Below are positions 1-64,000 of a DNA stretch of 64,000 bases, in pieces. The position numbers and the translations under genes were made by a program. The notes under the pieces are model-generated. The model was not told the origin of the DNA, did not search any database, and saw only the letters and a list, made by a program, of their open reading frames with translations. The DNA comes from Halomonas salipaludis (GTDB lineage: Bacteria; Pseudomonadota; Gammaproteobacteria; Pseudomonadales; Halomonadaceae). Position 1 is the stretch's first letter; every line of letters begins with the position of its first letter. The stretch is taken from contig NZ_NSKB01000003.1 in the NCBI RefSeq assembly GCF_002286975.1, positions 1 to 64,000 on the forward strand. Direction: 5' to 3'.

Positions 1-1491
1 TCATTGGCCGGCACCCAGGGGCTGGGCAAGCTGGTGGCCTTCTATGACGACAACGGCATCTCCATCGACGGCGAGGTCAAAGGCTGGTTCACCGACGATA
101 CCGCCAAGCGCTTCGAGGCCTACGGCTGGCACGTGGTGCCCAACGTCGACGGCCATAAGCCCGAGGAGATCCAGGCCGCCATCGAGCTGGCCAAGCAGCA
201 CGACGACAAGCCGAGCCTGATCATCTGCAAGACCATCATCGGCTTCGGTGCGCCCAACAAGCAGGGCAAGGAGGAGTGCCACGGCGCCGCCCTGGGCGAC
301 GAGGAGGTGGCCGCGGCGCGGGTCCAGCTCGACTGGCCGCATGCGCCCTTCCATGTGCCGGAAGCGATCTACCAGGGCTGGGATGCCACGGCCCGCGGCG
401 CCGAGCTGGAGCAGGCGTGGGAGGCGCGCCTGGCGCGCTACGCCGAGGCCTTCCCCGCCGAGGCCGCCGAACTCAAGCGCCGCCTCAAGGGCGAGCTGCC
501 CAGCGACCTGGGCAGCGAAGCGCTGGTCGAGCAGGCCCAGGAGAAGGCCGAGAGCATCGCCTCGCGCAAGGCCTCGCTGGCCTGCCTCAACGAGCTCGGC
601 CCGCAGCTGCCCGAGCTGCTCGGCGGCAGCGCCGATCTGGCGCCCTCCAACCTGACCTTCTGGAGCGGCGCCAAGGCGATCGCCAAGGACGCGCCGGGCG
701 GCAACTACCTGCACTACGGGGTACGCGAGTTCGGCATGGGCGCGATCATGAACGGCATCGCCGTGCACGGCGGCTTCGTGCCCTACGGCGCGACCTTCCT
801 GACCTTCATGGAGTACATGCACAACGCCGTGCGCATGGCGGCGATCATGAATCAGCGGGCGATCTACGTCTTCACCCACGACTCCATCGGCCTGGGCGAG
901 GATGGCCCCACCCACCAGCCCATCGAACAGCTGGGGGCACTGCGCTCGACGCCCAACCTGGCGACCTGGCGTCCCGCCGATGCGGTGGAGACCGCCGCCG
1001 CCTGGGATGCCGCCCTCAAGCGGCATAGCGGCCCCACCGCGCTGGTGCTGTCGCGCCAGAACCTGCCCCACCAGCAGCGCGACAAGGCGCAGCTGGCCAA
1101 TATCCAGCGCGGCGGCTATGTGCTCAAGGACAGCCAGGGCACCCCTGAGCTGATCCTGATCGCCACCGGCTCCGAGGTCGGCCTGGCCATGGACGCCGCC
1201 GCCGAGCTGGCGGCCAAGGGCCGCGCGGTGCGCGTGGTGTCGATGCCCTCGACCGGCACCTTCGACGCCCAGGACGCCGACTACCGCGAGTCGGTGCTGC
1301 CGCGCAGCGTGACCAAGCGCATCGCCATCGAAGCCAGCCACTACGCCTACTGGTACAAGTACGTCGGCCTGGATGGCGACATCCTCGGCATGCACACCTT
1401 CGGCGAGTCGGCCCCCGCCGGCGACCTGTTCCCGCACTTCGGCTTCACTGTCGACAACCTGGTCGACAAGGCCGAGACACTGCTGGGCTAA
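1..1491 (+). CDS. tkt: Transketolase, C-terminal three quarters (5' end outside window)
   Basis: Thiamine-diphosphate enzyme moving two-carbon ketol units in the pentose phosphate pathway; cytoplasmic dimer. The frame is open from base 1 and gives about 496 codons of a protein usually near 660 residues, so the N-terminal ThDP-binding start is missing. Recognisable blocks are [20 protein letters not shown] (codon 2 onward), [23 protein letters not shown], the pyrimidine-domain [11 protein letters not shown] with the catalytic Glu, [15 protein letters not shown], and the C-terminal IATGSEV and VVSMPST. It converges on the class I aldolase gene, and a strong hairpin lies between them. In E. coli tktA sits directly upstream of epd-pgk-fba; here about 3.5 kb of other genes separate them. 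Confidence 0.97.
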
Positions 1492-1517
1492 TCGCTGGCA
1501 GGGGCATACCCATACGC

Positions 1518-1549
1518 AAAGGGCACGACCTGGCGGTCGTGCCCTTTTA
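1518..1549. terminator. Bidirectional intrinsic terminator between tkt and fbaB
   Basis: GGGCACGACC, loop TGGC, GGTCGTGCCC forms a perfect 10-bp stem followed by TTTT on the plus strand. AAA before the stem extends the pairing and gives a short T run on the minus strand, so the hairpin can serve both convergent genes. Confidence 0.85.
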
Positions 1550-1571
1550 TTTGCCTGGCGATCAACGCGGC

Positions 1572-2624
1572 CTAGGCCACCGTCACGCTCTTGTCGAGAT
1601 AGACGTCCTGGATGGCGTTGAGTAGCGCCACGCCCTCGGCCATCGGCTTCTGGAACGCCTTGCGTCCGGAGATCAGGCCCATGCCGCCGGCACGCTTGTT
1701 GATCACCGCGGTGCGTACCGCCTCGCCGAGGTCGGAGTGCCCCTTGGAGCCGCCCCCGGAGTTGATCAGCCCGGCGCGGCCCATGAAGCAGTTGGCCACC
1801 TGGTAGCGGGCCAGGTCGATGGGGTGATCGCTGGTCAGCTCGTCGTAGACCTTGTCGTGGGTATGGCCGAAGCCCACCGCGCGATAGCCGCCGTTGGTCT
1901 CGGGCAGCTTCTGCTTGACGATGTCGGCCTTGAGGGTCGCCGCCAGGTGGTTGGCCTGGCTGGTGAGGTCGGCGGCGACATGGTAGTCAGTACCGTCGTG
2001 CTTGAAAGCCGGGTTGCGCAGGTAGGCCCACAGCACCGTGACCATGCCCAACTGGTGGGCGCGCTCGAAGGCCTCGCTGATCTCCATGATCTGGCGGCGG
2101 CTCTCGTGGGAGCCGAAGTAGATGGTCGCGCCGACCGCCGCGCAGCCCATGTCGTGGGCCTGCTCGACCTCGGCGAACAGCGTCTGGTCGTAGATTGCCG
2201 GGTAGCTCAGGGTCTCGTTGTGGTTGAGCTTGAGCATCATCGGGATCTTGTGGGCATAGCGCCGCGCCACCGAGGAGAGCACGCCCAGGGTCGAGGCCAC
2301 GCCGTTGCAGCCGCCCTGGATGGCTAGCTCGACGATATTGGCCGGGTCGAAATAGAGCGGATTGGGCGCGAAGGAGGCCCCCGCCGAGTGCTCGATGCCC
2401 TGATCCACCGGTAGCAGACTGAGGTAGCCGGTACCCGCCAGCCGGCCGTGGCCGTAGAAGGCCTGCAGGTTGCGCAGCACCGCCGGGCTGCGGTCGCTGT
2501 CGGCCATCACGCGGTCGATGAAATCGGGGCCGGGCAGGTGCAGGCTGTCGCGGCGCACGCCCTGGCAGGTGTGGCCAAGCAGGGAATCAGCGTCTTGGCC
2601 TAGCAAGGCGGCAATATCCGTCAT
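1572..2624 (-). CDS. fbaB: Class I fructose-bisphosphate aldolase (DhnA/FbaB type)
   Basis: Schiff-base aldolase that reversibly splits fructose 1,6-bisphosphate; cytoplasmic, often used under gluconeogenic growth. Its 350 residues equal the E. coli FbaB length and similarity is end to end. The expected Schiff-base lysine is Lys237 in [18 protein letters not shown] and CNGVASTLG are further family blocks. ATG 2624 is preceded by AGAGGA at good spacing. A metal-dependent class II aldolase lies 5 kb away at 7380-8444, so the organism has both chemically unrelated aldolases in one neighbourhood. The sequence supports the family strongly; the physiological split between the two is inference. Confidence 0.95.
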
Positions 2625-2703
2625 GGTGTCATCCTCTACGTCCGTGAAGTGGGTTGGGTGCGATATGCGTGGCGCGAAGCAACCCCCTTAGCGTAGAGGA
2701 ATT

Positions 2704-2725
2704 GCCGCCCCGATGCAGGGGCGGC
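2704..2725 (-). terminator. Hairpin downstream of the first Hsp20 gene
   Basis: GCCGCCCC, loop GATGCA, GGGGCGGC is a perfect 8-bp stem 18 bases past the hsp20 stop. There is no T run, so it may be an RNA-stabilising hairpin instead of an intrinsic terminator. Confidence 0.45.
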
Positions 2726-2743
2726 ACTCCCTGAGGCAGCCGC

Positions 2744-3142
2744 TCAGGCGGCCTTGACCTCGATGCGACGCACCCGATGGTTGTCTTTCTTGGGCAGGGT
2801 AACGCTGAGTACGCCGTTATCAATGCGCGCGGAGATCGCCTCGCTCTCGACTTCATGGCTAAGCGTGAAGCGCCGCGCGAAGCGCTGACCGCTGACTTCG
2901 GCATGCAGCGCCGTCAGCCCCTCGGGCATGCTCAGCTGTATCTCGCCCTCCAGGCTGAGCACGTTGTTGTCGACCTCGAGGTGCAGCGAATCGCGGGTCA
3001 CCCCGGGCATATCGGCGATCAGCATAAGCGCATCGGCGTGTTCAAAGATATCCACCGCTGGTAGCAGCGCAACCGGCTCGCGGCTATCGCTGCGCTGGGT
3101 CTCGGGCTGGCTCTGCTGATGTTGATGTACGACCTCGTTCAT
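2744..3142 (-). CDS. Small heat-shock protein, Hsp20 family
   Basis: ATP-independent holdase chaperone that binds unfolding proteins and passes them to DnaK/ClpB. The 132 residues have a short polar N-tail (about 1-30), an alpha-crystallin domain (about 30-125) beginning ALLPAVDIFEHADALMLIAD, and the conserved closing motif NGVLSVTLPK. GGAGGT lies 8 bases before ATG 3142. It follows a second Hsp20 gene on the same strand after 178 bases, probably in one heat-inducible unit, although a CCCCATA-like element at 3244-3250 could mark its own promoter. The usual IxI/V tail is present as IEV near the C-terminus. Confidence 0.93.
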   Translation of the reverse strand: MNEVVHQHQQSQPETQRSDSREPVALLPAVDIFEHADALMLIADMPGVTRDSLHLEVDNNVLSLEGEIQLSMPEGLTALHAEVSGQRFARRFTLSHEVESEAISARIDNGVLSVTLPKKDNHRVRRIEVKAA

Positions 3143-3320
3143 GATCTATCACCTCCTGTTGGCAATATCACGATCTCGGGAGCGCTGAATGAATCCTCGA
3201 GCGGGATGAAGCACAAGGCGCACGGAGCACAGGAACCGGAGCCTATGGGGTATAGGTGAGGATTCCGCGCACCGCGCAACGCAGTGATTCGCCCGCGCAG
3301 ATATTCATCCAGTGTTCCCT

Positions 3321-3782
3321 TTATGCGACCTGGACCTCTATACGCCGTGCCTTCAGCTCCTCGCGCTTGGGCAGCACGACTTCGAACACCCCGTTGGCGT
3401 GGCGCGCCTCGGCGCGTTCGGCGTCCAGGCCATCGGGTAGCGCAATCGCGCGCACGAACTCGCCGCAGGCCCGCTCGCGGCGGAACACTGGCCGGGCTCG
3501 GCTCTGTTCATCGTTGCCGGCAACGGGCTCGCGACGACCGCGCAGGGTCAGCACGTTGTCCTGGATATCGATGCTCAGGTCGTCGGGCGCCAGTCCCGCG
3601 GCGAACACGTAGACGTGTACCGCCTCGTCGCTGCGTGCCACGTTGATCATCGGGAAGCTACCGCGGGGCACGGCGCGAATATCGGCGGCGCGCCCGTCGG
3701 GAAACACCTCGTCGATCAGCTGGCGGAACCAGTCCAGGCGCTGGGATGGCGCGGTATCGAAACGCTTGAGATCTCCGAACAT
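3321..3782 (-). CDS. Small heat-shock protein, Hsp20 family (second copy)
   Basis: Holdase chaperone of 153 residues. The alpha-crystallin domain covers roughly residues 42-148, with the A-G-L motif as VFAAGLAPDDLSIDIQDNVL and the closing block NGVFEVVLPK, then a C-terminal IEVQ. I place the start at ATG 3782 because AGGAGG at 3791-3796 is 8 bases upstream; a GTG three codons earlier overlaps that ribosome site. The two Hsp20 proteins are clearly paralogues but well diverged, especially in the N-terminal region that governs oligomer formation. A sigma-32-like promoter lies upstream at 3853-3882. Confidence 0.93.
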   Translation of the reverse strand: MFGDLKRFDTAPSQRLDWFRQLIDEVFPDGRAADIRAVPRGSFPMINVARSDEAVHVYVFAAGLAPDDLSIDIQDNVLTLRGRREPVAGNDEQSRARPVFRRERACGEFVRAIALPDGLDAERAEARHANGVFEVVLPKREELKARRIEVQVA

Positions 3783-3852
3783 ATCGAACACCTCCTACGT
3801 GTGGCAGGTTGTGGAATGAAGCCCGTCTGTGACAAGGCCCCGATAATCTGCA

Positions 3853-3882
3853 AAATAGGAGCGCTCGAGCGGCTTTCAAGCC
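3853..3882 (-). promoter_or_regulatory. Sigma-32 (heat-shock) promoter candidate for the Hsp20 genes
   Basis: On the minus strand GGCTTGAAA (-35), a 12-base spacer and CTCCTATTT (-10) closely match the RpoH consensus CTTGAAA N12-17 CCCCATnT. The predicted start lies about 60 bases before the Hsp20 ATG at 3782. Confidence 0.7.
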
Positions 3883-3917
3883 CCTGCCAACGATTTTTTA
3901 CACGACCAAGGATGCTT

Positions 3918-4274
3918 ATGACGGCACTGCGCGGGTTCCTGTGGCTGGTGGGTTTTCTGCTGTGCGGTGAGGCGCTGGTCTGGGCGCTGGCGCTGTCGGT
4001 CTCGCCGGGGGTGGTCGGCATGCTGCTGATGACCCTCTGGCTGGCCCTGCGCGGTCGGGTCGGCCCCGACATCCAGGCCGCCAGCCAGCCGCTGATCGCG
4101 GTGCTGGCGATGCTGATCATGCCCGGCGTGGTGGGGATCTTCTTCATTGCCGACGAATTCGCCGGCCAGTGGCTGGCGGTGGCCGCGGCGCTGCTGCTCG
4201 GCACCCTGGCCAGCGTCGCCACCACGCTGTGGTTGATGCTGCGTTTCATGCCGCCGGAGACAGCCGATGAATAG
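3918..4274 (+). CDS. LrgA/CidA-family membrane protein
   Basis: Small inner-membrane protein of 118 residues with four predicted hydrophobic segments (about 5-22, 28-42, 56-78, 88-110). The SPGVVGMLLMTLWLALRG block is typical of the LrgA/CidA (holin-like) family, which works with LrgB in murein hydrolase control or in export of small carboxylates such as pyruvate or glycolate. ATG 3918 has AAGGA just upstream. The stop overlaps the next gene's start by 8 bases, indicating translational coupling with the LrgB-type gene. The substrate here is unknown; the position inside a sugar-metabolism cluster makes a three-carbon acid plausible, but that is inference. Confidence 0.88.
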   Translation: MTALRGFLWLVGFLLCGEALVWALALSVSPGVVGMLLMTLWLALRGRVGPDIQAASQPLIAVLAMLIMPGVVGIFFIADEFAGQWLAVAAALLLGTLASVATTLWLMLRFMPPETADE

Positions 4275-4989
4275 CGCCTGGGACGGGCTGCGCGAACAGC
4301 TGCTGGCCACGCCGATGCTGGCCATCGGCCTGACCCTGGCGGCGTTCTTCGCCGGTGGCTGGCTGTTCGCCCGCCTCGGCAAGCCGAGCTGGTGCCCGGG
4401 CATCCTGTTCTCGGCCATGCTGCTGGCCACCGCGCTGGTAGTGCTGGGCATCGACTACACCGACTACCGCGCCGGCGCCGGCTGGCTGATGCTGCTGCTC
4501 GGCCCGGCCACCGTGGCGCTCGGCGTGCCGCTTTATCAGCAGCTGCCGCGCATCCGCGCGGTATGGAAGCCGCTGCTGATCAGCCTGCCGCCGGCGGCGA
4601 TGCTGGCAGCACTCTACGCCGTCGGTATCGCCTGGCTGCTGGGCGCCTCGCCGGATGTGCTCGCCTCGCTGGCGCCCAAGTCGGTCACCGCGCCGATCGC
4701 CATCGGTATCACCGAGCAGCTCGGCGGGGTGATCCCACTGATGATGGGCGGCCTGTTGATCACCGGGGTGGTAACTACCGCCTGCGTCGGCCTGCTGGCC
4801 CGCCGCCTGCGATTGCAGGATCCGCGGGTGCTGGGCTTCGTGCTCGGCGTCAACGGCCATGTGATCGGCACCGTGCGCGCCTTCGAGCTGGGTCCCACCG
4901 CTGGCGCCTTCGCCTCGCTAGGCATGAGCCTCACCGGCATCTTCAGCGCGTTGTTCCTGCCGCTGGCCTGGCGACTAGTGGGCCTGTAA
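4267..4989 (+). CDS. LrgB/CidB-family membrane protein
   Basis: Polytopic inner-membrane partner of the upstream LrgA-like protein, 240 residues with about seven hydrophobic segments. Diagnostic blocks are LGPATVALGVPLYQQLPRI, LAPKSVTAPIAIGITEQLGG and GTVRAFELGPTAGAFASLGMSLTGI; the KSVT-P-A segment is the family hallmark. It starts inside the lrgA-like gene (8-base overlap) and ends 60 bases before epd. Fused LrgB-LrgA homologues in plants carry glycolate and glycerate, and bacterial pairs have been linked to pyruvate uptake, so a small organic acid is a reasonable but unproven substrate. Confidence 0.9.
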   Translation: MNSAWDGLREQLLATPMLAIGLTLAAFFAGGWLFARLGKPSWCPGILFSAMLLATALVVLGIDYTDYRAGAGWLMLLLGPATVALGVPLYQQLPRIRAVWKPLLISLPPAAMLAALYAVGIAWLLGASPDVLASLAPKSVTAPIAIGITEQLGGVIPLMMGGLLITGVVTTACVGLLARRLRLQDPRVLGFVLGVNGHVIGTVRAFELGPTAGAFASLGMSLTGIFSALFLPLAWRLVGL

Positions 4990-5049
4990 GGGACAAATGC
5001 GCTAGAATCGCGTCTTTCCCGACGTCAGCCACCGCCTGCGAGCTCCTTC

Positions 5050-6087
5050 ATGGCCCATCGTATCGCCATCAATGGTTACGGCCGTATCGGCCAGTGCGTG
5101 CTGCGCGCGCTGCATGAGCGCCGCGATCTCGACGATCTCGAGGTGGTGGCGATCAACGAGCTCTCCGACCTCGACACCATCGCCTACCTGACCCGCTACG
5201 ACACCACCCACGGGCGCTTCCCGGGGCGCGTGGCACGCCGCGGCGAGCGGCTGCTGATCGACGAGCGCGAGATCCGCGTAGTCTCCGCCGCCGACCCACA
5301 GCAGCTGCCGTGGCGCGAGCTCGGCATCGACCTGGTGCTGGAGTGCTCGGGCAGCTTCAGCGAGCGCCACATGGCCGAACGTCACCTGGCCGCCGGCGCC
5401 GGGCGGCTGCTGTTCTCGCAGCCCGCCGAGAGCGACGTCGACGCCACCATCGTGTGCGGCATCAACGACCATGTCCTGGCCGCCGAGCAGCGCATCGTCT
5501 CCGCCGCCTCGTGTACCACCAACTGCCTGATCCCGGTACTCACCGTTCTCGACGAGGCACTGGGCATCGCCCACGGCGTGACCACCACCATCCACTCGGC
5601 GATGAACGACCAGCCTGTGATCGACGCCTACCACCAGACCGACCTGCGCCTGACGCGCTCGGCGATGCAGTCGATCGTGCCGGTGGACACCAGCCTGGCA
5701 CGCGGCATCAATCGCCTGATGCCGCACCTGGCGGAGCGCTTCGAGTGCCTGCACGTGCGCGTGCCGACCATCAACGTCTCGGCCATGGACCTGGCCATCA
5801 GCGTCAATCGCGACACCAGCGCCGCCGAGGTCAACGCCCTGCTGGCCGACGCCAGCCACGGCCGTCTGAGCGGACTGCTGGGCTTTACCGAGGAGCCGAT
5901 GGCCTCCATCGACTTCAACCACGACCCACGCTCGGGTATCGTGGATGCCACCCAGACCCGCGTGGCCGGCGGCCGCCTGATCAAGCTGCTGTGCTGGTTC
6001 GACAACGAGTGGGGCTTTGCCAATCGCATGCTCGACGTCGCCGGTCGCCTGGCGCGCCTCGGCCCACCGCCAGCGTCGTCGACATGA
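5050..6087 (+). CDS. epd: Erythrose-4-phosphate dehydrogenase (GAPDH-like)
   Basis: NAD-dependent oxidation of D-erythrose 4-phosphate to 4-phosphoerythronate, first step of the DXP-dependent pyridoxal phosphate route. The 345 residues have an N-terminal Rossmann motif INGYGRIGQ, the catalytic Cys155 in SAASCTTNC, His in [10 protein letters not shown], and the closing [15 protein letters not shown] choose Epd over GapA because blocks such as [28 protein letters not shown] and [11 protein letters not shown] track E. coli Epd, and because pgk and fba follow as in enterobacteria. No strong ribosome site precedes ATG 5050. A glycolytic GAPDH role cannot be excluded from sequence alone. Confidence 0.88.
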
Positions 6088-6130
6088 CGCCGTTTCCCTT
6101 CTGGCATCTCAACGCGAGGACTTTCCTGCG

Positions 6131-7303
6131 ATGAACGTACGCAAGATGACCGACCTGCCACTCGCCAGCCAGCGAGTGCTGATCCGCGAAGACTTGAACG
6201 TACCGGTCAAGCATGGCCGCGTGTCCAGCGACGCCCGCCTGCGCGCCGCCCTGCCGACCATCCAGGCGGCCGTCGAGGCCGGCGCCAAGGTCATGCTGAT
6301 GAGCCACCTGGGGCGCCCCACCGAGGGCGAACCCGCCAAGGAGTTCTCGTTGGCGCCGGTGGCAGAGCGCCTCGGCGAGCTGCTCGGCCACCCGGTGCGC
6401 CTGGTCGACGACTACCTCGACGTCTCCCTCGACCTGCTCGACGGTGAGGTAGTGCTGCTCGAGAACGTGCGCTTCAACGTCGGCGAGAAGCAGGACGACG
6501 AGACCCTGGCCAAGCAGTACGCCGCGCTGTGCGACATCTACGTGATGGACGCCTTCGGCACCGCCCACCGCGCCCAGGCCTCGACCCACGGTGTGGCGCG
6601 CTTCGCCCCCACCGCCTGCGCCGGACCGCTGCTGGCCGGTGAGCTCGACGCCCTGGAGAAGGCCCTGGCCACGCCCCAGAGGCCGATGGCTGCCATCGTC
6701 GGCGGCTCCAAGGTCTCCACCAAGCTCGAGGTGCTCAATGCACTGTCCGAGAAGTGCGACCAGCTGATCGTCGGCGGCGGTATCGCCAACACCTTCATCG
6801 CCGCGGCGGGCCACAACGTCGGCAAGTCGCTGTATGAGGCCGACCTCGTCGAGCAGGCCAAGGCGCTGATGGCCAAGGTCGAGATCCCGCTGCCCACCGA
6901 TGTGGTCGTGGCCACCGAGTTCTCCGAGCGCGCCACCGCGGTGACCAAGCCGGTCGACCAGGTCAATGATGACGAGATGATCCTGGATATCGGCCCCGAC
7001 ACCGCTGGGCGCCTCGCCGGCCTGCTCAAGAACGCCGGCACCATCCTATGGAACGGCCCGGTGGGCGTATTCGAGATCGACCAGTTCGGTCACGGCACTC
7101 AGGCGCTGTCCCAGGCGATCGCCGAGAGCAACGGCTTCTCCATCGCCGGTGGCGGCGACACCCTGGCGGCCATCGACAAGTACGCCATCGCCGACCGGGT
7201 CTCGTACATCTCCACCGGCGGCGGCGCCTTCCTCGAGTACGTCGAGGGCAAGACCCTGCCGGCGGTAGCGGCGCTGGAGGCCGCCTACGAGGCAGCCCGC
7301 TAG
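6131..7303 (+). CDS. pgk: Phosphoglycerate kinase
   Basis: Transfers the acyl phosphate of 1,3-bisphosphoglycerate to ADP in glycolysis, reversibly. The 390 residues match the bacterial norm. Seen are the substrate motif [11 protein letters not shown] near residue 20, SHLGRP near 60, [11 protein letters not shown] near 110, [15 protein letters not shown] near 190, and the ATP-domain [17 protein letters not shown] and [16 protein letters not shown] 6131 is chosen because GAGGA at 6116-6120 stands 10 bases upstream and homology begins there. It follows epd by 43 bases and precedes fba by 76 bases that contain a perfect hairpin. Confidence 0.97.
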
Positions 7304-7326
7304 GCCTCATCCCACTTTACCCTACA

Positions 7327-7354
7327 GGCGGCGCGCCCGGTTGGGCGCGCCGCC
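7327..7354 (+). other. Perfect GC hairpin between pgk and fba
   Basis: GGCGGCGCGCCC, loop GGTT, GGGCGCGCCGCC is an exact 12-bp stem in the 76-base gap. No T run follows (ATCATCGATA), so it is a better candidate for a 3' stabiliser of the epd-pgk message or a partial attenuator than for a full terminator. Confidence 0.75.
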
Positions 7355-7379
7355 ATCATCGATAACGTCGAGACACACT

Positions 7380-8444
7380 ATGGCACTGATCAGCATGCGC
7401 CAGATGCTGGACCACGCCGCCGAGCGCGGTTACGGCATCCCGGCCTTCAACGTCAACAACCTCGAGCAGATGCGCGCCATCATGGAAGCCGCCGACCAGA
7501 CCGATTCGCCGGTCATCGTGCAGGCCTCCGCCGGCGCCCGCAAATATGCCGGAGCGCCCTTCCTGCGCCACCTGATCCTGGCCGCGGTGGAGGAGTTCCC
7601 GCATATCCCCGTGGTCATGCACCAGGACCACGGCACCAGCCCCGCGGTGTGCCAGCGCTCGATCCAGCTGGGCTTCTCCTCGGTGATGATGGACGGCTCG
7701 CTGGGTGAAGACGGCAAGACTCCGATGGACTACGCCTACAACGTCGACGTCACCCGTCGTGCCGTCGAGATGGCCCACGCCTGCGGCGTTTCGGTAGAGG
7801 GCGAGCTGGGCTGCCTGGGTAGCCTGGAAACCGGCATGGCCGGCGAGGAAGACGGCATCGGCGCCGAAGGCAAGCTCGACATGGAGCAGCTGCTCACCGA
7901 CCCGGAAGAGGCCGCCGCCTTCGTCAAGGCCACCCAGGTCGACGCCCTGGCCATCGCCATCGGCACCAGCCACGGCGCCTACAAGTTCACCCGGCCGCCC
8001 ACCGGCGACACCCTCTCCATCCAGCGCATCAAGGAGATCCACGCGCGCATCCCCGACACCCACCTGGTGATGCATGGCTCCTCCTCGGTGCCCCAGGAGT
8101 GGCTCGCCATCATCAACGAGTACGGCGGCGAGATCCCCGAGACCTACGGCGTGCCGGTGGAAGAGATCGTCGAGGGCATCAAGCACGGCGTGCGCAAGGT
8201 CAATATCGATACCGACCTGCGCCTGGCCTCCACCGGCGCAGTGCGTCGCTTCCTGGCCCAGAATCCCTCCGAGTTCGACCCGCGCAAGTTCCTCAAGGAG
8301 ACTGTCAGCGCCATGCGCGAGGTGTGCATTGCCCGCTACGAGGCCTTCGGCACCGCCGGCAACGCCAGCCGCATCAAGCCGATCAGCCTCGAAGCCATGG
8401 TCGGCCGCTACGACAGCGGCGAGCTGGATCCCAAGGTGCGGTAA
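7380..8444 (+). CDS. fba: Class II fructose-bisphosphate aldolase (Calvin-cycle subtype)
   Basis: Zinc-dependent aldolase acting on fructose 1,6-bisphosphate, cytoplasmic. The 354 residues show the metal-binding [14 protein letters not shown], the [12 protein letters not shown] region with GEEDG insert, TSHGAYKF and VMHGSSSVP with further metal histidines, and [11 protein letters not shown] for substrate phosphate. The length and the [18 protein letters not shown] stretch fit the CbbA/Fba subtype common in proteobacteria, rather than E. coli FbaA. It completes the epd-pgk-fba unit and is followed by a clear terminator. Confidence 0.96.
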
Positions 8445-8476
8445 TCCCATCGCACACCTTACCCTGCAAGACACGT

Positions 8477-8507
8477 TCGGGCGGCCCTGGTGGCCGCCCG
8501 ACTTCTT
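8477..8507 (+). terminator. Terminator after fba
   Basis: TCGGGCGGCC, 5-base loop, GGCCGCCCGA is a perfect 10-bp stem followed by CTTCTTT, 33 bases after the fba stop. Confidence 0.75.
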
Positions 8508-8605
8508 TGGGCGACCACCAGACACACTCGGTTCCCAGCACTGAGCGAGTCTGGCACCCTGATCCTCAACGGCCAGCGCCGGCCAACCCTGCCCCGGACT
8601 TCGCC

Positions 8606-9535
8606 ATGGATCGTATCGACACCCTTCGCACCTTTCTGCGCGTTGCCGAGATGCGCAGCTTCACCAGGGCCGCAGCCAGCCTGCAGATGCCCCGTTCCAC
8701 CGTCTCGACGGCCATCCGGGAACTGGAGACCCGGCTGGGTACACGCCTGCTGAGCCGCACGACGCGCCATGTCGCCCTGACCCATGACGGCCAGGAACTC
8801 TATGACAGGGCCCTGCGGCTCCTTGGGGAACTGGAGGCGCTCGAGGGCCTGTTCCAACAGGATGATACCCAGCTCCATGGCAGGCTACGCATTGAGGCCC
8901 CCGGGCGCATCGCACGCTTGATCATCGTGCCCGCCCTGCCGGACTTCTTCGCGCGCTATCCCGGCATCGAGCTCGAGATCGGCGCCAGCGACCGCCCCGT
9001 CAACCTGGTGGCCGAAGGCGTGGACTGCGCCATCCGCGTCGGCGAGCTCGCCGAATCCAGCCTGATCGCCCGCCCACTCGGCCAGTTGCCTCTCATCAAC
9101 TGCGCCAGCCCCGGCTACCTGGCCCGGCATGGCACCCCAACGACCCTCGACGACCTGCGGCAGCACCAGGCCATTCACTACGCCTCCCCCTTCGGCAGCA
9201 TCGCCGAAGACTGGGAATATCGAGAGGCGGGGGAGTCACGGACGCTCTCCCTGCCGGGCCGAGTCGTCGTGGACAATGCGGAGAGCTATATCGCCGCCTG
9301 TCTGGCAGGACTCGGCCTGATCCAGGTGCCGACCTACGACGTCCAACACCATCTGCGAGAGGAGCGCCTCGTCGAGGTGCTACCCAATCACCGGGCCGCT
9401 CCCATGCCGCTCACCATCCTCTACCCTCACCGCCATCATCGCTCGCGCCTGCTGCGTGTCTTTATCGCCTGGGTGGAAACCTTGCTCAGCCAGGAGATTC
9501 AGGGGCTCTCCCCGCCCCTGGCTCTCTCCTCCTGA
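8606..9535 (+). CDS. LysR-type transcriptional regulator
   Basis: 309-residue DNA-binding regulator. The N-terminal winged HTH (about 1-60) reads DTLRTFLRVAEMRSFTRAAA and STVSTAIRELETRLGTRLLSRTTR. The effector domain (about 90-300) has the VDCAIRVGEL and GLGLIQVP blocks of the AaeR/DmlR-like subgroup. The reading frame extends far upstream through the fba 3' end, but homology starts at ATG 8606. An SDR oxidoreductase gene follows 138 bases later on the same strand, and is the likeliest target. The inducer is unknown. Confidence 0.92.
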   Translation: MDRIDTLRTFLRVAEMRSFTRAAASLQMPRSTVSTAIRELETRLGTRLLSRTTRHVALTHDGQELYDRALRLLGELEALEGLFQQDDTQLHGRLRIEAPGRIARLIIVPALPDFFARYPGIELEIGASDRPVNLVAEGVDCAIRVGELAESSLIARPLGQLPLINCASPGYLARHGTPTTLDDLRQHQAIHYASPFGSIAEDWEYREAGESRTLSLPGRVVVDNAESYIAACLAGLGLIQVPTYDVQHHLREERLVEVLPNHRAAPMPLTILYPHRHHRSRLLRVFIAWVETLLSQEIQGLSPPLALSS

Positions 9536-9673
9536 TCGCCTCACTGTTCGCCATCACGGGATAGTGCTGTCGAGGGAACGGTGATTATCTCCGGCGCCAC
9601 CCTTGCCATACTCCTTCCTGTTCACCAGGAGCGGTCCCTTCATGGGACGCTGTACAGAAAGGAGATGAGAAAG

Positions 9674-10429
9674 ATGACCATACATTCTCTCGACGGCAAG
9701 GTGGTCGTGGTCGGCGCCGGCGCCAAGAACCTGGGCGGACTCATCAGCCGCAAGATGGGCGAAGCAGGGGCCAAGGTCGCAGTGCACTATCATGGCGACG
9801 CCACCCGCCTTGACGCCGAGGCCACCGTACAGGCAGTTCAGGAGGCCGGCAGCGACGCCTTCGCCTTCCAGGGTGACTTGACGCAGCCAACCAATATCAC
9901 CGCACTGTTCGAAGCGGCGAAATCCCACTTCGGTAGGGTCGATATCGCCGTCAATACCGTCGGCAAGGTGCTGCGCAAACCGATCGTCGAGACTTCCGAG
10001 GAGGAGTATGACTCGATGTTCGATATCAACGCCAAGGCAGCCTACTTCTTCATCAAGGAGGCGGGACGAACCCTCAACGACGACGGCAAGATCATCACCA
10101 TCGTCACCTCCTTGCTGGCCGCTTTCACCGATGGCTACTCCACCTATGCCGGCGGCAAGTCGCCCGTCGAGCACTTCACACGTGCCGCCGCCAAGGAGTT
10201 CAGCCCTCGCGGCATCTCAGTCACCGCGGTGGGACCGGGACCGATGGACACGCCCTTCTTCTACGGCCAGGAGACACCGGAGCGCGTCGCCTTCCACAAG
10301 TCTCAGGCCATGCATGGTGACCTGACCAGGATCGAGGACATCGAACCCATCGTGCGCTTCCTCGCCACCGATGGCTGGTGGATCACTGGCCAGACGATCT
10401 TCGCCAACGGCGGTTATACCACCCGATAG
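9674..10429 (+). CDS. Short-chain dehydrogenase/reductase
   Basis: 251-residue classical SDR. The Rossmann glycine motif is VVGAGAKNLGG, a GxxxGxG variant with Ala/Asn; NTVG replaces the usual NNAG near residue 94. The catalytic triad is intact as Ser146 (TSL), Tyr158 and Lys162 (YAGGK). The C-terminal block is TGQTIFANGGYTTR. ATG 9674 is preferred to ATG 9665 because AAAGGAG ends 9 bases before it. Substrate is not predictable. The upstream LysR gene is a probable regulator, and a hairpin closes the unit. Confidence 0.9.
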   Translation: MTIHSLDGKVVVVGAGAKNLGGLISRKMGEAGAKVAVHYHGDATRLDAEATVQAVQEAGSDAFAFQGDLTQPTNITALFEAAKSHFGRVDIAVNTVGKVLRKPIVETSEEEYDSMFDINAKAAYFFIKEAGRTLNDDGKIITIVTSLLAAFTDGYSTYAGGKSPVEHFTRAAAKEFSPRGISVTAVGPGPMDTPFFYGQETPERVAFHKSQAMHGDLTRIEDIEPIVRFLATDGWWITGQTIFANGGYTTR

Positions 10430-10440
10430 CCCTTGGCTGA

Positions 10441-10464
10441 GCGAGGTGGGTCCGCCCACCTCGC
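10441..10464 (+). terminator. Hairpin after the SDR gene
   Basis: GCGAGGTGGG, loop TCCG, CCCACCTCGC gives a perfect 10-bp stem 11 bases past the stop. It is followed by a pyrimidine stretch (CCTCTCCCCC) instead of a T run, so termination efficiency is uncertain. Confidence 0.55.
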
Positions 10465-10537
10465 CCTCTCCCCCTACTCGTTTGGTGACTAGGCTATAGA
10501 CTAGGAAGACAACTCCAAAAGCAAGGACCCCCGAATC

Positions 10538-10804
10538 ATGCGCACCCTCGCTTTCATCCTTATCGGCCTGCTTCTGCTGGGCGTGGCACTGGCCCTGAGC
10601 CGTCCGACATGGCGCCCCCGCGTCGCCCTGGGCTTTATCGCCACCTGGTTGGCGGTCAGTGCCGTCAACCTCGGCGTGGGGCTCTCCCACGGTTACTCCC
10701 TGGCCGAGGAGTTACTGGTGCACCTCTTCCTGTTTGGCATTCCAGCTCTCGCGGCAGCTTGGGCCTGGCGGCGCTTCACGACTCGCCCCGCTTCCCGGCA
10801 GTAA
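10538..10804 (+). CDS. Small integral membrane protein, function unknown
   Basis: 88 residues with three hydrophobic segments (about 4-20, 30-48, 60-76) and a basic Arg-rich C-terminus, so probably an inner-membrane protein with a cytoplasmic tail. AAGGA precedes ATG 10538 by 10 bases. It ends 22 bases before the LtrA-family gene and is probably cotranscribed with it. I recognise no family; any role is likely linked to its membrane neighbour. Confidence 0.7.
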   Translation: MRTLAFILIGLLLLGVALALSRPTWRPRVALGFIATWLAVSAVNLGVGLSHGYSLAEELLVHLFLFGIPALAAAWAWRRFTTRPASRQ

Positions 10805-10826
10805 TCACGCCAAGGAACGGTCCTCG

Positions 10827-11960
10827 ATGCGCCTGCGCCACCGCCTACCCGAGCCGGAGGCGGCCAAACCCACCTGGCTGGAGCTCTTCTACGACCTGGT
10901 GTTCGTTGCCGTCTTTATCCAGATCGGTGATCAGCTGAGTCATGATCTAAGCGCCGCAGGCTTTCTCCAGGTACTGGTGCTGTTCGCCCCGCTGTGGTGG
11001 GTCTGGGCCAATGTCGCCTGGTACATGAACCGCTTCGCCGTCGACGACGTCGTGCATCGCCTGCTGTTGCTGGTGCAACTCTTCTTCATCGCCTGGATGG
11101 GGCTGAGCGTGCCTGAGGCCTTCGGCGATACCAGCACCCAGTTCGTGATCTGCTATATCGGCTTCCGCGCCACCATGGTCGCCATGTATGCGCGATCATT
11201 GCGCTACGCGCCGGACCAGCGCGAGTTGCTGCTGCGCCATATCACCCATTTCCACCTGCCCGGCGCCCTGCTCTGGGCCGGCTCACTGTTGCTACCGGTG
11301 GAATGGCGACCCTGGGTCTGGGTGAGCACCTTCCTGTGGGAAGCATACAACGCCATGGCACCGCGCTTCCTCGCCCTGCTGCGGCGCTTCCCGGCACATA
11401 CCCACCACCTGATCGAGCGCTTCGGCACCCTGATCATCCTGGTACTGGGCGAGACCTTCATCAAGAGCATCACCGTCGCGTCGCCGCCGCCCCTGTCACT
11501 GGATACCGCCCTCTTCTCTGCCCCAGCCATCGCCACCTTCTTCGGCCTCTGGTGGCTCTATTTCTCCGCCATCGACAACGACAACGCCGCGGCGCGCATA
11601 CTCTGCGAGGACAATCCGGCACCTTGGCTCTTCGCCCACCTGCCCTTGGCACTGGTGTTAATCACTTCCGCGGTGGCCAAGACCAAACTATTCGAGTCCG
11701 TGTTCAGTGGTCACCTCAACCCTTTCTACTCGGCGCTCTATCTCGGCTCGCTAGCCCTGTTCCTTGCCTTGCTGTGCCTGGTCGCCAGCGACCGCCGCTA
11801 CCCGGCCACACGATCTCGGCTGGCGGCGGCGGCCCTCTTCACCCTGCTGATTCCGATAACCTTCGTATGGTCGACACCTCCCGCTCTGCTCGCGGGGCTG
11901 GCCACCACCATTATCGCCGCTCTGATCCTCCGGGAGCACTTGTCCAAGCCATCACGATAA
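10827..11960 (+). CDS. LtrA-family (low temperature requirement A) membrane protein
   Basis: 377-residue polytopic inner-membrane protein with roughly ten hydrophobic stretches. The family signature at the N-terminus, WLELFYDLVFVAVFIQIGDQ (residues 17-36), is clear, as are the central LIERFGTLIILVLGETFI and the later GLWWLYFSAIDND. LtrA proteins were named for a Listeria cold-growth phenotype, but the biochemical function is unknown. ATG 10827 follows AAGGA. The frame is open farther upstream but that part overlaps the small membrane gene. Its partner is the preceding 88-residue protein. Confidence 0.88.
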   Translation: MRLRHRLPEPEAAKPTWLELFYDLVFVAVFIQIGDQLSHDLSAAGFLQVLVLFAPLWWVWANVAWYMNRFAVDDVVHRLLLLVQLFFIAWMGLSVPEAFGDTSTQFVICYIGFRATMVAMYARSLRYAPDQRELLLRHITHFHLPGALLWAGSLLLPVEWRPWVWVSTFLWEAYNAMAPRFLALLRRFPAHTHHLIERFGTLIILVLGETFIKSITVASPPPLSLDTALFSAPAIATFFGLWWLYFSAIDNDNAAARILCEDNPAPWLFAHLPLALVLITSAVAKTKLFESVFSGHLNPFYSALYLGSLALFLALLCLVASDRRYPATRSRLAAAALFTLLIPITFVWSTPPALLAGLATTIIAALILREHLSKPSR

Positions 11961-12046
11961 CGGTAAGACGCCTAAGTTAGCGACTCGGCAAGACGCCGTA
12001 GACAGCGTGCGTCCTCGTTATCACTGCCGCTACTCTCGGCGGCGTC

Positions 12047-12328
12047 CTACTCCTCTTCGCTGCCGTCGTGGGCGTCTTCCGCACTGCCTGAGCCACCGGT
12101 GCCGGCCTCGGGAGCCTCTTCCTCGTCGTTGCCACTGTCGTTGGTCGAGGCGTCCTCGTCCCGCGCCTCGCCGTCGTCGTCATCGCGTACCAGCGAGCCA
12201 GCCTTGATGCCGTACTCCTCCTCGAGCTCGGCATCGCTCATCGCTTCGTCGGCGTGCACCAGGGTGGTGGTGCCCAGCATCAGGGCGGCAGTAAGGCCGA
12301 CGGTGGTCAACCAGGGTATCAATCGCAT
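12047..12328 (-). CDS. Small secreted highly acidic protein
   Basis: 93 residues: a Sec signal peptide (about 1-26, cleavage after LVHA) and a mature part dominated by Asp/Glu (RDDDDGEARDED, NDEEEAPEAG, DGSEEE end). AAGGAG lies 9 bases before ATG 12328. No domain is recognisable. The composition fits a periplasmic halophile protein, and it stands 1.3 kb from two other acidic secreted proteins, though the sequence is not a close paralogue of them. Possible roles are cation binding or osmotic buffering, which is speculation. Confidence 0.75.
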   Translation of the reverse strand: MRLIPWLTTVGLTAALMLGTTTLVHADEAMSDAELEEEYGIKAGSLVRDDDDGEARDEDASTNDSGNDEEEAPEAGTGGSGSAEDAHDGSEEE

Positions 12329-12472
12329 CCGGTAATCTCCTTGTATGATCGGGATGGTGCGTCCGCGCGGGGAGCGGCGCCATTTCAGACTAGTCCAGGC
12401 GGCAGCGCATAGAAATGCACCTTGCGTGTTAGTCTCTTGATCGGCATCTCATCAACGCAACAGGGGGCTCTC

Positions 12473-13465
12473 ATGCACAAGCGTATCGTCGCCTATCGGC
12501 GCCTCAGCGACAGCCAGCTCGCGGCGCTGCGGCACGACTTTCACGTCGACTACTTCGCCGATCTCGCCACCACCGACGATCCGGCCTTTCGTGAGGCGCT
12601 AAGTCAGGCCCACGGCGTGATCGGCGCCGGCCTGCCGTTGACGCCGGCACTGCTCGACACCGCCCCCCAGCTCGAGGCGGTGGCGACCATCTCGGTGGGC
12701 TACGACAACTACCCGGTCGAGGCCCTTACCGAACGCGGCATCCTGCTCTGCAATACCCCCGACGTGCTCACCGAAACCACCGCCGACACCGCCTTCGCGC
12801 TGATCATGGCCAGTGCGCGGCGAGTGGTGGAGCTGGCCGATTTCATCAAGCGCGGCGACTGGCAGGAGAGCATCGGCGAGGCGCAGTTCGGCAGCGACGT
12901 CCACGGCAAGACCCTGGGCATGGTTGGCATGGGCCGGATCGGTGCGGCCATCGCGCGGCGCGGTGCGCTGGGCTTCAATATGCCGATTCTCTATTCCAAT
13001 GCCTCGCCCAAGCCGCAGCTCGAGACCGAATTGGGCGCTCGCCGCCGCGAGATGGACGACTTGCTGGCCGAGGCCGACTTCGTGTGCATCACGGTGCCGC
13101 TCAGCGCCGAGACCGAGAAGCTGATCGGCGCCCGCGAGTTCGGCCTGATGAAGCCCGGCGCCATCTTCATCAACATCGCCCGCGGCAAGGTGGTCGACGA
13201 AGCGGCGCTGATCGAGGCGCTGCAGAGTGGCCAGCTGCACGGCGCCGGCCTGGATGTCTTCGAGCAGGAGCCGCTGGCCGCCGACTCGCCGCTACCGCAC
13301 TTGGCCAACGTGGTGGCGCTGCCGCACATCGGTTCGGCGACCCACGAGACACGCACCGCCATGGCCCAGCGTGCCGTGGACAACCTGACGCTGGCACTCA
13401 ACGGCGAGCGGCCGATCAACCTGGTCAACGACGCCGCCTGGGCGTCGCGCCGCACCACCGGCTGA
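12473..13465 (+). CDS. ghrB: 2-hydroxyacid dehydrogenase, glyoxylate/hydroxypyruvate reductase B type
   Basis: NAD(P)H-dependent reduction of glyoxylate or hydroxypyruvate to glycolate or glycerate. The 330 residues show the coenzyme motif LGMVGMGRIGAAIARRG (about 143-160), the catalytic Arg in NIARGKVVDE, Glu in LDVFEQEPL, and His in ALPHIGSATHETR. The sequence tracks E. coli GhrB/TkrA (324 residues). ATG 12473 follows AGGGGG. It is monocistronic, and both hairpins downstream have their T runs on the minus strand. Confidence 0.9.
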   Translation: MHKRIVAYRRLSDSQLAALRHDFHVDYFADLATTDDPAFREALSQAHGVIGAGLPLTPALLDTAPQLEAVATISVGYDNYPVEALTERGILLCNTPDVLTETTADTAFALIMASARRVVELADFIKRGDWQESIGEAQFGSDVHGKTLGMVGMGRIGAAIARRGALGFNMPILYSNASPKPQLETELGARRREMDDLLAEADFVCITVPLSAETEKLIGAREFGLMKPGAIFINIARGKVVDEAALIEALQSGQLHGAGLDVFEQEPLAADSPLPHLANVVALPHIGSATHETRTAMAQRAVDNLTLALNGERPINLVNDAAWASRRTTG

Positions 13466-13476
13466 ACGGCCAGCAT

Positions 13477-13503
13477 GAAAAAGCCGCCCCGGTGAGGGCG
13501 GCT
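13477..13503 (-). terminator. Intrinsic terminator, minus strand (second of a tandem pair)
   Basis: AGCCGCCC, loop, GGGCGGCT followed on the minus strand by TTTTTCAT. It also lies just past the ghrB stop and could act weakly for that gene. Confidence 0.65.
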
Positions 13504-13527
13504 CATGTCAGTCCGACATAACCTTGC

Positions 13528-13562
13528 AAAAAAGGCCGCTTCCGGGGGTGGCCGGAAGCGGC
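13528..13562 (-). terminator. Intrinsic terminator of the acidic-protein gene
   Basis: On the minus strand GCCGCTTCCGG, short loop, CCGGAAGCGGC forms an 11-bp stem followed by CTTTTTT, about 100 bases after the stop of the 99-residue acidic protein. Confidence 0.85.
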
Positions 13563-13664
13563 AGTGCTGTGATCAACGTGCAGTGGAGACACGTTGGGGC
13601 TCGAGGGGGTGAGCCCGCCGCCCATCCCTGGGCAGCATCACCTTGCAAGGGAACGGGTCAGGAA

Positions 13665-13964
13665 TTACCAGGACTGCTCTTCATCGTCCTCGTCAGGAGT
13701 CTCCCACTCCTCCTCTTCGTTCTCCTCCTCTTCATCGAAGGTGAACTCTTCTTCCTCGTCTTCGTACTCAGTGTCGAACGCGTCGTCGTTGGTGCCGAAT
13801 TCATCGCCACCATCGACATCAGGTGCCGTCTCTTCCTGCGGCGCCGGATCCTGCGGCTCGTACTCTTCTTCCTCATGCATGTCGGCGAAGGCCAGCGGGC
13901 TGGCGATCAGGCCGAACGAAACACCCAGAATACCGATTTTCTTCAGAAAGTCCTTGGACATCAT
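13665..13964 (-). CDS. Extremely acidic secreted protein, tandem paralogue 2
   Basis: 99 residues. The N-terminus MMSKDFLKKIGILGVSFGLI then ASPLAFA is a signal peptide (cleavage near residue 27). The mature part is almost half Asp/Glu, with YEPQDPAPQEE, EFTFDEEEENEEEEWETP and a final EDDEEQSW. Start chosen at 13964, where GGAGG stands 9 bases upstream. The gene 110 bases upstream encodes a close paralogue with the same signal peptide and C-terminal block. No known domain. Such charge density suggests an unfolded, cation-binding periplasmic polypeptide, but this is inference. Confidence 0.82.
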   Translation of the reverse strand: MMSKDFLKKIGILGVSFGLIASPLAFADMHEEEEYEPQDPAPQEETAPDVDGGDEFGTNDDAFDTEYEDEEEEFTFDEEEENEEEEWETPDEDDEEQSW

Positions 13965-14073
13965 GTCGTACATCCTCCATTGGGGCGCGTCATGTGACGC
14001 TGTCGATAACGTCTGAATCAAAGCATCCCTGTGGTCGCTGGCGCCCTTCCATGGGCGCCCGAGTCAGCCGCTG

Positions 14074-14364
14074 TTACCAGGTCTGCTCTTCGTCGTCCTC
14101 TTCAGGAGTCTCCCACTCTTCCTCTTCGTTCTCTTCCTCGTCATCGAAGGTGAACTCTTCTTCCTCATCCTCGTATTCGGTATCGTAATCCGTGCTACCG
14201 AACTCATCGTTGCCATCAACATCCGGTGCAGGCTCTTCCTGCGGCGCCGGGTCTTGCGGCTCATACTCTTCGTCGTCCATGCCGGCCATGGCCAGCGGGC
14301 TGGCGATCAGGCCGAAAGAAACGCCGAGAATACCGATCTTTTTGAGAAATTCCTTGGACATCAT
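14074..14364 (-). CDS. Extremely acidic secreted protein, tandem paralogue 1
   Basis: 96 residues, paralogue of the next gene downstream: signal peptide MMSKEFLKKIGILGVSFGLI (two residues longer in the hydrophobic core than many), then YEPQDPAPQEEPAPDVDGND, EFTFDDEEENEEEEWETP and EDDEEQTW. GGAGGT lies about 7 bases before the ATG at 14364. Identity is highest in the signal peptide and in the C-terminal FTFD-E-WETP-DEEQ-W block and lowest between them, where short indels occur. Conservation of the two tryptophans and the final W in such a low-complexity protein argues for a defined binding role. Confidence 0.82.
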   Translation of the reverse strand: MMSKEFLKKIGILGVSFGLIASPLAMAGMDDEEYEPQDPAPQEEPAPDVDGNDEFGSTDYDTEYEDEEEEFTFDDEEENEEEEWETPEEDDEEQTW

Positions 14365-14810
14365 GCTCGCACCTCCATTTGACTTCAGTGCTTGCTGAGT
14401 TTGAAGACGCACTGCCTATTGCTAGGTATCGAATCGATCATGCTGACTCGCTTCGATGTTGTTCGTCTCTCACCCAAGATATTGCAGAGGCCATGCCACC
14501 TCATGCCACATAAACAAAAAACTGAATAAAAACAATAATCTATATAAATTGCTGCGAACCAACTGACACCCATGCAGCGCCGTGACACGGCCTTGGAAGT
14601 GGCGACATATGACACATGGGGCAGATTCGACACGCTAGCGGGGTGTGCCAGAGAGGGACACGCGGGGCGATACCTCGGCAGCGGCACACTGTGCGTTGGC
14701 GAACAGTGTTCAAAAAATGCGGAAACTGGCCCTCAATATTAGGCGTGATGCGCCGATATCTGTAACACTAGGGCTATAAGTCCTTGACTTGCGCCGATAG
14801 AGGTCTGGCA
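14365..14810. other. 446-bp intergenic region, AT-rich core
   Basis: Upstream region shared by the acidic-protein pair (minus) and the HAD phosphatase (plus). The core at about 14505-14560 is strikingly AT-rich (AAACAAAAAACTGAATAAAA, TCTATATAAATTGC) in an otherwise GC-rich window and probably carries the promoter of the acidic pair. A 100-codon minus-strand ORF here has poor coding character and no clear ribosome site. I see no further gene. Confidence 0.5.
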
Positions 14811-15488
14811 ATGGCAATACCTCGATGCCTGCTATTCGACTGCGACGGAACTCTCGTCGACAGCGAACCCCTGCTGGCCGCCGAAATGGCGGAAAGCCTC
14901 ACCCAGGTGGGCCTGCCGTTTTCGCCCAGCGACTACATGGGCGAATTCCGCGGCGCGCGTTTCTCCAATATCGTCGCCGAGTTGCAGCGTCGCCACGGTG
15001 CCATCGACCCCCAACGCTTGAGCCACTCCGAGGGCGAGATGCGCCGCAAGCTCGCCGATCGCATCGACAGCGAGCTGCTGCCGCTGCCGGGCGTGCGTGA
15101 AGCGCTCGATGCCCTCGCCGACTTTCCCCGTGCGGTGGTCTCCAACGGGCCGGAAACCAAGATCCGCGCCGGCCTGCGTGCCACCGGCCTGGCCGATGCC
15201 TTCGGCGACAACCTGTTCAGCGGCTATACCGCCAAGTGCTGGAAGCCCGACCCCTGCCTCTATATCCACGCCGCCAGCATCATGGGCTACCGCGCCGAGG
15301 AGTGCCTGGCGATCGACGATGCCATCGTCGGCGTCAAGGCGGCGCTGGCCGCCGGCATGCGGGTGGTACATCTCAACCGCTTCCCCGATGTCGAAACCAC
15401 CCCGGACGGCGCCATCAGTATCAGCAACATGCACCAGCTGCCGACCATCGTCGGCCGCCTGCTGCTGCCGGAGACCGCCTCGCTCTGA
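14811..15488 (+). CDS. HAD-superfamily phosphatase, YieH (6-phosphogluconate phosphatase) type
   Basis: 225-residue haloacid dehalogenase-like hydrolase. Motif I is LFDCDGTLVDSEP with both catalytic Asp residues, motif II is VVSNGPETK, motif III Lys lies in GYTAKCWKPDP, and motif IV is LAIDDAIVGVKAA. The SNGP, LFSGY and WKPDP spacing matches E. coli YieH, which dephosphorylates 6-phosphogluconate. ATG 14811 is preferred to an upstream TTG because AGAGGT precedes it. Substrate assignment is by family similarity only. Confidence 0.87.
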   Translation: MAIPRCLLFDCDGTLVDSEPLLAAEMAESLTQVGLPFSPSDYMGEFRGARFSNIVAELQRRHGAIDPQRLSHSEGEMRRKLADRIDSELLPLPGVREALDALADFPRAVVSNGPETKIRAGLRATGLADAFGDNLFSGYTAKCWKPDPCLYIHAASIMGYRAEECLAIDDAIVGVKAALAAGMRVVHLNRFPDVETTPDGAISISNMHQLPTIVGRLLLPETASL

Positions 15489-15616
15489 TTGGCGCGACTT
15501 ATCCACACCCCGGCGTCGCCAGCGAAGTGGATAACTTGCCCCCTGCCGGGGGTCGCGGCCCTCAGGTATCATGGCCCGACACTCTCATTCGGACACCCCG
15601 GAGCAGGAGCATCAGC

Positions 15617-15991
15617 ATGGCATCCCTTCGCGACCAGCTCAGCGGGCTGGTCTACTCCACTGAGCATGGCGATATTTGCCCCGAGTGCCGGGCACCGCTG
15701 GACGACTGCGCATGCGCAGCGCAGGCCGAGCAAGCACGCCTGGCCGAGCTGGACGGCGTCGTGCGCATCCGCCGCGAGACCAGCGGCCGCAAGGGCAAGG
15801 GCGTCACCACCATCAGCGGCGTGCCGCTGGGCGACACCGAGCTCAAGGCGCTGGCCAAATCGCTCAAGAAACGCTGCGGCACCGGCGGCGCCGTCAAGGA
15901 CGGCATCATCGAGATCCAGGGCGATCATCGTGACACCCTGCGTGATGCACTCACCCGCCAAGGCTATCGCGTCAAGCTGGCCGGCGGCTGA
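15617..15991 (+). CDS. yciH: SUI1/eIF1-like translation factor YciH
   Basis: 124 residues. The N-terminal third has a Cys cluster (CPECRAPLDDCAC, residues 21-33) and the C-terminal part is the SUI1 fold with KGKGVTTISGVPL, LAKSLKKRCGTGGAVKDG and IEIQGDHRDTLRDALTRQGY. YciH resembles eIF1 and affects start-site fidelity in bacteria; partner is the 30S subunit. AGGAG precedes ATG 15617. The downstream lipoprotein gene starts 13 bases after the stop, so the two are probably cotranscribed. Confidence 0.92.
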   Translation: MASLRDQLSGLVYSTEHGDICPECRAPLDDCACAAQAEQARLAELDGVVRIRRETSGRKGKGVTTISGVPLGDTELKALAKSLKKRCGTGGAVKDGIIEIQGDHRDTLRDALTRQGYRVKLAGG

Positions 15992-16004
15992 CCAGGAGAC
16001 ACCC

Positions 16005-16427
16005 ATGACCGTTGACACCCTTGGCCCTCGCCGCCTGTGGCACATCGCCGCGCTGTGCCTCGCCGTCGCGCTGCTGGCGGCCTGCGCCGGACGCCCCGAT
16101 TTTGCGACCCTCGACACCCGCGTGGTGCCCGAGGCGCCGCTCGAGGCCGGTGACGATGCCGCCCTGCGCGTGGCCCTCGAATCCCTCGACGCCGACGGCG
16201 CCCGCGGTGAGCTGATCGCCGAGACCCTCTCCAGCCGAGTCAGCGATGCGCCGATGGACATCAGCCTGCAGTTCGACGGCCGCGCCCTGGACGCCGAGCG
16301 CGACTATGCGCTGATCGCCGAGATTCGCGAGGCGGGCCGCGTCACTCATCGCAACAGTGAGCAGGTCACCTTGACTGGCGCGCAGCTCGGCCAGCAGCGC
16401 ATCGAGATCCCGCTGGCGCCACGCTGA
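16005..16427 (+). CDS. YbaY/YscW-family lipoprotein
   Basis: 140 residues with an Arg-containing N-terminus, a hydrophobic core and lipobox LLAAC (lipidated Cys near residue 24), so a membrane-anchored lipoprotein. The mature domain reads ALRVALESLDAD, LIAETLSSRVSDAP and ISLQFDGRALDAERDYALIA, the layout of the YbaY/YscW beta-sandwich family. E. coli YbaY is an outer-membrane lipoprotein of uncertain role; YscW-type members pilot secretins. AGGAG precedes ATG 16005. There is no secretion system in the window, so the YbaY-like reading is preferred. Confidence 0.78.
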   Translation: MTVDTLGPRRLWHIAALCLAVALLAACAGRPDFATLDTRVVPEAPLEAGDDAALRVALESLDADGARGELIAETLSSRVSDAPMDISLQFDGRALDAERDYALIAEIREAGRVTHRNSEQVTLTGAQLGQQRIEIPLAPR

Positions 16428-16433
16428 GCGGCC

Positions 16434-17324
16434 TCAGCCCTCGAGGTGCTCCGGCAGCGCCTCGAGGGTGGCACCGATGGGTGTCTCGAGCTTGAGCGCA
16501 TAGAGCGCATCGGCGCGGGTATGACCGAGGTTGAGGCAGGCCAGCGGCTTGCCCTCGGCCGCCGCCTGGCGCGCGAAGCGGTAGCCGGAATAGACCATCA
16601 GCGACGAGCCCACCACCAGCAGCGCATCGCCACGCGAGACCGCTGCACGCGCGGCCGTTACGCGTTCCGCCGGCACCTGGTCGCCGAAGAACACCACGTC
16701 GGGCTTCCAGATGCCGCGCCCGCAGCGCCAGCAGCCGGGCACCTCAAAGTCGCCGAAGTCGCGCTCCAGGTCGGCATCGCCGTCGGGACCGACGCGCGCC
16801 TCGACGGACAGCCAGTCGGGATTGGCGGCAGCCAATTCAGCGTGCAGGTCGTGGCGCATACGCCGCGCATCGCAACTCATGCAGCGTACGATCTCGGCGC
16901 GGCCGTGAAGGTCGATAACGCGCCGATTGCCAGCACGCTGATGCAGGCCATCGACGTTCTGGGTAATCAGGGTGTCGAGGCGCCCGCGCCGCTCGAGCAG
17001 CGCCAGGCCGCGGTGAGCCGCGCCGGGGCGCGCCTCGCTAAGCGCGCGGAAGCCGACTAGGGCGCGCGCCCAGTAGCGTTGCCGTGCCGCATGGCTGGCC
17101 ATGAAGTCCTGATGATTCATCGGCGGTGGTCGTTTCCAGGCCCCGCCGCGGTCGCGGTAATCGGGGATGCCGCTGTCGGTGCTGACGCCGGCACCGCTGA
17201 GCACCACCAGCCGCGGATGGCAGCTGATGAACTGGGCAAGGGCCGCGGCGGCCTGGCTCACCTGGTGTGACTCAGGGGTCACAGCATCAATCCCGGAAGC
17301 GTCGCAATAAGGCATGGTGGTCAT
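16434..17324 (-). CDS. Sir2-family NAD-dependent protein deacetylase
   Basis: NAD-dependent lysine deacylase. Seen are the NAD motif VVLSGAGVSTDSGIPDYRDR, TQNVDGLHQRAGN, the catalytic His in IDLHGRAEIVRC, four zinc cysteines as CMSC and CWRC, WKPDVVFFGDQVP, and GSSLMVYSGYRFA. The start is uncertain: the frame opens at 17393, but ATG 17324 has AGGG 10 bases upstream and gives 296 residues, typical for the class. It converges on the lipoprotein gene with a 6-base gap and lacks the extra domains found in anti-phage Sir2 proteins, so a metabolic deacetylase is likeliest. Confidence 0.92.
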   Translation of the reverse strand: MTTMPYCDASGIDAVTPESHQVSQAAAALAQFISCHPRLVVLSGAGVSTDSGIPDYRDRGGAWKRPPPMNHQDFMASHAARQRYWARALVGFRALSEARPGAAHRGLALLERRGRLDTLITQNVDGLHQRAGNRRVIDLHGRAEIVRCMSCDARRMRHDLHAELAAANPDWLSVEARVGPDGDADLERDFGDFEVPGCWRCGRGIWKPDVVFFGDQVPAERVTAARAAVSRGDALLVVGSSLMVYSGYRFARQAAAEGKPLACLNLGHTRADALYALKLETPIGATLEALPEHLEG

Positions 17325-17474
17325 GGTTGGCATTGCCCTGGCTGGCCGCAGACGGTGATCTTGGAGCCGGAAATGACCACATTGTTCACCCAAGTCTGCC
17401 GAGGTTAGCTAGAATGAACGCGCAATCGTCCCCGCCGTATGGCGATCCATCCCACTAGGCAAGGACCGCTGCCG

Positions 17475-18386
17475 ATGGCCTGGCTGGAATATCTACTGCC
17501 GCTGATCTTCCTGTTTCCGCTGGGAGCCACCGCGGTGATCGTGCTGGCGCTGCGCAACCTGCACGATGCCCGAGTGCGCTCGCCGTTCGACGCCCACCCG
17601 CTGCGCGAACCCGGTCAGGCGCTGCGCGACCGTCTCGACCGCGCCTTTGCCAGCCTATTCCTCAATGGCGCGCTGGGCCCCATCGTGGTACTCGCGCCGC
17701 TGGTCTACGGCATGGGCCGCATGCTGTTCGCCACTCAGCAGGACTGGGTGGAGTGGAGCCTCTACGGGCTGCTCAGCACGCTACTGGTGATGGTATTCTG
17801 CTTCCTGCTGATCCGCGACTACCAGCGTATCCGCCGCCTCAAGCTCGGCTTGGCCTGCGAGCTGGTGATCGGCCAGGAACTCGAGCGCCTGGTGCGCCCC
17901 GACGCCCACCCCTATCACATCTTCCATGATATCCCCGCTGACACCTATACCATCGACCATGTGGCGGTCACGCCCCACGGGGTGTTCGTGATCGAGACCC
18001 GGGCGCGTACCTGGCCGGTGGACCCCGGCGGCGAGGGGCGCAACCAGGTCTACGTGGAGCGCCAGCGGCTGCGCTTCCCCGGCTGGAGCGAGCGCCGCCC
18101 GCTGCTCAAGACCCGCCAAGCCGTCAAGTGGGTGCGCAAGTGGCTGGCCCAGGAGTGCGGCACCGCGGTGCCGGTGATGGGGGTGCTGGCGCTGCCCGGC
18201 TGGGAGATCGACACCAGCCAGGCCGACGACGACCTGCTGGTGGTCGGCGGCGACCGGCTTGCCGAGCAGCTCGCCGCAATGCCGCTCGGCCCATTCGACG
18301 ATGCCACCCACGATCGCGCCATCCGTGCCCTGATGCAGCGCGCCGCACTGGTCGAGCTGCAGCACCTGCAGGAGCCTTCCGTCTAG
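17475..18386 (+). CDS. Membrane-anchored NERD-domain protein
   Basis: 303 residues with two N-terminal hydrophobic regions (about 3-27 and 60-120, the latter probably two helices) followed by a NERD (nuclease-related) domain at about 130-260. The NERD core reads LACELVIGQELERL, YHIFHDIP, TIDHVAVTPHGVFVIETRAR and NQVYVERQRLRF. NERD is a PD-(D/E)xK-like fold, and the D of IDH plus E of VIETRAR fit the predicted active site. The usual E-x-K is E-T-R here, with Arg for Lys, so nuclease activity may be weakened. ATG 17475 follows AAGGA. Function unknown. Confidence 0.8.
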   Translation: MAWLEYLLPLIFLFPLGATAVIVLALRNLHDARVRSPFDAHPLREPGQALRDRLDRAFASLFLNGALGPIVVLAPLVYGMGRMLFATQQDWVEWSLYGLLSTLLVMVFCFLLIRDYQRIRRLKLGLACELVIGQELERLVRPDAHPYHIFHDIPADTYTIDHVAVTPHGVFVIETRARTWPVDPGGEGRNQVYVERQRLRFPGWSERRPLLKTRQAVKWVRKWLAQECGTAVPVMGVLALPGWEIDTSQADDDLLVVGGDRLAEQLAAMPLGPFDDATHDRAIRALMQRAALVELQHLQEPSV

Positions 18387-18694
18387 CCATCACCCGAAGC
18401 GTACAGGACTATCGCAGATAGTCAGCACCATTCGGAACTGATCCGTCGACAGGCCTGCGAGGAGGCGCTGTGAACCCATCCCTGGGCGCTACCTTGCGCC
18501 CTGCTGCGCTCTCGCATCCTGCTCCGCTTACAGGACCGGTGCTGGCCATCCATGGCCAGCCCGTTCGGAGACATGCTCCTCACCCATGGCGCAAACCCCC
18601 TCTTCGGCCTGTCCCCGGCGTTCCTTCGCTTAGAGGCAACTGCGATCACCGTGCCGAAGAGTGCCCGCGCGGCGGCTTTCAGAAAATGCCCAGG
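18387..18694. other. 308-bp intergenic region holding repeat element A
   Basis: Separates the convergent NERD and RNase T2 genes. Nearly all of it is a copy of the structured repeat described for 18430-18662; no gene is evident. Confidence 0.6.
18430..18662. repeat. Structured intergenic repeat, copy A (long form)
   Basis: Outer arms match copy B at 20902-21035: left GATCCGTCGACAGGCCTGCG and AGGAGGCGCTGT then CCATCCCTGGGCGCTACC; right CCTCTTCGGCCTG, CCCCGGCGT and CGCTTAG-GGCAACTGCGAT. An inner stem TTGCGCC (18494-18500) / GGCGCAA (18588-18594) encloses about 85 bp, including a hairpin GCTGGCCA-TCCA-TGGCCAGC at 18541-18560. Confidence 0.75.
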
Positions 18695-19444
18695 TTATCC
18701 TGCGGCGGGAATCTGCACGCGGCTATGGCAGCGCCCGGGGCGCTGCTCGACCAGGCTCTCGGCATCCGGAAAGTCACTCAACCGATCCACGGCAATGCCG
18801 ATGCGCACCTCGCTGAGCCGGCGGTTGCCGCGGCCGCGGCACTCCAGGCGCAGCGCGCGGCCGGTGTCGCGACCGAAGGCCGCCTCGAAGGCGCCGATCA
18901 GCTCGTTACGCGCGACCTCTCCGCCCTGGTTGAGCACGACGAAGTCGGCAAAGGCGCTGGCATTGACCCGCTCGAGCAGCGTAAGCGAGGCCGCAAAATA
19001 GTCCTCGGCGTCCAGCGCCAGGCAGGCGGCGTGCTTGGCATACTGATAGCGATCCAGGCAGCTGGCGCGCCCGGGCATGCCGTCATCCAGCGCCTCGGCG
19101 AGCGGCGCGGGCAGCTGAAAGGGCGGATGCGCCCGGCAGAAGCTGCCGTCGGCACGCGGCTGTTCGATAAAGCAGCCCTTGCGCCACCACTGCGGGCGGT
19201 CGACGCCGTCGCGGGCAAAGCGCTCGGGCAGCGATGGCCACAGCCCGTGCAGCACGAAGCCCTGCCCCGCCTGGCGCTCGCGGCACTCCTCGGGCGGCCG
19301 TGAATGGGTGTCGCAGAAGCCAGAGTGCCAGGTCAAGGCCAGGGTATAGTGATCGAAGCCCTCGCCGTCGAGGCCCAGCGAATCGGCCGCGGCGAGGCCC
19401 ATGCCGAGCAGCGCCAGCAGCAGGCCGGCGAGGCAGCGCCGCAC
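18695..19444 (-). CDS. Ribonuclease T2 family protein (RNase I-like), periplasmic
   Basis: Secreted endoribonuclease producing cyclic then 3' nucleotides. About 249 residues: signal peptide RRCLAGLLLALLGMGLAAADS, then the first catalytic block FVLHGLWPSLPERF and the second QYAKHAACL with its catalytic His/Lys. Paired cysteines (CDTH, CRER, GCF, SFCRA, SCLD, AACL, ECRG) suit disulfides in the periplasm. I choose GTG 19444, one base after the dGTPase stop and 8 bases from AGGGG; GTG 19453 is the alternative. Coupling to dgt suggests shared transcription, and both act on nucleotides. Confidence 0.87.
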   Translation of the reverse strand: MRRCLAGLLLALLGMGLAAADSLGLDGEGFDHYTLALTWHSGFCDTHSRPPEECRERQAGQGFVLHGLWPSLPERFARDGVDRPQWWRKGCFIEQPRADGSFCRAHPPFQLPAPLAEALDDGMPGRASCLDRYQYAKHAACLALDAEDYFAASLTLLERVNASAFADFVVLNQGGEVARNELIGAFEAAFGRDTGRALRLECRGRGNRRLSEVRIGIAVDRLSDFPDAESLVEQRPGRCHSRVQIPAAG

Positions 19445-19445
19445 C

Positions 19446-20783
19446 TCAGTCACCCCTGAGCCGCCCGCCCATCTCCTGGGCCAGATCGACGGCGTAGTGA
19501 TCGGTCATGCCGCCAATGAAGTCGAGCATGCGCCGGTAGCTGGCGTACAGCGACCAGGAGGGCCGCGGGGTGTTTTCACCGATCAGCGCCAGCACCCGCT
19601 GGTGCTTGAAGCTCGACTCGCCGTGGTAGTGCAGCTCGTGAGCGGCGCCGATGAAGGCCTCGAGCAGAATCCCCAGCGTGGTGTAGGCGCCGATCTCCAG
19701 CTTGGCCTTGCGCTCGTTCTGGAAGATCCGCTCGCGGGCCAGCTGCTTGGCGGCCTTGACCCCCCAGTCGAGATCCGGGTGGCACAGCTCCAGCAGGTCG
19801 TGTTCCAGGGCACCACCCAGCAGCTCGCCCTCGTGCTGCACGAACACCGCCCCTACGTCGCTGACCGCACGCTCCATGGCGGCACCACGCAGCGCGGCGA
19901 TACGCCGCCGCTGGGAGACGCCGTCGCGCAGCATGGTGTCGTACTCCGGCGGCTTGCCGCCGGCGATCTGGGTCAGCACCTCGGCAACCTCGTCATAGCG
20001 CAGGATGCCCATCTCCAGGCCGTCCTCGAGATCGAGCAGCGCATAGCAGATGTCGTCGGCGGCCTCGACCAGCCAGGCCAGCGGGTGGCGGCACCAGCGC
20101 CCCTCGCCGTTGGGCAGCAGGCCCAGCCGCTCGGCGACGTCGGCGAGCAGGTGTGCCTCGGACTGGTAGCTGCCAAACTTACCCGCCACGCCGCCGTGCT
20201 CCACGGTCCAGGGGTACTTGAGCAGGGTACCCAGGGTCGCGCCGGTGAGGCGCATGCCGCCCTTGAACTGGTTGTACTCGATCTGGGTGACGACGCGAAA
20301 TCCCTGGGCGTTGCCTTCATAGGTCAACAGGTCGGCGCGCTCCAGCGCGGACAGGCCGGCCAGCAGCCCGCTGCCGTCCTGCTCGGCGCGCTTGAACCAG
20401 TCGCGGATGGCATACTCCCCGGCATGGCCGAATGGCGGATTGCCGATATCGTGGCCCAGGCAGGCAGCCTGCACGATAACGCCGAGATCGGCCGGGGTGA
20501 TCCACTGCGGCAGGCGGTGGCTGAGCTGCTCGCCGACGATCATGCCCAGCGAACGGCCCACACAGCCCACCTCCAGCGAGTGGGTCAGGCGGGTGTGAAT
20601 ATGGTCGTTGTCGGTCAGCGGGTGCACCTGGGTCTTGCGCCCCAGGCGCCGGAACGAACCGGCGAAGACGATCCGGTCGTGATCCTTGTGAAACGGGCTG
20701 CGGCCGATCTCGTTACTCGCCGAACGCGGCTTATCGTTGAGCCGGCTCGGGTCGAGCAGTCGCTCCCAGTGCATCTGCGCCAT
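19446..20783 (-). CDS. dgt: Deoxyguanosinetriphosphate triphosphohydrolase-like HD protein
   Basis: 445 residues of the dGTPase family, which releases triphosphate from dNTPs. The HD metal site is visible as HTRLTHSLEV (His near residue 66), CLGHDIGNPPFGHAGE (His-Asp near 108-110) and later ADDICYALLDLEDG with another metal Asp. The opening RSPFHKDHDRIVFAGSFRRL is a family hallmark. AAGGAGG lies 8 bases before ATG 20783. It is followed at once by an RNase T2 gene. Some Dgt relatives act in anti-phage dNTP depletion, but this copy looks like the common housekeeping form. Confidence 0.9.
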   Translation of the reverse strand: MAQMHWERLLDPSRLNDKPRSASNEIGRSPFHKDHDRIVFAGSFRRLGRKTQVHPLTDNDHIHTRLTHSLEVGCVGRSLGMIVGEQLSHRLPQWITPADLGVIVQAACLGHDIGNPPFGHAGEYAIRDWFKRAEQDGSGLLAGLSALERADLLTYEGNAQGFRVVTQIEYNQFKGGMRLTGATLGTLLKYPWTVEHGGVAGKFGSYQSEAHLLADVAERLGLLPNGEGRWCRHPLAWLVEAADDICYALLDLEDGLEMGILRYDEVAEVLTQIAGGKPPEYDTMLRDGVSQRRRIAALRGAAMERAVSDVGAVFVQHEGELLGGALEHDLLELCHPDLDWGVKAAKQLARERIFQNERKAKLEIGAYTTLGILLEAFIGAAHELHYHGESSFKHQRVLALIGENTPRPSWSLYASYRRMLDFIGGMTDHYAVDLAQEMGGRLRGD

Positions 20784-20832
20784 GGATGAGGCCTCCTTGA
20801 GAGGCGTATTCTGGCAGTGCTGGGCCCCAGGC

Positions 20833-20900
20833 GCTAGGCCAGCACGCTCGCTAGCCCGGCACGCTCGCTAGCCCGGCACACTCGCTAGCCCGGCACGCTC
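20833..20900. repeat. Four tandem copies of a 17-bp unit
   Basis: Unit GCTAGCCCGGCACGCTC at 20833, 20850, 20867 and 20884. Copies 2 and 4 are identical, copy 3 differs by one base and copy 1 by two. The run sits between the dgt start and repeat element B and abuts the latter. Confidence 0.9.
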
Positions 20901-20901
20901 G

Positions 20902-21035
20902 GACTAATCCGTCGGCAGGCCTGCGAGGAGGCGCTGTAAACCATCCCTGGGCGCTACCTACGCCATCCATGGCGTAGAACCTCCTCTTCGGCCTGCCCCC
21001 GGCGTCCTACGCTTAGGGGCAACTGCGATTGCCCT
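20902..21035. repeat. Structured intergenic repeat, copy B (short form)
   Basis: Same outer arms as copy A (18430-18662). The inner stem is CTACGCCA-TCCA-TGGCGTAG (20958-20977), different in sequence from copy A but still paired. The outer arms are themselves imperfectly complementary (GAGGAGG with CCTCCTC, GGCCTG with its partner), so the whole unit can fold. Confidence 0.75.
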
Positions 21036-21044
21036 GCCCCGCCG

Positions 21045-22457
<1,413 letters not shown>

Positions 22458-22524
22458 GCAAGCCTCCAGAAAACATCACGACAGCGGTCAGCCGTGGCAC
22501 GAGTAAAAGCGTTGGAAGCGCGGC

Positions 22525-23568
22525 TCATGGCGGCGCCTCCAGTGGCGTTAATAGCCGGAATTCGGTGCGCCCGGGCTGCGAGTCGCACTCGATCAGGCCC
22601 TGATGCTGATGCAGGATCGATTGAGCAATCGAGAGCCCCAGGCCGCTACCCTCGGCGCGACCCGATACCATCGGGTAGAACAGCGTCTCGCGCAGGGTCT
22701 CGGGGATACCCGGGCCGTTGTCGATGATCGCCACCTCACAAACCAACCGATGGCGTTCGGCGCCGAGCGTAAACTGGCGCCGCGCACGGGTGCGTAGAAT
22801 CAGTCGCGGAGCGGCGACTTCACTCTCGGTCATCGCCTCCACCGCGTTGCGCGCCACGTTGAGCACCGCCTGGATCATGCGCGCTTCGTCGCCATGAAGA
22901 TCCGGCAGGCTGGGGTCGTAGTCGCGCTCGATGGTCACCGCCGGCTGCTCGGCGAGCAGTAGCGAACGCACCCGCTCCAGCACCCGGTGAATATTCAGCG
23001 GCTGATGGTGGGTGACCTGGTTGGGCCCGAGCATGCGGTCGACCAAGTCGCGCAGGCGGTCGGCCTCCTCGACGATGATGCGGGTGAACTCCGCCAGCTG
23101 CGGATCGGGCAGGTCGCGCTCGAGCAGCTGGGCGGCGCCACGAATGCCACCCAGGGGGTTCTTGACCTCGTGGGCCAGCCCACGGGTCAGGGTCTTGATG
23201 GTCTCCTGGCGGGCGATCAGTGCCTCCTCGCGGGAGATCCGCAGCAGCCGGTCGCGGGGCTCGATCTCGAGCAGCAGCTCGTCATCGGAAAGCGGGGTGA
23301 CGGTGAAGTCGACGGTGACGCTCTCGCCGCCGGCCAGGGCCAGCACCGCCTCGCGCTGGGTGAAGGGGTGAAACTCGCTGCGGGCCTTGCCGAGCACGCT
23401 GGCCACTGCACCGTCGACGCCTTCCAGGCTCTCCAGGCGGGTGCCTCGTACGCGACCTACGCTCACCGCGAGCAGCGCTTCAGCGGCCGGATTCATCCAC
23501 CGCAGGCGCAGGGTGCCGTCGAGCAGCAGCACCGCCGTGGTGAGGTGTTCCAGCAGACGTTGATACAT
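22525..23568 (-). CDS. ntrB: Nitrogen sensor histidine kinase NtrB
   Basis: Cytoplasmic kinase/phosphatase for NtrC, controlled by PII. 347 residues: PAS domain (about 1-110), H box RGLAHEVKNPLGGIRGAAQL with His133, N box NVARNAVEAM, G1 IIDNGPGIP, G2 GSGLGLSIAQSI. The frame opens 33 codons earlier, but ATG 23568 gives the usual family length and is preceded by GGCGGA. There is no membrane segment, as expected for NtrB. Confidence 0.95.
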   Translation of the reverse strand: MYQRLLEHLTTAVLLLDGTLRLRWMNPAAEALLAVSVGRVRGTRLESLEGVDGAVASVLGKARSEFHPFTQREAVLALAGGESVTVDFTVTPLSDDELLLEIEPRDRLLRISREEALIARQETIKTLTRGLAHEVKNPLGGIRGAAQLLERDLPDPQLAEFTRIIVEEADRLRDLVDRMLGPNQVTHHQPLNIHRVLERVRSLLLAEQPAVTIERDYDPSLPDLHGDEARMIQAVLNVARNAVEAMTESEVAAPRLILRTRARRQFTLGAERHRLVCEVAIIDNGPGIPETLRETLFYPMVSGRAEGSGLGLSIAQSILHQHQGLIECDSQPGRTEFRLLTPLEAPP

Positions 23569-23934
23569 GGGGCATTCCGCCGTCCTTGAGTTCACTATTG
23601 CTGTGCAAGAAGCGCGCCAGCCTGGCAAGCGCCTATCGTCGGCGTTCCAGGAGGGTGCAAGAGACACTATCGCACCATATTAGTGCAAGGCTGAGAGTGT
23701 AGCGATCAGCGCGGTGCATCGTCGCCCTCAGTCGTCGGCTCCGCGCCGCGACGGCGGGGGCTGGCGATCACGAGCGGCGCTGCTGGAACCGGCCCGATAG
23801 TCGAGCGCACTGTTGTCGCGCACCCGCTCGGCCTGGTCGAAGGCGTCCATGCTGCTCGTCTGCGGCGCACTCGAGCGGCAGGGTCTGGGGCTGCCGTCCG
23901 GGCACGGCGACCGAGGCGCCCGGCGCGAGGGCCG
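23569..23934 (-). other. 366-bp gap between the DUF4124 gene and ntrB
   Basis: Holds a possible 40-codon minus-strand ORF (23728-23850, MDAFDQAERVRDNSALDYRA at its start) with no convincing ribosome site; it looks like the tail of a larger protein. The stretch 23640-23700 is comparatively AT-rich and may carry the ntrBC promoter. Confidence 0.4.
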
Positions 23935-24531
23935 CTAATTGGGGTTATTGGGATTCTGCGGCAGGTGGACGCTGGCGCGCTGCACGTAAAGCGTTACCGG
24001 CGCACTGCGATGGCGCACCTCGCCGCTGGCATCGAGCAGCTCGGCCTGCAGCACGCGCTCGCCGCGTTCGAGATTGCCAACCATGAACACATCGCCATGC
24101 AGCGCCGACTGGCTGACCGCGCCATCCACCAGTAGCCGCACGCGATGATCCTCGTGCAGGGCCGGCTCGATGCCCAGTTCGACCTGCAGGTTGCCGGCCT
24201 CACCGGTCTGCAGCGTCTCCTCGTTGCGCGGCGAGGCGATGCGGAACGTCGAATAGGGCATAAAGGGGGACGACAGCGACTCGGATGAAGCGGACGAGGG
24301 GCGCGTGGTCTCGGCGGGTGCCGGCGGCGCCGGCGCTCGCTGGCCCGATGGCACCACGCTTAGCGGGTTGAGCTCGACCTCCTCACCGCCGCGCCCGGGG
24401 TTATCGGTGAACACCACGTTGCCCTGGGCATCGGTGGTGCGATAGATCGACGTGGCCTGAGCACCGCTGGCGGCGCCCAGCAGGGCGACCAGCAGCACGC
24501 AGCGAGCGGCATTGATTAACGAGACGCTCAT
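23935..24531 (-). CDS. DUF4124-domain secreted protein
   Basis: 198 residues with a signal peptide (about 1-26, ending GAQA) followed by the DUF4124 motif TSIYRTTDAQGNVVFTDNPG (about 27-50), a Pro/Ser-rich linker (about 60-90), and a beta-rich C-terminal domain with FRIASPRNEETLQTGEAGNL and VRLLVDGA. It is commonly found between glnA and ntrB in Pseudomonas and Halomonas relatives, as here. Function is unknown. GGAG precedes ATG 24531. The C-terminus ends in the low-complexity PQNPNNPN. Confidence 0.82.
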   Translation of the reverse strand: MSVSLINAARCVLLVALLGAASGAQATSIYRTTDAQGNVVFTDNPGRGGEEVELNPLSVVPSGQRAPAPPAPAETTRPSSASSESLSSPFMPYSTFRIASPRNEETLQTGEAGNLQVELGIEPALHEDHRVRLLVDGAVSQSALHGDVFMVGNLERGERVLQAELLDASGEVRHRSAPVTLYVQRASVHLPQNPNNPN

Positions 24532-24606
24532 ACACCTTGCTCCAACCAGTGGCGCCCCGAGCGGGTCCGCTAGGTGAGGGGGGATGGGGAATCAGATAGT
24601 CTAGTG

Positions 24607-24638
24607 CAAAAAGGGGTTCCGCCGTGGCGGAACCCCTT
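24607..24638 (-). terminator. Intrinsic terminator of glnA
   Basis: Minus-strand GGGGTTCCGC, 4-base loop, GCGGAACCCC followed by TTTTT, 46 bases after the glnA stop. It separates glnA from the DUF4124-ntrB-ntrC genes. Confidence 0.9.
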
Positions 24639-24683
24639 CGCTTGCTGCTCGCTGCAACCATGCGCCGCCGCAGCGGCGCGTGA

Positions 24684-26090
24684 TCAGCAGCTGTAGTACA
24701 TGTCGAACTCGACCGGGTGCGTGGTCATGCGCAGGCGCTCCACGTCCTCTTCCTTGAGCTCGATGTAGGCATCGATCATGTCGTCAGTGAACACGCCACC
24801 CTCGGTGAGGAAGGCACGATCCTTGTCCAGCGCCTCGAGGGCCTGGTCGAGGCTCTCGGCGACAGTGGGGATCGCCTTGCCCTCTTCCGGCGGCAGGTCA
24901 TAGAGGTTCTTGTCCATGGCGTCGCCAGGATGAACCTTGTTCTTGATGCCGTCGATGCCGGCCATCAGCATGGCGGCAAAGCACAGGTACGGGTTAGCAG
25001 TCGGATCCGGGAAACGCGCCTCGACACGCTTGCCCTTGGGGCTGGCGGTGTACGGGATACGGATCGACGCCGAACGGTTGCGGGCACTGTAGGCCAGCAT
25101 GACCGGCGCTTCGAAGCCCGGCACCAGGCGCTTGTAGGAGTTGGTGGAAGCGTTGGTGAAGGCGTTCAGGGCACGCGCATGCTTGATGATGCCGCCAATG
25201 TAGTAGAGCGCCATCTCGGACAGCCCGGCGTACTCGTCACCGGCGAACTGGTTCTGACCGTCCTTCCAGAACGACTGGTGAACGTGCATGCCAGAGCCGT
25301 TATCGCCGACCAGCGGCTTGGGCATGAAGGTGGCGGTCTTGCCGTAGGCGTGGGCCACGTTGTGGATCACGTACTTCATTTCCTGAACTTCGTCGGCCTT
25401 CTTCACCAGGGTGTTGAACTTGACGCCGATCTCGTTCTGGCCGGCGTTGGCCACCTCGTGGTGATGCACTTCGACGCTCTGGCCGATGGCTTCCAGGGTG
25501 TTACACATGGCGCTGCGGATGTCGTGGAAGCTATCCACCGGCGGCACCGGGAAATAGCCGCCCTTGACCCGCGGACGGTGGGCCAGGTTGCCGCCGTCGA
25601 CGTTGCGGTCGGTGGACCAGGCGCCCTCTTCCGAGGTGATCTTGTACATCGCACCTTCGATATCGGCCTTCCAGTGCACTTCATCGAAGATGAAAAATTC
25701 CGGCTCCGGCCCGAAGAAAGCGGTGTCACCAAGGCCGGTGGACTGCAGGTAGGCCTCGGCACGCTTGGCGATGGAACGCGGGTCGCGCTCGTAGCCCTGC
25801 ATGGTGGCCGGCTCGATGATGTCGCAACGCAGCACCAGGGTGGCGTCTTCGGTGAACGGGTCGAGGAAGGCCGAGCCGTCTTCCGGACGCAGGATCATGT
25901 CCGACTCGTTGATGCCCTTCCAACCGGAGATGGACGAACCGTCGAACATCTGGCCGTTCTCGAAGAACTCATCGTCGACGTCGCGCGCCGGAATGGTGAC
26001 GTGCTGCTCTTTACCCTTGGTATCGGTGAAGCGCAGATCGACCCACTTGATGTCGTGTTCTTCGATCAGGGCGAGGGTCTTCTCAGACAT
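24684..26090 (-). CDS. glnA: Glutamine synthetase type I
   Basis: ATP-dependent amidation of glutamate with ammonium; dodecameric cytoplasmic enzyme. 468 residues. Seen are [16 protein letters not shown] (near 53), [10 protein letters not shown] (metal glutamates near 130), the [17 protein letters not shown] block, [15 protein letters not shown], the Glu-flap region [20 protein letters not shown], and the adenylylation tyrosine in [14 protein letters not shown] 26090 follows GGAGGACACT; the frame extends 61 codons upstream without homology. Upstream are a sigma-54 promoter and NtrC boxes. Confidence 0.98.
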
Positions 26091-26222
26091 AGTGTCCTCC
26101 ACAGTGAGCGTTGCTCGGGTATTGGCGTTGCGTGTCCAGCGTCGTTTGTAGCACGGCGAAGGCTGCTTGCCCACGACGGCCAGCTTGGACGACGGCTCGG
26201 TTGATGCTTCTGCACTGTGCAA

Positions 26223-26239
26223 TGCAGGCAGCGTGCCAA
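26223..26239 (-). promoter_or_regulatory. Sigma-54 promoter of glnA
   Basis: Minus-strand TTGGCACGCTGCCTGCA. GG at -24 and GC at -12 are separated by exactly 10 bases and the -24 box matches YTGGCACG fully; the -12 box is CTGCA against TTGCW. It lies about 135 bases before ATG 26090. Confidence 0.85.
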
Positions 26240-26308
26240 AATGGCGCAAAATGTCGCATAAAACAGTCAAGCACATGTTTTTTAATTATTTTTTCCATTC
26301 AGCCATAT

Positions 26309-26405
26309 TGCACCATGATTTTGCATCGAGCCATCCGGCAGCCTGACAGGGTGCCGATTGAACCATATGGGTGCAAAAATAAAGCCAACGCATCATCGTG
26401 GTGCA
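26309..26405 (-). promoter_or_regulatory. Cluster of three NtrC-box candidates
   Basis: Against TGCACC-N5-GGTGCA: 26309-26325 TGCACC-ATGAT-TTTGCA (one perfect half), 26359-26375 TGAACC-ATATG-GGTGCA (one mismatch), 26389-26405 CGCATC-ATCGT-GGTGCA (two mismatches). They lie 70-180 bases upstream of the sigma-54 promoter, where an enhancer is expected. TGCACTGTGCA at 26211-26221 overlaps the start region. Confidence 0.72.
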
Positions 26406-26629
26406 AAACCGTTATATACAACGTAATTGTGGCCATGCACCGACATCAGTCACGCCTCGGCGTCCCCCGCTAGAAAAATCAGCCGACAAAATGATTGATA
26501 CCTTTTGAAACCAAAGGCTACTATCGCTTACACAAGAACATGCTTGCGTCTCGCGCCAGCATGACGCGACCGATCCGCCGCCTAGCCGCCACTCTCTCGG
26601 CCGGGGCAATGCGCTAAGGGCACGATGTG

Positions 26630-27169
26630 ATGGACGCCTACTGCATCATTATCGATTCTCGGCTGATGGCCGCGCGTCTGCCGCGCTGCCTGGCCACACT
26701 GAACCATGCGGTGGCGCGTTATCCCGACAAGGTCGATATCCGCGTGGTCAGCGATGATGACAATGACTCCCTGGCGACCCTGACACGGCGCATCGGCGCG
26801 CATTTCGAGCCGGTACCGCTGCGCTCGATCGGCGCCCGCGGCAATGAAGCGGTACGCCGCACGCCGATCAATACGTTGATCTTCCCCACTCCACGCATGC
26901 ATCTGATCGCCGACTGGCTGGACAAGGTCGATCACCTGCTGACCCATCATCAGTGGGACGCGGTACTGCTCACCCCGCGTCGGCGTCCTCTACCGCAGGG
27001 GCTCAAGCGCCTCTGGCAGCGCGAGTCGGGGGCCGGCACGCTGTGCGTACGGCGCGACTGGTTCGAGCGCATCGGCGGCTTCGACCCCAGCCTCGACGAG
27101 AGTGCCCACAGCGACCTGCTGGTGCGGCTGCGCGCCTGCCAGGCACGGGTACTCGAGTTCCCGCTGTAG
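26630..27169 (+). CDS. Glycosyltransferase-like (GT-A/GT2-type) protein
   Basis: 179 residues starting DAYCIIIDSRLMAARLPRCL and ending at LEFPL. A DDD-containing segment VVSDDDNDSLATL (about 40-52) and the late RRDWFERIGGFDPSLDESAHSDLLVRLR resemble the GGFD-x-E-D region of family 2 glycosyltransferases. It is short for a full GT2 enzyme and the nucleotide-binding part is atypical, so it may be inactive or act on an unusual donor. ATG 26630 has AAGGG upstream (GTG directly precedes it). A polysaccharide deacetylase gene follows after 74 bases. Confidence 0.6.
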   Translation: MDAYCIIIDSRLMAARLPRCLATLNHAVARYPDKVDIRVVSDDDNDSLATLTRRIGAHFEPVPLRSIGARGNEAVRRTPINTLIFPTPRMHLIADWLDKVDHLLTHHQWDAVLLTPRRRPLPQGLKRLWQRESGAGTLCVRRDWFERIGGFDPSLDESAHSDLLVRLRACQARVLEFPL

Positions 27170-27243
27170 TCCACCAATGCGCGCAATATGACCAAGCGCA
27201 TTACACTGACATCAGAAGACACGATCCGTGCAGGAGGTTCGCC

Positions 27244-28263
27244 ATGACCCATTGGAACCTCGCCCTGGACATGGCCCAGCGGTTACGTGGGCATTGGCGG
27301 CGCAGCCTGCGCGTGCCGCTGCAGGGACGCCGTGCGATCCTGGTGCTGCACCGGGTACTGCCCGATGAAGCCGCCGCCCGGCTGCCACATCGCGCGCCCT
27401 ACTGCCTCGGCCCGGAGAGCTTCAAGCACCTGCTGATGTCGCTGGTCGAGGTATCGCGCATCGTCTGTCTCGACACCGCCTTGAAGCCCCACCACGACCC
27501 GCGCGCCTGCATCGCCCTGACCTTCGACGACGGCTGGCGTGACAACGCCGAGGTCGCCGCACCGCTGCTCGAGCACTACGCCCTGCCGGCCAGCATCTTC
27601 GTTACCACCGGCCTGCTCGGCCGCCCGCGCGGCGTATGGTGGGAAGTGATCGGCGAGGGGCTATGGCAAGGCCGCGCGACCCAGCGCATCCACGACGCCC
27701 TCTGCGACGCCGGGCTGCCGGCGCCACCGCTGCCCCCGGCCCATCCCGGTCACGCCTATAGCGAAGCCCTACTGGGTTACCTGACCCAGCTGCGACAGTA
27801 CGACCCGCTGACGGTCAACGCCACGGCCGAAGCGCTCTACCCCGACCTCGACCAGCCGCCGCACGGTCTCGACCCGTTCAGCGTCAGGCGTCTGGAGCAC
27901 GGCGGGCTATTTCGCTTCGGCGCCCACGGCGTGCTGTCGGAGTCGCTGGAGCCGCTCAGCGATGCCCGGGTCTGCTGGCATATTCGCCGCTCCCGCGACG
28001 ACCTGGCAAGACTCTGCCAGGCGCCACTGGAGGCCTTCGCCTACCCCGACGAGCAACCCTCGGCGCGGCTGCGGCGCCTGGCCCGCCGCTGCGGCGTGCG
28101 CCAGGCGCTGGCCGGGCGCGGCGGCTGGCTGGTCCCGCAGCTCGACCCCCTGGCGATCCCGCGCATCCCCATCAGCCAGCCGGTGGCCCAAAGCCCCGGG
28201 CGACTCTACGACTGGCTGCTGAGCAGCTGGCAGCCCATCGATGTCCGTGCCACCGTGAACTGA
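27244..28263 (+). CDS. Polysaccharide deacetylase (NodB/CE4-type) family protein
   Basis: 339 residues. The CE4 domain begins near residue 35 (ILVLHRVLPDE); motif 1 is ALTFDDGWRDN with the catalytic base and metal Asp, motif 2 is RFGAHGVLSESL (H-x-L type with the metal His), and a later FAYPDEQPS is motif 3-like. Members remove acetyl groups from sugar polymers. No signal peptide is evident, although the N-terminus is amphipathic and basic. GGAGG lies 6 bases before ATG 27244. Its pairing with a glycosyltransferase-like gene suggests envelope glycan work. Confidence 0.85.
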   Translation: MTHWNLALDMAQRLRGHWRRSLRVPLQGRRAILVLHRVLPDEAAARLPHRAPYCLGPESFKHLLMSLVEVSRIVCLDTALKPHHDPRACIALTFDDGWRDNAEVAAPLLEHYALPASIFVTTGLLGRPRGVWWEVIGEGLWQGRATQRIHDALCDAGLPAPPLPPAHPGHAYSEALLGYLTQLRQYDPLTVNATAEALYPDLDQPPHGLDPFSVRRLEHGGLFRFGAHGVLSESLEPLSDARVCWHIRRSRDDLARLCQAPLEAFAYPDEQPSARLRRLARRCGVRQALAGRGGWLVPQLDPLAIPRIPISQPVAQSPGRLYDWLLSSWQPIDVRATVN

Positions 28264-28359
28264 GAGACGGCACACCCGCCGGGCGCAGCGTAGTCTGCCA
28301 TTTCATACCCAGACCTCCAGCGCCTCTTCTATAGTGAAGTTTCACGTGGAGGATTCCTG

Positions 28360-29829
28360 ATGCCTGTATTCGCCCAGCCCTCTCTATGCCCGTCCCACGG
28401 CGGGCATGCCACTGGCGCCTGCCTGTGCGGATCGCCGCTGCTGCAACGCTTTCATGAGCGCATCATGGCCGATCTTACCCGGCGCCAGTTTCTCGGCGGC
28501 AGCGCCGCCGTCATGGCGCTGTTTGCAGGACTGCGGACGCCCAGCGTGATTGGCGCCCAGCCGCGTGGTAACGGTCCCCCCATTCTGCTGACCAACCTGC
28601 GGCTGTTCGATGGCAGCGGTGCGCCACTGCGCGATGATGTCTCGATACGGGTCGACGCGGGGCGCATTCAGGAAATCCTGCCGGCCCAGGCGGAAACCGG
28701 GGAAGTAGAACGTATCGACTGCGGCGGACGGGTGGTGATGCCGGGGCTGATCGATGCCCATTGGCATGCCACCCTGGCGGCCATCACCCAGACCACGGCA
28801 ATGACCGCCGACCCGGGCTACGTGCACCTGGTGGCTGCCCAGGAGGCGGAGCGCACGCTGCTGCGCGGCTTCACCACCGTGCGCGACGTAGGAGGTCCGG
28901 CGTTCGCCTTGAAGCGCGCCATCGACGAGGGCATCGTCCACGGCCCGCGCATCTTTCCTGCCGGCGCCATGATCTCGCAGACCTCCGGCCACGGCGATTT
29001 TCGTATGCGCCACGAGATACCGCGAGGCACGACCACGCCACTCAGCGCTGGCGAGCTGATGGGCGTGAGCGCCATCGCCGACGGCGAAGCGGAAGTGCTG
29101 CAACGCACCCGCGAGCAGCTGATGCTGGGCGCCTCGCAGATCAAGCTGATGGCCGGCGGCGGCGTTGCCTCGAGCTACGATCCGCTCGACAGCACCCAGT
29201 TCTCCGAGCGTGAACTACGCGCCGCGGTAGAGGCAGCCGATGATTGGGGGACCTACGCAACGGCGCATGTCTATACGCCGCGCGGCATTCAGCGCGCCAT
29301 CTCGGCCGGGGTGAAATCCATCGAGCATGGCCAGCTGGCCGACGAGGACAGCGTGCGGATGATGGCCGACGAAGGCACCTGGTGGAGCCTGCAGCCCTTC
29401 CTGCAGGACGAGGACGCCAACGTCTACCCCGATGCCGAGCGTCGCGAGAGCCAGCGTCAGGTGGCCGAGGGAACGCTGCGTGCCTACGAGATGGCCCAGC
29501 GCTTCGGCATTAAGACCGCCTGGGGCACCGACATTCTGTTCAGTCCCCAGAACACGCCCAGCCAGGGCCGGCAGCTGGCCAAGCTGACCCGCTTCTACGC
29601 GCCCCTCGACGTGCTGGCCATGGCGACCGGCAGCAATGCCGAGCTGCTGGCGCTGTCGGGGCCCCGCAACCCCTACCCGGGTCAGCTGGGGCGACTCATA
29701 CCGGGTGCCCTGGCAGACCTGCTGGTGGTCGACGGCGACCCCAACGCGAGCCTCGACTTTCTCGATGACCCTGAGCGCAACCTGCGCCTGATCATGAAGG
29801 ATGGCCGCATCTACAAGGACTCCCTATGA
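28360..29829 (+). CDS. Amidohydrolase (imidazolonepropionase-like) with Tat motif
   Basis: 489-residue metal-dependent hydrolase. Residues 1-35 carry a Cys-rich leader (CPSHGGHATGACLCG) ahead of a twin-arginine motif TRRQFLGGSAAVMALFAGL, suggesting export in folded form. The catalytic domain has the metal HxH in LIDAHWHAT, Lys in SQIKLMAGGG, His in TAHVYTPRG and IEHGQL, and Asp in WGTDILF. I keep ATG 28360 because GGAGG stands 7 bases upstream, while ATG 28465 (directly before the RR motif) has a poor ribosome site. It overlaps the next gene by 4 bases. Substrate unknown; relatives hydrolyse peptide-like or lactone bonds. Confidence 0.88.
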   Translation: MPVFAQPSLCPSHGGHATGACLCGSPLLQRFHERIMADLTRRQFLGGSAAVMALFAGLRTPSVIGAQPRGNGPPILLTNLRLFDGSGAPLRDDVSIRVDAGRIQEILPAQAETGEVERIDCGGRVVMPGLIDAHWHATLAAITQTTAMTADPGYVHLVAAQEAERTLLRGFTTVRDVGGPAFALKRAIDEGIVHGPRIFPAGAMISQTSGHGDFRMRHEIPRGTTTPLSAGELMGVSAIADGEAEVLQRTREQLMLGASQIKLMAGGGVASSYDPLDSTQFSERELRAAVEAADDWGTYATAHVYTPRGIQRAISAGVKSIEHGQLADEDSVRMMADEGTWWSLQPFLQDEDANVYPDAERRESQRQVAEGTLRAYEMAQRFGIKTAWGTDILFSPQNTPSQGRQLAKLTRFYAPLDVLAMATGSNAELLALSGPRNPYPGQLGRLIPGALADLLVVDGDPNASLDFLDDPERNLRLIMKDGRIYKDSL

Positions 29830-30551
29830 AGACTCGCCTGCTGGTTGCCGTGCTGCTCACAGGCATCTTCTCGGCAACCGTCGCGGCCGATACCTGGCGC
29901 GGCCAGGTGACGCCCTATGTGTGGATGCCGAGCCTGGCCGGCGACATCCGCCCCACGTCCAGCGCGCCGACGCTAAGCACCCGGCAATCCTTTGGCGATA
30001 TCCTCGATGAGCTGGACGCGGCGTTCTTCCTGCACGCCACCGCGCGACGCGATCGCCTGGTGCTGTTCGGCGATATCTCGCACGCCTCCTTGAGCACCAG
30101 CGCCAGCCTGGCGCCAGGCGTGAGCATCGAGGGGCGGGCGCGGCAGACATCGTTGACGGCAGCGGCCGGCTATCAGGTCGTGCAAGCGCCGGACCTCTCC
30201 GTCGACCTGCTCGCCGGTGCGCGGTTATGGCGAGCCCGGGCGTCGGTAGACGTACCGGCGCTCGGCCTGAGCGCCGCCGAGTCCGAGCGCTGGGTCGACC
30301 CGCTGCTGGCCGCCAGGCTGCGCAGCGACTTCACCGCGGACTGGTCGGCGATTGTGTATGCCGACGTCGGCGGCTTCGGCGTCGGCTCCGACGCGACCTG
30401 GCAAGCGGTGGGTAGCCTCAACTACCGGCTCAACGATGCGCTATACCTCTCCGCCGGCTATCGCCACCTGGAGCTTCGCTACGAGGATAACGGCACCCGG
30501 CTGGATATCGAGATGAGCGGCCCCTTGCTGGGCGCTACCTGGCGCTTCTAG
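29826..30551 (+). CDS. Probable outer-membrane beta-barrel protein
   Basis: 241 residues with signal peptide KTRLLVAVLLTGIFSATVAA and no hydrophobic helices afterwards. The mature part alternates polar and apolar residues, with repeated aromatic-flanked strands and a C-terminal GPLLGATWRF; a terminal Phe with Tyr/Trp nearby is the BAM recognition pattern. Strand-like segments such as SLNYRLNDALYLSAGYRHLELRYE support a barrel of about eight strands. It starts within the amidohydrolase stop (ATGA), so the two are coupled and probably share a substrate route. Function unknown. Confidence 0.72.
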   Translation: MKTRLLVAVLLTGIFSATVAADTWRGQVTPYVWMPSLAGDIRPTSSAPTLSTRQSFGDILDELDAAFFLHATARRDRLVLFGDISHASLSTSASLAPGVSIEGRARQTSLTAAAGYQVVQAPDLSVDLLAGARLWRARASVDVPALGLSAAESERWVDPLLAARLRSDFTADWSAIVYADVGGFGVGSDATWQAVGSLNYRLNDALYLSAGYRHLELRYEDNGTRLDIEMSGPLLGATWRF

Positions 30552-30719
30552 GCGTAATCCGCACACAGCCGGCCCCCTCTGGCGCCGGCCCCGCGCCATA
30601 GTGCTATTACCCCGCGCGCCGAGTCTGTACAATGCGCCACCAACCTTCCCTACCCCGCGCCTAGGGTACGTTACAAGACCGTGTACATAGGTGCGTACAT
30701 AAAGACGAGCTACAACCCT

Positions 30720-32555
<1,836 letters not shown>

Positions 32556-32583
32556 TCGGCCCAAGCCACTCGCCAGGCATCGA

Positions 32584-32607
32584 GCCCACCCTCGCGGTGG
32601 GCTTTTT
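32584..32607 (+). terminator. Terminator after typA
   Basis: GCCCACC, loop CTCGC, GGTGGGC, then TTTTT; 28 bases past the stop. Confidence 0.9.
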
Positions 32608-32616
32608 CATGCCCGG

Positions 32617-33216
32617 CTATTCGTAGGTCACCACCAGGAAGGCCAGCAGCGGCGTATCGCCGACGTTCTCGATGGTGTGCTCGACATCGGCGTGATAGTG
32701 CGCCGAGTCGCCCTGGCCGAGTTCACAGCGGTGGCTGCCCGATGCCACCCGCGCCTGGCCCTGGGTAATGCTCAGCAGCTCGCGGGTACCCTCGAAGTGG
32801 GCGGCGCTGTGCAGGCGGGCGTGGGGCGCCAGCCACAGCTCGTAGCACTCCATGCGCTTCTCCAGGTGCAGCGGCGAGAGGGTGCGGATACGGCACTCCT
32901 GGTCATCGCGGAACAGCTGACTGGCATCGTCGCTGCGCACCACGTCGATGCGCGATGCCGCCCACGGCTGGTCGACCAGCTCGCCGATATTAAGCCCGAA
33001 CGCCTGGGCGATACGCAGCGTCACCGCCAGGGTCGGATTGGCGCGGCCGCGCTCGATCTGGCTCAGCATCGAACGGCTGACCCCGGAGGCCGCCGCCAGC
33101 TGCTCCAGGGTCATCTGGCGCTTCTTGCGCAGCTCGGTCACCCGGCTCGACAGCACCTGGCTGCCGAGATCGCCGCTGGCGTGGGCGCCGCTTTCACTCT
33201 CATGCATTTGCGTCAT
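32617..33216 (-). CDS. XRE-family regulator with C-terminal cupin domain
   Basis: 199 residues: a flexible N-tail (1-25), an XRE helix-turn-helix (about 28-82) reading RVTELRKKRQMTLEQLAAAS and SMLSQIERGRANPTLAVTLR, and a cupin sensor domain (about 105-199) with AHFEGTRELLSITQGQARV and GDSAHYHADVEHTIEN. This architecture controls amino acid or amine catabolism in many proteobacteria. It is divergent from tdh-kbl across 128 bases with three phased repeats, so it very probably regulates threonine degradation. Ligand unknown. Confidence 0.9.
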   Translation of the reverse strand: MTQMHESESGAHASGDLGSQVLSSRVTELRKKRQMTLEQLAAASGVSRSMLSQIERGRANPTLAVTLRIAQAFGLNIGELVDQPWAASRIDVVRSDDASQLFRDDQECRIRTLSPLHLEKRMECYELWLAPHARLHSAAHFEGTRELLSITQGQARVASGSHRCELGQGDSAHYHADVEHTIENVGDTPLLAFLVVTYE

Positions 33217-33250
33217 GGCCTACACTAAAATCCCATATCCAGGAAAAAAG

Positions 33251-33299
33251 TCTTGCATACGAGAAATCGTCTGCAATACTGGAATTAATTCTTGCATAG
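33251..33299. promoter_or_regulatory. Triple phased repeat, candidate operator of the XRE-cupin regulator
   Basis: TCTTGCATAC at 33251, TCTGCAATAC at 33270 and TCTTGCATAG at 33290. Steps of 19 and 20 bases (two helical turns) put the same face of DNA forward, in the regulator-tdh gap. Confidence 0.65.
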
Positions 33300-33344
33300 T
33301 AAACCTCCTGGCGCGATAGGCCAGCCTGATAACAAGGAGACTCC

Positions 33345-34370
33345 ATGAAAGCACTGGTCAAAAAGGACGCCGCGCCGGGACTCTGGCTCGACGACGTGCC
33401 GATCCCCGAGGTGGGTATCAACGACGTGCTGATCAAGGTCAAGCGCAGCGCCATCTGCGGCACCGACGTGCACATCTACAAGTGGGACAGCTGGGCGCAG
33501 AAGACCATCCCCACGCCGATGGTGGTGGGCCATGAGTTCGTCGGCGAGATCGTCGAGGTGGGCTCCAACGTCAACGACTTCCACCCCGGGCAGATCGTCT
33601 CCGGCGAAGGCCACGTGGTGTGCGGGCGCTGCCGCAACTGCCTGGCCGGGCGCCGCCACCTGTGCGCCCACACCAGCGGCGTGGGGGTCAACCGCCCCGG
33701 GGCCTTCGCCGAGTACCTGGTGCTGCCGATGTCCAACGTCTGGGAGCATAAGCCAGGCATCGATCTCGACGTGGCGGCGATCTTCGACCCGCTGGGCAAC
33801 GCGGTGCACACCGCACTGCAGTTCGACCTGCTGGGCGAGGACGTGCTGATCACCGGCGCCGGGCCGATCGGCGCCATGGCTGCGGCGGTGTGCCGCCATG
33901 CCGGCGCCCGCCACGTGGTGGTCACCGACCTCAACCCCGGTCGCCTGGCGCTGGCCAAGCGCCTCGGCGCCACCCGCACGGTAGACGTGCGCCATGAGAG
34001 CCTCGCCGAGGTGCAGCGCGATCTGGGGCTGACCGAGGGCTTCGACGTCGGCCTCGAGATGTCGGGCAGCCCGGCCGCGTTCCGCGACATGCTGGCCAAC
34101 ATGTGCCACGGCGGCAAGGTCTCGATGCTGGGCATTCCCAGCGAGGAGATCGCCATCGATTGGAACACCGTGATCTTCAACATGCTCACCATCAAGGGTA
34201 TCTATGGGCGCGAGATGTACGAGACCTGGTACAAGATGTCGGTGATGATCGAATCGGGGCTCGACATCTCGCCGGTGATCACCCATCGGCTGCCCTACAC
34301 CGAGTTCCAGCAGGGCTTCGATGCCATGCTGTCGGGAGACGCCAGCAAGGTCATCTTGAACTGGGAGTGA
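33345..34370 (+). CDS. tdh: L-threonine 3-dehydrogenase
   Basis: Zinc MDR-family enzyme oxidising L-threonine with NAD to 2-amino-3-ketobutyrate. 341 residues, E. coli Tdh length. Catalytic zinc Cys is in [13 protein letters not shown], His-Glu in [10 protein letters not shown], and structural zinc cysteines in [15 protein letters not shown]. The coenzyme motif is [20 protein letters not shown] precedes ATG 33345. The product is unstable and is passed to Kbl, encoded 3 bases downstream. Confidence 0.97.
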
Positions 34371-34373
34371 CAC

Positions 34374-35561
34374 ATGTACAGCGAATTTCAGGATCACCTG
34401 CAGCGCGAGCTCGAGGCCATCGAGTCGGCCGGCCTGACCAAGCACGAGCGGCCGCTGACCTCGGCCCAGGGCGCGCGTATCGGCACGCCCCAGGGCGAGA
34501 TGCTCAACCTGTGTGCCAACAACTATCTCGGGCTCGCCCAGCACCCTGAGGTCGCCGCGGCGGCCAGAGTCGGCCTCGATGAGTGGGGCTACGGCCTGGC
34601 CTCGGTGCGCTTCATCTGTGGCACCCAGCGCCTGCACCAGCGGCTCGAGCATGCGCTGAGCGAGTTCCTGCGCAGCGAGGAAACCATCCTCTATCCGTCC
34701 TGCTTCGACGCCAACGGCGGGCTGTTCGAGACCCTGCTCGGCCCCGAGGATGCGGTGATCTCCGACGCCCTCAACCACGCCAGCATCATCGACGGCGTGC
34801 GGCTGTGCAAGGCCAAGCGCTACCGCTATCGCAACCGCGACATGGCCGACCTCGAGGCGCAGCTCGAGGCCGCCCGGCGCGACGGCGCGCGCTTCATCAT
34901 GATCACCACCGACGGGGTGTTCTCGATGGACGGCTATATCGCCCCCCTCGACGAGATCTGCGACCTCGCCGAACGCTACGGCGCCCTGGTCCACGTCGAC
35001 GACTGCCATGCCACCGGCTTCATGGGCCAAGGCGGGCGCGGCACCCCTGAACACCATGGCTGCATCGAACGCGTCGACATCACCACCGGCACCCTGGGCA
35101 AGGCGCTGGGTGGCGCCAGCGGCGGCTATACCAGCGGCAGGCGCGAGATCGTCCAACTGCTGCGCCAGCGCTCGCGCCCCTACCTGTTCTCCAACAGCGT
35201 GGCGCCGCCGGTGGTCGCCGGCGCGCTCAAGGCGCTCGAACTGGCGGCCAACTCCAGCGAGCTACGCCAGCAGTTGGCCGACAATACGGTGTATTTCCGC
35301 GCCGGCCTCGAGCGCCTCGGCTTCGAGCTGCTGCCCGGCGAGCACCCCATTGTGCCGATCATGCTCCACGACGCCGCGCTGGCGGCACGCTTCGCCGATG
35401 CCATGCTCGAGCGCGGCATCTACGTCACCGCCTTCTCCTATCCGGTGGTGCCCAAGGGCCAGGCGCGCATTCGCACCCAGATGTCGGCGGCCTTCAGCCG
35501 CGACGATCTGGACACCGCACTCGATGCCTTTGCCAGTGTGAAACAACAGCTCGGCAACTGA
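34374..35561 (+). CDS. kbl: 2-amino-3-ketobutyrate CoA ligase (glycine C-acetyltransferase)
   Basis: PLP enzyme cleaving 2-amino-3-ketobutyrate with CoA to glycine and acetyl-CoA. 395 residues of the alpha-oxoamine synthase family: [72 protein letters not shown] and the Schiff-base Lys in [15 protein letters not shown]. The gene follows tdh by 3 bases, here in tdh-kbl order where E. coli has kbl-tdh. It ends at a strong terminator. Confidence 0.97.
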
Positions 35562-35604
35562 TGCACACCCCTCGTCGATCGCCGCGCGCCAGCGCAGCGT
35601 TGAA

Positions 35605-35629
35605 GCCCACCACCAAGGTGGGCTTTTTT
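35605..35629 (+). terminator. Terminator after kbl
   Basis: GCCCACC, loop ACCAA, GGTGGGC, then TTTTTT; 43 bases after the stop. Confidence 0.92.
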
Positions 35630-35692
35630 CGTGGCGTAGAAACCTGTCTACTCTTGGGGTGACAAACGCACGTTCGAGAGCGAGGCCAATCG

Positions 35693-36019
35693 ATGCACAA
35701 GCACGTGGAGTGGGACGCCCCGGGGCGCGATAGCGTCGCCGACCATTTTGCCAACCACCCGGAGCGCTACGTCGAGCCCGGCGCCGGCGACGTGCTCTCG
35801 GCGCGGCTCAACGGCATGGTGGTGCGCATCAAGGTCGCCGCCTACGTCGACGGCACCAGCATCGGCGACGTGGTGGCGTTGATCGACCCAGCCAACGGCG
35901 AGCGCATGAAGTCGTGCGGCAAGCTGGTACTCGGCGACACCGTACGCCTGCCCGACGCGGCGCGCGCCTTCGAGCCGCAGCCCAGCGACGACCCTGATCG
36001 GGACGACAGCGACGACTGA
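35693..36019 (+). CDS. Conserved-looking hypothetical protein
   Basis: 108 residues, no signal peptide or membrane segment. A compact central region DVLSARLNGMVVRIKVAAYV and GDVVALIDPANGERMKSCGK looks beta-rich; the tail DDPDRDDSDD is strongly acidic. I do not recognise the family. Codon use is like its neighbours. It stands alone between the kbl terminator and the NSS transporter. Confidence 0.65.
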   Translation: MHKHVEWDAPGRDSVADHFANHPERYVEPGAGDVLSARLNGMVVRIKVAAYVDGTSIGDVVALIDPANGERMKSCGKLVLGDTVRLPDAARAFEPQPSDDPDRDDSDD

Positions 36020-36163
36020 TGCCGCGGCGACCAACGCCCTCTTAACGAATGCGCCACAGGCGAGTAAACTCCGCGCTCGCCATGACTCTGTCATGCCGCG
36101 CCATCCCGCGTGCATGGCCACGATGGCTCACAAGGCCAATGTTCAAGCTTCAGGACACACAAC

Positions 36164-37606
36164 ATGAGTACGCATAACGTCTGGACGCACAAGGGCACCT
36201 TCCTGCTGGCCGCGGTCGGCTCGGCAGTAGGCCTTGGCAACCTGTGGCGCTTCCCCTACCTGACCGGTGAGAACGGCGGCGGCGCCTTCATCCTGGTCTA
36301 CGCCCTGACTATCTTTGCGGTGGGCATCCCGATCCTGATTGCCGAGACCATGCTCGGTCGCACCAGCCGCCGCAGTCCGATCATGGGCATGCGCCACCTG
36401 ACCAGAACCCACGGCACCTCGCGAGCCTGGGAGTCGATCGGCTGGCTGGGCGCCGCCTCGGCGTTCCTGATCCTGAGCTTCTATTCGGTCATCGCCGGCT
36501 GGGCCGTGCACTACACCGGCCAGATGTTCTCCGGCGCGCTGGTCGGCGCCGATGCCGAGACCATCGGCGCCGGCTTCGACGCCCTGTTGGCCTCGCCGGG
36601 GCTGCTGACCCTCTACCACACGGTCTTTATCATCGCCTCGGCGCTGATCGTCGGCATGGGCATCCACAAGGGCATCGAGAACGGCCTGCGCATCATCATG
36701 CCGGCGCTGTTCGCGATCCTGCTACTGGTGCTGTTCTACAGCATCGCCAATGGCGACATCGGTGCTGCCGCCACCTTCCTGTTCACCTTCAATATCGCCG
36801 ACCTGAGCCTCGAGGGCTGGCTGCAGGCCATGGGTCAGTCGTTCTTCACCCTGAGCCTCGGCATGGGCGCGATCATGGCCTACGGCGCCTACATGGCCAG
36901 CGAGGTGTCGCTGACCCGCACCGCCATTTCGGTGGCCTTCGTCGACACCGCGGTGGCCATGGTCGCCGGCCTGGCGATCTTCTCGCTGGTGTTCGGTGCC
37001 GGCCTCGAGACCGGCCAGGGCCCCGGCCTGATGTTCGTGACCCTGCCGCTGGCCTTCGCCGAGATGCCGCTCGGCGCGCTGGTCGGCGGGGTGTTCTTCA
37101 TCCTGGTGCTGGGCGCGGCGATCAGCTCGTCGATCTCGCTGATCGAGCCGGTGGCAGCGTTTCTGGTCGAGCGCTTCGACCTGACCCGCCCCAAGGCGGT
37201 GAGCCTGGTGACCCTGGGCGCCTGGCTGATGGGCCTGCTCACCGTGGTCAGCTTCAACGTCTGGGCCGAAGGCACCATCTTCCATACGCTGTTCGGGCGC
37301 AGTGCCTTCGACTTCATCGAGCTGCTGACCAATATCTTCATGCCGCTGGGCGGCCTGCTGATCGCGCTGTTCGCCGGCTGGGCGCTGACCCAGAGCGAGG
37401 TCATGAAGGAGCTGCGCACCAGCGACGGCTGGTTCAAGACCTGGCGCTTCCTGGTGCGCTTCGTGGCGCCGGCGGCGGTGTCGTTCGTGTTCCTGCGCAC
37501 CATTCCGCAGGTCGACGGCTATCTGATCCCCACGCTGGGTGCTATCGTCATCGTCGGCGCTTTCGCCGCCGGCCGCACCTTCCTGGTCGAGGGCAGCGCG
37601 CGCTGA
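36164..37606 (+). CDS. Sodium-dependent neurotransmitter-symporter family (NSS) transporter
   Basis: 480-residue inner-membrane symporter with about 12 helices. TM1 carries the sodium/substrate site AAVGSAVGLGNLWRFPYLTGENGGGAF, very like LeuT/MhsT/TnaT; the GxAISSSISLIEP-like block near residue 325 matches TM8. Members take up amino acids such as tryptophan, tyrosine or leucine with sodium. ATG 36164 begins the family N-terminus (the frame opens 18 codons earlier). Sodium coupling suits a halophile. Substrate cannot be read from sequence. Confidence 0.92.
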   Translation: MSTHNVWTHKGTFLLAAVGSAVGLGNLWRFPYLTGENGGGAFILVYALTIFAVGIPILIAETMLGRTSRRSPIMGMRHLTRTHGTSRAWESIGWLGAASAFLILSFYSVIAGWAVHYTGQMFSGALVGADAETIGAGFDALLASPGLLTLYHTVFIIASALIVGMGIHKGIENGLRIIMPALFAILLLVLFYSIANGDIGAAATFLFTFNIADLSLEGWLQAMGQSFFTLSLGMGAIMAYGAYMASEVSLTRTAISVAFVDTAVAMVAGLAIFSLVFGAGLETGQGPGLMFVTLPLAFAEMPLGALVGGVFFILVLGAAISSSISLIEPVAAFLVERFDLTRPKAVSLVTLGAWLMGLLTVVSFNVWAEGTIFHTLFGRSAFDFIELLTNIFMPLGGLLIALFAGWALTQSEVMKELRTSDGWFKTWRFLVRFVAPAAVSFVFLRTIPQVDGYLIPTLGAIVIVGAFAAGRTFLVEGSAR

Positions 37607-37612
37607 TCCCGC

Positions 37613-37639
37613 GGACGGCCACCGCAGGTGGCCGTCCGC
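37613..37639 (+). terminator. Hairpin after the NSS transporter gene
   Basis: CGGACGGCCACC, loop GCA, GGTGGCCGTCCG is a perfect 12-bp stem 6 bases after the stop. No T run; probably a 3' boundary hairpin, Rho-dependent end possible. Confidence 0.55.
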
Positions 37640-37683
37640 CCGGCGCCGCATGCCAATAACAACAGCTACTCGCGGGACACTTC

Positions 37684-38454
<771 letters not shown>

Positions 38455-38490
38455 GCCGCCGCATAGCGAACAATATCCAGGGAACCCACC

Positions 38491-39195
38491 ATGCCCCTAC
38501 TCGAAGCACGGGACGTTCACGGCGGCTACGGCGGCATGAACATCCTCAACGGCGTCGACATGAGCATCGAGGCCGATGAGATCGGCGTCATCGTCGGCCC
38601 CAACGGCGCCGGCAAGTCGACCATGCTCAAGGCGATCTTCGGCCTGCTGCAGGTCAACCAGGGCGAGATCCGCCTGCGCGGCGAGCCGATCACCAACCTC
38701 GCGCCCAACAAGCTGGTGCACTTGGGGATGGGCTTCGTGCCCCAGGAGAACAACATCTTCCCCAGCTTGAGCGTCGAGGAGAACCTCGAGATGGGCGCCT
38801 ATATCCGCCCGTCAGGCGTCAGCCGCATGCTCGAGCAGATCTACGACTTCTTTCCGCCGCTGCTGGAGAAGCGCCGCCAGCCCGCCGGCGAACTCTCCGG
38901 CGGCCAGCGCCAGATGGTCGCCATGGGCCGCGCGCTGATGGTCGAGCCCAGCGTGCTGCTGCTCGACGAGCCTACCGCCGGGCTGTCGCCGCTGTTCATG
39001 AACGAGATCTTCGAGCGGGTCAAGAAGATCAACGCCGCCGGGGTCGGCATCCTGATGGTCGAGCAGCACGCCAAGCAGGCGCTGGCGATTGCCCACAAGG
39101 GCTTCGTGCTGGCCGCCGGGCAGAACCGCTTTACCGATACCGGCGAAGCGCTGCTCAACGACCCCGACGTCGCCAAGAGCTTCCTGGGCGGCTGA
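38491..39195 (+). CDS. Branched-chain-type ABC transporter ATPase (LivF-like)
   Basis: 234 residues. Walker A VGPNGAGKST, Q-loop FVPQENNIFPSLSV, signature LSGGQRQMVAMGRAL, Walker B VLLLDEPTAGLSP and H-loop MVEQHAKQAL. It follows the first ATPase by 36 bases and has AGGGA before ATG 38491. LivF and LivG types form the heterodimeric motor of one importer. Confidence 0.95.
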   Translation: MPLLEARDVHGGYGGMNILNGVDMSIEADEIGVIVGPNGAGKSTMLKAIFGLLQVNQGEIRLRGEPITNLAPNKLVHLGMGFVPQENNIFPSLSVEENLEMGAYIRPSGVSRMLEQIYDFFPPLLEKRRQPAGELSGGQRQMVAMGRALMVEPSVLLLDEPTAGLSPLFMNEIFERVKKINAAGVGILMVEQHAKQALAIAHKGFVLAAGQNRFTDTGEALLNDPDVAKSFLGG

Positions 39196-39258
39196 TCGCC
39201 GCGACGACAAGACCGACACAAGAACAGTGGCCAGCGTGCCAACGCAGGAGATGTCGCT

Positions 39259-40263
39259 TTGAACGAACTGGTGTTTTTCATCAACAACGTGGTGGTAGCC
39301 GGCAGCGTGACCGGCTCGATCTACGCCATGGGGGCGATCGGCGTGACGCTGGTGTTCAGCATCATGCGCTTCGCCCACTTCGCCCACGCCGACATGATGA
39401 CGCTGGGCGCCTTCGTGGCGCTGCTGCTGAGCCTGGCCTTCCCCGGGGCGGGCAGCGTGGTGGGCCTGCCCACCGCCATCGTCATGCTGCCCATCGCCAT
39501 GCTGGTCACCGCGCTGGTGGCAGTGGGCATTGACAAGGCGTTCTACAAGCCGCTGCGAGCCCACGGCGTCAAGCCAATCGTCATCGTCATCGGCTCGCTG
39601 GGCGTGACGCTGATGCTACAGGGCCTGCTGCGCCTGTTCGCCGGCACCAGCCCGCAGAACATGTACGTCGCCGAGCGCAAGGAGATCTACCGCCTCGAGC
39701 TGCCCTTCGAGGCGGTGACCCGCCCGATCATCGTCACCGAACCCCAGGTGACCCTATTCATCCTGGTGGTGGCCGCGGTGGTCGGGCTGCACCTGTTCCT
39801 CAGCAAGACCCGCACCGGCAAGGCGATGCGCGCTATGTCCGACAACCCCGACCTGGCCCGCGCCTCGGGCATCAACACCAACCATATCGTCTCGGTGACC
39901 TGGGTCATCGCCGGCAGCCTGGCCGCGGTGGCCGGCACCCTGCTGTCGATGGACGTGACCTTCAAGCCCGACCTGAGCTTCTTCCTGCTGCTGCCGATCT
40001 TCGCCGCGGCCATCGTCGGCGGCGTCGGCCACCCCTACGGCGCGATTGCCGGCGGCTTCGTGGTCGGCTTCGCCGAGACCCTGGCGGTGTTCAACTGGGC
40101 GGTACTGCTGCGGCCCTTCCAGGAGCGCCTGCCCGAGTGGCTGGCGCTGCCCAATAACCTGGCCTTCGTCGGCACCGAGTACAAGATCGTGGTGCCCTTC
40201 TTCATCCTGGTGGCGATCCTGGTGTGGCGCCCCACCGGCCTGTTCAAAGGGAAGGTGATCTGA
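39259..40263 (+). CDS. Branched-chain-type ABC transporter permease (LivH-like)
   Basis: 334-residue permease with about eight membrane helices. GSIYAMGAIGVTLVFSIMRF then AHADMMTLGAF is the LivH opening; the EAA-like cytoplasmic loop is RTGKAMRAMSDNPDLARASG. The start appears to be TTG 39259, placed 8 bases after AGGAG; an ATG at 39251 is out of frame. It overlaps the next permease gene by one base. Confidence 0.94.
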   Translation: MNELVFFINNVVVAGSVTGSIYAMGAIGVTLVFSIMRFAHFAHADMMTLGAFVALLLSLAFPGAGSVVGLPTAIVMLPIAMLVTALVAVGIDKAFYKPLRAHGVKPIVIVIGSLGVTLMLQGLLRLFAGTSPQNMYVAERKEIYRLELPFEAVTRPIIVTEPQVTLFILVVAAVVGLHLFLSKTRTGKAMRAMSDNPDLARASGINTNHIVSVTWVIAGSLAAVAGTLLSMDVTFKPDLSFFLLLPIFAAAIVGGVGHPYGAIAGGFVVGFAETLAVFNWAVLLRPFQERLPEWLALPNNLAFVGTEYKIVVPFFILVAILVWRPTGLFKGKVI

Positions 40264-41561
40264 TGACGACGCCCAACACAAGCGAACGCCCCGCCCGCCG
40301 CCTGCCGCTGCGCGAACTGCTGCTGTTCGGCGCCCTGCTGGTCGCCATCCTCGGCGTCTATGCGGTAATGGGCGCGGCCTACAGCACGCGCATGCTGGTC
40401 GAGGCCGCCTGCTACGCGATCATCGCCCTGGGCCTGACCATCCAGTGGGGCTATGCCGGCCAGTTCAACGCCGGGGTCATGGGTTTCGTGGCGCTGGGCG
40501 GCTTCTGCGCCATGTTCTTCGGCATCCCAGTCAACGAGGACTTCTGGGACAGCCAGCTGCCCGGCGAGCTGGGCCAGGTGCTGCTGTATATCGTCGGCGC
40601 CGTGCTGCTGGTGTGGGGCGCCACCAAGCTCGACCGCCTAGGCGTGCCCAAGCGCCTGCGCACCATCCTTGCCGTGCTGCTGGCGGTGGTGCTCTACCTG
40701 GTGGTGATCAGCCTGCTGCGCGAAGTAACCGACGAGATTCGCTCCCAGGCCGGCTTCATCGGCGGCCTGGGGCTGCCGTCGTGGATCGGCTGGATCGCCG
40801 GCGGCGCCCTGGCCGGCTTCATCGGCTACTACATCGGGCACATCTGCCTGGGGCTGCGCAGCGACTACCTGGCCATCGCCACCCTGGGCATCGCCGAGAT
40901 CATCAAGGCGTTCCTCAAGAACTCCGACTGGCTGACCCGCGGCACCGCCACCGTCTCGCCGCTGCCCTGGCCAACCCCGGGGCCCAGCGAGCTGGGCTTC
41001 GTGCTGTCCCGGGCGATCTACCTGTCGCTCACCGCGGTGGTGATCGCCGGCATCTTCTTCCTGCTGCACCGCGCCTATCACGCCCCCTGGGGGCGGATGA
41101 TCCGCGCCATCCGCGACAACGAAGTCTCCAGCGCGGCGATGGGCAAGGACATCAACAAGCGCCGCCTGGAGATCTTCGTCTTCGGCTGCATCCTGATGGG
41201 CATCGGCGGTGCCGCGCTGACCAACTTCAACAGCATCTTCGACCCCCAGGGCTACCTGCCGCTCAACCACACCTTCCTGGTGCTGGTGATGGTGATCCTC
41301 GGCGGGCCGGGCAACAACCTCGGCACCATCTTCGGCGCCGTGCTGGTCTACATCATCTGGCTGATGTCCGAGCCGCTGGCGCTGTTCCTGATGAACATCG
41401 CGGTGTATATCGGCGAGGGCTGGTTCGGCTGGGAGCCGCCGTCGAACATCTCGAGTCGCGCGCTCCAGGCGCGGGTGTTCGTCATCGGCCTGCTGATCTC
41501 GCTGGTGCTGCGCTACGCCCCGCGCGGCCTGATGCCGGAGAAGGTGCCCCACCACCAGTGA
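40263..41561 (+). CDS. Branched-chain-type ABC transporter permease (LivM-like)
   Basis: 432-residue permease. LivM hallmarks are YAIIALGLTIQWGYAGQFNA then GVMGFVALGGF, LRSDYLAIATLGIAEI, RMIRAIRDNEVSSAAMGKDI (EAA-like loop) and LGGPGNNLGTIFGAVLVY. It is longer than typical LivM because of an insertion at about 95-180 containing extra hydrophobic segments. It starts on the last base of the preceding gene's stop. No binding-protein gene follows; a fitting one is found at 51218-52435. Confidence 0.94.
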   Translation: MTTPNTSERPARRLPLRELLLFGALLVAILGVYAVMGAAYSTRMLVEAACYAIIALGLTIQWGYAGQFNAGVMGFVALGGFCAMFFGIPVNEDFWDSQLPGELGQVLLYIVGAVLLVWGATKLDRLGVPKRLRTILAVLLAVVLYLVVISLLREVTDEIRSQAGFIGGLGLPSWIGWIAGGALAGFIGYYIGHICLGLRSDYLAIATLGIAEIIKAFLKNSDWLTRGTATVSPLPWPTPGPSELGFVLSRAIYLSLTAVVIAGIFFLLHRAYHAPWGRMIRAIRDNEVSSAAMGKDINKRRLEIFVFGCILMGIGGAALTNFNSIFDPQGYLPLNHTFLVLVMVILGGPGNNLGTIFGAVLVYIIWLMSEPLALFLMNIAVYIGEGWFGWEPPSNISSRALQARVFVIGLLISLVLRYAPRGLMPEKVPHHQ

Positions 41562-41616
41562 GGGGGGCGTGATACGCCAGCGCCACGGCGACGCGCCGGG
41601 GCGCTGGCAGCAGTTC

Positions 41617-42789
41617 CTACGCCACTTGTACGGCTGCCCAAGCCTGCTCGAGATCCGCTTTTAGATCATCGACGGCCTCTAGGCCGACATGCAGGCGCAA
41701 GCACGGGCCTCGCGACGCCCAACGGGTATCCAACTGACGGGCGGCGGCGATGTTGCATGGCAAGGCAAGGCTCTCGAACCCTCCCCAGGACGAACCGATA
41801 GCGAATAGCGTCAGTCTATCCACGAGAGTGTCGACCCGCTGGGCCGGAGTGTCCGCGCTGAACTCCACCGTCAACAAGCCGTTGCCACCGGTGAAATCAC
41901 GCTGCCATAGCGCATGGCCAGGATGCTCTGGGCGCGATGGCTGATGCACACGCACCACCTGGGGCTGGCCCACCAGCCACTCGCCAAGCTCCCTGGCCTG
42001 CCGGTCATGCGTCTCCATGCGGCAGGCCAGGGTACGCACCCCGCGCAACGCCAGGTAGGCATCGTCGCCACCGATGCTCTGCCCCATGGTGATCGCCGTC
42101 TCACGTAGCCGCTGGCCGATATCACCATTCGCCGTCACACTGCCCAGCATGACATCCGAGTGCCCGACCAAGTATTTGGTCCCCGCCATCAGAGAGACCG
42201 CGGCACCATGCGCTAGAGGCTGCATGCGGATCCCACTCGCCCAGGTATTGTCTACGGCAAGTGGAATCCCCCGCTCGTTGGCGATAGCGGCCAGTGCCGG
42301 GAGATCCTGCATCTCATACACCAACGATCCCGGCACTTCGGTATAGATCAAGCGGGTATCGTCGCGCAGCGTTGCCACGAGGTGCTCGGCGCTGCCGTCG
42401 AAGTAATCGACCGCCACGCCCCAGGGCCGTAGCCACCCTTCCACGATACGGCGCACCGGCTGGTAGACGCTATCGGCAATCACTACGTGCGCCCCAGGCC
42501 CCAACAAGCTCATGAATACCAGGTTGATCGCAGCGACACCGGATGGCAGCAGCTGAGTGTGTTCGCCGTGTTCAAGGCGCGAAATGGCATCTTCCAACGC
42601 GTAGGTGGTAGGCGTACCGCGACGTCCATAGCTGAACATCCGCTCACCTTGCTCACGGCGCTGCTTGGTGTCACGCATCTCCGCCAACGACTCGAAGGTC
42701 ACCGTACTGGTCCGCACCACCGGAGGGTTGACCGGGGCGGGACGCTGCTCAGGACGAGCCACGTGAATCAGATCAGTCTCTAGTTGCAT
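41617..42789 (-). CDS. Cystathionine beta-lyase-type PLP enzyme (Cys/Met metabolism family)
   Basis: 390-residue fold-type I PLP enzyme that breaks C-S bonds in cystathionine, cystine or related thioethers. Opening LIHVARPEQRPAPVNPPVVR, YGRRGTPTTYALEDAISRLE, LPSGVAAINL, the AVDNTWASG Asp that contacts the PLP ring, and Schiff-base Lys205 in MAGTKYLVGHSD, which is the MetC-type pattern. Third gene of a minus-strand unit after a thiol dioxygenase and a rhodanese array, 22 bases after the latter. The context suggests a catabolic C-S lyase instead of methionine synthesis. Confidence 0.88.
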   Translation of the reverse strand: MQLETDLIHVARPEQRPAPVNPPVVRTSTVTFESLAEMRDTKQRREQGERMFSYGRRGTPTTYALEDAISRLEHGEHTQLLPSGVAAINLVFMSLLGPGAHVVIADSVYQPVRRIVEGWLRPWGVAVDYFDGSAEHLVATLRDDTRLIYTEVPGSLVYEMQDLPALAAIANERGIPLAVDNTWASGIRMQPLAHGAAVSLMAGTKYLVGHSDVMLGSVTANGDIGQRLRETAITMGQSIGGDDAYLALRGVRTLACRMETHDRQARELGEWLVGQPQVVRVHQPSRPEHPGHALWQRDFTGGNGLLTVEFSADTPAQRVDTLVDRLTLFAIGSSWGGFESLALPCNIAAARQLDTRWASRGPCLRLHVGLEAVDDLKADLEQAWAAVQVA

Positions 42790-42811
42790 GCTTTGCTTCC
42801 TCTCGGCACGC

Positions 42812-44389
42812 CTAAAGCGCAAAAGTGGCACGTTCCTGTTCATCCAACTGGGCCAGCAAGCCGGTCTCCCAGGCGAGATAGCGGCGGGAGGCCTCCAAGT
42901 TGCCGTCATGGCGATCATGAACGAAGAACAGGTAGTCGATACAGTCAGCATCGCTAGGGTCATTCGGGGTGCTTTCCAACTCAATGCCTTGCTGTTGCCA
43001 GGCATCGAGGTCATCCTGCAGCCAGCCGATCCGATCGAACCCCCATGCCTCGAGATCCGGCGCCAGACATGCCGCCCCCTCCGCATCACCAACCAGTACC
43101 ACCGGGTGGCTGGTATCGGCATCGTCCAGTTGATGTTCGAGCAGGGCCCGGTTGATCCAGCGCGCTCCGGGCAGGTGCCCGAGACGAAACTGCATGCCGG
43201 GACGTACGTCCAGCGTCAGCGTCAGTGGATCGAGGGCAGTGTCGAGGTTAGTGACAGCCGGAGGAGAAGGTGGCCGGGCACCACCACGCGCAGCGTTTTC
43301 GGTCCAAGGCGCCAATGCTGCCCAATGCTGCGTGCCGCCACTCAGCCAAGTGGCCTCGAAGCCCATCAGGACCAGCCAAGCCGCTATGACGGGGGCACGG
43401 CACTCATCGTCATCGACCAGTACCAGTCGAGCACCGTGAACGCCGACCCAATGATCGGTGGCCTGGATCAGCTGCCCGCCCGGGGCATGCACAGCCCCCG
43501 CAAGAGTGGCTTGCCGGTACTCTTCGGCACTACGCACGTCGAAAAGATAGGTGGTGCGCTGATCGTCCTCCAGCCAGGTCCTCAGCGTCTGTGCATCGAT
43601 CGCCTGAGCCCCACGCGCTTCGGCAAGCCGTCGCGCGGCGGCGCCGTTCGGTGAACCGGGGATGACCTCAGCGGGATAGTGGCGGTTGCTTCCATGTTCT
43701 AGCTCGAGGCCAGCCAGCCGCCACCCCTGGGTACCATTTTGCAGTGCGAAGACAGGGTTCTCGAGCCCCAACCATTGCAAGGTCTGAGCGCCGATGATGC
43801 TGCGGGTGCGCCCCGCGCAGTTGATGACCACCGGCGTCGAGGTGTCGCCATCGAGCATGGTTGGGAGTCGCTTGACCAGCTCGCCATTAGGGCAACAAAT
43901 ACTGCCGGGAATGTTCATCTTGCGGTATTCATCGAGCGGACGCCCGTCAATGACGTGGACGCACTTCCCTCGTTGCAGCCAATGAGCCAGCGTCGATGCC
44001 GCGATCGATGGGGTGTGGTAATGCTCATGTACCAGCTCACCGAACGTCTTGCTCATCACGTTGACGCCGGAAAAAACGCCATGGCCCGCCTCTTTCCAGG
44101 CCTCGACGCCCCCAGCCAACCATGACACGTCACGGTAACCAAGATCGCTCAGGCACTGCCTGGCATGGCGAGCACGTCCTTCGTCTTTCTCGTCCATGAC
44201 CACGACGCTCACCGAGCGACGCGGCACCAGTCGGCCAATGCCAGCTTCGAGCCGGCTGAGGGGCAGGTTGACGGAATGAAAGGGATGTCCCATGCCATAC
44301 TCGCCGAACTCACGAATATCGAGAAAGGCTATTTCCCGCCCCGGGGTCGCCAGGTGCTGCTTGAGTGCACAGGGCGTCATCGCACTCAT
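42812..44389 (-). CDS. Four-domain rhodanese (sulfurtransferase) protein
   Basis: 525 residues made of four rhodanese-like domains at about 1-105, 118-235, 262-365 and 380-475, then a C-terminal tail with VHDRHDGNLEASRRYLAWET. Only domain 2 has a standard active-site loop (CAGRTR, Cys191). Domain 1 has DEKDEGR, domain 3 DDDECRAP with a displaced Cys, and domain 4 GDAEGA with none, so one catalytic and three probably structural or substrate-channelling domains. The ATG at 44389 overlaps the dioxygenase stop by one base and has AGGGGG upstream. It probably handles persulfide or thiosulfate sulfur. Confidence 0.88.
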   Translation of the reverse strand: MSAMTPCALKQHLATPGREIAFLDIREFGEYGMGHPFHSVNLPLSRLEAGIGRLVPRRSVSVVVMDEKDEGRARHARQCLSDLGYRDVSWLAGGVEAWKEAGHGVFSGVNVMSKTFGELVHEHYHTPSIAASTLAHWLQRGKCVHVIDGRPLDEYRKMNIPGSICCPNGELVKRLPTMLDGDTSTPVVINCAGRTRSIIGAQTLQWLGLENPVFALQNGTQGWRLAGLELEHGSNRHYPAEVIPGSPNGAAARRLAEARGAQAIDAQTLRTWLEDDQRTTYLFDVRSAEEYRQATLAGAVHAPGGQLIQATDHWVGVHGARLVLVDDDECRAPVIAAWLVLMGFEATWLSGGTQHWAALAPWTENAARGGARPPSPPAVTNLDTALDPLTLTLDVRPGMQFRLGHLPGARWINRALLEHQLDDADTSHPVVLVGDAEGAACLAPDLEAWGFDRIGWLQDDLDAWQQQGIELESTPNDPSDADCIDYLFFVHDRHDGNLEASRRYLAWETGLLAQLDEQERATFAL

Positions 44390-44991
44390 CAACGAGCCCC
44401 CTGCTGGCGTGTCTTGACGCCGATATCCATGATCCGGCAAGTACCCGCATCCACATCGAAGGCGATACGTTCTGTCAGCGTCTCCAAGGCTCGTCCATAG
44501 AGATGCAGATGCCGAATCGGGGTCTCGCCTTCTATCATCACCGAGTGAATGTCATCGGGCATCATAGCAATACCCTGGCCGGGGCCGATAACGACCTCCC
44601 GATCCACTTCGAGCGTCGCTCTACCAGCGATCAGGCCATCGTCGAGGCGCCGGTAAAGCGTATTGCTTTCTTCGCCCTCAACGGCAGCGATACATGCCCA
44701 GGTCGTGTGGTTGTGCGGTGGAATCCGCTTACCGGGCCGCATGACATTGAGATAGAGCGCAATGGTCTGATCGTCTTGCTGGTCGATCAGATAGCGAGCC
44801 TGGCGTTCATCCTCTGCTGGTGGCGGAAAGTCCTCGGCGTTCCAGAATTCGCCACATGCCGCTAATTGCTTGAGCTCGAAGAGTATGTCGTCAAGCGCCT
44901 GGCGACTCAGTTGCTGTTGATCGAGGACGTGTCGTACGCGATCGAGAACGTCGTTCACCGCCTGCTGGCGAACCGTCTTTGCATGCACCAT
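44389..44991 (-). CDS. Cysteine dioxygenase-like thiol dioxygenase (cupin)
   Basis: 200 residues. The cupin iron site is His93 and His95 in RIPPHNHTTWACIAAVEGEE and His149 in DDIHSV, the spacing seen in cysteine and mercaptopropionate dioxygenases, which oxidise thiols to sulfinates using O2. ATG 44991 is preferred to a TTG at 45039 because GGGAT lies 8 bases upstream and the length fits the family. First gene of the operon with rhodanese and C-S lyase, divergent from a LysR gene. The thiol substrate is not determined by sequence. Confidence 0.85.
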   Translation of the reverse strand: MVHAKTVRQQAVNDVLDRVRHVLDQQQLSRQALDDILFELKQLAACGEFWNAEDFPPPAEDERQARYLIDQQDDQTIALYLNVMRPGKRIPPHNHTTWACIAAVEGEESNTLYRRLDDGLIAGRATLEVDREVVIGPGQGIAMMPDDIHSVMIEGETPIRHLHLYGRALETLTERIAFDVDAGTCRIMDIGVKTRQQGAR

Positions 44992-45093
44992 GAATTTATC
45001 CCGTAGTGATGAGAACACCTCTACAAGGTACTGCAACAAACTTTAGAAATATAATAAGCTTTAAAGAACAAAACATAAGTAGGGGTTAACCAT
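44992..45093. promoter_or_regulatory. Divergent promoter region, thiol dioxygenase operon / LysR
   Basis: AT-rich 102-bp gap. CTTTAGAAATATAATAAG followed by the palindrome CTTTAAAG (45059-45066) is a candidate LysR site with promoter elements on both strands. Confidence 0.45.
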
Positions 45094-45990
45094 ATGCGCC
45101 ATCTGGATCTATCTCTGTTGCGAACGTTCGTGGCTATCTGTGATGAAACCAGCTTTGCCAAGGCCGCCCACAAGGTACATAAATCCCAACCGGCGATCAG
45201 CCAACAAATGGGGCGTCTGGAGAGCGAGCTACAGGTGGCTCTGTTCGTCAAACGAGGACGCCAGAAGCAGCTCACTGCGGCCGGCATACGCCTCGAAGAG
45301 TATGCTCGGCGCCTGTTGGCCCTGCATGACGAACTCTGGGCTACCCTACACGACGAGGAGCTCAGCGGCCCCGTCCGAATAGGGGCCCCGGCGGATATCG
45401 CCGATACCGTGCTACCGGGGATTCTACAAAGCTTCGCGCGTGCCAACCCGCGCTTGTCGATGGCAATCCATGTGGGTCGCAGCCCAGACTTGATGGATAT
45501 GCTGTTCGCCGGTGAGCTGGATCTCACCATCTCCACCCGCGAGGCCCCGGACTTCCCACATATAGTGTTGCGCAACTCGCCAGTAGTATGGATCGCAGCC
45601 AGCGACTACCAGTTCGACAAACTCGGGCCACTACCCCTGGTGCTCGCCGACGAGCCGAGCATCTTCCGGCGTATCGCCCTGGAGGCGCTACAGGAGCATG
45701 GGCAGAGCTACAAGGAGAGCTACATCTCGCCCAACCTGGCGGGTATCAAGTCGGCGGTGCGCGCTGGGCTCGGCATCACCGCGCGCAGCATCGAGGTCGT
45801 GACACCGGAGTTCCGCGTCTTGAGCGAACGCCAGGGGTTGCCGCCGCTACCCAACGTCAACTTCTACCTTTATCTTCGCGACGACAATCCCAGCGAGGCG
45901 GCCACCAAGCTCTACCAGCTACTGGCGAGCCAGGTCGGCGGCGCTGCTTCGCCAGCGCCTAGCCCGGCACTTGGCGACGCCGCCGGATGA
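45094..45990 (+). CDS. LysR-type regulator of the thiol dioxygenase operon (inferred)
   Basis: 298 residues. HTH region LSLLRTFVAICDETSFAKAA, KSQPAISQQMGRLESELQVALF; effector domain with VRIGAPADIADTVLPGIL and LAGIKSAVRAGLGITARS. AGGGG precedes ATG 45094. It is divergent from the dioxygenase gene, the classic LysR target layout. Its 3' end overlaps the 3' end of the converging tctA gene by 32 bases, so the C-terminal residues (GGAASPAPSPALGDAAG) lie over tctA coding sequence and may be a recent extension. Confidence 0.9.
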   Translation: MRHLDLSLLRTFVAICDETSFAKAAHKVHKSQPAISQQMGRLESELQVALFVKRGRQKQLTAAGIRLEEYARRLLALHDELWATLHDEELSGPVRIGAPADIADTVLPGILQSFARANPRLSMAIHVGRSPDLMDMLFAGELDLTISTREAPDFPHIVLRNSPVVWIAASDYQFDKLGPLPLVLADEPSIFRRIALEALQEHGQSYKESYISPNLAGIKSAVRAGLGITARSIEVVTPEFRVLSERQGLPPLPNVNFYLYLRDDNPSEAATKLYQLLASQVGGAASPAPSPALGDAAG

Positions 45991-47467
45991 TAAGCTTGCC
46001 GAGTGGCCACACCATGAAAATCAAGGTGAAGAGCAGCATGGCAGCACTCAGTGGCTGAGTGACGAAGTATGCGACCGAACCGCCCGACAGCGACATGCTC
46101 TGAAAGAACGCACGCTCAATGACCGGAGCCAGCACCAGGGCCAGAATGAAGGGTGAGAGGGGTACCTGGAGCCGGTTGAACATGAAACCGATAATACCGA
46201 AAGCCACAGCGACCATGATACCGAAGACGCTATTGCCAATGGCGAAGGCGCCAGTGAAACAGAGACAAGCAATAGCGGCAGCGAGTAGTGCCCGCGGCAC
46301 CGACCGGATCATGTTGGGAATGATGCGGGCCAACAACAGCCCAAGGGGAAACATCGCAAGGTTTGCAATCAAGAAACATATGACGATGAGGTAGGCAATA
46401 TCAGGTGTATCGGTAAACAGCGAAGGGCCCGGCCGCAATCCTTGGATCAACAATGCTCCCAGGAAAAGTGCGGATGTCGAATTCCCCGGGATGCCCAGGG
46501 AGAGCAAGGGCACCATGGAGCTGGCGACGACCGAGTTGTTAGCCGCTTCCGGGGCGGCGATCCCCTCCGGCAGCCCCTGCCCACAGCGTTCGCCAAACTT
46601 GCGACGTACCCGCTCGTAAGCCATGTAGATGGCAACTAACATTCCTGCCCCGGGGAGAACGCCCACCAGGTTGCCGAGTGCGGAGGCATTCAACCAGGTC
46701 GGCAGCAACCTACGCACCATACTCCATGGAAGCAGCATGTCGGCGAAGCGCACCGGCACTTCGTCAGCGCCCTTGTCGCGCGCATTGGAACGCTCGCTCG
46801 ACAACATCTCGAACACCACACTCAATCCGAAAAGGCCGATGAGAATAGGCGTGAGGGGCAGTCCCTCGTACAACCAGAAATTTCCGGACGTGAAGCGCGG
46901 ATAGCCCGACTCGGGGCTCATGCCGATCATGGCCACCAGCAATCCCAACAGACAGGCAAGTGCGCTCTTCATGGCATTCCCGGCGCCCATCCCAACGACG
47001 GTCGACAGCCCCAGGATGCACAGCGCAAAGTACTCTGCTGGCCCAAAGCGTAGCGCGTACTGCGCGAGAATCGGCGCAAAGAAAATCAACACCAACGCTG
47101 ACAGCGTACCGGCAAACGTCGAACTGTATGTCGCAATCCCCAAGGCCTGACCCGCTCGCCCCTGCCGTGTCATGGCATGGCCGTCAACAGCAGTTAGCAC
47201 GGAGGAGGCCGTGCCGGGGATCTTCAACAGAATGGCGGGGAAGGCGCCGCCAAAACACGCCGAACAATAGACGCCAACCAATAATGGAAACGCGATATTA
47301 GAAGGCAGCGCGAAGGTAATTGGCACTAACACGGCCAGCGTGATGGTGTCATTAAGGCCTGGGATGGAGCCGACCACCAGGCCCAGCGAAACACCGGCCA
47401 AGAGACTCAAGAGTGGCCACAAGGAAAAGGCATGCGCTCCAGCAGCCAGCAGAGCCGAGTAATCCAT
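45959..47467 (-). CDS. tctA: Tripartite tricarboxylate transporter large membrane subunit (TctA)
   Basis: 502-residue inner-membrane protein with about 12 helices. Family blocks are GSIPGLNDTITLAVLVPITF, PLLVGVYCSACFGGAFPAIL, KIPGTASSVLTAVDGHAM, GVLPGAGMLVAIYMAYERVR and PLLSLGIPGNSTSALFLGALL. It works with TctB and the periplasmic TctC in sodium-coupled uptake of carboxylates. AGAGGA precedes ATG 47467. It is the last gene of tctC-tctB-tctA and overlaps the converging LysR. Confidence 0.95.
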   Translation of the reverse strand: MDYSALLAAGAHAFSLWPLLSLLAGVSLGLVVGSIPGLNDTITLAVLVPITFALPSNIAFPLLVGVYCSACFGGAFPAILLKIPGTASSVLTAVDGHAMTRQGRAGQALGIATYSSTFAGTLSALVLIFFAPILAQYALRFGPAEYFALCILGLSTVVGMGAGNAMKSALACLLGLLVAMIGMSPESGYPRFTSGNFWLYEGLPLTPILIGLFGLSVVFEMLSSERSNARDKGADEVPVRFADMLLPWSMVRRLLPTWLNASALGNLVGVLPGAGMLVAIYMAYERVRRKFGERCGQGLPEGIAAPEAANNSVVASSMVPLLSLGIPGNSTSALFLGALLIQGLRPGPSLFTDTPDIAYLIVICFLIANLAMFPLGLLLARIIPNMIRSVPRALLAAAIACLCFTGAFAIGNSVFGIMVAVAFGIIGFMFNRLQVPLSPFILALVLAPVIERAFFQSMSLSGGSVAYFVTQPLSAAMLLFTLIFMVWPLGKLIIRRRRQVPG

Positions 47468-47500
47468 GATGCGTTCCTCTCGGAGAGCTAGAGTGGGACG

Positions 47501-47956
47501 TTATGCGCTGAAGAGTGCGAAAACAGGACCGGGCAACGGCACGCCGAGCAGCCCCCCGAATATGGCCCCCACCAGGATGACAAACAGCAAGGCAGTTGCG
47601 ACTAACCGCAGCCCCGGTGGATACCCCGATAGCACGGCACACCCCACGAACAGCACAAACAGCGCGACATCCGCACCCAGCGAGGCAAACAGCCATAACA
47701 CCGCAACGAAAACGGCCATCCCCCAGAGCAAGCCGCCAATGCGTACATTGCGCATGTCAGCGCGCTTTCCAGGAAACAGCCATAGGCCGATTCCACAGCC
47801 CATCAGCAGCCATCCAAGGATCATCGGCAAGGCTCCTGCCGACGTGGGGTAGCCCTTGGCGATCATCAATACGCCCGCACCCAAGGCCAGACACACCAGC
47901 GACAGTCCCCTGTCCAGCCAGTGGCCGGACAGGGCAAAGAGGCGTCGCTGGGTCAT
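47501..47956 (-). CDS. tctB: Tripartite tricarboxylate transporter small membrane subunit (TctB)
   Basis: 151 residues with four hydrophobic segments (about 15-32, 40-56, 72-100, 108-140), the usual TctB topology. SAGALPMILGWLLMGCGIGL is the family GxxxFP-like opening. Sequence conservation in TctB is low, so the call rests on size, topology and its place between tctC and tctA. It starts inside the tctC stop (ATGA overlap). Confidence 0.85.
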   Translation of the reverse strand: MTQRRLFALSGHWLDRGLSLVCLALGAGVLMIAKGYPTSAGALPMILGWLLMGCGIGLWLFPGKRADMRNVRIGGLLWGMAVFVAVLWLFASLGADVALFVLFVGCAVLSGYPPGLRLVATALLFVILVGAIFGGLLGVPLPGPVFALFSA

Positions 47957-48909
47957 GACGCCGTTTCCAGCAGGGGCAACACGCGCAACATCTGCTCAGC
48001 GGTCCCTTCCAGCAGCTCGCTGAAGGCATCGCCATCGCGGTAATCGACGCGATATCCTGCCTCCCCCATGCGTTCCACGAAGTCGGGAGAGGTAAGCAGC
48101 TCGCCAAGCCGCGCTTCCAACTCCTCTTTTACATCATCCGCCAGGCCAGCGGGCGCAGCGATGCCACGGAACGTCCCCCACTGGAACTCGTGCCCCGTGA
48201 CCTCCTGGTAGGTTGGCGCCTCGGGAGCGAGGTCGTTGCGCGCTCCATCCAATAGCGCGAGGATGCGAATACTGCCATCTTCCACTGGACCAATGGCTTC
48301 GCCTAGCGACATGAACCCTGCCTGCACGTGCCCACCCATGAGCTGGTGTAACTGCAAGGCAGCGCTCGTGTTGTGGACGTAACGGAAGTTCAGCCCCTCC
48401 TCTTCGGCCAAAGCCAACGCCGTAACATGGTGCGACGTCGAATCGCCCGGCGTGGCAATGCTGACCGAGTCACTACTCGCTGCATCCAAGAAGGCCTGGA
48501 GATCTTCCAACTCACCGTCGGTAGCGGTCACGATAACGCCAGGGTCGAGGTTGAACAGCGCCAGGGGCGTAAAACTATCGAGGTCGTAGCTGACCGGCTT
48601 GGTCAACGCGTTGTTGATGACGGAAGATGTCATGGCCAGTAGCGTATAACCGTCGGCGGGCGCCCTACTGACATGGGTCTGGCCGATGACTGCACCGCCG
48701 CCAGGCATGTTCTTGACGACGAAACCGTGTCCGTCGAAGACCTCAGGCGCTGCCTCGGCAATGAGTCGACCGGTGAAGTCAACCGCTCCGCCGGGGGCAA
48801 AAGGCACGATGTAGTCGATGTTCTTCTGGGGGTAGTCGGCTGCATGAAGCGCACCACTCGACAATCCAGCGAGCAGGACGACAGCGATTCTCAAGGGGAT
48901 AACTGACAT
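47953..48909 (-). CDS. tctC: Tripartite tricarboxylate transporter binding protein (TctC)
   Basis: 318-residue periplasmic solute receptor. Signal peptide SVIPLRIAVVLLAGLSSGAL then HA, followed by the TctC/Bug opening YPQKNIDYIVPFAPGGAVDF and the conserved VVKNMPGGGAVIGQTHVSRA. VATPGDSTSHHVTALAL forms part of the carboxylate pocket. In a sulfur-gene setting it may bind a sulfur-containing carboxylate, but that is inference from neighbours only. Confidence 0.92.
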   Translation of the reverse strand: MSVIPLRIAVVLLAGLSSGALHAADYPQKNIDYIVPFAPGGAVDFTGRLIAEAAPEVFDGHGFVVKNMPGGGAVIGQTHVSRAPADGYTLLAMTSSVINNALTKPVSYDLDSFTPLALFNLDPGVIVTATDGELEDLQAFLDAASSDSVSIATPGDSTSHHVTALALAEEEGLNFRYVHNTSAALQLHQLMGGHVQAGFMSLGEAIGPVEDGSIRILALLDGARNDLAPEAPTYQEVTGHEFQWGTFRGIAAPAGLADDVKEELEARLGELLTSPDFVERMGEAGYRVDYRDGDAFSELLEGTAEQMLRVLPLLETAS

Positions 48910-49122
48910 AGTAAGGGTCCTTGGTCGTGTTGTGTTTTATGGGTCGGGACCTTACTAACGCTATCGCCAAACACTTATAAGAACAATTAAACAAAAAATA
49001 CAAAAGCATAAGCATTGGTTATGCAATATCTTCGCATGCCCTCCCTCACTGGCACACACTCACGTTGCCCTCTTCCTGCCGCGGGGAGCAGAAAACGATC
49101 ACACTTGCCGGTCACGGACACC

Positions 49123-50025
49123 TCAACCAAGCCACCGTGGATACTCGAGGCTAAAGACTTTGAACGCCTGCCACAGTGGACTGCGGTAGCGATCAGGATG
49201 CCAGAGCAGTGAAAACATCCTGGAAAGCTCCAGGCCACTCTCCAGTGCCACCAGCTCGCCACGCTCGAGCTCCCCCGCCACGCTGAGGCGTGATAAGCAC
49301 CCTAGTCCGAAGCCAGCCTTGACGGCCTGTTTGATGGCTTCATGCTGGCTCAACTCCATGCGCACCTGCAGCCGTTCCACGCGATGCAGTACAGCGGCCT
49401 CGAAGATTTCACGCGTGCCCGAGCCTGCCTCGCGCAATATCCACGGCGTAGCAGCTAGATCGGCGTCATCGAGCCACGCCTTCCCGGAAAGGGGGTGCAG
49501 AGGCGAGCAGACGATAACGAGCTGGTCCTGGCACCAGGCTTCGCTAGTCAGACGCGACTCATGGCACTGCCCCTCTATCATCCCGATATCCGCATCGAAG
49601 CGCAGCAGGTCGGTTATCACTTCTCCCGTATTGCGCAACCTGAGCCGCAGGTCCACTCCTGGGTGCTGATTACTGAAATGCCCTGCCAAGGGGGGCAACA
49701 GGTAGGTGCCAATGGTCGTGCTGGCCGAGATATTGAGCGTGCCTTGCAAGTCGCCTTCGGGTTCTTGAGCCGCTGCCACGAATTCGGCCATACCGTCCAG
49801 CAAGCGTTCGGCTCGCGGCAAGAGGTGGCGCCCCAGGTCATTGAGCCGCAAACGTCTACCCAGCCGCTCGAACAGATCAATGCCTAACTGACGCTCGAGG
49901 TCGGATAGCGCTTGGCTGGTAGCCGACTGCGATAGACTCAAGCGTCGTGCAGCGGCCACCACCGTGCCCTCGCGTGCCACGGCGACAAAGACTTGCATCT
50001 GTCGGAACGTCACATGAGGCGTCAT
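49123..50025 (-). CDS. YeiE-like LysR-type regulator
   Basis: 300 residues. HTH region RQMQVFVAVAREGTVVAAAR and SQSATSQALSDLERQLGIDLF resembles CysB-clade/YeiE regulators; the effector domain has GTLNISASTTIGTYLLPPL and REAGSGTREIFEAAV, the latter a YeiE/CbbR-type block. Divergent from a YeiH-type exporter gene across 102 bases, the same arrangement as yeiE-yeiH in enterobacteria, where YeiE responds to sulfite. That ligand is plausible here. Confidence 0.88.
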   Translation of the reverse strand: MTPHVTFRQMQVFVAVAREGTVVAAARRLSLSQSATSQALSDLERQLGIDLFERLGRRLRLNDLGRHLLPRAERLLDGMAEFVAAAQEPEGDLQGTLNISASTTIGTYLLPPLAGHFSNQHPGVDLRLRLRNTGEVITDLLRFDADIGMIEGQCHESRLTSEAWCQDQLVIVCSPLHPLSGKAWLDDADLAATPWILREAGSGTREIFEAAVLHRVERLQVRMELSQHEAIKQAVKAGFGLGCLSRLSVAGELERGELVALESGLELSRMFSLLWHPDRYRSPLWQAFKVFSLEYPRWLG

Positions 50026-50052
50026 AAATCGGTTCTACCGAATAGCCATATC

Positions 50053-50068
50053 GTTATTTGATGATAAC
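50053..50068. promoter_or_regulatory. Candidate operator between yeiE-like and yeiH-like genes
   Basis: GTTAT-TTGATG-ATAAC inverted repeat centred in the 102-bp divergent gap, fitting a LysR binding site. The surrounding sequence is AT-rich. Confidence 0.5.
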
Positions 50069-50127
50069 CATAAGGAATATAACTGCATAGGCTGGTGACG
50101 CATACTCCCGGAAGGAATAACGTCATC

Positions 50128-51123
50128 ATGTGGCAAGGTCTATTTCTATGTGGCTCCTTGACCCTGGCAAGCTTTGCGCTAGCCCGCCTGCCCGCACTCG
50201 CCGTTAGTGGTATCAGCCCCCTCGTTTTCGCCTTGCTGATGGGCCTCATGGTGGGCAACCTGCCATTCGCACGCCATCTGCCAGATATGCAACCGGGCCT
50301 TAAGTTCGCCACCCGCTACCTGTTGCGCGGCGGCATCGTGCTGTTCGGCTTGTCATTGACGCTGCATCAGGTTGTCGCCCTTGGGCCTGGCGTACTATTG
50401 CTCGACCTGGTGGTGGTCATCAGCGTGCTGCTCAGCGGCTATTACATCGGCACCCAGGTATTGCGCTTAGACCGTGAGACGGCATTACTGACCAGTGTCG
50501 GCAGCGCCATCTGCGGTGCCGCCGCGGTACTTGCCACCGAGACCACCATTCGCTCGCGTCCCGCCGCCGCCTCGATGGCCGTGGCAACCGTCGTGCTCTT
50601 CGGCACCCTGGCGATGCTCGTCTATCCCCTGCTCTACCAATTTTCCGGGATGAACGAAGGGCTATACGGCATCTATATCGGCGCGACCGTGCATGAGGTC
50701 GCCCAAGTCGTGGCCGCCGGTGATGCGGTGGGCCAGGAGGCACTCGCCAATGCCGTCGTCGTCAAACTGGTACGAGTGATGTTGTTGGTGCCTTTCTTGC
50801 TGATCGTGGGGCAGTGGTGGCTGCGCCGGCCAGCCCAGGAGGGAGCAGGTCCAGCGGCCGGTAAACTGGTGATTCCATGGTTCGCCTTCGGGTTCATGGT
50901 CATGGTCGGGTTCAATAGTGTCGTCGACTTGCCCAGCAGCCTGCACCAGACATTAGTCATTGCTGGACAGGTAGCCCTGGCCATGGCCATGGCCGCGCTG
51001 GGCTTCGAGACACGCCTCGAGAAGCTCAAGGCGTTGGGCATCCGCCCCTTCATTCTGGGCATGATACTGTTCGCCATGCTAATCGTAGGAGGCGGCCTGG
51101 CCAGCCAGCTGTTGATGGGCTAG
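50128..51123 (+). CDS. YeiH-family putative sulfate/sulfite exporter
   Basis: 331-residue inner-membrane protein of the UPF0324/YeiH (Cons_hypoth698) family with about ten helices. Blocks are PLVFALLMGLMVGN, LRGGIVLFGLSLTL, GSAICGAAAVLATETTIRSR and YIGATVHEVAQVVAAG. AAGGA lies 11 bases before ATG 50128; a GTG 11 codons upstream is the alternative. Relatives are implicated in sulfate or sulfite export during organosulfur breakdown, fitting the YeiE-like regulator beside it. Direct biochemical proof in the family is limited. Confidence 0.9.
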   Translation: MWQGLFLCGSLTLASFALARLPALAVSGISPLVFALLMGLMVGNLPFARHLPDMQPGLKFATRYLLRGGIVLFGLSLTLHQVVALGPGVLLLDLVVVISVLLSGYYIGTQVLRLDRETALLTSVGSAICGAAAVLATETTIRSRPAAASMAVATVVLFGTLAMLVYPLLYQFSGMNEGLYGIYIGATVHEVAQVVAAGDAVGQEALANAVVVKLVRVMLLVPFLLIVGQWWLRRPAQEGAGPAAGKLVIPWFAFGFMVMVGFNSVVDLPSSLHQTLVIAGQVALAMAMAALGFETRLEKLKALGIRPFILGMILFAMLIVGGGLASQLLMG

Positions 51124-51149
51124 ACCTCCAACATCCCCTCGCATCACGA

Positions 51150-51183
51150 CACCGCCCCGGGAGGCTGGCCTCCCGGGGCGGTG
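51150..51183. terminator. 15-bp hairpin between the exporter and binding-protein genes
   Basis: CACCGCCCCGGGAGG, loop CTGG, CCTCCCGGGGCGGTG, perfect over 15 bp, between convergent genes. No T run on either strand but very stable. Confidence 0.65.
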
Positions 51184-51217
51184 TATTGCCCTCCAGTGAC
51201 GACGGGAAGGTCGAGCC

Positions 51218-52435
51218 TTACAGCGCTTCGGGATCCAGGAAGCCCTGGCTGACGAAGCTGCCGTCTTCCACCACCATCTCGATCACCACGCCGGGCACGT
51301 CACCGTTCTCGTCGAACTCGTGGCTGCCCGAGGCACCCTCGTAGTCGATCTCTTCACCGGCGGCGATCAGCTCCACGGCCTTCTCCCACTCGCCGGGCAG
51401 GATCTGCTCGCCGGGGGCGGAAGCGACGCTGCGCAGCGCCTCGGAGAGGCCCTCGCGCTCGGCGCTGCCATTCTGCTCGATGGCCAGGGCCAGCAGGAAG
51501 GCGGCGTCGTAGGCCTGGGCGGCGAACACCGCGCTGGGGTCGATATCGGCCTCGGCGGCGAGCGCCTCGAAGGTCTCGGTTCCCGGGGTGTCGGGGCTGC
51601 CCGGGCGGGTGGCGATCATACCCTCGAGCACGTCGGCGCCAATCGCCTCGACCAGGCTGTCGCCGACCATGCCGTCGGCGCCCACGTACTGGGTGAACAT
51701 GCCGCTCTCGTAGGCCTGGCGCAGGATGGTTTGGCCCGAGCCGTCGGCGTAGGCCAGCACCACCAGCGTCTCGCTGCCGCCGGAGGAGAGCGAGCCCAGC
51801 TCCGAGCGGTAGTCGGCGCGGCCGTCTTCATGCGCCTCGCTGGCCGAGACCATGCCGCCCTCGGCCTCGAAGGTGGCATTGAAGGCATCGGCCAGGCCCT
51901 GGCCATAGTCGTTGTTGACGTAGGTCACCGCGGCGTCGGTGATGCCCTTGCTGACCAGCAACCTGGCCAGCATCTCGCCTTGGAAGGCATCCGATGGCAC
52001 GGTGCGGAACACCAGGTCGTTGTCGTCCAGGTCGGTGACCGCCGGCGCCGTGGAGGCCGGCGAGACCATCACCACGCCGCCGGGGATGCCGGCGTTGTTG
52101 GCCGCGGCCACGGTGGCCCCGGTGCACAGCGCGCCGACGATGGCCGTAACGTTCTCGGTATTGACCATGCGGTCCGCGGCGTTGGACGCCGCCGAGGCAT
52201 CGGCGCAGGTGGTATCGGCGTTCGGCATCACCAACGTCTGGCCACCGAGGATGCCGCCCTGCTCGTTGACATGCTGCACGGCCAGCTGGGCGCCGTCGAA
52301 GATCGGCGGCGTGAGGCTCTCGATGGGGCCAGTGAAGCCGCCCAGGAACCCGATCTTGACCTCGTCAGCCTGCGCCGCACCGATGAACGTGGCGGAGGAT
52401 GCAGCCACCGCCATCGCTAACAGAGCTTTCTTCAT
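51218..52435 (-). CDS. Branched-chain-type ABC transporter substrate-binding protein (LivK-like)
   Basis: 405 residues: signal peptide KKALLAMAVAASSATFIGAA then QA, mature EVKIGFLGGFTGPIESLTPP, the GAQLAVQHVNEQGGILGGQT region, and a bilobed periplasmic fold (ANF/Peripla_BP_6). The two cysteines (CADASAAS, ALCTGATV) could form a disulfide. The only HAAT-type permease/ATPase set in the window, at 37684-41561, lacks a binding protein, so this is its probable partner, now separated by 9.6 kb on the other strand. Confidence 0.93.
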   Translation of the reverse strand: MKKALLAMAVAASSATFIGAAQADEVKIGFLGGFTGPIESLTPPIFDGAQLAVQHVNEQGGILGGQTLVMPNADTTCADASAASNAADRMVNTENVTAIVGALCTGATVAAANNAGIPGGVVMVSPASTAPAVTDLDDNDLVFRTVPSDAFQGEMLARLLVSKGITDAAVTYVNNDYGQGLADAFNATFEAEGGMVSASEAHEDGRADYRSELGSLSSGGSETLVVLAYADGSGQTILRQAYESGMFTQYVGADGMVGDSLVEAIGADVLEGMIATRPGSPDTPGTETFEALAAEADIDPSAVFAAQAYDAAFLLALAIEQNGSAEREGLSEALRSVASAPGEQILPGEWEKAVELIAAGEEIDYEGASGSHEFDENGDVPGVVIEMVVEDGSFVSQGFLDPEAL

Positions 52436-52652
52436 GGTTGTTCTCGCTGTTGCCAGTTAAATTAGTACCTCCATAACTCTGGAAGTGTTTACGCAAAAAC
52501 ACAAGCGCTGCGGCGTTAACGCAAGCGGCCGTTTGAACGTGTCTAGCTTGTTGAAAATCGGTGGGTTTTCATTGCCGCTCCGCGCCGCCCGCTGCACTTC
52601 AACGCTGCACGCGGTAGGCTGGGAGAAATTCACTCGCCAAGGAGCGCCCCGC

Positions 52653-53693
52653 ATGCTCGACGTGACCCACCTGCACGGCAGCCGCCGCGCCATCGGCCTG
52701 GCCCACGGCCAGCGCCACGCCGCGCAGATTCGCCGCAGCATCGCGGTGTACGACCGGCTGTTCCAGGACTTCGTGGGGCTAGACTGGGCCGCTGCCAAGC
52801 GCGAGGCGCAGCGCTTCGTGCCGGCCATCGAGCGCGGCTTTGCGGCGATCCTCGACGAGCTGGCGGGCATCGCCCAGGGCGCCGGCCTCGAGCGCGACGA
52901 CATCCTCACCCTCAACTGCCGCAGCGAGATCTCGCTGACCCAGGCCAGCGGCGGCTGTTCGGCATTTTCCCTCCATCAGCATGGACACCAGTGGCTGGCT
53001 CAGAACTGGGACTGGCGCGCCGACCAACTCGACAACGTGGTGATACTGCGAATCGAAGGCGACGACGCCCCGCCGCTGGTCAGCGTTGGCGAGGCCGGCA
53101 TGGTCGCCAAGATCGGCCTCAACGCCCACGGCCTCGGCGTATGCCTCAACGCCATCCGCTCACAGACCTGCGGCGACGGCCTGCCGATTCATTTTGCGCT
53201 GCGCAAGATTCTCGAGAGCGATGGGTTCGCCAGCGCCCGGCGCATCATCGAGGAGGACCGCGTCGCCTCGCCGGCGCATTTCCTGGTCGCCAGCGCCGAC
53301 GGCCAGGCCGCCGGCTTCGAGGTCCAGCCCGGGCCGCCTGGCGTGCTCGAGCCCAGCGAAGGGCGTGTGACCCACACCAACCACCTCTACGCCGAGGCCG
53401 CCACCGCCTGCGTGGCCGACTTCCCCAAGCCCGACTCCCACGTGCGGCTGCGCCGCCTCGATGAGCTGCTCGACCCACCGCCAGCGGCCAGCGTCGGCGC
53501 GCTGTTCGAGGTCCTCAGCGACCACCACAACGCGCCCATGGCGATCTGCAAGCACACCGACCCGGGCATGCCCGAGGCCGAGCGCATGGAGACCCTGTTC
53601 GCGGTGGTGATGACCCTCGACGAGCGCACCCTGCACCTGCGCCACGGCTACCCCTGCGAGGCCGAGGAGACGCTGAGCGTCAGCCTCGCTTAG
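52653..53693 (+). CDS. C45 (acyl-CoA:6-aminopenicillanate acyltransferase-type) Ntn hydrolase
   Basis: 346 residues of the AAT/C45 family. The probable catalytic Cys is Cys102 in QASGGCSAFSLHQ; these proteins are normally self-cleaved just before this Cys. Supporting blocks are LAQNWDWRADQLDNVVILRI, SVGEAGMVAKIGLNAHGLGV then CLNAI, and VTHTNHLY. AAGGAG is 8 bases before ATG 52653. It is divergent from the binding-protein gene, which hints that the importer may bring in an acylated amino compound cleaved here. Real substrate unknown. Confidence 0.88.
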   Translation: MLDVTHLHGSRRAIGLAHGQRHAAQIRRSIAVYDRLFQDFVGLDWAAAKREAQRFVPAIERGFAAILDELAGIAQGAGLERDDILTLNCRSEISLTQASGGCSAFSLHQHGHQWLAQNWDWRADQLDNVVILRIEGDDAPPLVSVGEAGMVAKIGLNAHGLGVCLNAIRSQTCGDGLPIHFALRKILESDGFASARRIIEEDRVASPAHFLVASADGQAAGFEVQPGPPGVLEPSEGRVTHTNHLYAEAATACVADFPKPDSHVRLRRLDELLDPPPAASVGALFEVLSDHHNAPMAICKHTDPGMPEAERMETLFAVVMTLDERTLHLRHGYPCEAEETLSVSLA

Positions 53694-53932
53694 CCCAGCA
53701 GGGTGCCCAGATCGCTCTTGAGGTAGCGTTCGGTGGTCAGCAGGAACCGGCGGCGGACCAGCTCGTGCACCGCCTCCTCGTGCTGCAGCGCCAGCAGCAC
53801 CTGCTGCTCCTCGGAGAGCGGGTCCGCTCGGCGCGGACGCTGCCAGGCCAGGCGTACCGAGCTCGAGGTGGCATCGCAGACCTGCAGCGACGGAGTAGGC
53901 CCCTCGCAAGGGGTATTGGCGTTGTATGTCAT
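53690..53932 (-). CDS. Small protein of unknown function behind a Fur-like box
   Basis: 80 residues, no signal peptide. A charged helical C-terminal half reads LSEEQQVLLALQHEEAVHEL and RRRFLLTTERYLKSDL. AAGGAGG stands 6 bases before ATG 53932, so translation is well supported. It overlaps the converging C45 gene by 4 bases. An upstream Fur-like site suggests induction in iron limitation. I recognise no family. Confidence 0.7.
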   Translation of the reverse strand: MTYNANTPCEGPTPSLQVCDATSSSVRLAWQRPRRADPLSEEQQVLLALQHEEAVHELVRRRFLLTTERYLKSDLGTLLG

Positions 53933-53960
53933 CGCGGCCTCCTTGACAGCTCAATCAAAC

Positions 53961-53979
53961 GACAAAAATTATCATTTGC
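53961..53979 (-). promoter_or_regulatory. Fur-box candidate
   Basis: Minus-strand GCAAATGATAATTTTTGTC matches 14 of 19 bases of GATAATGATAATCATTATC, including an unbroken AATGATAAT core, 29 bases before the start at 53932. Confidence 0.68.
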
Positions 53980-54033
53980 AATTGAGAATCTAGGCCGCCA
54001 CCGCCACCCTGTCAAGCTAGGCCCAGCGCGCTA

Positions 54034-54621
54034 TCATCCGGCCAGCGCCTCTTCTACCAGCCCCCGCGCCTCCGCGCTCATCGGCAGCTGTAACGCCAGC
54101 GCGTGGGCCTCGGGCGACATCTTCTTCCAGGTCTTCTGCACGATACGGATCAGGTGGTCGTGCTCCACCTGGCGCGAAAAGTCGCCGAAGTAGTTCTCCA
54201 GGAACACCAGGCAGGCGCAGTCCTCCAGCGCCTGGGTCTCCGGGTCGCGGCCCAGGCCCTGCTTGCGGATCAGGCTCGCCGCGCGCGCCGCGTCATCGGC
54301 CGAGTAGCCCGCTTCTTCCATCAGCCGCGCGGTGGTCTCGCCGGCCTGCTTGCCCTGGTCGCGACGCCAGGTCAGATAGCCCACCCGGCCCTCGGGATAC
54401 GCCTCCCGCGGCACCTTCCAGCGCTGTAGATGCTGGGCACGCACCGCCAGCTGCAGCGGCTCACTGGGCGAATCCGCCAGCGTCTCCAGCCAGGCGCTCA
54501 TGCGCCGCGCATAGAACAGCTCCTGGGGCAGCGACTCGCCCTCAACCTCCACGCACCGCGGATCCTCAGCGTGCAGCGCATCGATGGCGGCCAGGGCTTG
54601 GTCATAGGGGGTATCGGACAT
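54034..54621 (-). CDS. DUF4202-family protein
   Basis: 195 residues, cytoplasmic. Family blocks are YDQALAAIDALHAEDP, RMSAWLETLADSPSEPLQLA, RAQHLQRWKVPREAYPEGRV and CLVFLENYFGDFS; conserved His in AQHLQRW and the HDHLIRIVQKTWKKMS motif near the end suggest a metal- or phosphate-binding helical fold. ATG 54621 is chosen because GAGGAG sits 5 bases upstream. Function unknown; homologues are found near glutamate/nitrogen and phosphate genes in other bacteria. Confidence 0.82.
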   Translation of the reverse strand: MSDTPYDQALAAIDALHAEDPRCVEVEGESLPQELFYARRMSAWLETLADSPSEPLQLAVRAQHLQRWKVPREAYPEGRVGYLTWRRDQGKQAGETTARLMEEAGYSADDAARAASLIRKQGLGRDPETQALEDCACLVFLENYFGDFSRQVEHDHLIRIVQKTWKKMSPEAHALALQLPMSAEARGLVEEALAG

Positions 54622-54769
54622 ACTCACTCCTCATCGTCGGTGGCGGTTCAGTGCCGCCGTTTCCTATAGCCTATCAGCGTAGCGGCTGGATAAGGACGAC
54701 GGGCGGGATACACTGAGCCCACATCGAATGCCTTAGCCGCAGCGGCAAAGAGCAGCAAGGAGCAGTGCC

Positions 54770-55093
54770 ATGAAATATATCTTCGAAGTGCATATCCGCG
54801 ACGGCTACCAGGCCGAGGACTACGCCGACGCCTGGGTCCGTGCCAGCGAGCTCATCCAGCAGGCGCCGGGGGCGCGCGGCACCGAGCTGCACCGCAAGAT
54901 CGACGACCCCAACACCCTGATCGCCATCGCCCACTGGGACAGCAAGGCCAGCCGCGATGCCATGGAGGCCCAGCCTAACCAAGAGATAAAGGAGATCATC
55001 CGCTCCGCGGCGCCCTGCTGCGAGATCCGCCTGATCGGCGAATTCGAGGAGCCTGAATGGGTGGTGATGCCGACAGGGGCCTCGCCAAACTGA
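54770..55093 (+). CDS. Antibiotic-biosynthesis-monooxygenase-like (ABM) domain protein
   Basis: 107 residues with a ferredoxin-like dimeric alpha/beta barrel pattern: strand KYIFEVHIRDG, helix YADAWVRASELIQQAP, strand GTELHRKIDDPNTLIAIAHW, helix SRDAMEAQPNQEIKEIIRSA, strand CCEIRLIGEFEE. Members include heme-degrading and quinone monooxygenases as well as binding proteins without catalysis. AAGGAG precedes ATG 54770. The last third of this gene, plus 30 bases past its stop, recurs as a diverged copy at 55746-55885. Confidence 0.75.
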   Translation: MKYIFEVHIRDGYQAEDYADAWVRASELIQQAPGARGTELHRKIDDPNTLIAIAHWDSKASRDAMEAQPNQEIKEIIRSAAPCCEIRLIGEFEEPEWVVMPTGASPN

Positions 55094-55218
55094 AGTGGCT
55101 ACCGCGGCAAGGGAGAGCGTCTCATGGCGCAGGGGCCGACTTGGCGGCGGCTGGTCCTGCAACGCGACCACGCATATGATGTTAATAACCAACGTGGCAA
55201 GAGCCTTGGAGCCAAGCG

Positions 55219-55650
55219 ATGCCGACGCATTACGATCAGGACACCTATGCTTGGGCGCTGGAGCAGGCAGCGCTGCTGCGTTCTGGAAAGATGGATCAGC
55301 TCGATGTCGAACATCTTGCCGAGGAGATCGAGAGCATGGGCAAGAGCGAACGACGCGCCCTTATCAGTCAGTTGGCCCGGCTCCTGATGCATCTGCTGAA
55401 ATGGGAATATCAGCCTGACCGCCGCTCGCGCAGCTGGCGCCTGACCATTCAGGATGCTCAGGTCAAAGCCGCTCGACTACTTGCCGACAACCCGAGCCTC
55501 AGGGCAGCGCTGCCCGATCTGATGGCCAGTGCTTATGACGATGCGCGGCGAGCCGCAGCAATCGAGACCGACATGGAACCGGATGCCTTTCCTGATACCT
55601 GCCTGTACAGCTTCGATGAAGCCATGGCGTTCAAACCCGATGCTCATTAA
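55219..55650 (+). CDS. DUF29-family protein
   Basis: 143-residue helical protein with the DUF29 opening YDQDTYAWALEQAALLRSGK, the LDVEHLAEEIESMGKSERRA segment, LLMHLLKWEYQPDRRSRSW and PDTCLYSFDEAM. The family is abundant in cyanobacteria and accessory regions of proteobacteria, often near mobile DNA and toxin-antitoxin genes; its function is unknown. It sits between the two ABM-gene copies. Confidence 0.88.
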   Translation: MPTHYDQDTYAWALEQAALLRSGKMDQLDVEHLAEEIESMGKSERRALISQLARLLMHLLKWEYQPDRRSRSWRLTIQDAQVKAARLLADNPSLRAALPDLMASAYDDARRAAAIETDMEPDAFPDTCLYSFDEAMAFKPDAH

Positions 55651-55683
55651 GCCGTGCCGTATGAACTGATATTCACCGGCAGG

Positions 55684-55708
55684 CCCCGCGCCTGCGGGGA
55701 TCGGGTCG
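55684..55708 (+). other. Solitary CCCCGCGCCTGCGGGGATCG element
   Basis: The palindromic CCCCGC-GCCT-GCGGGG plus ATCGGG resembles the core of type I-E CRISPR repeats. It occurs once, and no I-E spacer structure flanks it. It could equally be the DUF29 transcript hairpin. Confidence 0.3.
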
Positions 55709-55745
55709 TCGGTAATTCAGCTGGGCGGCAGCACACTTTCTAAGG

Positions 55746-55883
55746 ATGTTTAAGGAGATTATCCTTCGCACGGCGCTCTGCTGCGAGATCTGCCGGATCG
55801 TCGAATTCGAAAAGCCAGAGAGGGTCGTGATACTACCAACCCTCTCTAAGCTGAAGTGGCCACAGCAGCAAGGGAATATCGCC
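55746..55883 (+). pseudogene. Relic copy of the ABM gene 3' end
   Basis: Translates as FKEIILRTALCCEICRIVEF then EKPERVVILP, a diverged copy of the end of the ABM protein (IKEIIRSAAPCCEIRLIGEF, EEPEWVVMPT). DNA similarity continues past the ABM stop: CTGAAGTGGC-AC-GC-GCAAGGGA is common to both. The copy has lost its stop and start and runs in frame into the HicB-like gene. Confidence 0.75.
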
Positions 55884-56087
55884 ATGGTCAACTATACGTA
55901 TTACTCCTATCGTATCTATTGGTCGGCCGAAGACGACCAGTTCGTCGGTCAATGCGCCGAGCTGCCGAGCCTCTCTTGGCTGGCCAACAGCCAGAGAGAG
56001 GCCCTCGACGGTGTCGTGACGTTAGTGGCCGACGCAATGGCCGATATGCAAGCTGAAGGGGAAATACCTCCCCAGCCGCTGGCTTAA
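55884..56087 (+). CDS. HicB-like antitoxin-type protein, short
   Basis: 67 residues from ATG 55884 with AGGGA upstream. YRIYWSAEDDQFVGQCAELP, SLSWLANSQREALDGVVTLV and the end ADMQAEGEIPPQPLA fit the HicB-like (partial RNase H fold) domain, where the P/S-x-x-A-x-G-x-T/S-x-x-E-A pattern is changed to SLSWLANSQREA. It lacks the C-terminal DNA-binding part of long HicB proteins, and there is no hicA toxin gene within 1 kb on either side, so it may be an orphan or stand-alone fold. Confidence 0.75.
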   Translation: MVNYTYYSYRIYWSAEDDQFVGQCAELPSLSWLANSQREALDGVVTLVADAMADMQAEGEIPPQPLA

Positions 56088-56168
56088 CGTCAATTTTCGG
56101 TGCGGTTCAAAAACCACATCCTGCCCGATTAGCATCGTGAACTAGCTACTGGGCCGCCGCTTGCACAA
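56088..56168. other. Gap between HicB-like gene and the CRISPR trailer
   Basis: No gene or clear site seen in these 81 bases. Confidence 0.5.
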
Positions 56169-56209
56169 GCATCTATCCACACACCCCAGGTGAGGGTGCG
56201 ACTCGCGAC
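56169..56209 (-). repeat. Degenerate terminal CRISPR repeat
   Basis: TCTATCCACACACCCC, then AGGTGAGG, GTGCG and ACTCGCGAC align with TCTATCCGCGCGCCCC, GTGCG and GGACGCGAC of the intact repeat, with a short insertion. It is followed by a 28-base pseudo-spacer and the first intact repeat. Confidence 0.65.
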
Positions 56210-56237
56210 CATCGGCACCGGCAAGATCGGCCGGGTT

Positions 56238-59200
56238 GTTTCTATCCGCGCGCCCCGTGCGGGACGCGACTTTTTGCAGCGGCCTTGCTGCGGCCGTTCT
56301 GGGCCTCGTTTCTATCCGCGCGCCCCGTGCGGGACGCGACTCGGCGCGCTCGGCCTTCTTCTCGTCGTCGAGCATGTTTCTATCCGCGCGCCCCGTGCGG
56401 GACGCGACGTGTTACTAAGCACGCTGACGGGGAGAGTGTCACCGTTTCTATCCGCGCGCCCCGTGCGGGACGCGACGGGTGGCCAACGCCGATGGCTGGG
56501 ACGCCAGCGCAGGTTTCTATCCGCGCGCCCCGTGCGGGACGCGACGCGAGCGGGAGACCCGCACCGGGCCGGATGGGCGCGTTTCTATCCGCGCGCCCCG
56601 TGCGGGACGCGACCGTCAGCTCGCTCGCGGAACCATTCAACGCCGAGGTTTCTATCCGCGCGCCCCGTGCGGGACGCGACTGGCGGCGCGCTGCAGGACC
56701 TGACGCACATGATGTTTCTATCCGCGCGCCCCGTGCGGGACGCGACTTCCGGCGGCGACGATGGAAATAACGAGGGCAATGTTTCTATCCGCGCGCCCCG
56801 TGCGGGACGCGACCACAGAAGAACAAGAAGTCTGGTGCGAGCTCGTGATGTTTCTATCCGCGCGCCCCGTGCGGGACGCGACGCGAGCGGCTGACCACCG
56901 AGCTGGCCCTGGGCGAGTTTCTATCCGCGCGCCCCGTGCGGGACGCGACTCGCGATCGGCGGCGACGATGACGTCATCGCTGCCGTTTCTATCCGCGCGC
57001 CCCGTGCGGGACGCGACTCTTGACCTCGAGGATGCCGGGGCCATGCCGGCGTTTCTATCCGCGCGCCCCGTGCGGGACGCGACTAGATCTCAATCCAGCC
57101 ACCATACAGAGCCCCCAGGTTTCTATCCGCGCGCCCCGTGCGGGACGCGACCGGTGGCGTCAAGGATGACGGCAAGACGCCAGAGTTTCTATCCGCGCGC
57201 CCCGTGCGGGACGCGACATGGCAAACGGACCTGGCTACGGCACTGGGCCTGTTTCTATCCGCGCGCCCCGTGCGGGACGCGACTATCGACCCAGGCTTGG
57301 GCGTAGAGGTCGCCGCGACGTTTCTATCCGCGCGCCCCGTGCGGGACGCGACCTTGCCCCAGGAGGTGCGCGAGGAGCTCAACGAGTTTCTATCCGCGCG
57401 CCCCGTGCGGGACGCGACGCGACCGAGATCCTGCGCTGCTACGCCGAGGAAGTTTCTATCCGCGCGCCCCGTGCGGGACGCGACTCTACGCCGCCATCCG
57501 AGACGGCAAGATACCGGGCGTGTTTCTATCCGCGCGCCCCGTGCGGGACGCGACAATTTCTCTATGCCGCGGGCGTCGAGCTCGGCGTGTTTCTATCCGC
57601 GCGCCCCGTGCGGGACGCGACGGCCACCCATGCGGTGGCCTCTTCCGTTGCAGGGAGTTTCTATCCGCGCGCCCCGTGCGGGACGCGACGCCACCCGACC
57701 ACATCTTGCGCAGCATGGTGGGGTTTCTATCCGCGCGCCCCGTGCGGGACGCGACGCGGGAGTAGACGACCTGCCCGGTGTTGGGGTCGTTTCTATCCGC
57801 GCGCCCCGTGCGGGACGCGACGATGGTGGCGATGGTCGGCAGGTGCACGGCAGTGTTTCTATCCGCGCGCCCCGTGCGGGACGCGACGCACCTGGTTGAG
57901 CACCTTGAGATCGGTGTTGGGTTTCTATCCGCGCGCCCCGTGCGGGACGCGACTCTACGTCAGCACCACCACGCCCGTAACAAGGAGGTGTTTCTATCCG
58001 CGCGCCCCGTGCGGGACGCGACCTCGAGGCGGTCGAGTCCGGCATCACCATGTTCGAGGTTTCTATCCGCGCGCCCCGTGCGGGACGCGACTGGGCCTGC
58101 TGCAGCACCAGACTGCCGGCGATCTGTTTCTATCCGCGCGCCCCGTGCGGGACGCGACGCTGGGGGTCATCGTTGAGGAGGACCGCCACCTATGTTTCTA
58201 TCCGCGCGCCCCGTGCGGGACGCGACGCGGCCACAGCCGTTGCCGGCCAGCCATCGAGCTGTTTCTATCCGCGCGCCCCGTGCGGGACGCGACAGGGCAA
58301 GGCCTTGGGCTTGTCGCTGCGAGCGACGTTTCTATCCGCGCGCCCCGTGCGGGACGCGACTGGACGCTTGCCGGCTGACGCTCGGTGTAGCCAAGTTTCT
58401 ATCCGCGCGCCCCGTGCGGGACGCGACACCGCCAATCCGACCGACATGTCCATCGTCGGCATGGTTTCTATCCGCGCGCCCCGTGCGGGACGCGACGCCA
58501 TGCGGCGGATGCTACGGACTGGGGAAGGTGTTTCTATCCGCGCGCCCCGTGCGGGACGCGACGAGGGAGGGGAGGCGCGGATCGATCCAGTAACGGGGTT
58601 TCTATCCGCGCGCCCCGTGCGGGACGCGACATATGGCGTGGGCGGCGGTCTGCCGTTCGAACTGGTTTCTATCCGCGCGCCCCGTGCGGGACGCGACGCC
58701 ACCAGGCGTTAGAGGACAAGCAAACCGACGATGTTTCTATCCGCGCGCCCCGTGCGGGACGCGACCAGGTCAGCAGCTTTGCAGGAAGCAACCCTCAAAA
58801 GTTTCTATCCGCGCGCCCCGTGCGGGACGCGACGCCATCGCCCACGGGCTGGCCAGGCCCATATCTAGTTTCTATCCGCGCGCCCCGTGCGGGACGCGAC
58901 CCGCGCTGCGTGAGTGGGCCGCTGAGGAGCGCGACGTTTCTATCCGCGCGCCCCGTGCGGGACGCGACACCGCACAAGAGCCCATCCTCGACGCCGCCAA
59001 CGTTTCTATCCGCGCGCCCCGTGCGGGACGCGACATGGCTGTCATAATGCAGATCCTCTTACTTGGTTGAGTTTCTATCCGCGCGCCCCGTGCGGGACGC
59101 GACGTGGCGGCAGTGCGGGTCAGCGCACGGTTGTAGGTTTCTATCCGCGCGCCCCGTGCGGGACGCGACGAGCGAGCAGCCGGCTTCTGCAGACTCTGCT

Positions 59201-62200
59201 CAAGTTTCTATCCGCGCGCCCCGTGCGGGACGCGACCAGCGAAGTGACTCAGCCCGAGCAGGTCACCATCCCGTTTCTATCCGCGCGCCCCGTGCGGGAC
59301 GCGACGATGAGCAGTGCGTAGCTGGCTGGATCATCACGGTTTCTATCCGCGCGCCCCGTGCGGGACGCGACATGCACAACTCAACGCGGTCACGCGGCAC
59401 GTTCTCGTTTCTATCCGCGCGCCCCGTGCGGGACGCGACTCGCGCAGGGGTTGTATGATGCACTAATCGCAATTGTTTCTATCCGCGCGCCCCGTGCGGG
59501 ACGCGACCCTGGCGGACTAGATTGGAGCGAGCACGGGGACTCGTTTCTATCCGCGCGCCCCGTGCGGGACGCGACTTGTGTATCCATCTTTTGTGTTGTC
59601 TGTCTCCGGGTTTCTATCCGCGCGCCCCGTGCGGGACGCGACGAGCGCACGCGGGAGATCATGCAATACGTGCGCGAGTTTCTATCCGCGCGCCCCGTGC
59701 GGGACGCGACCCGAATAGATCATGCGTGCGCCTGTAACAACACCGGGTTTCTATCCGCGCGCCCCGTGCGGGACGCGACTGCTAGGCCGTATGCGCGGGA
59801 TCCTGAAGCGCTGGCGTTTCTATCCGCGCGCCCCGTGCGGGACGCGACTCGCTGGCCTTGATTATGTGGATGAGTTTCATTTCAGTTTCTATCCGCGCGC
59901 CCCGTGCGGGACGCGACCCTCGCTGGCACTCTTGTCGCTGCAGGAGTGGTGGTTTCTATCCGCGCGCCCCGTGCGGGACGCGACGAGCGCTCTACGTTCT
60001 GGGCCAAGTGGCTAAAGCGTTTCTATCCGCGCGCCCCGTGCGGGACGCGACGCTGATTGTTAATGAGCTACGTAGACGACTTGGTGTTTCTATCCGCGCG
60101 CCCCGTGCGGGACGCGACTCGAGTTATCAGCGCACACGAAGATCCCCCGGGCGAGTTTCTATCCGCGCGCCCCGTGCGGGACGCGACGCAGCAGGCCGCC
60201 TCTACCTGCATGCGAATGTGCGAGTTTCTATCCGCGCGCCCCGTGCGGGACGCGACCTGCGCTGTAGTTAGCGTATGTTCAACAGATAGCGTTTCTATCC
60301 GCGCGCCCCGTGCGGGACGCGACGTGGCAGACGCTACGATCAAGGGCAGCGAGACGGGTTTCTATCCGCGCGCCCCGTGCGGGACGCGACCGTGCGCGAG
60401 AACTACGCTATTGATGGTGGTTTGTTTCTATCCGCGCGCCCCGTGCGGGACGCGACCAGCGGCACGCAATCGCGTTGGCGGCCTCGCTGTAGTTTCTATC
60501 CGCGCGCCCCGTGCGGGACGCGACGGGCTTGAGCGAGGTTCTCGCCGAGGACAGGATGTTTCTATCCGCGCGCCCCGTGCGGGACGCGACCTTCAGCACC
60601 TTGAGCGTCTCAGCGATATGGAAAAGTTTCTATCCGCGCGCCCCGTGCGGGACGCGACTCGACGTGCTCTGCGCGGAGTAAGCGCCCGCATGTGGTTTCT
60701 ATCCGCGCGCCCCGTGCGGGACGCGACTCCCAGTCCTGGCCTGTCTCTTCGCCCCACGTTAGTTTCTATCCGCGCGCCCCGTGCGGGACGCGACCCTTGT
60801 GCCGTATCGAGGGAAGGGGGGCGCCGAGGTTTCTATCCGCGCGCCCCGTGCGGGACGCGACGTTATAAGTTGTCGATATGCGTCTGTAGGGTTAATGTTT
60901 CTATCCGCGCGCCCCGTGCGGGACGCGACACTGCAATAAGTGCGATACTACCAAAGACACTTCTGTTTCTATCCGCGCGCCCCGTGCGGGACGCGACGCG
61001 GTGATGGAGTATGTTAATCGAGTGAGAGGAGTTTCTATCCGCGCGCCCCGTGCGGGACGCGACGCGTCGGGCGCTACGAGATCAACGAGCGCCGATACGT
61101 TTCTATCCGCGCGCCCCGTGCGGGACGCGACGACATCGAAGATGGGGTTGTTGCGCGACATCTGGAGGTTTCTATCCGCGCGCCCCGTGCGGGACGCGAC
61201 CAAGATGGCGGCGACATTCCACCAATTCCTGATGGTTTCTATCCGCGCGCCCCGTGCGGGACGCGACGAGGCTGAGCTAGCGACCCACCGCCATGACCTT
61301 GAGGTTTCTATCCGCGCGCCCCGTGCGGGACGCGACGCCGTGAGGTTGTGGCGCATCAAGACTAGCGCATCGTTTCTATCCGCGCGCCCCGTGCGGGACG
61401 CGACCTCTTCGCGCTCAAGCAGGAGTCCCGTGCTGGAATGTTTCTATCCGCGCGCCCCGTGCGGGACGCGACTAGGGCCATATTAGGCAATCATCGCCGC
61501 CATAAGGTTTCTATCCGCGCGCCCCGTGCGGGACGCGACGGTTCTGAATCTATCGACGTCACCAGTGATGGCGGTTTCTATCCGCGCGCCCCGTGCGGGA
61601 CGCGACGCCAGCGATGCCGCCCGCTGCGTTAACGGCAGCCAGTTTCTATCCGCGCGCCCCGTGCGGGACGCGACCCATCGCCCAAGTGCTCAACGCCACC
61701 AATGCGGGTTTCTATCCGCGCGCCCCGTGCGGGACGCGACACGTGGGCCGACACTGGCGAGGCGCAGACCGATCAGTTTCTATCCGCGCGCCCCGTGCGG
61801 GACGCGACCCTCGCTGGCACTCTTGTCGCTGCAGGAGTGGTGGTTTCTATCCGCGCGCCCCGTGCGGGACGCGACGAGCGCTCTACGTTCTGGGCCAAGT
61901 GGCTAAAGCGTTTCTATCCGCGCGCCCCGTGCGGGACGCGACGCTGATTGTTAATGAGCTACGTAGACGACTTGGTGTTTCTATCCGCGCGCCCCGTGCG
62001 GGACGCGACCGCCCTAAAGGACGGGGATTCCCAATTCAACGAGTTTCTATCCGCGCGCCCCGTGCGGGACGCGACACGATACGCTCAGGATTGGGTCAAA
62101 CACCACATTGTTTCTATCCGCGCGCCCCGTGCGGGACGCGACGGGGTTTTTTATTGCCCGCACAATCCTAATAGTCAGGTTTCTATCCGCGCGCCCCGTG

Positions 62201-63017
62201 CGGGACGCGACACCTACGTCATGGCGTCTAATCGTCACGATATGCCCTGTTTCTATCCGCGCGCCCCGTGCGGGACGCGACAGCTTACACTGTGCCCCGA
62301 CGGCGGGGCGTGTAAGTTTCTATCCGCGCGCCCCGTGCGGGACGCGACGGCCGAGTTCTTAGCCAGGCGGTGGAGGATGGCTTGTTTCTATCCGCGCGCC
62401 CCGTGCGGGACGCGACACCGGGCTAAGGTGAAATAATGGCGGTCCTAATTGTTTCTATCCGCGCGCCCCGTGCGGGACGCGACACAGTGGTTCGGGGCAG
62501 TGCCTGATTATGTGGACGTTTCTATCCGCGCGCCCCGTGCGGGACGCGACCGTCGATCTGATCAGCCGGGTTGTCGCCAGGGTTGTTTCTATCCGCGCGC
62601 CCCGTGCGGGACGCGACCGCATGAAGGGCTGGGCGGGATGGTTCCTGTTGCCGTTTCTATCCGCGCGCCCCGTGCGGGACGCGACAATAGCATGAGGCGC
62701 GTAAGGCGTGCTAGGGGTTGTTTCTATCCGCGCGCCCCGTGCGGGACGCGACACGTCCGATAGTTGGGGCCTCGCCTGAGTATGCGTTTCTATCCGCGCG
62801 CCCCGTGCGGGACGCGACGAGGATTAAGCCCATCCTCCACCGCCTGGCTAAGTTTCTATCCGCGCGCCCCGTGCGGGACGCGACATGGCTGGCGCGACCC
62901 TTGCGGTAGATGGCGCGGTTTCTATCCGCGCGCCCCGTGCGGGACGCGACTCTTCTGTAGTGAGCAATCTCACCGTGTCCGACTGTTTCTATCCGCGCGC
63001 CCCGTGCGGGACGCGAC
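56238..63017 (-). CRISPR. Type I-C-like CRISPR array, 101 repeats and 100 spacers
   Basis: The repeat is 33 bp; on the plus strand it runs GTTTCTATCCGCGCGCC, CCGTGCGGG, ACGCGAC. Counted by eye there are 101 apparently identical copies from 56238 to 62985 (starts), with spacers of 33-37 bp and period 66-70. On the minus strand the repeat begins GTCGCGTCCCGCACGGGG and ends CGCGGATAGAAAC, a variant of the type I-C consensus (which usually ends GGATTGAAAC). CGCGTCCC-GCAC-GGGGCGCG forms an 8-bp hairpin with one G-T wobble. Leader and cas2/cas1 at the high-coordinate end plus a degenerate repeat at the low end show that crRNA is read on the minus strand and new spacers enter near 62985. Spacers at 59918-60085 and 61809-61976 are duplicates. 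Confidence 0.97.
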
Positions 63018-63204
63018 TGCTCCTTTATAACGCATTGAAATACCGATCAAAATGGGCAGCATCTTGCGAAACTGCCAAAGTAACGCAGGGAAAGCACCCA
63101 TCAGCCGGCTGATAAATCTAAAAATCTTTCAAAATCATATTATTAAAGAGCCGCGAACCCACCGGGAAAGTGCCAGACACTATGGGTTCGCAAGACTAAG
63201 GAAA
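63018..63204 (-). promoter_or_regulatory. CRISPR leader
   Basis: 187 bp between cas2 and the first repeat, AT-rich toward the array. It carries an inverted repeat GCGAACCCA (63153-63161) / TGGGTTCGC (63183-63191), a CTTTAATAATATGATTTTGA stretch just after it on the minus strand, and a perfect 14-bp palindrome ATCAGCCGGCTGAT (63100-63113). Confidence 0.85.
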
Positions 63205-63495
63205 TCAGAAAACGAGCGGGCCGTTCATATCCAAGGCAGGCTTGGCGCCGATATGCTCGATTCGATTCTTCCAGTTCCTGCCCAGGAAATAGAAACGCAG
63301 GCTGTCGACTTCATCATCGATCAGGTCGATCAACCGCTGTCGCAAGCGCACCCATTGGTCGGGATCGACCTCGATCTCGAATACCGAGAATTGCACTCGT
63401 TGCCCGACATCTCGGCAAGCCTTGGCAACACGGCGCAGTCGCCCCTCGCCGCCATCGGAAGAAGTGCTGACATCGTAGCTGACCAGAACCATCAT
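63205..63495 (-). CDS. cas2: CRISPR-associated endonuclease Cas2, type I-C
   Basis: 96 residues. Opening MMVLVSYDVSTSSDGGEGRL has the beta1 strand and the conserved Asp, followed by RLRRVAKACRDVGQRVQFSV then FEIEVDPDQW, and RFYFLGRNWKNRIEHIGAKP. With Cas1 it forms the spacer-integration complex. AAGGAG is 9 bases before ATG 63495. It follows cas1 after 21 bases, and the array leader follows it, the standard cas1-cas2-array layout of I-C loci. Confidence 0.96.
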   Translation of the reverse strand: MMVLVSYDVSTSSDGGEGRLRRVAKACRDVGQRVQFSVFEIEVDPDQWVRLRQRLIDLIDDEVDSLRFYFLGRNWKNRIEHIGAKPALDMNGPLVF

Positions 63496-63516
63496 CGCGG
63501 CACTCTCCTTATCGGA

Positions 63517-64000
63517 TCACTTCCACAGGAAGGGTGGGTAGGCATCCAGATCGCCGCGCAGATGGCGCGCCAGCAATTGCGCCTGCAGAATCGGCAGCAT
63601 GCCTATTGGCGCCTTCTCGCCAATAAAGGCATGGTTGAGCTCTTCACGCTTCCGCTCCTGATAGGCAGTCAGTACGGTCTTGCGCGCATCGTCAGTCAGT
63701 ACCACGCCGCCACTTTCAGCAACCGTGAAATCCTTCTCCCGAAGCTGGCGACGATTGACTAGAGACAGCGCCAGTCGGTCCCCCAGCAGCGGCCTGAACT
63801 CCTCAGCCAGGTCGAGTGCCAAGCTGGGTCGCCCAGGCCGGTCGCGGTGCAGGAACCCTACCGCAGGGTCCAGTCCAACGCTTTCCAGCGCCGAACGGCA
63901 GTCGTGGGTCAGCAGCGTATAAAGAAAGGACAGCAGAGCATTGATGCGATCACGCGGAGGGCGGCGATTGCGGCCAGTGAAGCGGAAAGCTTCACCGTCA
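63517..64000 (-). CDS. cas1: CRISPR-associated endonuclease Cas1, type I-C (C-terminal 160 residues)
   Basis: Integrase subunit of the adaptation complex. The frame is open to the window edge, so about 160 of roughly 340 residues are present. Visible are [60 protein letters not shown] with the active-site His and the E-E region [20 protein letters not shown]. These match the I-C Cas1 pattern ([22 protein letters not shown]). Upstream genes on the minus strand beyond 64000 should be cas4 and the effector genes. Confidence 0.96.

Follow-up and report, generated by a model that had tools for sequence, protein, structure and literature searches.

A block of three consecutive spacers is present at two places in the type I-C CRISPR array of the window (the whole 64,000-nucleotide stretch of DNA that was analysed), and it very probably arose by internal copying, in which recombination between the identical 33-bp repeats duplicated part of the array. 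Two refinements can be made to the preliminary description of this DNA, in which the block had been noticed: simple slippage is not enough to explain the layout, and the copy distal to the leader is probably the original.

The repeated block and its array

The spacers at 59918-59951, 59985-60018 and 60052-60085 are the same, base for base and in the same order, as those at 61809-61842, 61876-61909 and 61943-61976. The offset is 1891 bp and the spacers on both sides differ, all as first described; the offset equals 28 units. Coincidence is no explanation for a match of three 34-mers in one order. The copies share 234 identical bp (three spacers with their four bounding repeats), beyond which the left flank matches for no more than 3 bp and the right flank not at all. 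Counted from the leader, spacers 16-18 correspond to spacers 44-46, and no other identical pair was found among the 100 spacers of the array (Table 1). A block duplication, taken as at least two consecutive spacers repeated exactly, with their order kept and a repeat at either end, is thus present. Each duplicated spacer has exactly two sites in the whole assembly with up to 3 mismatches allowed, both of them in the array, and self-targeting by the three spacers was accordingly not found outside the array at that threshold. The next longest stretch shared within the array is a 22-nt reverse-complement overlap between spacers 10 (62349-62383) and 3 (62819-62851), which appear to be separate acquisitions from overlapping sites of one target on opposite strands.

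Table 1. Coordinates of the CRISPR features in the window
Feature	Position	Strand	Remarks
Candidate degenerate terminal repeat, trailer end	56172..56202	-	local alignment score 14, where 300 shuffles gave at most 13; weak candidate
Type I-C CRISPR array	56238..63017	-	100 spacers between 101 perfect 33-bp repeats; leader at right end
Distal block copy	59885..60118	-	spacers 46, 45, 44 with bounding repeats; probably original
Spacer 43	60119..60154	-	leader-side neighbour of distal copy; matches same tail gene as middle duplicated spacer
Interval between copies	60119..61775	-	spacers 43 to 19, 25 spacers, all unique
Proximal block copy	61776..62009	-	spacers 18, 17, 16 with bounding repeats; probably copy
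Spacer 15	62010..62042	-	neighbour of proximal copy; matches end of IS200/IS605-type TnpB element
Leader, presumed	63018..63204	-	between cas2 and first repeat; placed by position only
cas2	63205..63495	-	
cas1 of subtype I-C, 3' part	63517..64000	-	gene runs on past window end

The repeat of the array, GTTTCTATCCGCGCGCCCCGTGCGGGACGCGAC, is identical to the base in 101 of 101 copies, the oldest included, and the spacers are 33-37 nt long (n = 100). A possible degenerate copy to the left of the array is the sole repeat that departs from this sequence. A search of the whole 5.48-Mb, 33-contig draft assembly found no second array with the same repeat. Judging from the position of the cas operon, transcription and spacer rank should run from right to left, with rank 1 at the right end because the leader is taken to adjoin cas2 there; this orientation is supported by the TTC beside the match of spacer 15. 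After cas2 and cas1, the operon continues beyond the window with cas4, cas7, cas8c, cas5 and cas3. NCBIfam models for Cas5c, Cas8c/Csd1, Cas7/Csd2, Cas4, Cas1c, Cas2 and the Cas3 HD domain scored above their cut-offs, and the Cas3 helicase core reached 99.9 bits, slightly under its cut-off of 102.45. The array therefore lies next to a complete type I-C system, cas3-5-8c-7-4-1-2. The closest named relatives of its Cas1, at 97% identity, belong to Halomonas and Billgrantia, which places the host within Halomonadaceae.

The spacers of the older (left) part of the array have a G+C content of approximately 65% and those of the younger (right) part approximately 57%, with a step at 59002 (permutation p approximately 0.001) that could stem from a change in the phages encountered or from two arrays having been joined long ago. 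Such a joining, considered as the cause of the step, was rejected, since the step coincides with neither copy of the block.

Routes to two separated copies

Three spacer-repeat units (201 bp, spacers 44-46) would have been duplicated by way of identical repeats and the copy placed 28 units closer to the leader. Recombination within the array is supported by the 234-bp identity, which stops at unit boundaries, and any pair of repeats can recombine because all of them are identical. The preliminary description had proposed recombination between repeats in place of repeated acquisition, which stands; its suggestion of a single unequal exchange or replication slippage does not, since such an event leaves the copies adjacent and here 25 unique spacers intervene. 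These spacers imply either the copying of a short tract to a repeat far away or a long tandem duplication that lost part of its length to a later deletion. The former is favoured, although with less certainty than recombination as such: a short-tract event joining distant repeats could be a template switch, a gene conversion, or the excision and re-insertion of a small circle, and the separation of 1.9 kb would suit homologous recombination or template switching no worse than slippage at a fork. No new mechanism is needed for the duplication.

The trimmed tandem duplication is a possible but less favoured route, in which unequal exchange would first have made a tandem duplication of spacers 19-46, and subsequent deletion of the leader-side set of spacers 19-43 would have left the three-spacer remnant. 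Only two well-known kinds of event are required, and tandem block duplications are present in three related arrays (L054, L119 and L053). However, both events would have to be long (approximately 28 units for the first, 25 or more for the second), against a mean of 2.7 spacers for inferred deletions (PMC11472070), and no spacer from 19-43 is still doubled. In a toy simulation of arrays that gained spacers at the leader and lost blocks by deletion, the observed kind of pattern appeared in 0 of 6000 runs with short tandem duplications, in 0.3-1.0% of runs with long tandem duplications and deletions, and in 2.7-6.1% of runs with short ectopic copies, so that the two-event route was approximately six- to ninefold rarer than ectopic copying, a ratio that serves as a guide only, as rates and length laws were assumed. 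Recombination between this array and a related one of another strain that shared the block but carried different surrounding spacers is improbable. The shift in spacer G+C along the array could mark a foreign part, but its step at 59002 lies at neither copy; no other array with this repeat was found in the genome, the repeat was absent from four congeneric genomes, the middle spacer was in no other genome searched, and recombination between arrays is considered rare by the authors of SpacerPlacer (PMC11472070).

An error of assembly, or a mixture of strains whose different arrays were merged into one contig, is still more improbable as the source of the second copy. The assembly is a draft of 33 contigs and the 234-bp block is close to or above the length of short reads, yet four distinct junctions of the block are present (spacer 47 to block, block to 43, 19 to block and block to 15), each spanned by less than 110 bp, and no stray contig with the block occurs in the assembly. 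With these junctions and a single chain of spacers 43 to 19, a single linear genome must carry the block twice, and only a strain mixture could imitate the two-copy layout. The earlier remark that an assembly error is possible, and that collapse of the block would be likelier than its copying, is therefore sound. Independent re-acquisition of three protospacers in the same order had been called very unlikely, and the order together with the exact ends of three 34-mers excludes it for practical purposes. Single spacers that seem to have been re-acquired are held by two related arrays (L048 and L050), but their ends differ by 1-2 nt, whereas here the order, ends and lengths of three spacers are all identical in an array whose spacers vary over 33-37 nt. 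Copying within the array remains the preferred explanation of the repeated block.

Spacer targets and the direction of copying

The middle duplicated spacer, when translated, reads ERSTFWAKWLK, a peptide found exactly or with one change in a tail protein (PHROG 11439, category tail) encoded by two viral contigs, to which the spacer has 4 and 6 nucleotide mismatches. Spacer 43, beside the distal copy, reads RVISAHEDPPG, and the same tail protein has QAISAHESPPG 377 codons past the match of the middle spacer; this alignment scored 46, while 2000 shuffled spacers reached at most 38 and the second-best real spacer 29. The proximal copy has as its neighbour spacer 15, which differs by 3 mismatches from the 3' end of a TnpB element in a congeneric genome (L166, approximately 4337-4369), with TTC beside the match, and has 94% identity to many enterobacterial plasmids; no copy of this target was found in the host assembly within 3 mismatches.

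Acquisition of spacers from one phage tends to cluster in time, as in primed adaptation. The distal copy is likelier to be the original because the middle spacer and its neighbour 43 match one tail gene, while the neighbour 15 of the other copy matches a TnpB element. The argument turns on one neighbouring spacer and makes this direction of copying probable; the chance that a copy would land beside the sole other spacer from the tail gene is approximately 2 in 100 (two places in approximately 97).

A search of the three spacers against phages and plasmids, suggested in the preliminary description, gave a match for the middle one, in the phage tail gene, and none for the other two. No protospacer of the first or third was found by blastn in phage and plasmid records or with codon-degenerate or 20-mer patterns in viral contigs, nor was one of the third found in related phage records. 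The exact scan of genome contigs gave no match to the middle spacer. Prophages with the tail protein were not found in 275 genomes of the family, in a search run without a positive control.

Several other spacers also have matches. Spacer 40 (60324-60357) matches a protospacer of the viral contig IMGVR_UViG_3300011777_000024 (L084) with a single mismatch, and its peptide is also encoded by a methylase gene in Idiomarinaceae phage 1N2-2; it was considered as added evidence for the same phage and dropped, as the peptide is a common motif found in 17 contigs. TTC stands 5' of the protospacer of spacer 15 in L166, of spacer 45 in L072 and of spacer 40 in L074 and L093, and the other, mostly diverged matches have TGC, TCC or other trinucleotides, including TGC by the closest match of spacer 40 (L084). 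Among the older spacers, 76 (57888-57920), 67 (58497-58529) and 93 (56747-56780) match Halomonas phage QHHSV-1 with 3, 6 and 9 mismatches, respectively.

Repeated blocks in other arrays

Relatives were found through Cas1, giving 52 distinct arrays beside I-C-type cas1 genes. Among the 24 arrays of at least 40 spacers, the present one included, exact spacer duplicates were found in 10, repeated blocks of at least two spacers in five, and non-adjacent repeated blocks in three (the present array, L158 and L060), frequencies that are approximate as some arrays are cut by contig ends or by the fetched range. Block duplications, tandem and non-adjacent together, were identified in the related arrays L054, L060, L158 and L119. 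For instance, four spacers are duplicated in tandem in L054, whose assembly is one contig; L158 has a three-spacer block with copies 11 units apart, and the copies in L060 are 8 units apart, the latter two cases both coming from draft assemblies. At spacer indices 83-91, the L060 array, from a Salinicola relative, has one spacer nine times in a row along with several interleaved block copies, which could be biology or assembly. In the 224-spacer I-C array L048, several spacers recur with a difference of 1-2 nt at their ends, which is what renewed acquisition from one protospacer would give. It is doubtful that a distinct process of short-tract ectopic copying, for example by repair of breaks at internal repeats on a misaligned sister array, lies behind the non-adjacent block copies of long I-C arrays; if such a process were real, old spacers would be brought nearer the leader and array order would not be a plain timeline.

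In the literature, duplication candidates constitute 3.3% of 24,090 spacers in SpacerPlacer (PMC11472070), and repeated blocks are presumed to be duplications, identical series being unlikely to be acquired twice, in the review of Garrett 2021 (PMC8047081). The three-spacer duplication is thus a further case of a known phenomenon, repeated spacer blocks being already described in reviews, and it is less remarkable than the preliminary description held, because related arrays contain similar duplications and others have been published (PMC8047081; PMC11472070). Its predicted consequences are that the template for three crRNAs should be doubled, and nothing more, and that the 234-bp direct repeat should raise the likelihood of losing the 28 intervening units. 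The duplication is otherwise ordinary array evolution, and its value lies in offering a clean example of a single event for which the spacer targets tell the probable direction and in showing how an old block can end up near the leader, which matters where spacer order serves as a timeline.

The complete operon, the 33-bp repeat and the spacers of 33-37 nt are all as in type I-C systems, and the TTC by several protospacers in relatives of the targets may be a further likeness; nothing differs here except the block duplication. Similarly, the duplication resembles known repeated spacer blocks in that a contiguous series with exact unit boundaries has two occurrences, which are interpreted as duplication through repeats and not as repeated acquisition (PMC8047081; PMC11472070); the usual picture of such blocks is a short tandem duplication by replication misalignment, whereas the present copies lie 28 units apart.
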